From: an uncultured Muribaculaceae bacterium
GTDB taxonomy: Bacteria > Bacteroidota > Bacteroidia > Bacteroidales > Muribaculaceae
Length of the DNA stretch: 41,967 bases
Assembly (NCBI GenBank): GCA_947525975.1
Contig: CANNVE010000023.1
Span: 1-41,967 of the forward strand
Direction: 5' to 3'
A program made the position numbers and the translations under genes. The stretch's first letter is position 1; every line of letters starts with the position of its first letter. Shown here one piece after another: positions 1-41,967 of this stretch. The notes below the pieces were generated by a model, which did no database searches, was not told where the DNA came from, and worked only from the letters and a program-made list of their open reading frames with translations.

Positions 1-2551
1 GCTCTGAAATCGGGGCATCGAGCAGAGGTTTCACTTCCTTGTCGAATACATCTTTTTGCACCACGCTGTAGACCATGTATTTGACGTTTTCAGCCGAAAT
101 CGGTCGGCCATTGATGTCCTGGGTGACAGCATCCCATGTGACAGTGGCCCGGCCGGGACGGTCGGTCTCTGTCACAGTGACTGACTTGGGAGCGGCGGCT
201 GCATATGGGCCTACGAAAACTGATGCAGATGACACCACGCCGTCAGCGCCATTGAGCGTAGTGGTGACGGTGTATGTGTAGTCGCCCTTGACCGGAATAT
301 TGTTGTCAGTGAAGGTCAGTTCCGCGCCCGGCGCGCCCGAAAGCGTGGCCACCGCAGTCTCTCCCCTGCTCACCTTGACTGTTACATTGCCTAAGAGTTT
401 CTTGCCCACTACGTCAGTGGTGGGGAGCCGGAATTTGCCGGAAACATTGAGCAAGCCCGATGCCTCGGGAGTGAGCACAATGTCGGTCACAGCGTTAGGA
501 GTGGAAGGAAGCATGCCCTTGCCTACCGACAGGTCACGCACTATCAGATAATACTTGTAAGGATCTGAAATGCAGTGGATACCGACATTCCAGGAGCCTG
601 AAACCGTAGGAGCGATGATGCCGGCTACATATTGTCCGGCTGTATTGTTGACAGTGGTGGCGGGTATCACCTCCAGAGTCATGGCATCGGCGGAAGCGCC
701 CATACCTGCCTTAACCTCAAAGCGCTCTTCATCGCTCGCGCCGTAATTAGAAACGAAAGCGGAGAAATTATACACTTTGCCGGCTTCGAGACGCAATGAC
801 GGAGTGATCACCCAATCGTCAGCCGCATTGGCTGAGCTGTACTTGTAGCGTATGCCCTTGCCCATGCCCATGGGGCCCCAGGTGCAGCCGTCTTTGTTGA
901 CGTCGACCACGGTGTATCCGATGTCTTCAAGTTTGTCATAATAGCCGAACGGAGAGAAATCCGTGGTGAAAGGCGTTTCGTAGGCTCCGAGCCATAAGGT
1001 ATTTGAAGTGCCGGGCTGTGACTCTATGCCTTTGTTGACAGCGACCACGCTGTATACGAAACTCTTAGGTGCAGAGGGCAAAGCCAGGGGATACTGATAG
1101 TTGGTGGCGCTTACGCTCTGTGCCACAACCGTCTCGCCGAGCATCACCTTGTAGGTCACTGCATCAGCATCCATGTATCCGCCATCGACGGTGGTGGACA
1201 CAGCGTCCCACTTGACGGTCATCTTGCCGTCGGCCCACTTGGCTTCTACATTGGCCGGGGTGGCAGGCAGGCCGTTGCCCACGAAGAGCGATGCGCTCGC
1301 CTGCAGGGATTTGCCTGCGGCATTGGCCACTACCGCCGAGAATCTGCACATGGCAGGAGCAGCGAGCGTGTATGTACCCGTCACCTTGGTGCCGGCAAGA
1401 GCCTTGCCGCTCTTGATGAGAGCTCCGTCGAGATACAGTTCCCAATCAAGTTGTCCGCTGGCGGGCTTGCCGTTTTCTAGCTTTGAAGGCATCTCTATGA
1501 CATAAGATGCTGTCAGTGTGCCTTCTGGCGCAGTCACGCTGAAACCGGGCACTGCGGGGACAGCCGACGTATTCTCCGACACGAAGAACGGAGCCACCAC
1601 CATAGCCGGAGTCTTGAAGTCTACCACCGGACGCGATTCGGCTGTGGCGAGATCTATTTCATAAATGCCGCTTTCAGAATCGGGGGTGATATATGTCACA
1701 TACATTTTATCGGAGGCCTTGTCGATAGCGCCGCCTGCGGTATATCCAGCCAGGAAGCCTTCGCTGGGCACCGAGGTCTGCCCTACAGGGGTGATGGCGC
1801 CCGAAGCCTTATCTACTTTGACAAGAGCAGACGAGGCGGTCAGCGCATAGTATTGCCCGCGCGCGTCGCAAGCCACAGCCACCATGCGGCTGCTGAAATC
1901 AATATTGGATATCAGTGTGCGCCGGGCGGTTGAGTAGTCGCCTCGCCCCCAGCAATATCCACTGGCGTTGTCGGTCATGTAACAGCCATAGACATCGCCC
2001 GTGGTGGGATCTACGTCAATATCCATGGCCACCATGCCAAGATCTGTGCTTGGATCAAGCTGGCGCACGTCGGTGATGTCAAACGTCTCTGAATCAAAAT
2101 CTATCAACTTAAGATCCCTGACGTTTTCAGAGCCAATCTCATAATAAACGCCATGATAGGTGCCATGGCCATCATCATAGCCGCCACCGTTGATAATGCC
2201 GTAGCTGCTTGTGCCGACCGGCGCGAAGTTAGAGTCGCTTGTGCGAGGGAGGGTGTAGAGGCCCATCATGCCCGCAGGCCAGATGATCCAGCCGCGCAGG
2301 TCGGGAACGCTCTCGGCAATGCCCGAAGCCTTGACGCCGCTGAAAGCCCGCAAGCGGGCAGCGCGCACCTGGGTTTGAGTCAACGGGCTGAGCAGGGGTG
2401 AATTTCCACCGTAGCTGAAACTCGCCGCCGCCGATTGGGGCGGACAGCCCGGAAGCGCCGACAAGGCTGCTCCGGACGCAGTCTTCCACGGAGTAGCCGC
2501 AGCCGACAGCGCGAGGATGACAGAGAACATCAATGAAGTAAGTCTCTTCAT
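1..2551 (-). CDS. Secreted multidomain surface protein (propeller-like, FN3 and choice-of-anchor J-like domains), partial
   Basis: An uninterrupted minus-strand reading frame of 850 codons runs from an ATG at 2549-2551 off the left edge, so the C-terminus is missing. Residues 1-20 (MKRLTSLMFSVILALSAAAT) look like a Sec signal peptide. Residues about 95-310 contain repeated WD/NHL-like phrases (DVDPTTGDVYG, LVKVDKASGAITPVG, GIYEIDLATAE), suggesting a beta-propeller-like domain. About 427-524 is fibronectin type III-like. About 525-675 resembles the choice-of-anchor J / cleaved adhesin fold (TTDFSPFGYYDKLEDIGYTV, then DDWVITPSLRLEAGKVYNF). About 680-775 is Ig-like, and a second FN3 begins near 780. 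The architecture is typical of Bacteroidota exported surface proteins, often with a C-terminal type IX sorting signal, but that end cannot be seen. No enzyme motif was found and the function is unknown. Confidence 0.85.
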   Translation of the reverse strand, partial: MKRLTSLMFSVILALSAAATPWKTASGAALSALPGCPPQSAAASFSYGGNSPLLSPLTQTQVRAARLRAFSGVKASGIAESVPDLRGWIIWPAGMMGLYTLPRTSDSNFAPVGTSSYGIINGGGYDDGHGTYHGVYYEIGSENVRDLKLIDFDSETFDITDVRQLDPSTDLGMVAMDIDVDPTTGDVYGCYMTDNASGYCWGRGDYSTARRTLISNIDFSSRMVAVACDARGQYYALTASSALVKVDKASGAITPVGQTSVPSEGFLAGYTAGGAIDKASDKMYVTYITPDSESGIYEIDLATAESRPVVDFKTPAMVVAPFFVSENTSAVPAVPGFSVTAPEGTLTASYVIEMPSKLENGKPASGQLDWELYLDGALIKSGKALAGTKVTGTYTLAAPAMCRFSAVVANAAGKSLQASASLFVGNGLPATPANVEAKWADGKMTVKWDAVSTTVDGGYMDADAVTYKVMLGETVVAQSVSATNYQYPLALPSAPKSFVYSVVAVNKGIESQPGTSNTLWLGAYETPFTTDFSPFGYYDKLEDIGYTVVDVNKDGCTWGPMGMGKGIRYKYSSANAADDWVITPSLRLEAGKVYNFSAFVSNYGASDEERFEVKAGMGASADAMTLEVIPATTVNNTAGQYVAGIIAPTVSGSWNVGIHCISDPYKYYLIVRDLSVGKGMLPSTPNAVTDIVLTPEASGLLNVSGKFRLPTTDVVGKKLLGNVTVKVSRGETAVATLSGAPGAELTFTDNNIPVKGDYTYTVTTTLNGADGVVSSASVFVGPYAAAAPKSVTVTETDRPGRATVTWDAVTQDINGRPISAENVKYMVYSVVQKDVFDKEVKPLLDAPISE

Positions 2552-2621
2552 AAAGAACAAAGGATTAGATAATAAATATTGAAAAAAGTAACACTTGTCA
2601 GACGGAATGCGTGCTATACGC

Positions 2622-3092
2622 TCAGAGGCTCGACAACTCGAGCAGCTGGGCATAGGTGGGGATGTCACGCAAGAAATGATAGGAATTGGCGCGGTGGTCG
2701 ACCCGGCAGCAATAGTGGCGCAAGCCATTGCTCACCATCAGGCAGTTGACGTGCATCTCCATGTTGTAGCGCACAGCCTGGTCAAACGTGCGCTGCGTGA
2801 TCTGCACATCCGGAGCCTTATACTCGATTATGGCCACAGGCTCGGCCTGACGGCCATACACCACAGTGTCGCATCGACGCAGGCAGCCGTTTTGCCGCAA
2901 ACCCACTTCGTTGGCCGTCAAGGCTTGGGGGTATGACCTGTTGGCTATGAGAAAGCGCACGAAATGCTGTCTCACCCACTCTTCGGGAGTGAGCACAATC
3001 CATTTTGATCGCAAAGGGTCATAGACCACCTGCCTGCCTTTTGAGTCGACACAAATCCTTATGTCAAATTGAGGCAGATTGAGGCGGATCAT
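2622..3092 (-). CDS. HsdR N-terminal-like PD-(D/E)XK family protein
   Basis: This 156-residue protein resembles the HSDR_N_2 family, the isolated nuclease-like N-terminal domain of type I restriction enzymes. Residues about 73-93 carry the expected core: an Asp (RCDTVVYG) followed by a strand with the ExK motif (VAIIEYKAP). No helicase or translocase domain follows, so this is a stand-alone protein and not a type I restriction subunit. From memory, small proteins of this kind lie divergent from holA in many Bacteroidota genomes, as here, which hints at a housekeeping nucleic-acid role; that is inference. Start is the ATG at 3090-3092. The stop lies 70 nt before the secreted-protein gene. Confidence 0.8.
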   Translation of the reverse strand: MIRLNLPQFDIRICVDSKGRQVVYDPLRSKWIVLTPEEWVRQHFVRFLIANRSYPQALTANEVGLRQNGCLRRCDTVVYGRQAEPVAIIEYKAPDVQITQRTFDQAVRYNMEMHVNCLMVSNGLRHYCCRVDHRANSYHFLRDIPTYAQLLELSSL

Positions 3093-3218
3093 ATAAATAC
3101 AAGAATATCTGGTAAACGTGCGATTTTTGACGCATATTAATACTCGGATTTCAGAAATAATGCGTAAATTTACGAAAAATTTCTCACTCGCACACCAAAG
3201 CTTCCTTTTTTTTCAAAA

Positions 3219-4247
3219 ATGGCCGTCCCTACATTTCAAAGCATCACCAATGAGATTAAATCCGGCAAACTCGCTCCGGTCTACATACTTCATGGCGAAG
3301 AAGGATACTATATCGACGAGCTCGTGAAGCTTTTCGAGAATTTCCTGCCCGAGGCCGACCGTGAATTCAATCAGTATGTGCTCTATGCTCCCGAGGTGCA
3401 GGCCGGCCAGGTGATGGACCTCTGCTACCGCTATCCGATGATGGCCGAGAGGCAGATGGTGATCCTTAAGGAAGCCCAGGCCGTAGGAGCCAACGAGATC
3501 AACCGCCTGCACAAATACGTGCAGAATCCTTCGCCCACCACCGTGCTGGTCATATGCTTTCGCGGCGACAAGGCAAAGGGCAAAGACCTGCTCGCGGCCG
3601 CCAAGGCCAAAGCCACGGTTTTCGAGTCGAAAAAAGTAGCCGACTACAACCTGCTGCCCCTGATATCTGCCTACATAAAGCAAAAGGGACTCACCGCCGA
3701 GCAAAAATCGCTCGAGATGCTGCGCGACTTCATAGGCACTAACCTCAGCGCCCTCTTCAACCAGATCGATAAGGTAGCCGGCATCCTTGGCCCGGGGGCG
3801 GCAATCACACCCGAAGCCATCGAGAGGCATGTGGGCATCAGCAAGGAATACAACAACTTTGAGCTTGTCGACGCCCTCTCGGTGCGCGACTACGGCAAAG
3901 CGATGCGCATAGCCCGGTATTTCGCATCCAATCCCAAGGGCAATCCGCTGGTGATGACCACCTCGGCCCTCTACAATTTCTTCTCCGACCTGCTCGTGGC
4001 GCATTACACAAAAGACAAGAGCGACGCGGGCCTGATGGCGGCGCTGAAACTTAAGTCAAACTTCCAGCTGCGCAAATACAAGGCGGCTATCAGGCAATAC
4101 AATCCTTTCCAGATAATTGAAATAATCTGGGCGTTGAGACAGTTTGACACCCGGAGCAAGGGACAAGGCTCGCGTCAGGACCAATACAGCCTCTTCCACG
4201 AATTGATTTTCCACATAGTCACAGCCCCGGGCAATCTCGGCATCTGA
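3219..4247 (+). CDS. holA: DNA polymerase III, delta subunit
   Basis: This 342-residue protein has the usual length and N-terminal signature of the clamp-loader delta subunit (FQSITNEIKSGKLAPVYILH, then GEEGYYIDELV). Delta opens the beta sliding clamp within the DNA polymerase III holoenzyme. The middle region (LVICFRGDKAKGKDLL, then LISAYIKQKG) and the C-terminal helical collar region (NPFQIIEIIWALRQFD) fit the family. As expected for delta, there is no functional P-loop. The gene is divergent from the HsdR_N-like gene with a 126-nt AT-rich spacer. It converges on the methyltransferase gene, with only 11 nt between the stop codons and no obvious hairpin terminator. Confidence 0.93.
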   Translation: MAVPTFQSITNEIKSGKLAPVYILHGEEGYYIDELVKLFENFLPEADREFNQYVLYAPEVQAGQVMDLCYRYPMMAERQMVILKEAQAVGANEINRLHKYVQNPSPTTVLVICFRGDKAKGKDLLAAAKAKATVFESKKVADYNLLPLISAYIKQKGLTAEQKSLEMLRDFIGTNLSALFNQIDKVAGILGPGAAITPEAIERHVGISKEYNNFELVDALSVRDYGKAMRIARYFASNPKGNPLVMTTSALYNFFSDLLVAHYTKDKSDAGLMAALKLKSNFQLRKYKAAIRQYNPFQIIEIIWALRQFDTRSKGQGSRQDQYSLFHELIFHIVTAPGNLGI

Positions 4248-4258
4248 CCGCCCTACGC

Positions 4259-5428
4259 TCAGGCCAGCCCGTATCTGTCGATAAGCCTGCCGAATATGGC
4301 TTTTAGCACCTCGACATTGACGCTGTTGCCAAACTGTTTGTAGGCCTGGTGGTCATTGCCGCAAATACGGAAATCTTCAGGAAAACTCTGCAGCCGGGCG
4401 CACTCCCTGGGGGTCAGGCGCCTGAGGTATCGGCCTATTATGGGTATCTGCACCATGGCCACAAGAGCCGGGAAGGCATTGGGCAATTTCACCCTCACCC
4501 CTGACGGGCGCATCTGTATCAGGCCTTCGTAGATGGTGTCTATCTTGTCGCCGCACTGCCACTCAAGCTTGCGCTGCGTGGGAGTGAAGGCCCGCAGGCC
4601 GTCCCATTTAGCCAGCCACCGGTCGATGAATGCCTTGTTGCGGCCATAGAGAGCCTTGTTGCGCTCTATGTGCGATTGCTTCCATGCCGGGAGGCTTCCG
4701 GTAGGGCCTTCGTATCTGAAATAATCGATATTGACAGGAAAGCCGATCGTAGAGACGTCGACGCCCTTGTAAAACTCATCCCAGCAAGCAAGCACATCCA
4801 TCTCAGCCTTTGTTATCGTCGCGGTCGGAGCCTCGTGATCGAGGATGTCATAGATCGAGAGGTCTGACTTGCTTTTGAATCCGTCAAACTCTATCTCGAT
4901 GGGAGCATCGACATTGTCAGGATCGTAGACCCCGGCTATGTAGACACGCTCCCTGAGCTGAGGCACCCCGAACTGATGGGGGCTCAACACAAGCGGCTCG
5001 GCCGTGAGGCGATATCCGATGTCCTTGAGCACGGCTGTGATAGTGGCCCACGTGCGCCCCCGGTCATGGCTCACGAGATTCCTTACATTCTCAAGCAATA
5101 TGAAGCGAGGGGCGTGGTGCCTGAGCAGCCTCTCTATCTCGAAAAACAGAGTGCCACGGGTGTCGTTGACGCCGGCCTGCTTGCCGGCCTTCGAGAAAGC
5201 CTGGCATGGAAAGCCCGCGCACAGCACCTGATGTGCCGGCACATCCTCGGCCTTGACCGCAGTCATGTCATGGTCGGCGCTTATGCCGTAATTATCCTGA
5301 TACACGCCTATGCAGGCCTTGTCGATCTCGGCGGCAAACACGCATTCGCCCCCAAATGCTGACATGGCCTGATGAAATCCACCAATGCCGCAGAATAGGT
5401 CTACAAATCTGAATTTATACTCACTCAT
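4259..5428 (-). CDS. DNA (cytosine-5) methyltransferase, apparently orphan
   Basis: This 389-residue protein carries the ordered motifs of C5 cytosine methyltransferases: motif I DLFCGIGG (10-17, AdoMet binding), motif IV GFPCQ with catalytic Cys75, motif VI ENV (113-115), motif VIII QLRERVYI (157-164), and motifs IX-X near the C-terminus (RLTPRECARLQSFPEDF, then QFGNSVNVEV). The region between motifs VIII and IX should hold the target-recognition domain; the target cannot be read from sequence. No restriction endonuclease lies beside it: neighbours are holA and feoB, and the nearby HsdR_N-like protein is not its partner by position or type. It may therefore be a solitary epigenetic or phage-protective methylase. 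It starts 29 nt after the feoB stop and may be co-transcribed with feoB. Confidence 0.93.
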   Translation of the reverse strand: MSEYKFRFVDLFCGIGGFHQAMSAFGGECVFAAEIDKACIGVYQDNYGISADHDMTAVKAEDVPAHQVLCAGFPCQAFSKAGKQAGVNDTRGTLFFEIERLLRHHAPRFILLENVRNLVSHDRGRTWATITAVLKDIGYRLTAEPLVLSPHQFGVPQLRERVYIAGVYDPDNVDAPIEIEFDGFKSKSDLSIYDILDHEAPTATITKAEMDVLACWDEFYKGVDVSTIGFPVNIDYFRYEGPTGSLPAWKQSHIERNKALYGRNKAFIDRWLAKWDGLRAFTPTQRKLEWQCGDKIDTIYEGLIQMRPSGVRVKLPNAFPALVAMVQIPIIGRYLRRLTPRECARLQSFPEDFRICGNDHQAYKQFGNSVNVEVLKAIFGRLIDRYGLA

Positions 5429-5457
5429 GCAGTTAACTTCATTTAACGCGCCCTATA

Positions 5458-7806
5458 TCAGAAAAGGAGCGCTATGCGGTAGACTACAAAGGCAAGCACC
5501 CACGCCACCGCCGTATTGTATATGACACTGAACGCGCCATATCGCCACGACCCGGTCTCGCGCACTATGGCGGTGACTGTGGCTATGCACGGGCAATAAA
5601 GCAATATGAAGACAAGAAAGCTCAAGGCATTGGCCGAGTCGAAATCAGGCTTCCCGGTCACAGGATTCTCTGCCTCAAGGCGCTTGCCGAGACGCACATT
5701 GTCTTCGGCCTCATCGCCTGTGTAAAGCACGCCAAGCGTCGACACCACGATCTCCTTGGCCGGCACTCCCGCCAAAGCAGCCACAGAGCCTCTCCAATGG
5801 AAGCCAAGAGGCTCCATCACGGGATTTATGGCTTTTCCGGCCATCTCCAGATATGAATCATGCTCTGAGATGGCCTCGGTGTGCTGCTCGGGCTTGTCAT
5901 GGCTCGAAAGAGGAAAATAATTCAAAGCCCACACTATGGCGCTGGCCACGAGGATGATGCCGCCCATCTTCTTAAGGTACTGCTCACCCTTGGCCCATGT
6001 ATGGCGAAGCGAAGATTTGAGCGTAGGGATGCGGTAAGGCGGAAGCTCCATCACGAAGGGAGTCTCGTCGTCCTTGAAATAGAATTTGCGCAGAAGCCTG
6101 GCCGTGAGCATAGCCACAAGCACTCCGCCTATGTAAAGGCTCATGAACACGAGCGTCGGATGCTCCGGGAAGAACGTGCCGATCAGCAGCACATAGATAG
6201 GAAGGCGCGCCGAGCACGACATGAACGGGTTAATCAGGATGGTGATGATGCGGCTCGTGCGGCTCTCGATGGATCGGGAGGCCATGATAGCGGGCACATT
6301 GCATCCAAAGCCCATGATCAGGGGGATGAACGATTTGCCGTGAAGGCCTATGCGGTGCATCACCTTGTCCATGATGAAAGCCGCCCTGGCCATATAGCCT
6401 GAATCCTCCATAAACGATATGCAGAAATACAGTATCAGGATATTGGGCAGGAACACTATCACGCCGCCCACACCGCCCACGATGCCGTCGGCGATAAGAT
6501 CCTTGAGCATGCCGTCGGGCATAATATCGTTGATCAATGAGCTGAGCCATGACACTCCGCTGTCGATCCAATCCATCGGATACTGACCTATGGAGAATGT
6601 GGCCCAGAATATCACGAACATCACCAGGAAAAACAGAGGGAAGCCAAAGAGCTTGCTGGTGACGAACGTGTCGATTATGCGTGAGGCCGAGACATTGCTC
6701 TCGTCGCCCGACTTGAATGTCTCGGCGAGGGCGCCGCTGATGAAGCCGTATTTCTCCGCCGCGATCTGCGACTGTATGTCCTGGTCAGGATGCTCCAGTC
6801 CATAGTCGGCAAGCAACATGTCGCGCTTTGCGATGATGTCTTGCCCGTTGGGCGACTTCCCCACCAATTCCTGCGACTGCGGATCGCCTTCAAGCAGCTT
6901 GATGGCAAGGTATCGCGGAGAGAAATGCTGGTCGACTCCGCCGTCGGCCTTGATGGCGTCAATAAGCACGCGCACCATCTTTTCGATGTCGGGGCCAAGG
7001 TTGACATGGATGTGACGCACGTCTTTGTTCTTGTCTTCATATACAGAGATCACAGCATCGAAGAGGGCGTCGACCCCCTCGCCCGTGCGAGCCACCAGAG
7101 GCACCATAGGCACGCCTATCATGCCACCAAGCACCTCATATTCGAGCTGAGCATGGCTCTTTCGCAACTCGTCGTACATATTCAATGCGATCACCATCTT
7201 TGAGTCCATGTCAATGAGCTCGGTGGCGAGATACAGGTTGCGCTCAAGATTAGATGAGTCGACTACGTTGATGATCACATCAGGCGTCTCGTCAACGAGA
7301 TACTTGCGCACATACAGCTCCTCGGGCGAATATGAGGTCAGGGAATAGGTGCCCGGAAGGTCGACGATGTTGAAGCGGAAACCGCAATATTCGAAATGTC
7401 CCTTTTTGGCGTCGACTGTGACGCCGCTGTAGTTGCCTACGTGCTCTTTTGCTCCGGCCGCGATGTTGAACAGAGACGTCTTGCCGCAGTTGGGATTGCC
7501 GATCAACGCCACGTTGATCAGCTGCCCATGCCCCGGGTCGGCGCAGTTTGTGCGGGCCTCGATCCGGTGCTCAACGGCAGTCTCGAGGGGCTCCACCTCA
7601 ATCAGGTTGGCCTCGCTGCGGCGCAGCGACACCTCATATCCCATGATAGTGTATTTGACGGGATCGCGCAGCGGAGCCTGCAGAAGCACCTTCACTTCAT
7701 GGCCCTTAACGAATCCCATCTCCATCACCCTCTTGCGGAAGGCTCCGTGACCCAATATTTTCACTACCACCGCACTGCTGCCGGTGGGCATTTCTGACAG
7801 TCTCAT
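5458..7806 (-). CDS. feoB: Ferrous iron transporter, FeoA-FeoB fusion
   Basis: This 782-residue inner-membrane Fe(II) uptake protein has an SH3-like FeoA domain fused to the N-terminus (residues about 1-75, starting MRLSEMPTGSSAVVVKILGH), as is common in Bacteroidota. The G domain follows: G1 GNPNCGKT (103-110), G3 DLPG (149-152) and G4 NMYD (209-212). The membrane half contains two Gate (nucleoside-recognition) domains and the FeoB C-terminal region, with conserved stretches such as LPNILILYFCISFMEDSGYM and MGFGCNVPAIMASR. Start is the ATG at 7804-7806; a Bacteroidota -7 element lies about 33 nt upstream. No separate feoA or feoC is present. An inverted repeat just upstream (7860-7876) could be an operator. 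Confidence 0.95.
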   Translation of the reverse strand: MRLSEMPTGSSAVVVKILGHGAFRKRVMEMGFVKGHEVKVLLQAPLRDPVKYTIMGYEVSLRRSEANLIEVEPLETAVEHRIEARTNCADPGHGQLINVALIGNPNCGKTSLFNIAAGAKEHVGNYSGVTVDAKKGHFEYCGFRFNIVDLPGTYSLTSYSPEELYVRKYLVDETPDVIINVVDSSNLERNLYLATELIDMDSKMVIALNMYDELRKSHAQLEYEVLGGMIGVPMVPLVARTGEGVDALFDAVISVYEDKNKDVRHIHVNLGPDIEKMVRVLIDAIKADGGVDQHFSPRYLAIKLLEGDPQSQELVGKSPNGQDIIAKRDMLLADYGLEHPDQDIQSQIAAEKYGFISGALAETFKSGDESNVSASRIIDTFVTSKLFGFPLFFLVMFVIFWATFSIGQYPMDWIDSGVSWLSSLINDIMPDGMLKDLIADGIVGGVGGVIVFLPNILILYFCISFMEDSGYMARAAFIMDKVMHRIGLHGKSFIPLIMGFGCNVPAIMASRSIESRTSRIITILINPFMSCSARLPIYVLLIGTFFPEHPTLVFMSLYIGGVLVAMLTARLLRKFYFKDDETPFVMELPPYRIPTLKSSLRHTWAKGEQYLKKMGGIILVASAIVWALNYFPLSSHDKPEQHTEAISEHDSYLEMAGKAINPVMEPLGFHWRGSVAALAGVPAKEIVVSTLGVLYTGDEAEDNVRLGKRLEAENPVTGKPDFDSANALSFLVFILLYCPCIATVTAIVRETGSWRYGAFSVIYNTAVAWVLAFVVYRIALLF

Positions 7807-7838
7807 GTATGTGTATCGTATGCGATTAATTCAGCCGG

Positions 7839-7846
7839 CAAAAATA
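7839..7846 (-). promoter_or_regulatory. Putative -7 promoter element of feoB
   Basis: On the minus strand this reads TATTTTTG, matching the Bacteroidota -7 consensus TAnnTTTG, about 33 nt before the feoB ATG. No clear -33 TTTG lies at the usual 19-21 nt spacing, so the assignment rests on one box. Confidence 0.5.
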
Positions 7847-7883
7847 CAAACTTTCCGCCGTGGGGTTAATACCCACAAATGAG

Positions 7884-7919
7884 TAAAAATCACCAGGCTC
7901 CTTGAAGCGGCCTGATGAT
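7884..7919 (-). terminator. Intrinsic terminator after rfbB
   Basis: On the minus strand, a roughly 10-bp stem (ATCATCAGGC pairing with GCCTGGTGAT, including one G-T wobble) with an 11-nt loop is followed by a short T run. It begins only a few nt past the rfbB stop codon and separates rfbD-rfbB from feoB. Confidence 0.7.
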
Positions 7920-7925
7920 CATGGT

Positions 7926-9062
7926 TCATCTGTCTTTGTACATCTCCTCGTAGTATTTGAGGTAGTCGCCCGAAGTGACATTGTCCATCCACTCCTGGTT
8001 GTCGAGATACCAGCGCACCGTGCGCTCGATACCCTCCTCAAACTGCAGGCTTGGCTCCCAGCCGAGCTCCTTCTGCAGCTTGCGGCTGTCGATGGCATAC
8101 CTGAGGTCATGGCCGGCTCGGTCGGTGACATATGTGATCAGGTCAAGGTCTTCGCCCTCCGCCCTGCCAAGGAGGCGATCTACGGTAGAGATTATAGTGC
8201 GTATGATGTCGATGTTCTTCCATTCGTTGAAGCCGCCGATGTTATAGGTCTCGGCTACTTTTCCTTTGTGGAAAATCACGTCGATGGCTCGGGCATGATC
8301 CTCGACATAGAGCCAGTCGCGCACGTTCTCGCCCTTGCCGTATACGGGCAGAGGCTTGCGATGGCGTATATTGTTGATGAAGAGAGGTATCAACTTCTCG
8401 GGGAATTGGTATGGGCCGTAGTTGTTAGAGCAGTTGGTGACGATTGTGGGCATGCCGTAGGTGTCGTGGTATGCTCGGACAAAGTGGTCGCTCGAAGCCT
8501 TGCTGGCGCTGTAGGGAGAATGCGGATTGTAGGCGGTGGTCTCCACGAAGAATTCATCGCCGTATGCCTCATGGTTCTTCCCTGAAGAGGCCTTTGTGGT
8601 GAAGGGCGCGTCGATGCCTTCGGGGTGAGTGAGCTCAAGAGCGCCATAGACCTCGTCGGTGCTTATGTGGTAGAAGAGTTTTCCATCATATTTCTCCGGC
8701 AGAGTGTCCCAGTGCTCCTTTGCGGCCTGCAGCAGGCTCAAGGTGCCCATGACATTGGTGCGGGCAAATGTGAAAGGATCTTTGATCGAGCGGTCGACAT
8801 GGCTCTCGGCGGCGAGGTGGATGATGCTGTCAACATTATATTCCTTCATCAGCGAGCGCATCTTGTCGAGGTCGCAAATATCAGCCTTCACAAACACGAA
8901 ATTGGGGCGTTGCTCCAGATCGGCAAGATTGGCGAGATTGCCCGCGTAGGTGAGCTTATCGACGCAGATGATGCGATACTCAGGGTATTTATTTACAAAC
9001 AACCTCACTACGTGGCTGCCTATGAATCCGGCTCCGCCGGTGATGATGATATTTCTGTCCAT
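7926..9062 (-). CDS. rfbB: dTDP-glucose 4,6-dehydratase
   Basis: This 378-residue extended short-chain dehydrogenase/reductase converts dTDP-D-glucose to dTDP-4-keto-6-deoxy-D-glucose in dTDP-L-rhamnose synthesis. The NAD-binding motif GGAGFIG is at residues 9-15. The dehydratase TDE triad is at 135-137 and the catalytic YxxxK is YSASK (184-188). An insertion before the active site (about 155-175) makes it somewhat longer than the enterobacterial enzyme. Its ATG overlaps the rfbD stop by one base (TAATG), so translation is probably coupled. The pathway enzymes RfbA and RfbC are not in this window. Confidence 0.95.
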   Translation of the reverse strand: MDRNIIITGGAGFIGSHVVRLFVNKYPEYRIICVDKLTYAGNLANLADLEQRPNFVFVKADICDLDKMRSLMKEYNVDSIIHLAAESHVDRSIKDPFTFARTNVMGTLSLLQAAKEHWDTLPEKYDGKLFYHISTDEVYGALELTHPEGIDAPFTTKASSGKNHEAYGDEFFVETTAYNPHSPYSASKASSDHFVRAYHDTYGMPTIVTNCSNNYGPYQFPEKLIPLFINNIRHRKPLPVYGKGENVRDWLYVEDHARAIDVIFHKGKVAETYNIGGFNEWKNIDIIRTIISTVDRLLGRAEGEDLDLITYVTDRAGHDLRYAIDSRKLQKELGWEPSLQFEEGIERTVRWYLDNQEWMDNVTSGDYLKYYEEMYKDR

Positions 9063-9967
9063 TACTTCAAAATGTTAGATATGCATGCAATAAGCGAATC
9101 GCGCCAATAAGGCACCTCGGCATTGAGCCGATCCTTTATTTTCGACTTGTCGAGCACCGAATATGGAGGCCTCTTCACCGGGCTCGGATATTCGCTGCTG
9201 TGGCACGGAAGGATCTCACAATCACGGTGGCCTGAAATTTCGGCTATGGCCTTGGTGAAGTCATACCATGATGTCACGCCCTCGTTGCTGTAATGATACG
9301 TCTCGCGCATCGGCCCGCATCCGCTTTCTTGCCAAGCCTGGATCACCTTCGCTATGGCCTTCGCGAGGTCAAGGGCGTAGGTGGGAGTGCCCACCTGGTC
9401 AAACACCACTTTGAGCATGGGCTTTGTGGCGGTGAGCTGGAGCATGGTCTTCACGAAATTCTTTCCGTATTCGCTGTAGAGCCATGCAGTGCGTATGATG
9501 GCGTAATCGCAGCCTGATGCCTCAATCGCCTTTTCTCCCTCCAATTTTGTGCTTCCGTAGACGCCTGTGGGTATCCCCTTCTGCTCCTCGGCCAAAGGCT
9601 CATTGCAGCCTTCGGCGCCAAAGACATAGTCGGTGCTGATCTGCACAAGCAGGCCTGAAACGCGCTTCATCGCGTCGGCAAGAATGGCGGGTGCTCCGGC
9701 GTTGAGCAGGCGGCAAAGGTCTCGGTCGGTCTCGGCCTTGTCAACGTTGGTGTAAGCGGCGCAGTTGACAATGCAATTGATATTCAGCTCTGCGACAGCT
9801 TTTTCCACCGCTTCGGGGTCTGTGATGTCAAGCATCATAGTTTCAAGCCCCTCCACGCAGGTGACATCAGAGAATGTGAAATTCCATCCCTCGCAATCGC
9901 GGGAAATCTCACGCATCTCCATGCCCAACTGCCCGTTGGCTCCGGTCACAAGTATATTCATCTCCAT
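9062..9967 (-). CDS. rfbD: dTDP-4-dehydrorhamnose reductase
   Basis: This 301-residue NAD(P)H-dependent reductase catalyses the last step of dTDP-L-rhamnose synthesis. The nucleotide-binding loop is GANGQLG (residues 9-15), followed by the family phrases NCAAYTNVDKAE, QISTDYVFGA and the active-site YGSTK. The C-terminal VKRPPYSVLDKSKI is the typical RPxxSxLD substrate-binding segment. The chosen ATG is 9965-9967; a second ATG two codons later (9959-9961) would give MNILVTG and is equally plausible. It is the first gene of a two-gene operon with rfbB, downstream of a strong promoter at 9990-10020. Confidence 0.94.
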   Translation of the reverse strand: MEMNILVTGANGQLGMEMREISRDCEGWNFTFSDVTCVEGLETMMLDITDPEAVEKAVAELNINCIVNCAAYTNVDKAETDRDLCRLLNAGAPAILADAMKRVSGLLVQISTDYVFGAEGCNEPLAEEQKGIPTGVYGSTKLEGEKAIEASGCDYAIIRTAWLYSEYGKNFVKTMLQLTATKPMLKVVFDQVGTPTYALDLAKAIAKVIQAWQESGCGPMRETYHYSNEGVTSWYDFTKAIAEISGHRDCEILPCHSSEYPSPVKRPPYSVLDKSKIKDRLNAEVPYWRDSLIACISNILK

Positions 9968-9989
9968 AGAATATGTCGGTTTTAATATG

Positions 9990-10020
9990 CAAAATTACGG
10001 AATTATTTCCAACCGACAAA
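9990..10020 (-). promoter_or_regulatory. Bacteroidota-type promoter of rfbD-rfbB
   Basis: On the minus strand, TTTG (10020-10017) is followed by exactly 19 nt and then TAATTTTG (9997-9990). This matches the Bacteroides primary sigma consensus (-33 TTTG, -7 TAnnTTTG). The -7 box lies about 23 nt before the rfbD start. Confidence 0.8.
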
Positions 10021-10113
10021 GTATGTGCCACCAAAGTTAGCTAAATAATCGGCCATCGCGCACATCCGCATCCGCCCCCGCTTGCCGGCGACAGCCTGCC
10101 GAGGCGAGGCCAT

Positions 10114-10142
10114 AAAAATCGGAGCCGCTTTTGGCGGCTCCG
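10114..10142 (-). terminator. Intrinsic terminator after rprY
   Basis: A 9-bp perfect GC-rich stem (CGGAGCCGC / GCGGCTCCG, 10120-10128 and 10134-10142) with a 5-nt loop is followed on the minus strand by A then five Ts. It lies 25 nt past the rprY stop codon. Confidence 0.9.
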
Positions 10143-10166
10143 GTCTTATATGTCTGTCGCAGGCGA

Positions 10167-10874
10167 TCACTTGGCCATTTCGAGGTCGGGGGCGATGAGT
10201 TTGTAGCCCTTGCCGTGGATGTTGATGATTTCGATGGTGGGGTCATCCTTCAGGTGCTTGCGCAGCTTGGTGATGTAGACGTCCATCGAGCGGGCGTTGA
10301 AGTAATTATCGTCAATCCAGATAGTCTTCAGGGCGAAGTTGCGCTCGAGAATTTCGTTTACGTGCGCGCAAAGCAGGCTCAGCAGCTCTGACTCCTTTGT
10401 GGTGAGCTTTGTGATCTTGTCGCCCGACATCAGCACTTGCTTCTGGGTATCAAAAGTGAACTTGCCGATACGGTACATCGTGATCTCCTTGCCCTTCTTG
10501 CCCTTCACGCGGCGCAGGATGGCCTCAATGCGGAATACGAGCTCCTCCATGGAGAAGGGCTTGATGATGTAGTCGTCGGCTCCAATCTTGAAGCCCTCGA
10601 GTATATCTTCTTTGAGTGATTTGGCTGTCAGGAAAATGATGGGCACCTCCGGGTTGACGGTGCGGATTTCCTGAGCCAATGTGAATCCGTCCTTTTTAGG
10701 CATCATAACGTCGAGGACGCAGATGTCGTATTTTCCTTTCAAGAAGGCTTTGTATCCGCTCTCGCCATCGGCATAGAGGTCAGCGTGGAACCCCTTGGCC
10801 TGCAGGTACTCGCGAAGGAGCATCCCGAGGTTTTCGTCGTCCTCGCAAAGAAGGATTTGCATTCTGTCTTCCAT
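10167..10874 (-). CDS. rprY: OmpR-family response regulator, RprY-type
   Basis: This 235-residue regulator has an N-terminal receiver domain with the acidic pocket (E11-D12-D13), phosphoacceptor Asp55 (VLDVMMPK), Thr83 and Lys105 (IIKPF). The C-terminal winged-helix DNA-binding domain (about 130-230) contains LTTKESELLSLLCAHVNEIL and the recognition segment ARSMDVYITKLRKHL. It lies 6 nt behind the histidine kinase gene, with which it forms an operon closed by a clear terminator. Sequence and order match the RprX/RprY system first described in Bacteroides fragilis; the regulon here is unknown. Confidence 0.93.
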   Translation of the reverse strand: MEDRMQILLCEDDENLGMLLREYLQAKGFHADLYADGESGYKAFLKGKYDICVLDVMMPKKDGFTLAQEIRTVNPEVPIIFLTAKSLKEDILEGFKIGADDYIIKPFSMEELVFRIEAILRRVKGKKGKEITMYRIGKFTFDTQKQVLMSGDKITKLTTKESELLSLLCAHVNEILERNFALKTIWIDDNYFNARSMDVYITKLRKHLKDDPTIEIINIHGKGYKLIAPDLEMAK

Positions 10875-10880
10875 AATTTC

Positions 10881-12386
10881 TTAATTTTTAGAGAGTGGTA
10901 TGATGATTGTAAATTTTGTTCCTGATCCGTATTCGCTGTCGACGCTGATGGTGCCTCCGAGATCGCGTATCATCTTCTGCACGTAGGCCAGGCCCAGGCC
11001 GAAGCCCTTGACATCGTGGCGATTGCCGGTGTTGACGCGGAAGAATTTCTCGAAGATTCGCTTAAGGTCTTCCCGGCGTATGCCTATGCCGTTGTCGGCC
11101 ACTGTAATTTCAAGCCGGTCTTCGTCGATGTCGCGCGTGCCTACTTTGAGCAGCAAAGGCTCGTCTTCCTTGCGGTATTTCACCGCATTGTCAAGAAGGT
11201 TGAAGATGACATTGGTGAAGTGCATCTCATCAACCTCTATTATTGCGTCCATAGCATCGAGGTTGGCTTCGATCTTTCCACCGTATTTCTCCACCTTGAG
11301 TTTGAAAGTGTTCACGATGTTGAATATCGCCACGTTAGCGTCTACCTCCTCGAGCTTGAGCGAGGCTTTCTGTTTCTCAAACATCGACATCTGCAGCACC
11401 TTCTCCACCTGGAAGCGCAGGCGCTTTGTCTCGTCGTTGATCACGGTGGAGATCTGCTGCAGCATGGTGGGCGATTTGCGCACGCTTTGGTCATTGAGCA
11501 TCTGAGCCGCGAGAGAAATAGACGATATCGGGGTCTTGAACTCGTGGGTCATGTTGTTGATGAAGTCATTTTTCATTTCTGACAGCTTTTTCTGCCTGAA
11601 AGCGAGCACCACCGTCACCACAAATACCACAAGCAGGATGAGCGTGAACGCTATGGTGGGATACATGAATGATATCGACGAGAAGATATAGTCGTTTTTT
11701 GTGGGGAAGTACACTTTGAGAAACACCTGCTTGTCGCGGGGATCCTGCGGGAAGAGCACCTGTATGAACATATTGTCCTTGTCGACAGCCGCAGCCTGGT
11801 ATCCGGCTGACTTATACTGCACAGTGCCCGACCGGTTGACCACCGCGAACTCAAACGGAATCTTCAGCCCCATGGCGTCGAGTTCCTGGCGCAGCATCTT
11901 GCGCACAAGCGCCGAATCGGCGCGCTCCGAAAGAGGCCGACCGCTCGCAGAGCTGATGATGCTCACGATCACCTCATCGATCACGCTCTTCTGCCTTTGA
12001 TATCGGTCGCGTATTTCTTCTCGGGCAGTGCTGTATCGGTCATTTTGCTGGCCATGGGGGGCTTTGCCCGAAGATGCGGCTCCGTCGATGGTGATGTTGC
12101 CCTCGATGCCCAGCGGCGTGGTGAATGAATATTTTATGCCGCCTATGCTGGTGCTTCCAAGGTAGGACGACGATGCGACATTCCCCGAATTTTCGTCGAT
12201 GAAATGACGTGTCTCGCGCTGCGTAAGCTTCTGCGACACAGAGTAAAGACTCTGTTTGACAGCCTCGGTGAACTGCTCATAGCGCATCTTGCTCATGCCA
12301 CGCAGATAAAACACCTGCATAGACAAAAGCCCCATGAACGCCACGGCCATCAAAACAGTTAATATCCAAATAGTTGATTTCTTCAT
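10881..12386 (-). CDS. rprX: Membrane sensor histidine kinase, RprX-type
   Basis: This 501-residue kinase has an N-terminal membrane segment (about 7-28), a roughly 210-residue periplasmic sensor region and a second membrane segment (about 243-264). The dimerisation/phosphoacceptor domain has His281 in NNMTHEFKTPISSI. The HATPase domain has an N box (FNLLDNAVKYR), G1 (ADNGIGI), F box (FEKFFRVN) and G2 (GFGLGLAYV). There is no obvious HAMP or PAS domain. The start MKKSTIWILTVLM resembles known Bacteroidota RprX proteins. It is followed at 6 nt by its cognate regulator. Confidence 0.92.
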   Translation of the reverse strand: MKKSTIWILTVLMAVAFMGLLSMQVFYLRGMSKMRYEQFTEAVKQSLYSVSQKLTQRETRHFIDENSGNVASSSYLGSTSIGGIKYSFTTPLGIEGNITIDGAASSGKAPHGQQNDRYSTAREEIRDRYQRQKSVIDEVIVSIISSASGRPLSERADSALVRKMLRQELDAMGLKIPFEFAVVNRSGTVQYKSAGYQAAAVDKDNMFIQVLFPQDPRDKQVFLKVYFPTKNDYIFSSISFMYPTIAFTLILLVVFVVTVVLAFRQKKLSEMKNDFINNMTHEFKTPISSISLAAQMLNDQSVRKSPTMLQQISTVINDETKRLRFQVEKVLQMSMFEKQKASLKLEEVDANVAIFNIVNTFKLKVEKYGGKIEANLDAMDAIIEVDEMHFTNVIFNLLDNAVKYRKEDEPLLLKVGTRDIDEDRLEITVADNGIGIRREDLKRIFEKFFRVNTGNRHDVKGFGLGLAYVQKMIRDLGGTISVDSEYGSGTKFTIIIPLSKN

Positions 12387-12764
12387 TCCTTATTAATTGA
12401 CAGGCTCGGATAAAACCCTTTCTTTGTTAACAATTATCCGGTGTTAAAGTTTAAAAAAATTATGACTATATGTGAATTTCTGCTGAAAAATATGAAACAA
12501 ATAATTTAACATTAACAAACATGTGCAAATTTAGCATTTAAATTTAACACTCACAAATTTTCCACCACAATAATGCGTGGAATATGTAGACTTTATTGAT
12601 TTTATGTTTTTTTTAGCCATTTTTTAAGGCAAAAGCAATCGATAAACCGACTATTTTGTCTAACTTTGTATGATTTAAAACAAACTTTAGTCAAATCTCT
12701 GACGTTTCGATAGATATATCAAAAACATTTTATACACAAAAGACATAATTTGACCTTAAGGCGT
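12387..12764. other. AT-rich divergent intergenic region
   Basis: This 378-nt spacer separates divergent rprX and the MFS gene. It is much richer in A/T than the flanking genes. The only site I can support is a -7-like box at 12661. I see no coding frame, tRNA or clear hairpin. The rprX promoter must lie at its left end but gives no clean consensus match. Confidence 0.6.
12661..12668 (+). promoter_or_regulatory. Putative -7 element of the MFS-sdaA-trk run
   Basis: TAACTTTG matches TAnnTTTG. It lies about 97 nt before the ATG of the MFS gene, implying a leader of roughly 90 nt. No good -33 box is present at the usual spacing. Confidence 0.45.
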
Positions 12765-14561
12765 ATGAAAAACAAGAGTGATCTCGGGTTCTGGAAATTG
12801 TGGAACCTCAGCTTCGGATTTTTCGGCGTGCAGATCGCCTACGCTCTGCAGAGCGCTCAAGTGAGCCGCATCTTCTCCACAATCGGAGCCGACCCTCATG
12901 ATCTCAGCTATTTCTGGATATTGCCGCCTCTCATGGGCATGATAGTGCAGCCAATAGTGGGCGCTTGCAGCGACAACACATGGACTCGCCTCGGTCGCCG
13001 CCTCCCCTACCTTCTGGTCGGAGCTCTCGTGGCTGTGATCGTGATGTGCTTCTTGCCCAACGCCGGCTCTCTCGGCCTCAGCATCTCGGCCGCAATCATC
13101 TTCGGCCTTGTCATGCTCATGCTTCTCGACACCTCGATCAACATGGCCATGCAGCCTTTCAAGATGCTTGTGGGCGACTTCGTCAACGAAAAGCAGAAGG
13201 GCCTTGCCTACTCCATACAGAGCTTCATCTGCAACGCCGGATCTGTCGTCGGATACGCCGCGCCGTTTGTGCTGGCATGGTTCGTCAGCAACACCGCGCC
13301 CGAAGGCCAGGTGCCTCCCACTGTGACATGGTCATTCTATCTCGGAGCCGCCGTGATGATGCTTTGCGTGATCTACACCTTCGCCAAGGTCAAGGAGATG
13401 CCTCCTCACGAATATGCCGAATACCACGGCATAGCCCGCAAGGAAAGCGTGGAAAAAGAAGTGAAGGAGGGCGTGCTCACGATCCTGCGCAAGGCCCCGA
13501 AAGTGTTCTGGACCGTGGGACTGGTGCAATTCTTCTGCTGGGCGGCCTTCCTCTACCTCTGGACCTACAGCACCGACGCCATCGCCGGCAGCGTCTTCGG
13601 AGCACCCACAATAGAGAAAGTCAACGGCGTGTCGATCAATGGACAAACATTCACAGACAAATACCTCTTTGACGGCCAGACACCGCTGATCGCCGACGGC
13701 ACGGTCGTGTCTAATCACATATCAGTCGACGGCGACGTGATCAGCTCCGAAAGCGTAGTGGCCGACGGAGACACCATCTATGCCGACGGCGCCCTCGTAT
13801 ACAGATACGGCATGCCCGCCGTCAAAAACGGAGTGATCGCCACCGCCGGGCAGACAATATTGATAAACGGCGACAAAGTGCGGGTCGACAGGGAAGCGTC
13901 GGTGGTGCCCAACTATTCGCTTGTGGCCGGAGGCACCGAGCTCACGCTCGCCCACATAGCAGCCCGCCAGGACGGCAAATGGGTGCTTGAGCAGACCACC
14001 ACCCTCCCGGCCATCAACGCTCCGGAAGAGATCACCCTGGCCACATCCACAGCCCTCAACACGGCATCGCCTCAATATCAGGCCGCCGGAAACTGGAATG
14101 GCATCATCTTCGCCATCCAGGCCATAGCCGCTGTGATATGGGCCCTTGTGCTGGCCCAATTCCGCAACCGCAAGGTGGGATACAGCCTCAGCCTCCTGCT
14201 CGGCGCCGCCGGCTTCATCTCAGTGTATTTCGTGACCAACCAATACGCCCTTTTCGCAAGCTACGCCCTGATAGGCTGCGCCTGGGCCGCAATGCTGGCC
14301 ATGCCGTTCACCATCCTCACCAACGCCCTCTCGGGCAACCACATCGGCACATACCTCGGCCTATTCAACTGCACCATCTGCCTGCCGCAGATAATCGCCG
14401 CGCTTTGCGGCGGAGCTATCCTCTCGATATTCCCCCTCGGCTCCAACGGAGTGACCAGCACAGTGTGGATGCTCGTCGTCTCGGGCATTCTCCTGGTGAT
14501 CGGCGCATGCGCCGTCTGGAACATCAAAGAGACCTACGGCAGCCAGTCGGCCACTGAATGA
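12765..14561 (+). CDS. SLC45-like MFS (sugar) transporter with large inserted loop domain
   Basis: This 598-residue membrane protein of the major facilitator superfamily resembles the SLC45/GPH-type sugar transporters (opening KLWNLSFGFFGVQIAYALQS; cytoplasmic signature DNTWTRLGRRLPYLL; FKMLVGDFVNEKQKGLAYS). The start is placed at the ATG at 12765; a TTG at 12750 would add five unlikely residues. Unusually, about 160 residues (281-443) sit between the segments ending FLYLWTYSTDAIAG and starting GIIFAIQAIAAVIW. This stretch is hydrophilic, rich in short NG/DG turns and looks beta-structured. Family members usually have a short loop here (from memory). The substrate is not determinable. It probably leads the operon with L-serine dehydratase, which begins 34 nt later. 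Confidence 0.88.
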   Translation: MKNKSDLGFWKLWNLSFGFFGVQIAYALQSAQVSRIFSTIGADPHDLSYFWILPPLMGMIVQPIVGACSDNTWTRLGRRLPYLLVGALVAVIVMCFLPNAGSLGLSISAAIIFGLVMLMLLDTSINMAMQPFKMLVGDFVNEKQKGLAYSIQSFICNAGSVVGYAAPFVLAWFVSNTAPEGQVPPTVTWSFYLGAAVMMLCVIYTFAKVKEMPPHEYAEYHGIARKESVEKEVKEGVLTILRKAPKVFWTVGLVQFFCWAAFLYLWTYSTDAIAGSVFGAPTIEKVNGVSINGQTFTDKYLFDGQTPLIADGTVVSNHISVDGDVISSESVVADGDTIYADGALVYRYGMPAVKNGVIATAGQTILINGDKVRVDREASVVPNYSLVAGGTELTLAHIAARQDGKWVLEQTTTLPAINAPEEITLATSTALNTASPQYQAAGNWNGIIFAIQAIAAVIWALVLAQFRNRKVGYSLSLLLGAAGFISVYFVTNQYALFASYALIGCAWAAMLAMPFTILTNALSGNHIGTYLGLFNCTICLPQIIAALCGGAILSIFPLGSNGVTSTVWMLVVSGILLVIGACAVWNIKETYGSQSATE

Positions 14562-14595
14562 ACAACAGTCCATTAACCGTCAATCTTCATAAGTT

Positions 14596-15792
14596 TTGGA
14601 ATCAATCAAGCAACTATACAAAATCGGCCTCGGCCCCTCCAGCTCCCACACTATGGGCCCGAGGAAAGCCGCCGAGAAGTTTCTGGAGAAGAATCCCTCG
14701 CCGCAAGCCTTCCGCGTGACCCTCTACGGATCGCTGGCCGCCACAGGCAAGGGCCACCTCACTGACAAGGCCATACTCGATGTGCTCGAGAAGAAGGCTC
14801 CCACCGAGATAGTGTGGCAGCCCGACATCGTGCTCCCCTTCCACACCAACGGCATGAAATTCGAGGCTCTCGACAGCGAAGGGAAAACAACTGACTCATA
14901 CGTGGCCTACAGCGTGGGCGGCGGCGACATCGTGGAGGAAGGCCAAAGCCGCTCACATGGAGAGACAATCTATCGCATGACCACCATACGCGAGATATTG
15001 CGCTGGTGCACCGAGACCGGAAACAGCTTCTGGGAATATGTAGACATGAGCGAAGGCTCGGGCATATGGGACTATCTCAAGCGCGTATGGGAAGTGATGA
15101 AGGCTGCCGTAGAGCGCGGCATCGAGGCCGAGGGCCTGCTGCCCGGCGGCCTCGGAGTGCGCAGAAAGGCATACAGCTACCACATGCACGCGAAGGGATA
15201 CAACGGCTCGCTGCAGAGCCGAGGCCTTGTCTACGCCTACGCCCTCGCCGTAAGCGAAGAGAACGCCGGCGGCGGCGAGATCGTCACCGCCCCCACCTGC
15301 GGATCATGCGGCGTGCTCCCCGCAGTGCTGTATCATCTTTATAAGTCAAAGGGATTCTCCGAAGACCGGGTGCTTCGCGCCTTGGCCACAGCCGGTCTGT
15401 TTGGAAACGTGGTGAAGTTCAACGCTTCTGTCTCCGGCGCCGAAGTTGGCTGCCAGGGAGAGGTGGGAGTGGCTTGCGCCATGGCGGCGGCGGCGGCCTC
15501 GCAGATGTTCGGAGGCACCACAGCCCAGATAGAATATTCGGCCGAAATGGGCCTTGAGCATCACCTCGGCCTCACGTGCGACCCCGTATGCGGACTCGTG
15601 CAGATACCCTGCATCGAGCGCAACGCCTACGCCGCGGCCCGAGCTCTCGACGCCAACCTTTACGCCGCTTTCAGCGACGGACGCCACGCCGTGGATTTCG
15701 ACCGTGTGGTGCAGGTGATGAAGCAGACCGGACATGACATCCCCTCGCTCTACAAAGAAACATCGCGAGGCGGCCTCGCCGTGATCAAATAA
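14596..15792 (+). CDS. sdaA: L-serine ammonia-lyase (iron-sulfur L-serine dehydratase), single chain
   Basis: This 398-residue enzyme deaminates L-serine to pyruvate and ammonia using a [4Fe-4S] cluster. The N-terminal beta-domain signature IGLGPSSSHTMGPRKAAE is present. The alpha domain supplies the cluster cysteines in APTCGSCGVLPAV and LTCDPVCGLVQIPC, with the family loop NASVSGAEVGCQGEVG. Both domains are on one chain. The start is TTG at 14596-14598: no in-frame ATG gives a complete N-terminus, and the following residues (ESIKQLYKIGLGPSSSH) match the family start. It lies 34 nt after the MFS gene and 36 nt before the DUF4923 gene. Confidence 0.93.
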   Translation: MESIKQLYKIGLGPSSSHTMGPRKAAEKFLEKNPSPQAFRVTLYGSLAATGKGHLTDKAILDVLEKKAPTEIVWQPDIVLPFHTNGMKFEALDSEGKTTDSYVAYSVGGGDIVEEGQSRSHGETIYRMTTIREILRWCTETGNSFWEYVDMSEGSGIWDYLKRVWEVMKAAVERGIEAEGLLPGGLGVRRKAYSYHMHAKGYNGSLQSRGLVYAYALAVSEENAGGGEIVTAPTCGSCGVLPAVLYHLYKSKGFSEDRVLRALATAGLFGNVVKFNASVSGAEVGCQGEVGVACAMAAAAASQMFGGTTAQIEYSAEMGLEHHLGLTCDPVCGLVQIPCIERNAYAAARALDANLYAAFSDGRHAVDFDRVVQVMKQTGHDIPSLYKETSRGGLAVIK

Positions 15793-15828
15793 GATTTCTT
15801 TAACACAGCAAATTATACAGCAATCAAC

Positions 15829-16551
15829 ATGAAGAAGAAAATTCTCACCATCATCTCCATACTCGCCATCCTCTGCTCGGCTCCCGCCCACGCCTTCGAC
15901 TTTACGAAAGTATTCGGAGGAAAATCATCATCAGGCAGCGGCAGCGACGGAGGCGGACTCGGTGCCCTCCTCAACGGCCTTGCCGGCGAGCTGCTCAGCA
16001 CCAGCGACTTCGAACTTCAGGACATAGTAGGCGCATGGAAATACGCGGCTCCGGCAGTCAGCCTCGAAGGCTCCAACGCGCTCCAGAATCTGGGCGGCGC
16101 CGCAGCCACCTCGGTGATCGAAAACAAGCTGCAGCCCTATTACGAAAAAGCAAAGCTCACCAACCTGCAGATCACCATCAACGAAGACAGCACATTCGTG
16201 ATGAACACAGGCCTCTACAATGCGAAGGGCACCCTGTCATACAATCCCGAGGAAGGGCTGACATTCAACTTCAAGGCTTTCATGAAGATCAACGTAGGGA
16301 AAGTGAAGGCCCAGGTAAGCAAACTCGGCAACAATGAGCTGTCGCTGACATTTGATGTCTCAAAACTGCAGAATGTAGTATCTAAGGTGGCTGAGATAGC
16401 CAACAATGATTCGTTCAAGCAGCTGTCAGGCCTGCTGTCTTCATACGAGGGCGTCTACGCCGGCTTCCGCCTCAAGCGCGTCTCGGCCGATGAGCCTCAA
16501 TCTGACCAGGCAGCCCCACAGTCAGAAATCCCCGACGCTGACACGAATTGA
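15829..16551 (+). CDS. DUF4923 family exported lipocalin-like protein
   Basis: This 240-residue protein has a signal peptide (MKKKILTIISILAILCSAPAHA) and then a low-complexity Ser/Gly linker (about 33-50). The body matches the Bacteroidota DUF4923 pattern: a VGAWKYAAPAVSLEG opening, a conserved helix with ENKLQPYYEKA, alternating beta strands (TFVMNTGLYNAKGTLSYN) and a C-terminal YAGFRLKR strand. The function is unknown; the fold is thought to be lipocalin-like. The last codons overlap the TTG start of trkH by 4 nt, so the two are translationally coupled. Confidence 0.8.
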   Translation: MKKKILTIISILAILCSAPAHAFDFTKVFGGKSSSGSGSDGGGLGALLNGLAGELLSTSDFELQDIVGAWKYAAPAVSLEGSNALQNLGGAAATSVIENKLQPYYEKAKLTNLQITINEDSTFVMNTGLYNAKGTLSYNPEEGLTFNFKAFMKINVGKVKAQVSKLGNNELSLTFDVSKLQNVVSKVAEIANNDSFKQLSGLLSSYEGVYAGFRLKRVSADEPQSDQAAPQSEIPDADTN

Positions 16552-18410
16552 ACTTACGCGCGCACATATCGCGCGTGCGTAATTTAATAAAGAGGTGGAA
16601 ATACAACTACGCCCTCTTTCTATCCACTTTCCGCCGCACGCTTGAGGCCATCTCCGAATGCACAGAGGTGGCCTCCGGCCTTGCGTCCGTGGCTTGCCTT
16701 GTGGCCATGGTGGTCTACTCGGGATACAACCTGACAGCGTCAGACATCAGCATCATAAACGTGACGCTGCGCATCTCCCAGCTCACATTCGGCATTTCGG
16801 CGCTCTTCGACATAATCCTGCACCTGAGGTCGGTGAAAAAGCAGACCAGAATAATCAAATGGGTGCTCTATGCGGCCATCGGCCTGACGTTTCCCGCCTG
16901 GATATATCCCCACCCCGAGCATCCCTGGCTGCCTTGGCTGTCTGATTTCCTTTACAGCCGCGGCTTCCTTTTCGCCACGCTGACCACATACTCTGTGGTG
17001 TCGCTCAGCTACGTGCTGAGCCGCATACCCGGGCGGCGCACCAATCCGTCACTGATCATGGCGGGCAGCTTCCTATGCTTCATCATCGTCGGGTCGTTCA
17101 TTTTGACCTTGCCCAGATGCACATACCACGGCATATCGTACTTCGACTCTCTGTTTGTGTCGGCGAGCGCTGTCTGCATCACGGGCCTGAGCCCTGTCGA
17201 CATAGCCACCACCTTCACACCCCGAGGCATAATGGTGCTGTCGGTGCTCGTGCAGCTCGGCAGCCTTGGCATCCTCACCTTCACCAGCTTTTTCGCGCTC
17301 TTCTTCACCGGCAGCAACTCGGTCTACAACCAGATACTGCTGCGCGACGTCGTCTACTCAAAAAGCATGAATGCCCTTGTGCCCACGCTGATGTATGTGC
17401 TTGGATTCACCCTGTCAATCGAGCTTATTGGCGCCATAGCCGTGTATGCCGCCATCCCTGAGGAGCTGGTGATGGATGTCAGGGAGAAGATTTTGTTCTC
17501 GGCTTTCCACTCCATGTCGTCGTTCTGCAACGCCGGCTTCTCATGCCTGCCGCAAGGGATGGGCAATCCGGCCCTCATGGCTTCGGGCCAGAATATGTAC
17601 ATAGTCACGTCAGTGCTGATTTTCGCCGGAGCCATCGGCTTTCCCATTCTTGTGAATATCAAAGAGGGCATAGCCTACCATTGCCGCAAATCGCTGCATC
17701 GCCTGCTCGGCAGGAAGACCATAGCAAAGCGCACCAACATATACGACATCAACACCCGCATTGTGTTCACGACCACAATGATCGTGCTTGTGGCCGGAGC
17801 CGCATCGTTCTTCTGGCTTGAATACGACAATACGCTTGCCGGCATGAGCCTCGGCGACAAGGCTGTGCAGTCAGTGTTCAATGCCCTCACACCTCGCAGC
17901 GCCGGATTCTCATCGGTCGATCCGGCCAATTTCCTTGACGTCACCCTGCTCCTGGTGATGGCGCAGATGATCATCGGGGGCTCATCGCAGTCGATGGCCG
18001 GCGGCATAAAGGTCAACACCCTCGGCACAGTGTTCCTGAGCCTGAGGTCGGTGGTAAGAGGCAACGAAGACACCGTAGCATTCAACCGCGTTATCAACCG
18101 AGCCTCTGTGCGCCGAGCCTATGCCGTGATAGTGCTTGCCGGAGGCACCCTTATGCTCTATACCGTGGCCCTGCTGCTGCTGGAGCCGGACCTCCCGGTC
18201 AAGGCCTTGGTGTTTGAGTCGGTATCGGCTGTATTCACCGTAGGCTCATCCCTTGGCATCACCCCCGAGCTTGGCGACGCTTCAAAGGCGCTTTTGAGCA
18301 CTGCCATGTTTCTCGGCAGGGTTGGCCTCATCTCGATCATGTGCGGCCTCATGGCGCGGCACCGCGACATTAGTCCCCACCTGCCCCAAGACAATGTAAT
18401 CATAAACTAA
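16548..18410 (+). CDS. trkH: TrkH/KtrB family potassium uptake membrane subunit with N-terminal extension
   Basis: This 620-residue K+ transporter pore subunit carries four P-loop repeats, visible as SASAVCITGLSPVD, SMSSFCNAGFSCLP, NALTPRSAGFSSVD and SVSAVFTVGSSLGIT, each with the selectivity-filter glycine. An N-terminal region (residues about 40-165) adds roughly four predicted membrane segments before the canonical core. The start is read as TTG at 16548, overlapping the DUF4923 stop (TTGA); a GTG at 16575 is an alternative. trkA follows after 18 nt and supplies the regulatory RCK subunit. Confidence 0.92.
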   Translation: MNLRAHISRVRNLIKRWKYNYALFLSTFRRTLEAISECTEVASGLASVACLVAMVVYSGYNLTASDISIINVTLRISQLTFGISALFDIILHLRSVKKQTRIIKWVLYAAIGLTFPAWIYPHPEHPWLPWLSDFLYSRGFLFATLTTYSVVSLSYVLSRIPGRRTNPSLIMAGSFLCFIIVGSFILTLPRCTYHGISYFDSLFVSASAVCITGLSPVDIATTFTPRGIMVLSVLVQLGSLGILTFTSFFALFFTGSNSVYNQILLRDVVYSKSMNALVPTLMYVLGFTLSIELIGAIAVYAAIPEELVMDVREKILFSAFHSMSSFCNAGFSCLPQGMGNPALMASGQNMYIVTSVLIFAGAIGFPILVNIKEGIAYHCRKSLHRLLGRKTIAKRTNIYDINTRIVFTTTMIVLVAGAASFFWLEYDNTLAGMSLGDKAVQSVFNALTPRSAGFSSVDPANFLDVTLLLVMAQMIIGGSSQSMAGGIKVNTLGTVFLSLRSVVRGNEDTVAFNRVINRASVRRAYAVIVLAGGTLMLYTVALLLLEPDLPVKALVFESVSAVFTVGSSLGITPELGDASKALLSTAMFLGRVGLISIMCGLMARHRDISPHLPQDNVIIN

Positions 18411-18428
18411 AAAGCAAAAACAAACATC

Positions 18429-19121
18429 ATGCGCTATCTTATATTAGGACTCGGCATCTACGGATCCAATCTCGCGGTAGACCTCACCGACATGGGCCAC
18501 GAGGTCATAGGCGTCGATAACCGCCAGGCCAACGTCGACGCCTTGCGCGACAGCATCAGCTCGGTCTACCGCATCGATGTCACCGACGAGACATCCCTGT
18601 CGATGCTGCCAATCAACAATGTAGATCTCGTGATAGTCACCATAGGCGAGAATTTCGGTGCGAGCATCAAGGTCGTGGCCATGCTCAAGCGCATGCGGGT
18701 GAAGCATATCTACGCCCGCGCCATCGACACCCTTCACGAATCGATACTGCAAGGCTTTGACATAGACCGCATCATCACCCCCGAGCAGAGAGCCGCCAGA
18801 GACCTGTCATACGAAATGGCCCTCGGCTCCAAGGCAATATCAATGAAGATCGACGACGACAACTTCATCCTCCGCACCCATCTGCCTGCCTCACTGCAGG
18901 GCTTGAGGTACTCTGACATCGACTTCATGCGGTCATATCACCTCAATCTCATATCGGTGGCACGCGGCGAGAAGGTGTCAAACGCCATAGGCATGAAGCG
19001 CGAATCGCTTAAACGAGCCGACCTTAACGACCCTGACCTCGTGGCTCTTGCCGGCGATGTGATCGTGTGCATGGGCACTCGCAGCGCGTTTTTTTCATTC
19101 TTCCGCTCAATATCGAAATAG
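18429..19121 (+). CDS. trkA: TrkA/KtrA family potassium uptake regulatory protein
   Basis: This 230-residue cytoplasmic protein has a Rossmann RCK_N domain with GLGIYG (7-12) and Asp30 at the end of strand 2, consistent with NAD(H)- or nucleotide-dependent gating. It has a C-terminal RCK_C (TrkA_C) domain from about residue 135 (LGSKAISMKI, then LPASLQGLRYSDIDF). At about 230 residues it is the single-repeat KtrA-like form, not the duplicated E. coli TrkA. Its position directly behind trkH makes it the partner subunit. Confidence 0.93.
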   Translation: MRYLILGLGIYGSNLAVDLTDMGHEVIGVDNRQANVDALRDSISSVYRIDVTDETSLSMLPINNVDLVIVTIGENFGASIKVVAMLKRMRVKHIYARAIDTLHESILQGFDIDRIITPEQRAARDLSYEMALGSKAISMKIDDDNFILRTHLPASLQGLRYSDIDFMRSYHLNLISVARGEKVSNAIGMKRESLKRADLNDPDLVALAGDVIVCMGTRSAFFSFFRSISK

Positions 19122-19153
19122 GCCATACCTCACCAAATCAACACTGACACCCG

Positions 19154-20404
19154 ATGAATTTCAGCCTCTGGGCTTCAAAAAGATTCAAGCTCGCCGCATC
19201 AAGCGGCGCCAACGCCACCGGCGTGGCCATAGCGATTGCCGGAGTGGCTCTCGCCGTCATCATAATGGAATGCTCGCTCGCAGTGGTGCTTGGATTCAAA
19301 AACCAGATCACCGAGCGCATTGTCGGCTTTGACTCGCAGATCACTATTGCCCCCGCGTTCGATGCCGAGACAGGAGCGTCAAAGCCTATGCTGAGGCTCG
19401 ACTCCACGCTGATTCCGGCCACTATGGCAGCCCTGCCGTCGGCCACTCCGTCGCTCAAATTCGAGATGCCGGGCATATTGAAGACCGAGAGTGACTTTGC
19501 CGGCGTCTACTTCGTGGGCTATGACCGCGCCCATGATTACGATTTCGAGCGAAATGCCATAGTGCAAGGCTCGCTCCCCGACTTTTTTTCAGCTGATGGC
19601 GCAGACAAGATAGCTATATCACGCACAATGGCCAACAGCCTCGGCCTCGCAATCGGAGACTCCCCCTACGCTTATTTTTTTGAAAACGAAGCGGTGAAGC
19701 AGCGCAGATTCGAGATTGGAGCGATCTATGAGACCGGATTCAGCGACTATGACAAGACCATAGCCTTCGCTCCCCTTCCCACCCTGCAGAAGATAGCCGG
19801 GGCCGACAGCCTGTGCGGCACGGCCATTTCTGTCAACGGAGTGCCCTCCGACCGCATAGAGGATTCAGCCGAGTCGCTGCAGCAGATGCTCCTCGCCTTA
19901 TACAGCGCCGACGAGATCGATGGCCTATATCCGGTAGACAACGTGCGCCACACAGGCTCTATGTTCTTCAGTTGGCTCGACCTCCTCGACACCAATGTGG
20001 TGGTCATATTCATCCTGATGGCCTGCGTGGCTGGATTCACTCTCATCTCGAGCATGTTTATCCTCATTCTTGACCGCATCCCGGCTATCGGCCTCCTTCG
20101 GTCACTTGGCGCCACCAAGCGGCAGGTGCGCATGGTGTTTGTCAATCTCGCCATGAAGATAATAGCCCGCGGCCTTGTCATCGGCAATGTCTCGGGTCTC
20201 GGGCTTCTGGCTCTGCAAGCCCATTTCAAGTGGCTTAAGCTCGATCCGGACATGTACTATCTGCCCTATGTGCCCGTAGAGATAAACTGGTGGTGGATGC
20301 TATGGCTAAATCTGGCGGTGGTGGCCGTGTCGTGGTGCGTGCTCGTCATTCCCTCGGGCCTCGCCGCGAGAATATCGCCTTCCAGCACCATGCGATACGA
20401 ATAG
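19154..20404 (+). CDS. LolC/LolE-type ABC transporter permease (FtsX family)
   Basis: This 416-residue protein has the MacB/FtsX layout: one N-terminal membrane helix (about 21-45), a large periplasmic domain (about 50-280) and three C-terminal helices (about 282-306, 333-356 and 379-402). The cytoplasmic coupling segment ILDRIPAIGLLRSLGATKRQVR is typical of LolC/LolE and FtsX permeases. It probably takes part in release of outer-membrane lipoproteins. No ATPase (LolD) gene is adjacent, so the partner must be elsewhere. It follows trkA by 32 nt and looks like the last gene of the run. Confidence 0.88.
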   Translation: MNFSLWASKRFKLAASSGANATGVAIAIAGVALAVIIMECSLAVVLGFKNQITERIVGFDSQITIAPAFDAETGASKPMLRLDSTLIPATMAALPSATPSLKFEMPGILKTESDFAGVYFVGYDRAHDYDFERNAIVQGSLPDFFSADGADKIAISRTMANSLGLAIGDSPYAYFFENEAVKQRRFEIGAIYETGFSDYDKTIAFAPLPTLQKIAGADSLCGTAISVNGVPSDRIEDSAESLQQMLLALYSADEIDGLYPVDNVRHTGSMFFSWLDLLDTNVVVIFILMACVAGFTLISSMFILILDRIPAIGLLRSLGATKRQVRMVFVNLAMKIIARGLVIGNVSGLGLLALQAHFKWLKLDPDMYYLPYVPVEINWWWMLWLNLAVVAVSWCVLVIPSGLAARISPSSTMRYE

Positions 20405-20510
20405 ACGCGCCGGGCATAAACCATCGGGCCCGATCAATTGTTAATATTAAAAAATTCAATAGCTTTACGCAAATTTGCTAAAGCCAACGTTTCAATTAAG
20501 ATTTTTTCCT

Positions 20511-20518
20511 TAACTTTG
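20511..20518 (+). promoter_or_regulatory. Putative -7 promoter element of rsfS
   Basis: TAACTTTG matches TAnnTTTG, 26 nt before the rsfS ATG. The surrounding spacer is AT-rich; the -33 box is poor. Confidence 0.6.
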
Positions 20519-20544
20519 TACAAATTTTTATCGTTATCAACTAA

Positions 20545-20904
20545 ATGGACGTAACATCGAATATCAAGCAATTAATCATTGAAGGAATACAGGAGCGCAA
20601 AGGAAAGCGCATCACAGTCGTTGACATGTCGGCCATCGAGTCGGCTCCCACAGAGTTTTTCATAATCGCCGAAGGCTCATCGACCATGCAGGCCGCTGCC
20701 ATAGCCGACAGCGTGCGTGAATACGTGCAGGAAAAATCAGGCGTAAAGCCCTTCAACTATGACGGATACGCCAATTCAGAGTGGATAGTGATCGACTATG
20801 GCGAAATCATGGTGCACATATTCCTGCCGGGCGTGAGGGAGAAATACAACCTCGAAGAGCTCTGGAGCGACGCCCGCATCACAGACATCCCCGACCTCGA
20901 CTGA
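20545..20904 (+). CDS. rsfS: Ribosomal silencing factor RsfS
   Basis: This 119-residue protein of the RsfS/Iojap family binds ribosomal protein L14 and blocks subunit joining during starvation. Seen in sequence: DMSAIESAPTEFFIIAEGSS, then DGYANSEWIVIDYGEIMVHI and the terminal FLPGVREKYNLEELWSDA, all family hallmarks. It has its own -7 element and lies 120 nt before ftsH; the spacer contains AT-rich repeats. Confidence 0.95.
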   Translation: MDVTSNIKQLIIEGIQERKGKRITVVDMSAIESAPTEFFIIAEGSSTMQAAAIADSVREYVQEKSGVKPFNYDGYANSEWIVIDYGEIMVHIFLPGVREKYNLEELWSDARITDIPDLD

Positions 20905-20951
20905 GCCCCGGAATGCCACATACGCACACATCAAAATAAAAACATCAAAAA

Positions 20952-21014
20952 TAAATTACTAATTAATAATTGCAAGTTACCAATTACTAATTGCAAATTA
21001 CTAATTACTAATTA
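20952..21014 (+). repeat. AT-rich short direct repeats (AATTACTAATT) upstream of ftsH
   Basis: The 11-mer AATTACTAATT occurs at 20954, 20982 and 20997, and a further overlapping partial copy follows. TTGCAA separates copies, giving units of roughly 20-28 nt. The block ends about 10 nt before the ftsH ATG, so it lies in the promoter or leader. Confidence 0.75.
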
Positions 21015-21024
21015 AACAAAAGCG

Positions 21025-23118
21025 ATGCCTATTTTCTTCAACAACAATAATTCACAAAAGCCCGGCGGGAAAAGCAAGAAGCCATTTGGCATCAGCCTAT
21101 TCTGGATGTACGCCATAATCCTGCTCGTGCTCGCCGGCCTGCTCTACCTTGATGACAACTCCATCACCAAGGAGGTGCCTTACAATGAATTCTGCACCTA
21201 TGTAGAGCGCGATCACGGTATCAGCAAGATCACCGTCAACACCGATTCAAAGGTGGTGCAGGGCTTCCTGACCGACTCTCTGGCCAAAGCCTTGTTCCCG
21301 CAGTTCAAAGCCAACACAGGCATGTCGGCCAAAGTAGAGACCAAGGTACCTTCAGCCGACAAAATTTCAGACAAGATCGAAATCTGGCAGCAGACCGGTG
21401 CCCTGCCCAAGGGGGCTGAAGTCATCTATGAGCGCAGCAGCGGCATGTCGACAATGCTGTGGTCATTCGGTCCTGTGATCCTGCTGGTCGTATTCTGGTT
21501 CTGGATGATGCGCCGCATGTCGGGCGGTGGCGCCGGCGGAAGCGGAGGCGTATTCAGCGTAGGCAAATCCAAAGCCCAGGTATTTGAAAAGGACAGCCCT
21601 GACAAGGTGACATTCAAGGATGTGGCCGGCCTCTCCGAAGCAAAGACCGAGATAGAGGAGATAGTGGAATTCCTCAAGAATCCAAAGCGATACACCGACC
21701 TGGGCGGCAAGATACCAAAGGGCGCCCTGCTTGTAGGCCCTCCCGGCACAGGCAAGACCCTCCTGGCCAAGGCTGTGGCCGGCGAGGCCAATGTGCCATT
21801 CTTCTCGATGTCGGGCTCCGACTTCGTAGAGATGTTTGTAGGCGTGGGAGCATCGCGTGTGCGCGACCTATTCCGCCAGGCCAAGGAGAAGGCTCCGTGC
21901 ATCGTATTCATCGACGAGATCGACGCCGTGGGCCGCGCCCGAGGCAAGAATCCCAACATGGGCTCTAACGACGAGCGAGAGAACACCCTCAACCAGCTGC
22001 TCACCGAGATGGACGGCTTCGGCAGCAACAGCGGCGTGATCATACTCGCGGCCACCAACCGCGCCGACATCCTCGACAAGGCCCTGATGCGCGCCGGACG
22101 ATTTGACCGCCAGATATACGTAGAGCTGCCTGACGTAAACGACCGCGTGGCCATATTCAAGGTGCATCTGCGCAACATAAAGGTCGACCCGTCGCTTGAC
22201 ATCGAGCTTCTGTCGCGCCAGACTGCCGGATTCTCCGGAGCCGATATCGCCAACGTATGCAACGAGGCTGCCCTGATAGCAGCCCGCCATGACAAGAAGA
22301 TGGTGAGCCTCGAGGACTTCAACGCCGCTGTCGACCGCATTATCGGCGGCCTCGAAAAGAAAAACAAGCTCACCACAAACGAGGAGAAACGCAGCGTGGC
22401 CATACACGAGGCCGGGCATGCCACCGTGTCATGGCATCTCGAATACGGAGACCCGCTCGTAAAGGTGACGATCGTGCCCCGAGGCAAAGCGCTCGGAGCG
22501 GCATGGTACCTGCCTGAAGAACGCCAGCGCATACCCGCCCAGGCGCTTCTCGACCAGATATGCTCGCTCATGGCAGGGCGCGCCGCCGAGGATCTGCTGC
22601 TCGGCAGCATTGCCACCGGAGCTCTCAACGACCTGGAGCGGGCCACAAAGATAGCCTACTCTCTCGTGGTCTACTATGGCATGAGCGACCGCCTGCCCAA
22701 CATCAGTTATTACGATTCGTCGGGCCAGCAGTACGGCTTCTCGAAGCCCTACAGCGAAGAGCGCGCCAAACTCATCGACGAAGAGGTCTCGAACATACTC
22801 CAGCGCCAATACCTCCGCGCCAAGGAGATCCTGAGCCAGCACCATGACGGCCTCGTAGCCCTCGCCGATCTGCTCTATGTGCGCGAAGTGATATTCACCG
22901 CCGATGTGGAAGGCATATTCGGCAAGCGCCAATGGACATCTCGCACAGATGAGATCCTCGCGCAGCAAGACCACGCCGGCAAAGGGCTGCTCCCGTCGCA
23001 GGCCATAACCGACGGCTCTGATACCGCCGACGGCTCTGACATCCCGCCGGAGGCCGGCAGCCGTGACTCCGAAGGAATCAAGAACTCACCTGACACTCCC
23101 CCGCCCTTCAAGGCGTGA
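21025..23118 (+). CDS. ftsH: ATP-dependent zinc metalloprotease FtsH
   Basis: This 697-residue membrane-anchored AAA+ protease degrades membrane and regulatory proteins. There are two membrane helices (about 25-42 and 138-160) around a periplasmic domain. The AAA module has Walker A GPPGTGKT (238-245), Walker [12 protein letters not shown] and the second region of homology ([20 protein letters not shown]). The protease domain has the zinc motif HEAGH (461-465). The C-terminal tail (about 655-697) is low-complexity and rich in Asp, Ser and Pro, and is probably disordered. A strong terminator follows at 23132. Confidence 0.96.
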
Positions 23119-23131
23119 GAATACACTCACA

Positions 23132-23175
23132 GCGGGCCTGCGACACCATTATGTCGGAGGCCCGCCTATTTTTTT
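23132..23175 (+). terminator. Intrinsic terminator after ftsH
   Basis: GCGGGCCT (23132-23139) pairs with AGGCCCGC (23158-23165), with additional CGACA/TGTCG pairing inside the stem. A run of seven Ts follows. Confidence 0.9.
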
Positions 23176-23184
23176 ATCTGAATA

Positions 23185-23218
23185 TTTGCGCACAATGCAA
23201 AAAAATGTCGTATCTTTG
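23185..23218 (+). promoter_or_regulatory. Bacteroidota-type promoter of galE
   Basis: TTTG at 23185-23188 and TATCTTTG at 23211-23218 are separated by 22 nt, close to the Bacteroides -33/-7 spacing. The -7 box lies 30 nt before the galE ATG and just after the ftsH terminator. Confidence 0.75.
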
Positions 23219-23248
23219 CGGTAGAAAAGCCTAATTAAAAACCTAATC

Positions 23249-24283
23249 ATGAAGCAAACCATTCTTGTCACCGGAGGCACCGGTTTCATTGGCTCTCATA
23301 CCACCGTAGAGCTCATCAATGCCGGCTACGACGTTGTAATTGTCGACAACCTATCAAATTCACAGGAAAATGTCATCGACGGCATCGAGCAGATCACCGG
23401 AGTGCGTCCCGCATTCATCAAGGCTGACTGCTGCGACAAAGAGGCCATGGAAGGCATCTTCTCGAAATACCCCATCAAGGGCATCATACATTTCGCCGCA
23501 AGCAAAGCCGTGGGCGAAAGCGTGCAGAAGCCCCTGCTCTACTACAAGAACAACATACTCTCTCTCGTCAACCTGCTTGAGCTCATGCCCAAGCATGACG
23601 TCAAGGGCATCATCTTCTCTTCAAGCTGCACCGTATACGGCCAGCCTGATCCCGAGAACCTGCCTGTGACCGAAGCAGCCCCCATCAAGCCTGCTGAAAG
23701 CCCCTACGGCAACACCAAGCAGATCAACGAAGAAATCATACGCGACGACATCAACAGCGGCGCTCCCATCAAGGCAATCCTGCTCCGATACTTCAACCCG
23801 ATCGGCAGCCACCCGTCGGCTATCATCGGCGAGCTCCCCACCGGAGTGCCCATGAACCTCATCCCCTTCGTCACTCAAACAGCCATCGGCATCCGCGAGC
23901 AGCTTAAGGTCTTCGGCAATGACTACAACACGCCCGACGGCACCTGCATCCGCGACTACATCTATGTGGTAGACCTCGCCAAGGCTCACGTAAAGGCCAT
24001 GGAGCGAGTGCTCGACATGGACACTCCCCAGCTCGAAGTCTTCAACGTGGGCACAGGCCACGGCTGCAGCACCAAGGAAGTGATCGACGCCTTTGAGAAA
24101 GGCACCGGCGTGAAGCTCAACTGGGCCTACGCACCCCGCCGCTCCGGCGACATCGAGAAAGTATGGGCCAACCCCGACAAGGCCAACAATGTGCTCGGAT
24201 GGAAAGCCGAGACAAGCCTCGAAGACGCCCTGAAATCAGCCTGGAACTGGCAGCTCAAGCTCCGCGAGCGCGGCATCCAATAA
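23249..24283 (+). CDS. galE: UDP-glucose 4-epimerase
   Basis: This 344-residue extended SDR enzyme interconverts UDP-glucose and UDP-galactose. It shows the NAD-binding GGTGFIGSHT (residues about 8-17), the GalE-type VDNLSNSQENVIDGI, the SSSCTVYG serine-containing segment, the catalytic YGNTK and the substrate-site phrase RYFNPIGSHPS. The C-terminal YAPRRSGDIEKVWANPDKA is characteristic of GalE. It is transcribed from its own promoter, and a sugar nucleotidyltransferase lies downstream. Confidence 0.95.
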   Translation: MKQTILVTGGTGFIGSHTTVELINAGYDVVIVDNLSNSQENVIDGIEQITGVRPAFIKADCCDKEAMEGIFSKYPIKGIIHFAASKAVGESVQKPLLYYKNNILSLVNLLELMPKHDVKGIIFSSSCTVYGQPDPENLPVTEAAPIKPAESPYGNTKQINEEIIRDDINSGAPIKAILLRYFNPIGSHPSAIIGELPTGVPMNLIPFVTQTAIGIREQLKVFGNDYNTPDGTCIRDYIYVVDLAKAHVKAMERVLDMDTPQLEVFNVGTGHGCSTKEVIDAFEKGTGVKLNWAYAPRRSGDIEKVWANPDKANNVLGWKAETSLEDALKSAWNWQLKLRERGIQ

Positions 24284-24297
24284 TTCCGAAAGAAACA

Positions 24298-24338
24298 TTG
24301 CCATCGGCAGGCGGCACATCTCCGCAAGCCGATGGCAA
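24298..24338. other. Intergenic hairpin between galE and the nucleotidyltransferase
   Basis: A perfect 11-bp inverted repeat (TTGCCATCGGC at 24298-24308, GCCGATGGCAA at 24328-24338) encloses a 19-nt loop. No T tract follows on the plus strand, so it is not a standard terminator. It could be an mRNA stability or processing stem. Confidence 0.6.
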
Positions 24339-24373
24339 TAAACAATACCATTCACTTAATGCTTTACCAAACC

Positions 24374-25276
24374 ATGAAACCTACCCTTTATGTGCTTGCT
24401 GCCGGCATGGGCAGCCGCTACGGCGGTCTGAAGCAACTCGACGGAGTCGGCCCCCACGGCGAAACTATTATGGACTATTCTATCTACGACGCCATCCGCT
24501 CTGGATTCGGCAAAGTAGTGTTCGTAATACGCAAAGACTTTGAAAAAGACTTCAACGAAAAAATTCTCGTAAAATACAAGGACGCAATCCCCGTAGAGGT
24601 CGTGTTCCAGGCTGTCGACAAGCTGCCCGAAGGCTACAAGTGCCCTGAAGACCGCACAAAGCCCTGGGGCACCAACCACGCAGTGCTCATGGCCAAAGAC
24701 GTGATCAAAGAGCCTTTCACCGTGATCAACGCCGATGACTTCTACGGCCAGGACGCTTTCCGCGTGATAGCCGAGGAGCTCAGCAAGCCCCGCGACCGCA
24801 AAGGCGACTACTGCATGGTAGGCTTCCGCGTAGGCAACACCATGAGCGAGAACGGCTCTGTGGCCCGCGGCGTGTGCGAGAATGTCGACGGCCTGCTCAC
24901 ATCAGTGGTTGAGCGCACCGCCATCGCATACAATGACAAGCACGAGATAGCATTCACCGACGAGGAGGGCAAGGAGCAGATTCTCGACCCGAAGACACCC
25001 GTGTCGATGAACATGTGGGGCTTCACCCCCGACTACTTCGAGTTCGCCGAGCGTGAATTCAAGAAGTTCCTTGACGCCAATCTCGAGACCCCAAAGGCCG
25101 AAATGACCATTCCGCCGGCCGTCGACGCCCTCATCCGCGCAGGCGAAGCCACCGTCAAAGTGCTTGACACCACCTCTAAATGGTTTGGCGTGACTTACGC
25201 CAACGATCGCCCCGACGTAGTGGCTAAGCTCGCAGAGCTCCACGCCAAAGGCGATTACCCCGAAAAGATGTTCTGA
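24374..25276 (+). CDS. Sugar-1-phosphate nucleotidyltransferase family protein
   Basis: This 300-residue protein has the nucleotidyltransferase signature AAGMGSRYGGLKQL near the N-terminus (GxGxR followed by the activating Lys). It has a metal-binding NADDFYG segment and the substrate loop PWGTNHAVLMAKDVI. It probably activates a sugar phosphate with a nucleoside triphosphate, but the sugar and nucleotide cannot be specified. The start is the ATG at 24374, directly before KPTLYVLAAGMG; in-frame upstream ATGs would add a non-family extension. Its place behind galE fits nucleotide-sugar metabolism. A terminator follows. Confidence 0.85.
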   Translation: MKPTLYVLAAGMGSRYGGLKQLDGVGPHGETIMDYSIYDAIRSGFGKVVFVIRKDFEKDFNEKILVKYKDAIPVEVVFQAVDKLPEGYKCPEDRTKPWGTNHAVLMAKDVIKEPFTVINADDFYGQDAFRVIAEELSKPRDRKGDYCMVGFRVGNTMSENGSVARGVCENVDGLLTSVVERTAIAYNDKHEIAFTDEEGKEQILDPKTPVSMNMWGFTPDYFEFAEREFKKFLDANLETPKAEMTIPPAVDALIRAGEATVKVLDTTSKWFGVTYANDRPDVVAKLAELHAKGDYPEKMF

Positions 25277-25313
25277 TAAAATCGCATCCTCAACCCAATT
25301 CGTTTGACAATAT

Positions 25314-25353
25314 CCTCCGCCCGTGCCTAACCTCCGGGCGGAGGACTTTTTTT
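25314..25353 (+). terminator. Intrinsic terminator after the nucleotidyltransferase gene
   Basis: CCTCCGCCCG (25314-25323) pairs perfectly with CGGGCGGAGG (25335-25344), with an 11-nt loop. AC and then seven Ts follow. Confidence 0.92.
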
Positions 25354-25399
25354 GCCAAAAAGGGGATTGCGCGATAGTACGTTTTTCAAAAAAAATCGT

Positions 25400-25407
25400 T
25401 ATCTTTG
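25400..25407 (+). promoter_or_regulatory. Putative -7 promoter element of pfp
   Basis: TATCTTTG matches TAnnTTTG and lies 42 nt before the pfp ATG, after the preceding terminator. A -33 TTTG is not evident at normal spacing. Confidence 0.6.
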
Positions 25408-25449
25408 CGCTAATAAATCGAATCACTATCAAAAAAACATATATTTTTA

Positions 25450-27099
25450 ATGAAAAAGAGTGAATTGCAAAAAGCGCGTGCCGCTTATCAGCCTAAGCTC
25501 CCCTATGCGCTCAAAGGCCCTGTAGTAGCCCTCGAGGGAAAACCCACACAATCAGTAGCAGACCAGGAAGAAATCCAGAAGCTCTTCCCCAACACCTACG
25601 GCCTGCCCGAAATCACATTTGAGAAGAATCCCAACCCCACTGTCGGAAAGCCCGTCAACGTAGGCGTGATCCTGTCAGGCGGCCAGGCCCCCGGCGGACA
25701 CAACGTGATCTCAGGCCTCTTCGACGGCGTTAAGAAAATACACCGCGACAGCCGCCTCTATGGCTTCCTCATGGGCCCCGGCGGTCTCGTAGACCACAAC
25801 TACATCGAGCTCACAGCCCCCATCATCGACGAATACCGCAACACCGGCGGCTTTGACATCATCGGCTCGGGCCGCACAAAGCTCGAGAAGAAGGAGCAGT
25901 TCGACAAAGGCCTCGAAGTGCTCAAGGAGCTCAATATCTCCGCCCTCGTCATCATCGGCGGCGACGACTCAAACACCAACGCAGCTGTGCTCGCCGAATA
26001 CTATAAGGCTATCGGCGCCGGCGTGCAGGTGATCGGCGTGCCCAAGACCATCGACGGCGACCTTAAGAACAATCTCATCGAGACATCGTTCGGCTTCGAC
26101 ACCGCCACTAAGGTATACAGCGAGGTAATCGGCAACATACAGCGCGACTGCAATTCATCAAAGAAATATTGGCACTTCATCAAGCTCATGGGCCGCTCGG
26201 CAAGCCACATCGCCCTTGAGTGCGCCCTCCAGGCCCAGCCCAACATCTGCATCATCTCGGAGGAAGTCGAAGAGAACAACCAGACTCTGGCTGAAATCGT
26301 CGACTACATAGCCGGCGTAGTGGCCCGACGCGCCGATGACGGCAACAACTTCGGCACAGTCCTCATCCCCGAAGGCCTCATCGAGTTCATCCCCGCCATG
26401 AAGCGACTCATCGCCGAGCTCAACGATCTGCTCGCAGCCAACGGCGCCCAATTCAGCGCCCTGAGCGCCGCAGAGCAGCGCGAATTCGTGCTCAAGAACC
26501 TCTGCGCTGCCAACGCCGCCATCTTCAAGTCTCTGCCTGAAGGCGTAGCCCGCCAGCTCACGCTCGACCGCGACCCCCACGGCAACGTGCAGGTATCGCT
26601 CATCGAGACCGACAAGCTCCTCAGCGAGATGGTAGGAACTCGCCTGGCCGAGATGAAGGCTGAAGGCAAATATAAGGGAAAATTCGCCGCCATGCACCAC
26701 TTCTTCGGCTACGAAGGCCGCTGCGCAGCCCCCTCAAACTTCGACGCTGATTACTGCTACGCACTCGGCTACAACGCCGCTTGCCTGATCAACGCCGGCG
26801 TCACCGGCTACATGTCGAGCGTGCGCAACCTCGTGGCTCCCGCTGTGCAATGGCTTGCAGGCGGTATCCCCATCACCATGATGATGAACATGGAGCAGCG
26901 CAACGGCGAGCTCAAGCCTGTGATCCAGAAGGCTCTCGTTGACCTTAAGGGCACTCCCTTCAAGAAATTCGCCGCCAAGCGCGACAAATGGGCCCTTGAG
27001 ACCAGCTACGTATATCCCGGTCCCATCCAGTACTGGGGCCCGACCGAGGTATGCGACCAGCCCTCGATGACTCTGAAATATGAGCACCTCGACAAATAA
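25450..27099 (+). CDS. pfp: Diphosphate--fructose-6-phosphate 1-phosphotransferase (PPi-PFK)
   Basis: This 549-residue protein is the long PPi-dependent form of phosphofructokinase, catalysing reversible phosphorylation of fructose 6-phosphate at the glycolytic entry point. Seen: [15 protein letters not shown] near the N-terminus, GGDDSN (170-175) where the second Asp disfavours ATP, and [11 protein letters not shown] (197-207) with the Lys typical of PPi enzymes. [19 protein letters not shown] and PEGL follow. Codon use is strongly biased (GCC, CTC, AAG), suggesting high expression. It has its own -7 element and a terminator. Confidence 0.95.
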
Positions 27100-27126
27100 A
27101 GCAACTCAATAACTCTCAGCTTGCAG

Positions 27127-27157
27127 GGGTCGGTCTTTGTGGGGCCGGCCCTTTTTT
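27127..27157 (+). terminator. Intrinsic terminator after pfp
   Basis: GGGTCGG (27127-27133) pairs with CCGGCCC (27145-27151) with one G-T wobble. Six Ts follow. Confidence 0.8.
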
Positions 27158-27197
27158 ATCCATGCCGCCATAAACCTAACCCCCATAGACTGAACAA

Positions 27198-28913
27198 GTG
27201 GAAAATACCGACAAAGCCTATTGCCGTGAGATCGCCGACCTGCTGGCGGCGCACGGAGTGAAACATTGCGTGGTGTGCCCCGGTTCGCGCAACGCGCCAT
27301 TGATCGTGGCCCTGCATCGCCACCCGGCGCTTCGCTGCATATCGGTCATCGATGAGCGCAGCGCGGCCTTCTCGGCCCTGGGCATCGCCTCTATCAGCCG
27401 AAGCCCCGTGGCCATAGTGTGCACGTCAGGCTCCGCTGTGCTGAATTTCGCCCCGGCAGTGGCCGAGGCCTACTACAGGCAGGTGCCCCTCATAGTGATA
27501 TCGGCCGACCGTCCGGAGGAGTGGATCGACCAGGACGACAGCCAGACCATACGCCAGCCCGGCATCCTGGCCAACATAGTGAAGAAAAGCGTGGATGTGC
27601 AGGTTGAGCTCGACGAAAGCGCATCGCGCTCTGAAGCCCAGGCATGGCACATCAACCGCGTGGTCAACGACAGCCTCATCGACGCCATGTCGGCGCCTAA
27701 AGGCCCCGTGCACATCAATGTGCAGCTCGACGCCCCGCTCGGGCGCATACGGCATGACTGCCCAGTGTCCGGCTTCGCCCGCAAGATCGACGTGGTGAAG
27801 CCTTCAGGCCTATTGTCGACGGCGCATGTGCGCGCCCTTGCCTCGTTGCTCGCATTCCCACGCAAAGTGCTGGTGATAGCAGGATTCATGCAGCCTGACG
27901 ACAAATTGAGCCGTGCTCTGTCGCTTATGGCTACGTTGCCAAATGTGGCCATAATGTCAGAGGCACAGGCCAACATACACCCCAACCGATCAATCATCAG
28001 CATGATTGATCTGACGCTCAGCTGCATACCCGAAAGCCTCAAGAAGGAGCTCGCTCCTGACATCGTCATCACTTTTGGCGGCTCTCTCGTGTCGAGACTC
28101 GTCAAGTCGTGGCTGAGGAATCTTGACATCAAGCATTGGCACGTCGGCATGCAGCCCTGGAGCGTAGACTGCTTCACACACCTTGAAAAGAGGATAGTCA
28201 TGGAGCCGAGAAACGTGCTCCCCGCTCTAGGGGCGGCCATGCAGCGCCAATCGCATGGCCACCACAATGAGGACTCATGGAGCGATCTGTGGGCAAAGGC
28301 AAAACTCGAAGCGTGGGAGAGATCGTCAGCAATGATGCCCAAAAACGTATGGTGCGACCTCTCTGCAATGGGGCTGCTGATGACCAATATTCCCAACACC
28401 TGGAATCTGCAGCTGAGCAATGGCACAGCCGTGCGCTACGCGCAGATGTTCGACCACAACCGGATACACCGCATCGACTGCAACCGAGGGGTCAGCGGCA
28501 TCGACGGATCGGTGTCGACCGCTATCGGAGCGGCATTCGCCTATTCGGGAAAGACTTTGCTGATCACCGGCGACATGAGCCTGCAATATGACATCAGCGC
28601 CCTGTCGAGTCCCCTGCTCACGCCAAGAATGAAAATAGCGGTGCTCAACAACGGAGGCGGCGGAATATTCAGGTGCGTGCCATCGACAAGAGACCTTAAA
28701 GAGCTTGACCAATTCTTCGCATGCCGCACCAACCTCCCGCTGCGCGAACTGGCCCAAGCCTACGGTTTTGCGTATTTCGAGGCAAATGACTTCAATTCGC
28801 TTCATGCCTGCTGGAGGCCATTCGTCAACGAATCAGAGCGCCCGGCCCTGCTCAACCTTGTCACCGACTCCGAAGTCAGCGCGGCCGCCCTCCGCAAAAT
28901 CATCCCGCTTTGA
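27198..28913 (+). CDS. menD: 2-succinyl-5-enolpyruvyl-6-hydroxy-3-cyclohexene-1-carboxylate synthase
   Basis: This 571-residue thiamine-diphosphate enzyme of menaquinone synthesis joins isochorismate and 2-oxoglutarate. It shows VVCPGSRNAPL (25-35), the ThDP-activating Glu53 in IDERSAAF, SADRPEEWIDQDDSQTIRQP, and the C-terminal ThDP-binding GDMSLQYDISAL through VLNNGGGGIFR. The start is GTG at 27198-27200: no suitable ATG exists and the following residues begin at the normal family position. No other men genes are adjacent. hisS follows after about 140 nt with its own -7 element. Confidence 0.94.
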   Translation: MENTDKAYCREIADLLAAHGVKHCVVCPGSRNAPLIVALHRHPALRCISVIDERSAAFSALGIASISRSPVAIVCTSGSAVLNFAPAVAEAYYRQVPLIVISADRPEEWIDQDDSQTIRQPGILANIVKKSVDVQVELDESASRSEAQAWHINRVVNDSLIDAMSAPKGPVHINVQLDAPLGRIRHDCPVSGFARKIDVVKPSGLLSTAHVRALASLLAFPRKVLVIAGFMQPDDKLSRALSLMATLPNVAIMSEAQANIHPNRSIISMIDLTLSCIPESLKKELAPDIVITFGGSLVSRLVKSWLRNLDIKHWHVGMQPWSVDCFTHLEKRIVMEPRNVLPALGAAMQRQSHGHHNEDSWSDLWAKAKLEAWERSSAMMPKNVWCDLSAMGLLMTNIPNTWNLQLSNGTAVRYAQMFDHNRIHRIDCNRGVSGIDGSVSTAIGAAFAYSGKTLLITGDMSLQYDISALSSPLLTPRMKIAVLNNGGGGIFRCVPSTRDLKELDQFFACRTNLPLRELAQAYGFAYFEANDFNSLHACWRPFVNESERPALLNLVTDSEVSAAALRKIIPL

Positions 28914-29022
28914 CGGGGCGCGCCGTTGCTCTCCGGGATGTATTTTCGCGTTTTTTGCGTTATTTATTTTCTCCGGTTTATTCTTTTGTAACAAAAGCCC
29001 CCTCTGTATCGTATTTTTTTCG

Positions 29023-29030
29023 TAGATTTG
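29023..29030 (+). promoter_or_regulatory. Putative -7 promoter element of hisS
   Basis: TAGATTTG matches TAnnTTTG, 26 nt before the ATG at 29056. It decides the start of hisS: an upstream in-frame TTG at 29035 would fall at or before the transcription start. Confidence 0.6.
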
Positions 29031-29055
29031 CAAATTGAAAACAATATTGACGCAA

Positions 29056-30420
29056 ATGGCACAGAAACCATCCATACCCAGTGGCACGCGCGACTTCTCG
29101 CCTGCCGAAATGGCTAAACGCAATTATATTTTCAGCACCATACGCCACGCCTTCCACCTCTTCGGCTTCCAGGAGATAGAGACTCCGGCCATGGAGCAGC
29201 TGTCGACGCTGATGGGAAAATACGGCGAAGAGGGCGACAAGCTCCTTTACAAGATATTGAATTCAGGAGACTTCCTGCGGGGAGCCGATCTTTCGCTTGC
29301 CGAAAAGGGAGAGATGGGCCGCTTGGCGGCTCAGCTCTGCGAGAAAGGCCTGCGATATGACCTCACGGTGCCATTCGCCCGCTATGTGACACAGCACCGC
29401 GCCGAAATCAAATTCCCCTTCCGCAGGTTCCAGATGCAGCCCGTGTGGCGCGCCGATCGCCCGCAGAAAGGCCGTTACCGCGAATTTTATCAATGCGACG
29501 CCGATGTCGTAGGCTCTGACTCGCTGGTCAATGAGGTTGACCTGCTGCAGCTGATCGACACAGTGTTTGACCGGCTGAAAATCAACATAGCCATCAAGCT
29601 CAACAACCGCAAGGTGCTTGCCGGCATAGCCGAAATCATAGGCGCCCCCGACAAGCTCATCGACATCACCGTGGCCATCGACAAGATCGACAAGATCGGA
29701 ATCGAGAAGGTCAATGCCGAGCTCGCCGAGCGCGGCCTGTCAGGCGAAGCCATCGCCAGGCTTGAGCCTATACTCAAGATCGACGGCTCTATGGCCGAGC
29801 GCCTCGCCAAGCTCAATGATCTGCTCGCCGAGTCTGAAATCGGCATGAAGGGCGTTGAAGAGCTCCGATTCGTTGCCGACACCGCCCTTGCTCTTGGCCT
29901 GAAAGCAGACCTTGACCTCGATGTCTCGCTCGCCCGCGGGCTCAATTACTACACCGGCACCATAATCGAAGTCAAGGCGAAAGATGTGGCCATAGGCAGC
30001 ATCACAGGTGGCGGACGATATGACAACCTGACGGGCGTATTCGGCATGCCCGGCGTTTCGGGCGTGGGCATATCATTCGGCGCCGACCGCATATATGATG
30101 TCCTCAATCAGCTCGACCTATACCCCGACGACGTGATCAGCGGCCCCACAATCCTATTTCTGAACCTTGGCGAAAAAGAAGCCGCCGCCTCGATGGCATG
30201 GGCCAAGCAACTGAGGCAGAAAGGCATTTCGGCTGTAGTATACCCCGACTCGTCAAAAATGAAGAAACAGATGGCTTACGCCAACGATATGGCTATACCA
30301 TACGTGGCCATTGTGGGCGAAAACGAGCTCGCCGAAGGAAAATTCACGCTCAAATGCATGCTCACCGGCGAACAAGAGTTAGCCGACGTTGACCAGGCAG
30401 CCGCCAAGGTGGCTCTCTGA
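29056..30420 (+). CDS. hisS: Histidyl-tRNA synthetase
   Basis: This 454-residue class II aminoacyl-tRNA synthetase charges tRNA-His. The N-terminal [13 protein letters not shown] and motif 1 region are followed by motif 2 ([20 protein letters not shown]), the histidine-binding [13 protein letters not shown] and motif 3 ([12 protein letters not shown]). The C-terminal anticodon-binding domain starts near residue 360. The ATG at 29056 is preferred over a TTG at 29035 because of the promoter position. A PorT-like gene follows after 79 nt without an obvious terminator, so a longer transcript through 33010 is possible. Confidence 0.95.
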
Positions 30421-30499
30421 CCACACGGAGCCTCATATCCTACCTAATAGCGGCATCGACCCTCATGGCCCTGTCCGCGCTCATAAACACCTTCTTTTG

Positions 30500-31111
30500 A
30501 TGAAAAAAATCTTCATTATACTCATGGCCATCATCGCAGCGATGACATCGGCCAACGCGCAGTTCCGCTTCGCCGGCGTAGTCGGCGGCACCTACTCCAC
30601 CCTTAATTTCAAGCAGGATATCGTTTCAGTCGGCAACGTGGCCGGCGCCCAGGCCGGTGTGCTGGGCGAAGTGATCTTCCCCGGCGTTGGCTTCGGCATC
30701 GACCTCGGCCTTCTCTACAACATGGCCGGCGCCAAAGTCAACCTTGGCCAAAAGCCCATGTGGTCGTCGCAGGGATACGGCAACGAGCGCCTGACTCTGC
30801 ATCAGCTCAATATCCCTCTGCACCTGCGCTTCAAATACACCCGCCTCGGCGGCCTCGAAGACTTCGTGGCGCCTTTCGTATACGCAGGCCCGGAATTTTC
30901 AATCCTTCTGGCCCACAGCAAGTGCAAGGCCATTGAATATCCGGGCGGTGACCTTTCGATAGCCTTCGGCGCCGGCGTAGAGCTCTGGAAGCGCTGGCAA
31001 GTATCAGCATCATACACCCGAGGCATGACCTATGCCCTCAAAGCCAAAATCCTCTCTGACTACAGCGCCAAGGCCAACCAGTGGACTCTGCGCGTGGCAT
31101 ATTTCTTCTAA
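30500..31111 (+). CDS. PorT-like outer-membrane beta-barrel protein
   Basis: This 203-residue protein has a signal peptide (MKKIFIILMAIIAAMTSANA) and then alternating amphipathic strands with Gly-rich turns (FAGVVGGTYSTLNF, GFGIDLGLLYNMAGAKVNLG). It ends in an aromatic-terminated strand (WTLRVAYFF), as expected for an outer-membrane barrel of the OMP_b-brl_2 / PorT type. The start at the ATG at 30500 is chosen because it immediately begins the signal peptide; upstream in-frame codons overlap the end of hisS. The specific function is unknown; it is not clearly the type IX secretion PorT itself. Confidence 0.82.
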   Translation: MKKIFIILMAIIAAMTSANAQFRFAGVVGGTYSTLNFKQDIVSVGNVAGAQAGVLGEVIFPGVGFGIDLGLLYNMAGAKVNLGQKPMWSSQGYGNERLTLHQLNIPLHLRFKYTRLGGLEDFVAPFVYAGPEFSILLAHSKCKAIEYPGGDLSIAFGAGVELWKRWQVSASYTRGMTYALKAKILSDYSAKANQWTLRVAYFF

Positions 31112-31123
31112 ACATAACCAAAC

Positions 31124-32092
31124 ATGGAAAACAAGAGAAACGCGCGAAGCAACAAAGCCTCGGCAATTCTCACTCACCTCGGAGCCCTCGTGGCTGTCCT
31201 CTTCTGGGGCATGTCATTCGTCTCCACAAGCTATATAATGACGGCCGGCAACCTCTCGCCGACCGAGGCTTTCGTGTACCGATTCATCGTGGCCTACGTG
31301 ATAGTCTTCGCGATATCCCACAAGCGCATCTGGTGCAACAATCTGCATGATGAAGCTATGATGCTGCTCATCGGCCTCAGCGGCTCGTCGATCTACTTCA
31401 TCGCCGAGAACACCGCCTTGGAGATGACCCTGCCTGCCAACGTGTCGCTGCTGTCATCGACATCTCCCCTGGTGACTGTGCTTCTCGTGGGCCTGCTCTA
31501 TCGCAGCGAGCGCCCGGGCATGGGCATGATCATCGGCTCGATCGTGGCCTTCATAGGCGTGGTCTGCGTGATCTTCAACAGTTTCGCCACCGGAGCAGAT
31601 GACGTAGAGTTCAAGATCAGCCCGCTCGGCGACCTGCTGGCTCTTTCCACAGCTTTCTGCTGGGCCATATACTCACTGCTGCTGAAGCGTGTCAACGTGG
31701 TATATGACGCACTGTTCATCACCCGCAAGACTTTCTTCTATGGCTTGATCACCGCTATCCCCTTCCTCGCCCTTGAGCCGAATCTGGCCAATCCGCTTGT
31801 GGCATTCGCCAACCCCTACGTGCTCGGAAACCTGATTTTCCTGGCTGTGGGAGCGTCGATACTCGGCTTCTACCTATGGGCGCGCACTGTGTCGGAACTC
31901 GGCGCCATCAAGGCCAACAACTATATGTACCTCCAGCCCATAGTCACGCTCATTGGCGCGGCCATCATACTCCACGATCCAATCTCATTCTTCGGCGTCC
32001 TCGGCCTTGTGCTTGTGCTGTTTGGCCTTTGGCTCGGAGAATTTCTTGAAAAGAAATGGAGCAAAAACACATCACCGAACAATTCACTCTAA
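31124..32092 (+). CDS. DMT superfamily (EamA) transporter
   Basis: This 322-residue integral membrane protein has two EamA repeats giving about ten membrane helices. Typical phrases are LVAVLFWGMSFVSTSYIM at the start of repeat 1 and SPLGDLLALSTAFCWAIYSL at the start of repeat 2. The loop PTEAFVYRFIVAY and the end of repeat 1 (LTSTSPLVTV-like SSTSPLVTVLLVG) fit drug/metabolite exporters. The substrate is unknown. It lies 12 nt after the PorT-like gene and 21 nt before the GIN-domain gene, suggesting co-transcription. Confidence 0.9.
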   Translation: MENKRNARSNKASAILTHLGALVAVLFWGMSFVSTSYIMTAGNLSPTEAFVYRFIVAYVIVFAISHKRIWCNNLHDEAMMLLIGLSGSSIYFIAENTALEMTLPANVSLLSSTSPLVTVLLVGLLYRSERPGMGMIIGSIVAFIGVVCVIFNSFATGADDVEFKISPLGDLLALSTAFCWAIYSLLLKRVNVVYDALFITRKTFFYGLITAIPFLALEPNLANPLVAFANPYVLGNLIFLAVGASILGFYLWARTVSELGAIKANNYMYLQPIVTLIGAAIILHDPISFFGVLGLVLVLFGLWLGEFLEKKWSKNTSPNNSL

Positions 32093-32113
32093 CTATTTTA
32101 AACCTGTAAGATT

Positions 32114-33010
32114 ATGAAACGCATCATCTTCCTCCCGGTGCTGATCATGCTGGCCGCAGTCACGGCCTTCGCAGCCCCGACCCTCACAAAAAAGACCTTT
32201 GAATTCAAAGGCGAAGTAGAAACACTCGTCCTCAACGGATGTATCGACATCCAATGCGTATACGCGCCCGAAAAAGCGGGCACCATCGAAGTCACCGCCA
32301 CCCCCACCGGCTTTGAATACCTCGACCTCGGATTCAAAGGAAATACGCTGAAAGTATCGCACAAGCGCAACACGGGCATCCAGAACCTCTGCAAAGAGTA
32401 CAAGAAGGCCACCTTATACTACTCTCACACTCTCAATGATGTGCAGATCAACGGCAGTGGAGACATCGACATACCCTCGCTCGACACAAAAGGCCATCTG
32501 ACACTCAATGTCAACGGCAGCGGCGACATCGATATTGTCAACCTAAAGGCTAAAACATTGGTTGCTAACGTCAATGGCAGCGGCGATGTCGACATTGTCA
32601 ATTCCACCACTACCGATCTGAATTGCTCTGTCAACGGCAGCGGAGACATCGAAATCAAAAATGCCACCACCACAAACGCTTCGACAACCGTGTCGGGCAG
32701 CGGAGACCTTGACATAAAGAGGCTCACTTCGACCAGCGTCGAGGCTACCCTCAACGGGAGCGGCGATCTTGAACTAAGCGGAATCATAGCCACAAACGTC
32801 ACAGCAGCTGTCAACGGAAGCGGCGACATGGAGCTCTCGGGCAAGACATCTTCAGCCGTCTACACAATGGCAAGCAGCGGCACACTTGAGGCCCATAAAC
32901 TTATCGCGAAGAAAGTGGTGGCAACCTCTCACGGAACCGGCAGCATCACCTACAACAGCGGAGCTGACATCACCAAGGCCGGTCGCAAAGCAAACATTCA
33001 AGCCCAATAA
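32114..33010 (+). CDS. Exported GIN-domain (DUF2807) repeat protein
   Basis: This 298-residue protein has a signal peptide (about residues 1-19, MKRIIFLPVLIMLAAVTAFA). A short N-terminal beta region is followed by a strictly periodic segment: NGSGD-type motifs start at residues 113, 134, 154, 174, 194, 214 and 234, with degenerate copies near 254 and 273. The roughly 20-residue period fits one turn of a right-handed beta-helix, the fold of the DUF2807 putative adhesin / head GIN domain family. The role is unknown but probably at the cell surface or in the periplasm. A terminator hairpin begins 21 nt past the stop. Confidence 0.88.
   Translation: MKRIIFLPVLIMLAAVTAFAAPTLTKKTFEFKGEVETLVLNGCIDIQCVYAPEKAGTIEVTATPTGFEYLDLGFKGNTLKVSHKRNTGIQNLCKEYKKATLYYSHTLNDVQINGSGDIDIPSLDTKGHLTLNVNGSGDIDIVNLKAKTLVANVNGSGDVDIVNSTTTDLNCSVNGSGDIEIKNATTTNASTTVSGSGDLDIKRLTSTSVEATLNGSGDLELSGIIATNVTAAVNGSGDMELSGKTSSAVYTMASSGTLEAHKLIAKKVVATSHGTGSITYNSGADITKAGRKANIQAQ
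32450..32938 (+). repeat. In-frame 60-bp direct repeats within the GIN-domain gene
   Basis: Copies of a sequence like AACGGCAGCGGAGACATC begin at 32450, 32513, 32573, 32633, 32693, 32753 and 32813, with decayed copies near 32873 and 32930. All spacings but the first and last are exactly 60 nt. Conservation is concentrated in the NGSGD codons, so this is protein-level repetition and not a mobile or CRISPR repeat. Confidence 0.9.
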
Positions 33011-33031
33011 AATACATAGCCTACAAGTACC

Positions 33032-33061
33032 AAAGGCCCGCCATATCAGACGGGCCTTTTT
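33032..33061 (+). terminator. Intrinsic terminator after the GIN-domain gene
   Basis: AAAGGCCCG (33032-33040) pairs perfectly with CGGGCCTTT (33051-33059), and a U-rich tail follows. It lies only 31 nt before the GH30 start, leaving little room for a separate promoter, so it may be partly read through. Confidence 0.85.
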
Positions 33062-33091
33062 AACAATAAATACCTTAATCACACCGATCTT

Positions 33092-34573
33092 ATGAATAAA
33101 CTTTTGCTTATGTGCGCATTGATGCCCGTGGCGGCGCATGCGCAGACATTCGAGCACTTCTGCACCACGGAGCAGAATCCGTGGCAAAAGATGCCCAACG
33201 TGAAGACCTCTGCCGTGCAGGATGAGGCCGCCATCGCCACCAACCCGGAGGCTCCGATCGTGACATTCGGTCGCTGGGGCACTACATTCAACGAGCAAGA
33301 CTGGCAGGCTCTATGCCTGCTCAACCGCAGGGAGCAGGAGGAAATCCTGAGCAACACGTTCTCGCCTGACGGACAACTGCGATTCAGCCTCGGACGCATT
33401 TCAATGAACGCCAACGATTATGCACTCGACTGGTATACCTGCAGCCCCGTGCCCGGCGACTTCGACAACAAGCATTTCAACATCGACCGCGACAAGCTCA
33501 CTATCATCCCCTACATCCATGCCGCGCAGCACTACAACCCCGACATGAAATTCTGGATGTCGCCGTGGAGCCCGCCGGCGTGGATGAAGGCCAACAATCA
33601 CTATGCCGTGCAGAGCAATCCGCTCAACGACATGGATCCGCGCATGGACGGCCTCCTGTTCGGCGATGACGACCGCTCGGTCAACGAGCAGGTAAACCCT
33701 GACAAAAACCTCTTCCCGCGCCGCTTGGCCGTGCAGGACTATTTCATACAGGATCCGCGCTATCTGCAATGCTACGCCGACCAGTTCTGCCGCTTCATAG
33801 ACCTCTACGCCGAGCAAGGCGTAGACATCAGCATGGTCATGTACCAGAACGAGGCTTACAGCTACACTCCCTACCCCGGCTGCCCATGGACATCAGAGGG
33901 CATACTGCGCTTCAATATCGAGTATCTCGCACCCACCCTTAAGGCCAAGCATCCCGGCGTGGAGCTGTGCCTCGGCACATTCAACACCAACCGCTACGGC
34001 CACGTCAAGGGGCTATTGTCTGATCCCCGCATTGCCGACTGCATCTCAGGCATTGGATTCCAGTGGGAAGGAGGCCAGATATTGCCGCGCATCCGCGCCG
34101 AGCATCCCAATTTCAGATACATATCCACTGAAAGCGAATGCGGCAACGGAGCCATGGACTGGGGCGCAGCCGAGCATACATTCCATCTGATCAACCACTA
34201 TGTGGGAAATGGATGCAACGAATACAACAACTGGAACCTCATACTCTGCGACAATGGACGCAGCCGCTGGGGATGGAACCAGAACGGCCTGATACAGGTG
34301 AATTCGGCCGACCGCACATACCGATACACGCCTGAATACTACACCTACCGCCACTACAGCCAGTTCATCCCGACAGGCTCGAGAATCATAGGCCACAAGC
34401 CCACGGGCACTGATCGCACGCCGGTGCTGGTAGCGCTGAATCCGGAAGGCAAGCACGTAGTGGTAGCCGCCAATCTCACCGACGAGGAGAAGCCCATCAG
34501 CGTGAAGATAGGCAAGCGCACGCTCTCTGCCTCGCTCCCCGCCCACTCGCTGCATACTTTCGCCGAGAAATAA
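33092..34573 (+). CDS. Exported glycoside hydrolase family 30 protein
   Basis: This 493-residue protein starts with a signal peptide (MNKLLLMCALMPVAAHAQ). A (beta/alpha)8 barrel with GH30 hallmarks follows: RFSLGRISMNANDYALDWYT, FWMSPWSPPAWMK, the acid/base Glu254 in YQNEA and the nucleophile region ISTESECGNG (Glu347, possibly Glu349). The C-terminal beta-sandwich (PVLVALNPEGKHVVVAANLT to the end) is also typical. Family members cleave beta-glucosyl, beta-1,6-glucan or beta-xylosyl linkages; which applies here is undetermined. No SusC/SusD pair is nearby, so this is not part of a visible polysaccharide utilisation locus. Confidence 0.9.
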   Translation: MNKLLLMCALMPVAAHAQTFEHFCTTEQNPWQKMPNVKTSAVQDEAAIATNPEAPIVTFGRWGTTFNEQDWQALCLLNRREQEEILSNTFSPDGQLRFSLGRISMNANDYALDWYTCSPVPGDFDNKHFNIDRDKLTIIPYIHAAQHYNPDMKFWMSPWSPPAWMKANNHYAVQSNPLNDMDPRMDGLLFGDDDRSVNEQVNPDKNLFPRRLAVQDYFIQDPRYLQCYADQFCRFIDLYAEQGVDISMVMYQNEAYSYTPYPGCPWTSEGILRFNIEYLAPTLKAKHPGVELCLGTFNTNRYGHVKGLLSDPRIADCISGIGFQWEGGQILPRIRAEHPNFRYISTESECGNGAMDWGAAEHTFHLINHYVGNGCNEYNNWNLILCDNGRSRWGWNQNGLIQVNSADRTYRYTPEYYTYRHYSQFIPTGSRIIGHKPTGTDRTPVLVALNPEGKHVVVAANLTDEEKPISVKIGKRTLSASLPAHSLHTFAEK

Positions 34574-34592
34574 TCCCAAAGATAAACTTCGT

Positions 34593-34620
34593 TATAACGA
34601 TATATCGATATATCGTTATA
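34593..34620. repeat. 28-nt perfect AT-rich palindrome
   Basis: The sequence is self-complementary over 28 nt, centred on ATCGAT, and followed by another partial copy of the ATATCGTT unit (34618-34633). It sits between the GH30 stop and the shared terminator, in a convergent intergenic region. Confidence 0.85.
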
Positions 34621-34644
34621 TCGTTATATCGAAAATCCCCCCAA

Positions 34645-34682
34645 CATAAAAACGGCGCCGATCATGGATCGGCGCCGTTTTT
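34645..34682. terminator. Bidirectional terminator between GH30 and the acyl-CoA dehydrogenase gene
   Basis: AACGGCGCCGATC (34651-34663) pairs perfectly with GATCGGCGCCGTT (34667-34679) around a 3-nt loop. It is flanked by As on the left and Ts on the right, so it should terminate transcription in both directions. The genes are convergent, with 128 nt between stop codons. Confidence 0.93.
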
Positions 34683-34701
34683 CTATTGGGGGGGAATGGG
34701 A

Positions 34702-36402
34702 TCAATACTTGTAGTATTCAAGCTGCTCGGGCTTAAAGTTGGCGATGAAATCGGCATGCTTGTCGATCTCGGCCTGGATGAGCTTTACGTATACGTTGAG
34801 GCTCTTCACGAAGCCTTCGTTGCGGTTGGCGTCGCTGAGCAGCAGATAGCCCATGATGGTGAATCCGCCCATCTCCACGAGGCGACGAGCCATGAAGTCA
34901 GTGTACTCCTGCACATTCACTTCCTTGACAGCGGCAACAGCGGCGATGAACTTCTCTGCCATGTTGGCCAGCACGTCCTTCACGCCCTGAAGCTCTGCCT
35001 TTGTCTCCTCGGCGGCGTATGCCTCGATGAGAGTGGCGTATGTTCCTGAGAGGACGTGGCGGATAGCAGCCACCACCTGCAGCTGGGTAGTGCCTTCATA
35101 GATGGATGTGATGCGGGCATCGCGATAGATGCGCTCGCAAGCATAATCCTTCATGAAGCCCGAGCCGCCGTGGATCTGGATGCAGTCGTAGGCGTTCTGG
35201 TTGCAGTATTCGCTGCCGAGACCCTTGGCAAGGGGAGTGAGGCCGTCGGCGATCTTGTTGTATTTCTTCATCTCCTGGCGCTCCTCGGCTGTGAGCGGAC
35301 GCTCGCGGGCGATGTCCTCATACACCTTGTAGAGGTCAACGTAGCGGGCGCACTCATAGAGCAGCGAGCGGCTTGCGTCGAGCTTAGCCTTCATCACCGA
35401 CAGGATCTCGGCCACAGCCGGGAATTCGATGATGGCCTTGCCAAACTGCTTGCGGTCCTTGGCGTAGGCCAGGGCCTCGCGGTATGCGATCTCGCTCACG
35501 CCAACTGACTGGGCGGCGATGCCGAGGCGGGCGCCGTTCATAAGAGCCATCACATACTTGATCAGGCCGCGGCGTGTCTCTCCTACGAGCTCGGCGGGAG
35601 CGTTCTTGTAGACGAGCTCGCAAGTGGGCGATCCCTTGATGCCCATCTTGTTTTCAATGCGGCGCACGTTGACACCGCCGTTGCGCTTGTCATAGATGAA
35701 CATCGACAGACCGCGACCGTCCTTCGTGCCCTCTTCCGAGCGGGCGAGCACCAGGTGGATGTCGCTGTCGCCGTTGGTGATGAAGCGCTTCACGCCATTG
35801 AGCACCCATGTGCCGTCTTCCTTCTTGGTGGCCTTAAGCATCACTGACTGAAGGTCAGAGCCGGCGTCTGGCTCGGTGAGGTCCATCGACATGGTCTCGC
35901 CCTGGCATACGCGGGGTATGAAGCGAGAGCGCTGATCGTCATCGCCAAACTCATAGAGAGTCTCGGCGCAGTCCTGCAGACCCCAGAGATTCTCAAATCC
36001 GGTGTCGGCGCGGCTCACGATGTCAGCGGCCATGATGTAGGGGGTGATCGGGAAATTGAGACCACCGAAGCGGCGGGGCATGGCCATGCCCATCAGGCCG
36101 GCCTTGCGGCAAGCCTCGAGGTTGGTCTGAGTGCCCGAGGCGTAGGTGACGCGTCCGTCCTTCACGGTGGGGCCTTCGTGGTCAACGCCTTCAGCGTTGG
36201 GGGCGATGATGTCGCCGCAGAGTTCGCCTACGATTTGCAGCACGCGGTCATAGTTGTCGATAGCGTCTTCGTAGTTGAGCGGAGCGTAGTCAAATTCCTT
36301 GGCCTGCGAGTAGTCGCGCTCTTTGAGAGCGACGATCTTCTGCATCATCGGGTGAGTGAGATGGTGCTTCAGATCAGGATTGTCTGTATAGAAATTAGCC
36401 AT
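34702..36402 (-). CDS. Acyl-CoA dehydrogenase with C-terminal extension domain
   Basis: This 566-residue FAD enzyme oxidises an acyl-CoA thioester and passes electrons to ETF. Seen: MDLTEPDAGSDLQSVMLKA and the central beta-domain (WVLNGVKRFITNGD), the helical domain (YAKDRKQFGKAIIEFPAVAE), IHGGSGFMKDYACERIYRDA, and catalytic-Glu motif IYEGTTQLQ. About 110 residues follow, resembling the acyl-CoA dehydrogenase C-terminal-like domain of the longer family members. The substrate is unknown. Its ATG overlaps the etfA stop by one base (TAATG), and it closes the etfB-etfA operon, so it is the likely electron donor to that ETF. Confidence 0.93.
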   Translation of the reverse strand: MANFYTDNPDLKHHLTHPMMQKIVALKERDYSQAKEFDYAPLNYEDAIDNYDRVLQIVGELCGDIIAPNAEGVDHEGPTVKDGRVTYASGTQTNLEACRKAGLMGMAMPRRFGGLNFPITPYIMAADIVSRADTGFENLWGLQDCAETLYEFGDDDQRSRFIPRVCQGETMSMDLTEPDAGSDLQSVMLKATKKEDGTWVLNGVKRFITNGDSDIHLVLARSEEGTKDGRGLSMFIYDKRNGGVNVRRIENKMGIKGSPTCELVYKNAPAELVGETRRGLIKYVMALMNGARLGIAAQSVGVSEIAYREALAYAKDRKQFGKAIIEFPAVAEILSVMKAKLDASRSLLYECARYVDLYKVYEDIARERPLTAEERQEMKKYNKIADGLTPLAKGLGSEYCNQNAYDCIQIHGGSGFMKDYACERIYRDARITSIYEGTTQLQVVAAIRHVLSGTYATLIEAYAAEETKAELQGVKDVLANMAEKFIAAVAAVKEVNVQEYTDFMARRLVEMGGFTIMGYLLLSDANRNEGFVKSLNVYVKLIQAEIDKHADFIANFKPEQLEYYKY

Positions 36403-37430
36403 TATTTAGAGTTTTTCTTGTAATATTTAATGAGTTTGGGCACGATGTCCTCGACATTGCCCGTGATCACATAGTCGGCGATGGCGTTGATGGGAGCATT
36501 CTCGTCGTTGTTGATAGAGATGATGATCGAGCTCTCCTGCATGCCGGCCACGTGCTGTATCTGGCCGGAGATGCCGCAGGCGATGTAGAGCTTGGGGCGC
36601 ACGGTCACGCCGGTCTGGCCTATCTGGCGCTCATGCTCGCAATATCCTGCGTCGACAGCGGCACGGCTTGCTCCCACTTCGGCTCCGAGCACATTGGCCA
36701 GGTCGAAGAGCTGCTGGAAGCCTTCCTTGCTGCCCATGCCGTAGCCGCCGGCCACGATGATGGGGCTGTTCTTGATGTTGATCTTCGACTTCTCGATGTG
36801 GCGGTCGATGATCTCCACCACGAAGTCAGCGTCGCTGACGTATTTCTTGGGGTCGAGGTTGATGACTTCGCCCTTGTAGTTGGCGTCGCGCACTTCCTTC
36901 TTCATCACGCCCTCGCGCACAGTGGCCATCTGCGGACGGCACTCGGGGTTGACGATCGTAGCCACGATGTTGCCGCCGAAAGCGGGACGTATCTGATATA
37001 GGAGGTTCTGATATTCGGTGCCTGTCTTGGGGTCCTTGTGGTCGCCGATCTCGAGAGCGGTGCAGTCGGCGGTGAGGCCGCTGTGCAGGCATGAAGACAC
37101 GCGGGGGCCGAGGTCACGGCCAATGCATGTGGCGCCCATGAGGCACACCTGCGGCTTGATCTCCTTGAAGAGGTTGATCAGCACGGCTGCGTGCGGATTA
37201 GAGGTGTAGGGGAAGAGGCGCTTGTCCTCCACCTTGTAGACAACGTCTACGCCGTAGGGGAAGAGCTGGCTCTCGATGCCCTCGAGTTTGTCGCCGATCA
37301 CTACGGCCTCGAGCTTTACGCCGAGCTTGTCGGCGAGCACGCGGCCCTTGGTGAGGAGCTCCAGGCTGACGTCGGCCACCTTGCCTTCGTCGTATTCGCA
37401 ATATACTATAAGATTATTGTTGTCTGCCAT
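36402..37430 (-). CDS. etfA: Electron transfer flavoprotein, alpha subunit
   Basis: This 342-residue FAD-binding ETF subunit has an N-terminal Rossmann-like domain and the conserved C-terminal FAD domain. Signatures seen are VAGGYGMGSKEGFQQLFDLA, GASRAAVDAGY, QIGQTGVTVRPKLYIACGIS and GQIQHVAGM, and a terminal ADYVITGNVEDIVPKLI. It forms a heterodimer with EtfB and carries electrons from the co-encoded dehydrogenase. It lies 114 nt downstream of etfB, a spacer longer than usual for this operon but without a clear promoter or terminator. Confidence 0.95.
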   Translation of the reverse strand: MADNNNLIVYCEYDEGKVADVSLELLTKGRVLADKLGVKLEAVVIGDKLEGIESQLFPYGVDVVYKVEDKRLFPYTSNPHAAVLINLFKEIKPQVCLMGATCIGRDLGPRVSSCLHSGLTADCTALEIGDHKDPKTGTEYQNLLYQIRPAFGGNIVATIVNPECRPQMATVREGVMKKEVRDANYKGEVINLDPKKYVSDADFVVEIIDRHIEKSKINIKNSPIIVAGGYGMGSKEGFQQLFDLANVLGAEVGASRAAVDAGYCEHERQIGQTGVTVRPKLYIACGISGQIQHVAGMQESSIIISINNDENAPINAIADYVITGNVEDIVPKLIKYYKKNSK

Positions 37431-37544
37431 GATTGTTTGCTTATTACTTTTTGGATCCGGGCTACGGATTCAAATTATATGAATATGGTCTGTCGTTGGC
37501 CGTGAGAGGCAGCGCCTTGAGCGAGCCGCCGCGGCCGGGCAGCT

Positions 37545-38417
37545 TTAGCCTATGGTGTGGTTGGCGATGAGCTCCTTGATGAGGTTTTCGATCTGCTCGT
37601 CATTGTTGTCGAGGCGCAGGCTCTCCTTAGCGGTGAAGACTACATTCTCCACGCTCTTCACCTTTGTGGGCGAGCCGGGAAGGCCTATCTGCTGGGGGTC
37701 GGCTTCCACAAACGCCGCGCCCCACTCCTGGATGTTGAGCTCCGGGCGTGCGTCGACGATGGCCTTGACCTCTTCCGAAAGATTGCCCTTCTCGCTGGGC
37801 GAGCTGGCGTATTTGTATTTCATCAGGCGCATTGCGTTGCGGGGGCGGCAATCGGCTGCGCTGCCGTTGACGGTGACCACGCAAGGGAGGGGAGCCTTCA
37901 CTGTCTCCACGCCATGCTCCAGACGGCGCTTCACGGTGACGCTCTTGCCGTCGATGTCGATGATCTCCTCAGCGTAGGTGACCTGGGGGATGCCGAGCTT
38001 TTCGGCGATCTGGGGGCCTACCTGGGCGGTGTCGCCGTCGATGGCCTGGCGTCCGCCGAGGATGATGTCATAGTTTCCGAATTTTTTCACGGCCTGCGCC
38101 AGAGAGTAGGATGTGGCCAATGTGTCTGCGCCGCCAAACGGACGGTCGGTGAGAACGATGCCGCCATCTGCTCCGCGGAAGATAGCCTCACGCACCACCT
38201 CTGCGGCGCGCGGCAGACCCATTGTGAGCACCGTGACGGTACTGCCGGGATTGGCGTCCTTGATGCGAAGGGCCTGCTCGAGGGCGTTTAGATCTTCAGG
38301 GTTAAAGATTGCAGGCAGAGCGGCGCGGTTGATTGTGCCGTCGGCCTTCATAGCATCTTTGCCTACGTTGCGGGTGTCGGGCACCTGCTTGGCAAGCACA
38401 ATGATGTTCAGACTCAT
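37545..38417 (-). CDS. etfB: Electron transfer flavoprotein, beta subunit
   Basis: This 290-residue ETF beta subunit is the partner of EtfA. It begins MSLNIIVLAKQVPDTRNVG and contains NPEDLNALEQALRIKD, the ADTLATSYSLA segment and the ETF-beta signature LGGRQAIDGDTAQVGPQIAE. AMRLMKYKYA and a C-terminal arm follow. It is the first gene of the etfB-etfA-acyl-CoA dehydrogenase operon, downstream of a near-consensus promoter. The total length is slightly longer than the usual 250-260 residues because of the C-terminal extension. Confidence 0.95.
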   Translation of the reverse strand: MSLNIIVLAKQVPDTRNVGKDAMKADGTINRAALPAIFNPEDLNALEQALRIKDANPGSTVTVLTMGLPRAAEVVREAIFRGADGGIVLTDRPFGGADTLATSYSLAQAVKKFGNYDIILGGRQAIDGDTAQVGPQIAEKLGIPQVTYAEEIIDIDGKSVTVKRRLEHGVETVKAPLPCVVTVNGSAADCRPRNAMRLMKYKYASSPSEKGNLSEEVKAIVDARPELNIQEWGAAFVEADPQQIGLPGSPTKVKSVENVVFTAKESLRLDNNDEQIENLIKELIANHTIG

Positions 38418-38488
38418 ATTAAAAACTTTTTAAGTTATGATTGTTTCTTTTTCCATCGCGAATGCTTTCCGCACTCTTTTTCATCATG

Positions 38489-38519
38489 CAAAATTAGAAA
38501 AAATGGCCGATACGACAAA
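38489..38519 (-). promoter_or_regulatory. Bacteroidota-type promoter of etfB-etfA-acd
   Basis: On the minus strand, TTTG (38519-38516), exactly 19 nt and TAATTTTG (38496-38489) match the Bacteroides consensus. The -7 box is about 70 nt before the etfB ATG, so a leader of roughly 65 nt is predicted. Confidence 0.8.
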
Positions 38520-38659
38520 ATTTATAACTAAAAAGTTGCCAATAATAGACAAATGGTCCCCTGTTTGCTTTTTTTATCACAAAGAATGAACATTTTCGGC
38601 TTTTTTCATGTTTAGTCTGTATATTTTTCAATTTTTTCATCAACAAAGACTGTTTATTT

Positions 38660-39373
38660 ATGAAAAAGTATCTCGCTGAGGGCATCGGCACGATGTTTCT
38701 CGTGATCCTCGCCTGCGGAAGCGCAGTGCTGGCCGGCCCCGTAATCGGCGGTTATGGCGTCGGAGTCTGCTTCGGACTCGTCCTTCTCTGCCTCTGCTAC
38801 TGCATAGGCAATATCTCTGGCTGCCACGTCAATCCCGCCGTGTCTTTCGGCATGCTCCTCGCAGGCCGCATGACCGGAAAGGACTTCGTGGGCTATGTAA
38901 TAGCCCAGCTCATCGGCGCAGCCATAGGCGCGGCCTTCCTCTACGCCTTCACCGAGCTCGCCCCCGCGTTCAAATTCGGAGGCATCACCGAAATCAACGG
39001 CACTGTGACTGGCTCAATCGCCTCCAATGTGCTCCAGCCCGGAGCCACATCGGGACAGGCCCTTCTGGCCGAAGTGCTGCTCACATTCTTCTTCGTGCTC
39101 GTCATCCTCGGCGCAACAGACGAGAAGAAGGGCTTCGGCAAATTCGCAGGCATGGCCATCGGCCTCGCCCTCGGCCTTGTCAACATCGTAGGCATTCCCG
39201 TCGACAACTGCTCGGTCAACCCCGCCCGCTCATTCGGCCCCGCCATCTTCAGCCAGGGAGCCGGCGCATGGTCTGACTTCTGGATCATGGTCGTAGGCCC
39301 GCTCGCCGGAGCCGCCATCGCGGTCCTCTGCTGGAGAGCCCTTGCCAACACCGACAAGGCATCGGTAGAATAA
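38660..39373 (+). CDS. aqpZ: Aquaporin (MIP family) with altered ar/R filter
   Basis: This 237-residue six-helix channel has two half-helix NPA motifs (58-60 in CHVNPAVS and 187-189 in SVNPARS). It begins MKKYLAEGIGTMFLVILACG, like AqpZ. Aligned by eye to E. coli AqpZ, the aromatic/arginine filter is Phe38, Asn175, Cys184 and Arg190; the His normally found at the second position is replaced by Asn. Glycerol facilitators have Gly at that site, so this is neither the standard water nor the standard glycerol filter. The transported solute is therefore uncertain. It is monocistronic, ended by a strong terminator. Confidence 0.9.
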   Translation: MKKYLAEGIGTMFLVILACGSAVLAGPVIGGYGVGVCFGLVLLCLCYCIGNISGCHVNPAVSFGMLLAGRMTGKDFVGYVIAQLIGAAIGAAFLYAFTELAPAFKFGGITEINGTVTGSIASNVLQPGATSGQALLAEVLLTFFFVLVILGATDEKKGFGKFAGMAIGLALGLVNIVGIPVDNCSVNPARSFGPAIFSQGAGAWSDFWIMVVGPLAGAAIAVLCWRALANTDKASVE

Positions 39374-39405
39374 TATTGACTCTTAATCTGATCTGCAATA
39401 CCCCA

Positions 39406-39440
39406 CAGGCCATGCGGCGCGCCGCATGGCCTGCTTTTTT
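39406..39440 (+). terminator. Intrinsic terminator after the aquaporin gene
   Basis: CAGGCCATGCGGCG (39406-39419) is followed immediately by its perfect complement (39420-39433), then a C and six Ts. It is the longest uninterrupted GC-rich stem among the terminators here. Confidence 0.92.
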
Positions 39441-39485
39441 ATGAAAAAGGCGCCTCCTCTTTACGATTATTTGTTTTTATTTTCG

Positions 39486-39493
39486 TAATTTTG
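39486..39493 (+). promoter_or_regulatory. Putative -7 promoter element of the DUF1846 gene
   Basis: TAATTTTG matches TAnnTTTG and lies 35 nt before the ATG at 39529. No TTTG occurs at the usual spacing. Confidence 0.6.
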
Positions 39494-39528
39494 CAGACGG
39501 AATTTCACCACACAATATCCGTAAGATT

Positions 39529-40998
39529 ATGAAAATAGGTTTTGACAACGATAAGTATCTGAAAATTCAGTCAGAACACATCAAGGAGCGCATCGCCAAA
39601 TTCGGCAACAAACTGTATCTTGAATTTGGCGGCAAGCTATTCGACGATTACCACGCCAGCCGAGTATTGCCCGGCTTCCAGCCTGACAGCAAGCTGCGCA
39701 TGCTGATGCAACTGAAAGACGATGCCGAAATCGTGATGGTCATCAGCGCCAACGACATTGAGCAGAACAAGATGCGCGCCGACCTTGGCATTACCTACGA
39801 CAAAGACCTGCTGCGCCTGCGCGACGAATTCACAAGCCGCGGACTATACGTGAGCTCAGTAGTGGTCACGCACTTCAACGGCCAGAAAAGCACCGAGAAA
39901 TTTCGCCAACGCCTCGAAAACCTTGGGGTCAAGGTCTATTACCACTATCTGATCGAGGGATATCCCCACAATGTAGAGCTCATAGACAGCGACGAGGGAT
40001 TTGGCAAGAACGACTATGTCGAGACCACTCGCCCGCTCGTGGTGATCACCGCCCCCGGCCCCGGCAGCGGCAAGATGGCTGTGTGCCTGTCGCAGCTCTA
40101 CAACGAAAACCGCCGCGGCGTGAAGGCCGGGTACGCCAAGTTTGAGACATTCCCCATCTGGAATCTCCCGCTGAAGCACCCCGTCAACGTAGCATACGAG
40201 GCCGCCACCGCCGACCTCAACGACGTGAACATGATCGACCCCTTCCACCTCGAGGCTTACGGTCTCACCACAGTCAACTACAACCGCGACATAGAGATAT
40301 TCCCCGTGCTCAACGCCATATTCGAAGGCATATACGGCGAAAGCCCGTATAAATCGCCCACCGATATGGGCGTGAACATGGCCGGATACTGCGTGTCGGA
40401 CGACGAGGCTTGCCGCCAGGCTTCGCTCCAGGAAATAATACGCCGATACTACGCCGCCATCGGATACATGGCCGAAGGGCGCAGCAACGAAGCAGAAGTC
40501 AACAAAATAAAGCTGCTGATGAGCCAGCTTAAAATCTCGACCGACGACCGACGCACCACCACCGCCGCCCGCAAGGTGGCCGAGGAGCGCGACTGCAACG
40601 CCGCCGCCATAGAGCTGGCCGACGGCACAATCATCACATCGCATTCATCGCATCTGCTCGGCGTCAGCGCGGCCCTCATCCTCAATGCCACAAAGCATCT
40701 GGCCGGCATACCCCACGATCTAAAGCTCATACCACAGCTCATGATCGAGCCGATACAGCACATGAAGACATCGATGCTCCACGGCCACAACCCGCGCCTC
40801 CACACCGACGAGGTGCTCGTGGCTCTCGCCGTGCTCAGCCGCACAAGCGAAGTGTGCCAGCGCGCACTCGACACCCTGCCGCTGCTCGACGGATGCCAGG
40901 TGCACGCCACATGCCTCCTGAGCGAAGTGGACCGCAAAATCTTCAAAAAGCTCGGCTGCGACGTCACCTGCGACCCCATCCGCAAAGTCGAAAACTAA
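39529..40998 (+). CDS. DUF1846 domain-containing protein
   Basis: This 489-residue protein matches the DUF1846 family along its full length: the opening KIGFDNDKYLKIQSEHIKER, the central phosphate-binding-like VVITAPGPGSGKMAVCLSQL, and the long second half with HTDEVLVALAVLSR and VHATCLLSEVD. The GPGSGK loop resembles a P-loop and suggests nucleotide binding, but no reaction is established for the family that I know of. There is no signal peptide or membrane segment, so it is cytoplasmic. It is preceded by the aquaporin terminator and a -7 element; its stop codon touches the start of the palindromic repeat block. Confidence 0.9.
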   Translation: MKIGFDNDKYLKIQSEHIKERIAKFGNKLYLEFGGKLFDDYHASRVLPGFQPDSKLRMLMQLKDDAEIVMVISANDIEQNKMRADLGITYDKDLLRLRDEFTSRGLYVSSVVVTHFNGQKSTEKFRQRLENLGVKVYYHYLIEGYPHNVELIDSDEGFGKNDYVETTRPLVVITAPGPGSGKMAVCLSQLYNENRRGVKAGYAKFETFPIWNLPLKHPVNVAYEAATADLNDVNMIDPFHLEAYGLTTVNYNRDIEIFPVLNAIFEGIYGESPYKSPTDMGVNMAGYCVSDDEACRQASLQEIIRRYYAAIGYMAEGRSNEAEVNKIKLLMSQLKISTDDRRTTTAARKVAEERDCNAAAIELADGTIITSHSSHLLGVSAALILNATKHLAGIPHDLKLIPQLMIEPIQHMKTSMLHGHNPRLHTDEVLVALAVLSRTSEVCQRALDTLPLLDGCQVHATCLLSEVDRKIFKKLGCDVTCDPIRKVEN

Positions 40999-41229
40999 TT
41001 CCGCGCAGCCCTCACCGGGCTGCGATTTACGGGGGAGGGCCCATTTACCTCGGGTTTTACCCGAGGCTACTTTCCCCACGCCCGCTCACCGCGGGCTCGT
41101 CCCCCACCGAATGGGATTACGCTAACGGAAGCCCGCGGTGAGCGGGCGTGAGGATAGTAGCCCAGGGCAAAGCCCTGGGGGGGAATAAATACATCTAATA
41201 ATATCGCAGCCCGGCGAGGGCTGTGCGGA
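40999..41229. repeat. Left REP/BIME-like nested palindromic mosaic
   Basis: Six hairpins occur in order A-B-C-C'-B'-A'. A: CGCAGCCC/GGGCTGCG (41004-41024). B: CCTCGGGT/ACCCGAGG (41048-41066). C: GCCCGC/GCGGGC (41080-41096). C' (41131-41147) is the exact reverse complement of C. B' is CCCAGGGC/GCCCTGGG (41161-41179). A' (41205-41226) is nearly the reverse complement of A. The outer 27 nt (41000-41026 and 41203-41229) are inverted repeats with two mismatches. The whole is a symmetric, MITE- or BIME-like unit starting at the DUF1846 stop codon. Confidence 0.85.
41077..41150. repeat. 21-bp perfect inverted repeat core of the left mosaic
   Basis: 41077-41097 and 41130-41150 are exact reverse complements of each other. 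They enclose a 32-nt spacer that contains ACCGAATGGGATTACGCTAA. Each arm also folds into a small hairpin of its own, so two alternative structures (one large cruciform or two small hairpins) are possible. Confidence 0.9.
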
Positions 41230-41260
41230 TCCGAATTCATCAACATTCACAATATACACC

Positions 41261-41719
41261 ATGAGAAACTTCAGCCAAATATACATAATGCTCGTATTTG
41301 GTGTAAAATATCGCTTAGGACTGATCGACCCACAATGGTCCCACCAACTTTATGCCGTAATCGGCAATAAATTAAAGGACTATGGATGCGCACCTATTAT
41401 CATTGGAGGTGTCAAAGACCACGTGCACATACTATTCTCATCCAACGGCAACGTATCTATTTCTGAAATAGTCAAAGAAATCAAGATTGATTCCACACGA
41501 TGGATTAATTCCAACAGATTGACTATTGGCAATTTCGGATGGCAAGAAGGCAGCGGACGCTTCAGTTATTCATTCGGGCAAATTGAGGACGTGAAAAGAT
41601 ACATCGCAAATCAACCCACCCACCACAATCAAATTTCATTTCGCAAAGAAATGGAATCAATGATCATAAGGGCAGGGCAATTGCCAGGCAAATTCGATTT
41701 GCCGGAAGAATTAGAATGA
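41261..41719 (+). CDS. IS200/IS605-type Y1 transposase, RAYT-like
   Basis: This 152-residue protein resembles single-domain HUH transposases of the TnpA/REP-associated tyrosine transposase group. It has the N-terminal SQIYIMLVFGVKYR strand, the HUH motif HVH (residues 54-56 in VKDHVHILFS) and FGWQEGSGRFSYS. The probable nucleophile is Tyr114 (VKRYIANQ), followed by THHNQISFRKE. The length is normal for the family, so the gene looks intact. Codon use is markedly more AT-rich than the neighbouring genes, indicating separate ancestry. It is flanked on both sides by related palindromic repeats in the arrangement known for RAYT genes and their REP elements. No TnpB is present. Confidence 0.88.
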   Translation: MRNFSQIYIMLVFGVKYRLGLIDPQWSHQLYAVIGNKLKDYGCAPIIIGGVKDHVHILFSSNGNVSISEIVKEIKIDSTRWINSNRLTIGNFGWQEGSGRFSYSFGQIEDVKRYIANQPTHHNQISFRKEMESMIIRAGQLPGKFDLPEELE

Positions 41720-41723
41720 AGCG

Positions 41724-41967
41724 TTCCGCGCAGCCCTCACCGGGCTGCGATTGACGGGGGGGGACCCATTTACCTCGGGTTTCACCCGAGGCTACTATCC
41801 CCACGCCCACTCACCGCGGGCTCGTCCCCCACCGGATGGGATAACGCTAACGAAGCCCGCTCTCCGCGGGCTTGCCCACCCCACCGGATGGGATAACGCT
41901 TACGGAAGCCCGCTCACCGCGGGCTCGTCCCCCACCGGATGGGATAACGCTAACGAAGCCCGCTCTC
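41724..41967. repeat. Right REP-like palindromic repeat block, cut by the window edge
   Basis: 41724-41860 repeats the first half of the left block (40999-41136) in the same orientation, with about nine differences and one single-base gap by eye. It contains hairpins A, B and C in order. Beyond it the block continues as tandem units to the end of the window; the mirrored half (C'-B'-A') is not seen before the edge. Confidence 0.85.
41828..41967. repeat. 51-52-bp tandem repeat array
   Basis: The phrase ACCGGATGGGATAACGCT starts at 41831, 41883 and 41934, giving periods of 52 and 51 nt. Each unit also contains a GCCCGC-loop-GCGGGC hairpin. Loops alternate between TCTCC and TCACC. A single diverged copy (ACCGAATGGGATTACGCT) occurs in the left block at 41106. 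The array continues past the window. Confidence 0.88.

Follow-up and report, generated by a model that had tools for sequence, protein, structure and literature searches.

The question raised by the stretch of DNA described here is whether a transposase gene which lies among GC-rich hairpins in a member of the Muribaculaceae is the cognate enzyme of a family of palindromic repeats, as RAYTs are of REPs. The window, that is the whole stretch analysed, is 41,967 nucleotides long, and makes up all of contig C23 of a genome of 2.90 Mb assembled in 56 contigs. REPs and the transposases associated with them pose a standing puzzle, the long-term keeping of a harmless mobile enzyme, and the best studied partners of REPs are class-2 enzymes. 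The reading that we favour, and to which we assign a probability of about 70%, is that the locus is REPtron-like, and that a single-copy IS200-type enzyme of subclass 1.2 is likely cognate to the composite palindromes which flank it and are dispersed in the genome. This reading draws on the observed anatomy of the locus, the dispersal of the units, the covariation of their stems, the single-copy state of the gene, the near genome-specificity of the repeats and their co-occurrence with the gene in one genus. If true, a partner system of subclass 1.2 would be an independent case for what RAYT domestication requires, and would account for a set of genome-specific palindromes in Bacteroidota.

The gene is tnpA-like (41261..41719, plus strand), and encodes a Y1 HUH transposase of 152 aa, recognized by Pfam and by its motifs. 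The protein matches Y1_Tnp (PF01797) at 74.9 bits, and NF033573 at 51.8 bits, slightly below the cut-off of 55 set for that model. The HUH motif DHVH is encoded at ~41417-41428 and the catalytic tyrosine, within YIANQPTHH, at ~41600-41602, both on the plus strand; a WQ motif is present as well. GC-rich hairpins occur on both sides of the gene, and a direct repeat of 129 nt is common to the left and right blocks at 94% identity, which bears out the preliminary description of a Y1 HUH transposase gene set between related hairpin blocks. The repeated entity is a unit of ~98 bp made of three hairpins, called A, B and C. Unit 1 (40999..41097, plus strand, 102.7 bits with a covariance model) includes A at 41004-41024, B at 41048-41066 and C at 41080-41096. 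Unit 2 (41130..41230, minus strand, 93.8 bits) is inverted with respect to unit 1, and the C ends of the two are joined by a linker (41098..41129) holding CCGAATGGGATTACGCTAACGGA. The left block is hence a REPIN-like inverted pair, with arms of 46 nt which are 87% complementary. To the right of the gene, unit 3 (41724..41822, plus strand, 97.5 bits) leads into an array of hairpin C plus linker (41805..41967, plus strand), spaced by 51-52 bp, which runs off the contig end; the linker ACCGGATGGGATAACGCT is found there in exact form at 41831, 41883 and 41934. The final 47 bases of the window coincide with the initial 47 bases of contig C14, where an inverted unit follows. Because of this overlap and of the closing inverted unit, C23 and C14 are probably adjacent in the genome. 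As the window ends inside the right-hand array, and the matching inverted unit is found on C14, the assembly interrupts the right block.

Each hairpin varies among copies around a recognizable core. Hairpin A reads GCAGCCC TCACC GGGCTGC or GCACCCC TCGCC GGGGTGC, hairpin B CCTCGGG TTTCA CCCGAGG or CCCAGGG CTTTG CCCTGGG, hairpin C GCCCGC TCACC GCGGGC, all with variants. The TCACC loops noticed at the outset are thus present in hairpins A and C, and are replaced in some copies by TCGCC or TCTCC. Folded as single-stranded DNA, the 99-base unit has a z of -5.4, and equal stability was reached in none of 200 shuffles. Among the 11 genomic copies, 97.4% of the 231 stem cells are paired, and four pairs have changed on both sides; the covariation score of these copies was matched by none of 500 shuffles, and the signal was lost when the partners were slid. 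In unit 1 the sequence CTAC at 41067..41070, which is GTAG on the minus strand, lies at the 5' foot of hairpin B. The REP tetranucleotide is likewise GTAG, and it matters for cleavage in class-2 systems, as reported in the source consulted (PMC8266576). Directly 5' of hairpin B on the minus strand, GTAG is found in 9 of the 11 copies and ATAG in 2; hairpins A and C carry no GT[AG]G foot. The units had been described as unlike the enterobacterial REP consensus. This is only partly right, since hairpin B does carry the GTAG foot of REPs in most copies.

The assignment of the enzyme is less immediate. Subclass 1.2 of the Y1 transposases has been described as a group of low-copy proteins of Cyanobacteria and Bacteroidetes, of median length 148 aa, carrying the motif Y---Q--HH (Quentin et al. 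2018, PMC6006769). Y---Q--HH, DH[IV]H, WQ, a short protein and a low copy number, which are traits of this subclass, are found in the window protein. The class-2 RAYT motif Y---NP is absent, YIANQ being found instead. Because the Y motif and WQ match subclass 1.2, and Y---NP is missing, the enzyme is placed by motifs and length in TnpA_Y1 subclass 1.2, not among class-2 RAYTs. Y114, Q118, H121 and H122 are invariant across 46 aligned sequences, homologues having been partly fetched by that same motif. At E <= 0.001 a profile of nine homologues retrieved eight distinct PDB sequences; each is a transposase, and ISHp608 ranks first. With the window protein alone, matches to solved structures were weak (best E 0.077). 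The PDB entry 2xm3 is taken by us to be ISDra2. In its own genome the window protein is the only one above the PF01797 cut-off, and the gene is thus single-copy. The weaker matches at C1:131862 (21.5 bits) and C3:650 (14.8 bits) are either different in kind or not long enough to be judged, and the genome yielded no further close copy of the gene.

The resemblance to known systems is therefore partial in each direction. With IS200/IS605 elements such as IS608 and ISDra2, which according to the source consulted recognize hairpins with a 5' guide tetranucleotide (PMC8266576), the window enzyme shares transposase core and motifs, but its own genome lacks the multiple near-identical full copies which are a trait of those elements. 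With class-2 RAYTs, or TnpA_REP, as in the E. coli REPtron, the locus shares a single-copy Y1 gene, inverted palindrome pairs, dispersed copies, a GTAG hairpin foot (here that of hairpin B), and a repeat family specific to genome and enzyme; it departs from them in having Y---Q--HH rather than Y---NP, and three hairpins per unit. The number of repeats differs as well, 11 full units being found here versus the >100 given as usual for REPs per genome (PMC2817692, as far as consulted). The RAYT-REP arrangement initially proposed stands as far as the single Y1 gene, the inverted palindromes and the dispersed copies are concerned, and does not stand for the enzyme itself; the RAYT label holds in the sense that the system would work like one, not as class-2 membership. 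Subclass 2.6 of Bacteroidetes, described in the classification cited above as carrying YIH[QN]NP, with a median length of 179 aa and structures without a GT[AG]G foot (PMC6006769), is similar in being a Bacteroidetes Y1 gene with atypical flanking secondary structures and copies elsewhere in the genome. The window enzyme, however, belongs to a different protein class, and hairpin B has a GTAG foot. As for subclass 1.2, Table 1 of the same classification marks it 'no' for REPs, and the subclass is characterized there as devoid of IS properties and generally of typical IS200 end structures (PMC6006769). The window protein resembles it in Y---Q--HH, WQ, a length of ~150 aa, low copy number and a Bacteroidetes host; yet the window and many homologues have flanking, often multi-hairpin repeats, which in several genomes are dispersed. 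A literature search covering open papers found no published REP partner for subclass 1.2.

Dispersal is evident in the own genome. The covariance model identified 11 full units (93.8-108.7 bits), plus two weak matches (31.2 and 33.1 bits); unit counts of this kind, as those given below for relatives, homologue loci and the genus surveyed, can miss copies, and a palindromic unit may match on both strands at one place, so that matches are not always separate copies. Three of the full units lie in the window, one at the start of C14, and seven at five places elsewhere. The latter include two inverted pairs (C33:8778-8984 and C42:10135-10341) and three single units (C33:11580, C14:78775 and C39:13383). 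The units are thus scattered around the genome, as had been envisaged, and not confined to the transposase locus. In a mechanical reading of ORFs, the five distant places fall between long ORFs, one of them just 3' of a tRNA-Cys gene. Some overlapping frames stay open through the GC-rich units, as the one of 477 codons at C33:11580, which has no Pfam match, and the dispersed units are apparently intergenic. In the two dispersed pairs the A ends are joined, by GGATAACGCATACATTCC or a near copy of it; in the pair left of the gene the C ends are joined, by a related linker. There are three copies of the ACCGGATGGGATAACGCT linker in the window, and a fourth where C14 begins. The part which is dispersed is the three-hairpin unit, not the linker: of the hairpins and linkers first described as units, the linker is real, but it is the composite unit that is dispersed.

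The repeats are nearly specific to this genome. In 60 relatives, 36 of the same genus, no comparable unit was found, the search yielding seven weak matches in 4 genomes (best 35.3 bits) with filters which are strict when more than 40 genomes are searched. An enzyme homologue at E <= 0.001 is missing in 26 of the 60 relatives, and equal abundance of the units in relatives devoid of the enzyme, one of two outcomes named beforehand as counting against the preliminary description, was not observed. Among 397 genomes of the family, DNA matching unit plus gene was found in the own genome (G000) only, and single short matches in 3 others. One of the genomes with a short match, G201, encodes a subclass 1.2 homologue as well. 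The units flanking it differ in sequence from those of the window but are laid out alike, with hairpin A first, then a bulged hairpin B with CTAC after it, and finally hairpin C. The G201 unit gave 17 matches, 12 of which on 8 contigs other than that of the gene. When 16 of these units were aligned by MAFFT (one of the 17 matches being omitted), AGGCTAC was found next to the place of hairpin B in 15. In G299, identified through the repeat and not through the gene, an inverted pair has the same order of B and C. G368 carries a homologue amid other hairpins, and its own unit matches twice, both times on the contig of the gene. It may be added that hairpin B of G201 (L185, on G201:C11, and dispersed units) has an internal mismatch between paired stretches, which recalls the bulged REP of E. 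coli.

Homologues provide a wider view. Loci were taken from named records, as the best 80 of at least 562 confirmed relatives, one of the two search patterns holding the Y motif; their titles are mostly from Bacteroidota, a few from Ignavibacteria, Melioribacteraceae, Balneolaceae, Chloroflexi or Anaerolineales, and Cloacimonadota. Hairpin density near homologues is in modest excess (3.0 vs 1.8 per kb), and repeats shared by the left and right flanks were therefore used as a test. With flanks of 400 bp and a local score of at least 44, and leaving aside 6 of the 80 loci where a flank was shorter than 200 bases, upstream and downstream flanks had a repeat in common at 46 of 74 loci, and at 6 of 298 control ORFs taken from these loci (Fisher 1e-32); the other 28 loci have no flank repeat in common at this threshold. 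The best flank segment, determined in 16 loci, was long in 12 (109-254 bases, mostly with several hairpins or stems), and short or weak in 4. Flank units of these 16 loci were queried in 15 genomes, and nearly all matches fell within the genome of origin. Among the matches listed, copies on at least two further contigs or places were found in 7 of the 15 genomes (G000, G013, G046, G061, G063, G064 and G066), at one other place in 2 (G048 and G062), and on the contig of the gene only in 6 (G010, G049, G055, G060, G065 and G067). Dispersal is clear in G000, G013, G046 and G061, and partial or based on few matches in G063, G064 and G066; the distant matches of G064 are fragments of 32-48 bases, and one match of G063 runs well across the query junction, others by a few bases. 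Next to the homologue at L106 (G067:C34:29867-32826), a repeat of 174 bp occurs at least eight times in 3 kb of one contig, as an array rather than a dispersed family. In homologue flanks, 23 of 570 hairpin feet are GTAG, against 32 of 3968, a 5.0-fold enrichment which is the highest of 15 listed tetranucleotides, and its p value is the second-lowest, ATAT having the lowest. GTAG feet occur in 11 of the 80 loci, seven of them of Flavobacterium; the foot is a feature of some repeat families, not of all. Taken as a comparison of sequences, these data suggest that gene-plus-palindrome pairs recur among subclass 1.2 homologues, and that the listing of the subclass as having no REP partner is incomplete.

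Whether the number of repeats follows the enzyme was assessed in the genus of G061, which is Flavobacterium as judged by locus L084 (Flavobacterium denitrificans). The L084 repeat family served as query in 80 of 121 drawn genus genomes, taken in handle order. Of the 15 genomes with an orthologue (at least 59% identity), 14 have the repeat, as do 11 of the remaining 65 (Fisher 4e-8), the test being uncorrected for phylogeny or for similarity to the genome of the query. Mean matches amount to 12.1 with a close orthologue vs 0.48 without. Among the 65, more distant homologues only are found in 23 genomes, 9 of which with the repeat, and none at E <= 1e-20 in 42, 2 of which with the repeat. Copy number tracks the enzyme subfamily for this one repeat family in this one genus. 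There are exceptions: the repeat is missing from G124 in spite of the gene, while G121, G104 and G105, which lack a close orthologue, give 12, 5 and 4 matches, respectively. Possession of the orthologue goes with a larger genome (p = 0.002); among genomes of at least 4.5 Mb, three or more repeat matches are found in 9 of 9 with the orthologue vs 3 of 16 without. In 11 of the 15 genomes, one and the same neighbour gene is found no more than 0.8 kb from the orthologue (the position of the neighbour in G085 is not listed). For five Flavobacterium homologues, dN/dS is ~0.05-0.13 in the 9 pairs, out of 10, for which it could be computed, at high dS values (0.8-2.8). In this genus, the gene thus behaves as one retained under purifying selection rather than as one which jumps. 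G116 has only part of a homologue (G116:C25:82813-83121), interrupted by an in-frame stop and situated near the usual neighbour, along with 2 repeat matches; the locus looks decaying, and the genome was scored as lacking the orthologue.

Other explanations can be envisaged. The locus could be the one full copy left of a plain insertion sequence of the IS200/IS605 kind, with gene-less derivatives having arisen from its end hairpins. Gene-less derivatives of insertion sequences go under the names of MITEs or PATEs. The protein is indeed IS200-like, its best matches among solved structures are IS200/IS605 transposases, and gene-less units are more numerous than the gene. Yet a complete unit is found on each side of the gene, and gene-less copies therefore do not correspond to a left end plus a right end. 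The own genome, moreover, offers no second close gene copy, just two weak Y1-like matches of other kinds, and both the fixed neighbour in 11 of 15 Flavobacterium genomes and the purifying selection on homologues are at odds with this origin, which we regard as unlikely.

It is decidedly unlikely that a different enzyme mobilises the palindromes, and that the subclass 1.2 gene is just a bystander in a region rich in repeats. A candidate would be the second Y1-like ORF at C1:131862, which is of another class (PDHAH, YIRDNP), but this is flanked by a hairpin of its own, GCGGACTTGTCCGC, not by the three-hairpin unit. A second palindrome family without a known enzyme is found near some units, and some genomes of Flavobacterium carry repeats without a close orthologue; against this, the sharing of flank repeats is gene-specific when compared with control ORFs across 74 homologue loci, and in Flavobacterium the occurrence of one repeat family parallels that of its enzyme subfamily. 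REPs elsewhere have gained regulatory roles, and the units lie in apparently intergenic DNA, as would be expected if they were host hairpins (terminators, mRNA stabilisers or gyrase sites) duplicated by recombination and not mobile. However, 1 terminator-like site was found at the locus vs a shuffle mean of 1.6, Rfam gave zero matches at the gathering cut-off (seven were sub-threshold, mostly to microRNA hairpin models), and genome-specific families around a gene for a single-strand nuclease are not expected of host regulators. Such an origin is highly improbable.

In the REPtron-like reading which we prefer, and by analogy with the biochemistry of IS200/IS605 and TnpA_REP, the protein would bind a hairpin of the unit in single-stranded DNA, such as the lagging-strand template exposes at the replication fork. 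Guided by the GTAG foot of hairpin B, it would cleave beside the hairpin via the tyrosine. The unit would then be rejoined or copied elsewhere, and the transposase gene itself would stay in place. The locus supplies defined candidate substrates, namely the three hairpins and the GTAG foot. A broader scenario can be put forward tentatively, according to which subclass 1.2 might be a second REP-associated line, spread throughout Bacteroidota, derived from IS200-type enzymes separately from class-2 RAYTs, and acting on composite multi-hairpin units (of three hairpins in the family of the window), the GTAG guide being shared or re-evolved.

Two further palindromes were encountered in the own genome. 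The ORF at C1:131862 (L057:1147-2250) has a long C-terminal part, and the GCGGACTTGTCCGC hairpin is present on both sides of it; ORF and hairpin are possibly another enzyme-palindrome pair. The second palindrome family (GTGGAGGTGCGTTTCTCCGAAACGCACGGGCC and variants) lies near several dispersed units, at L009:1429, L009:1612, L013:1822 and L024:1323.
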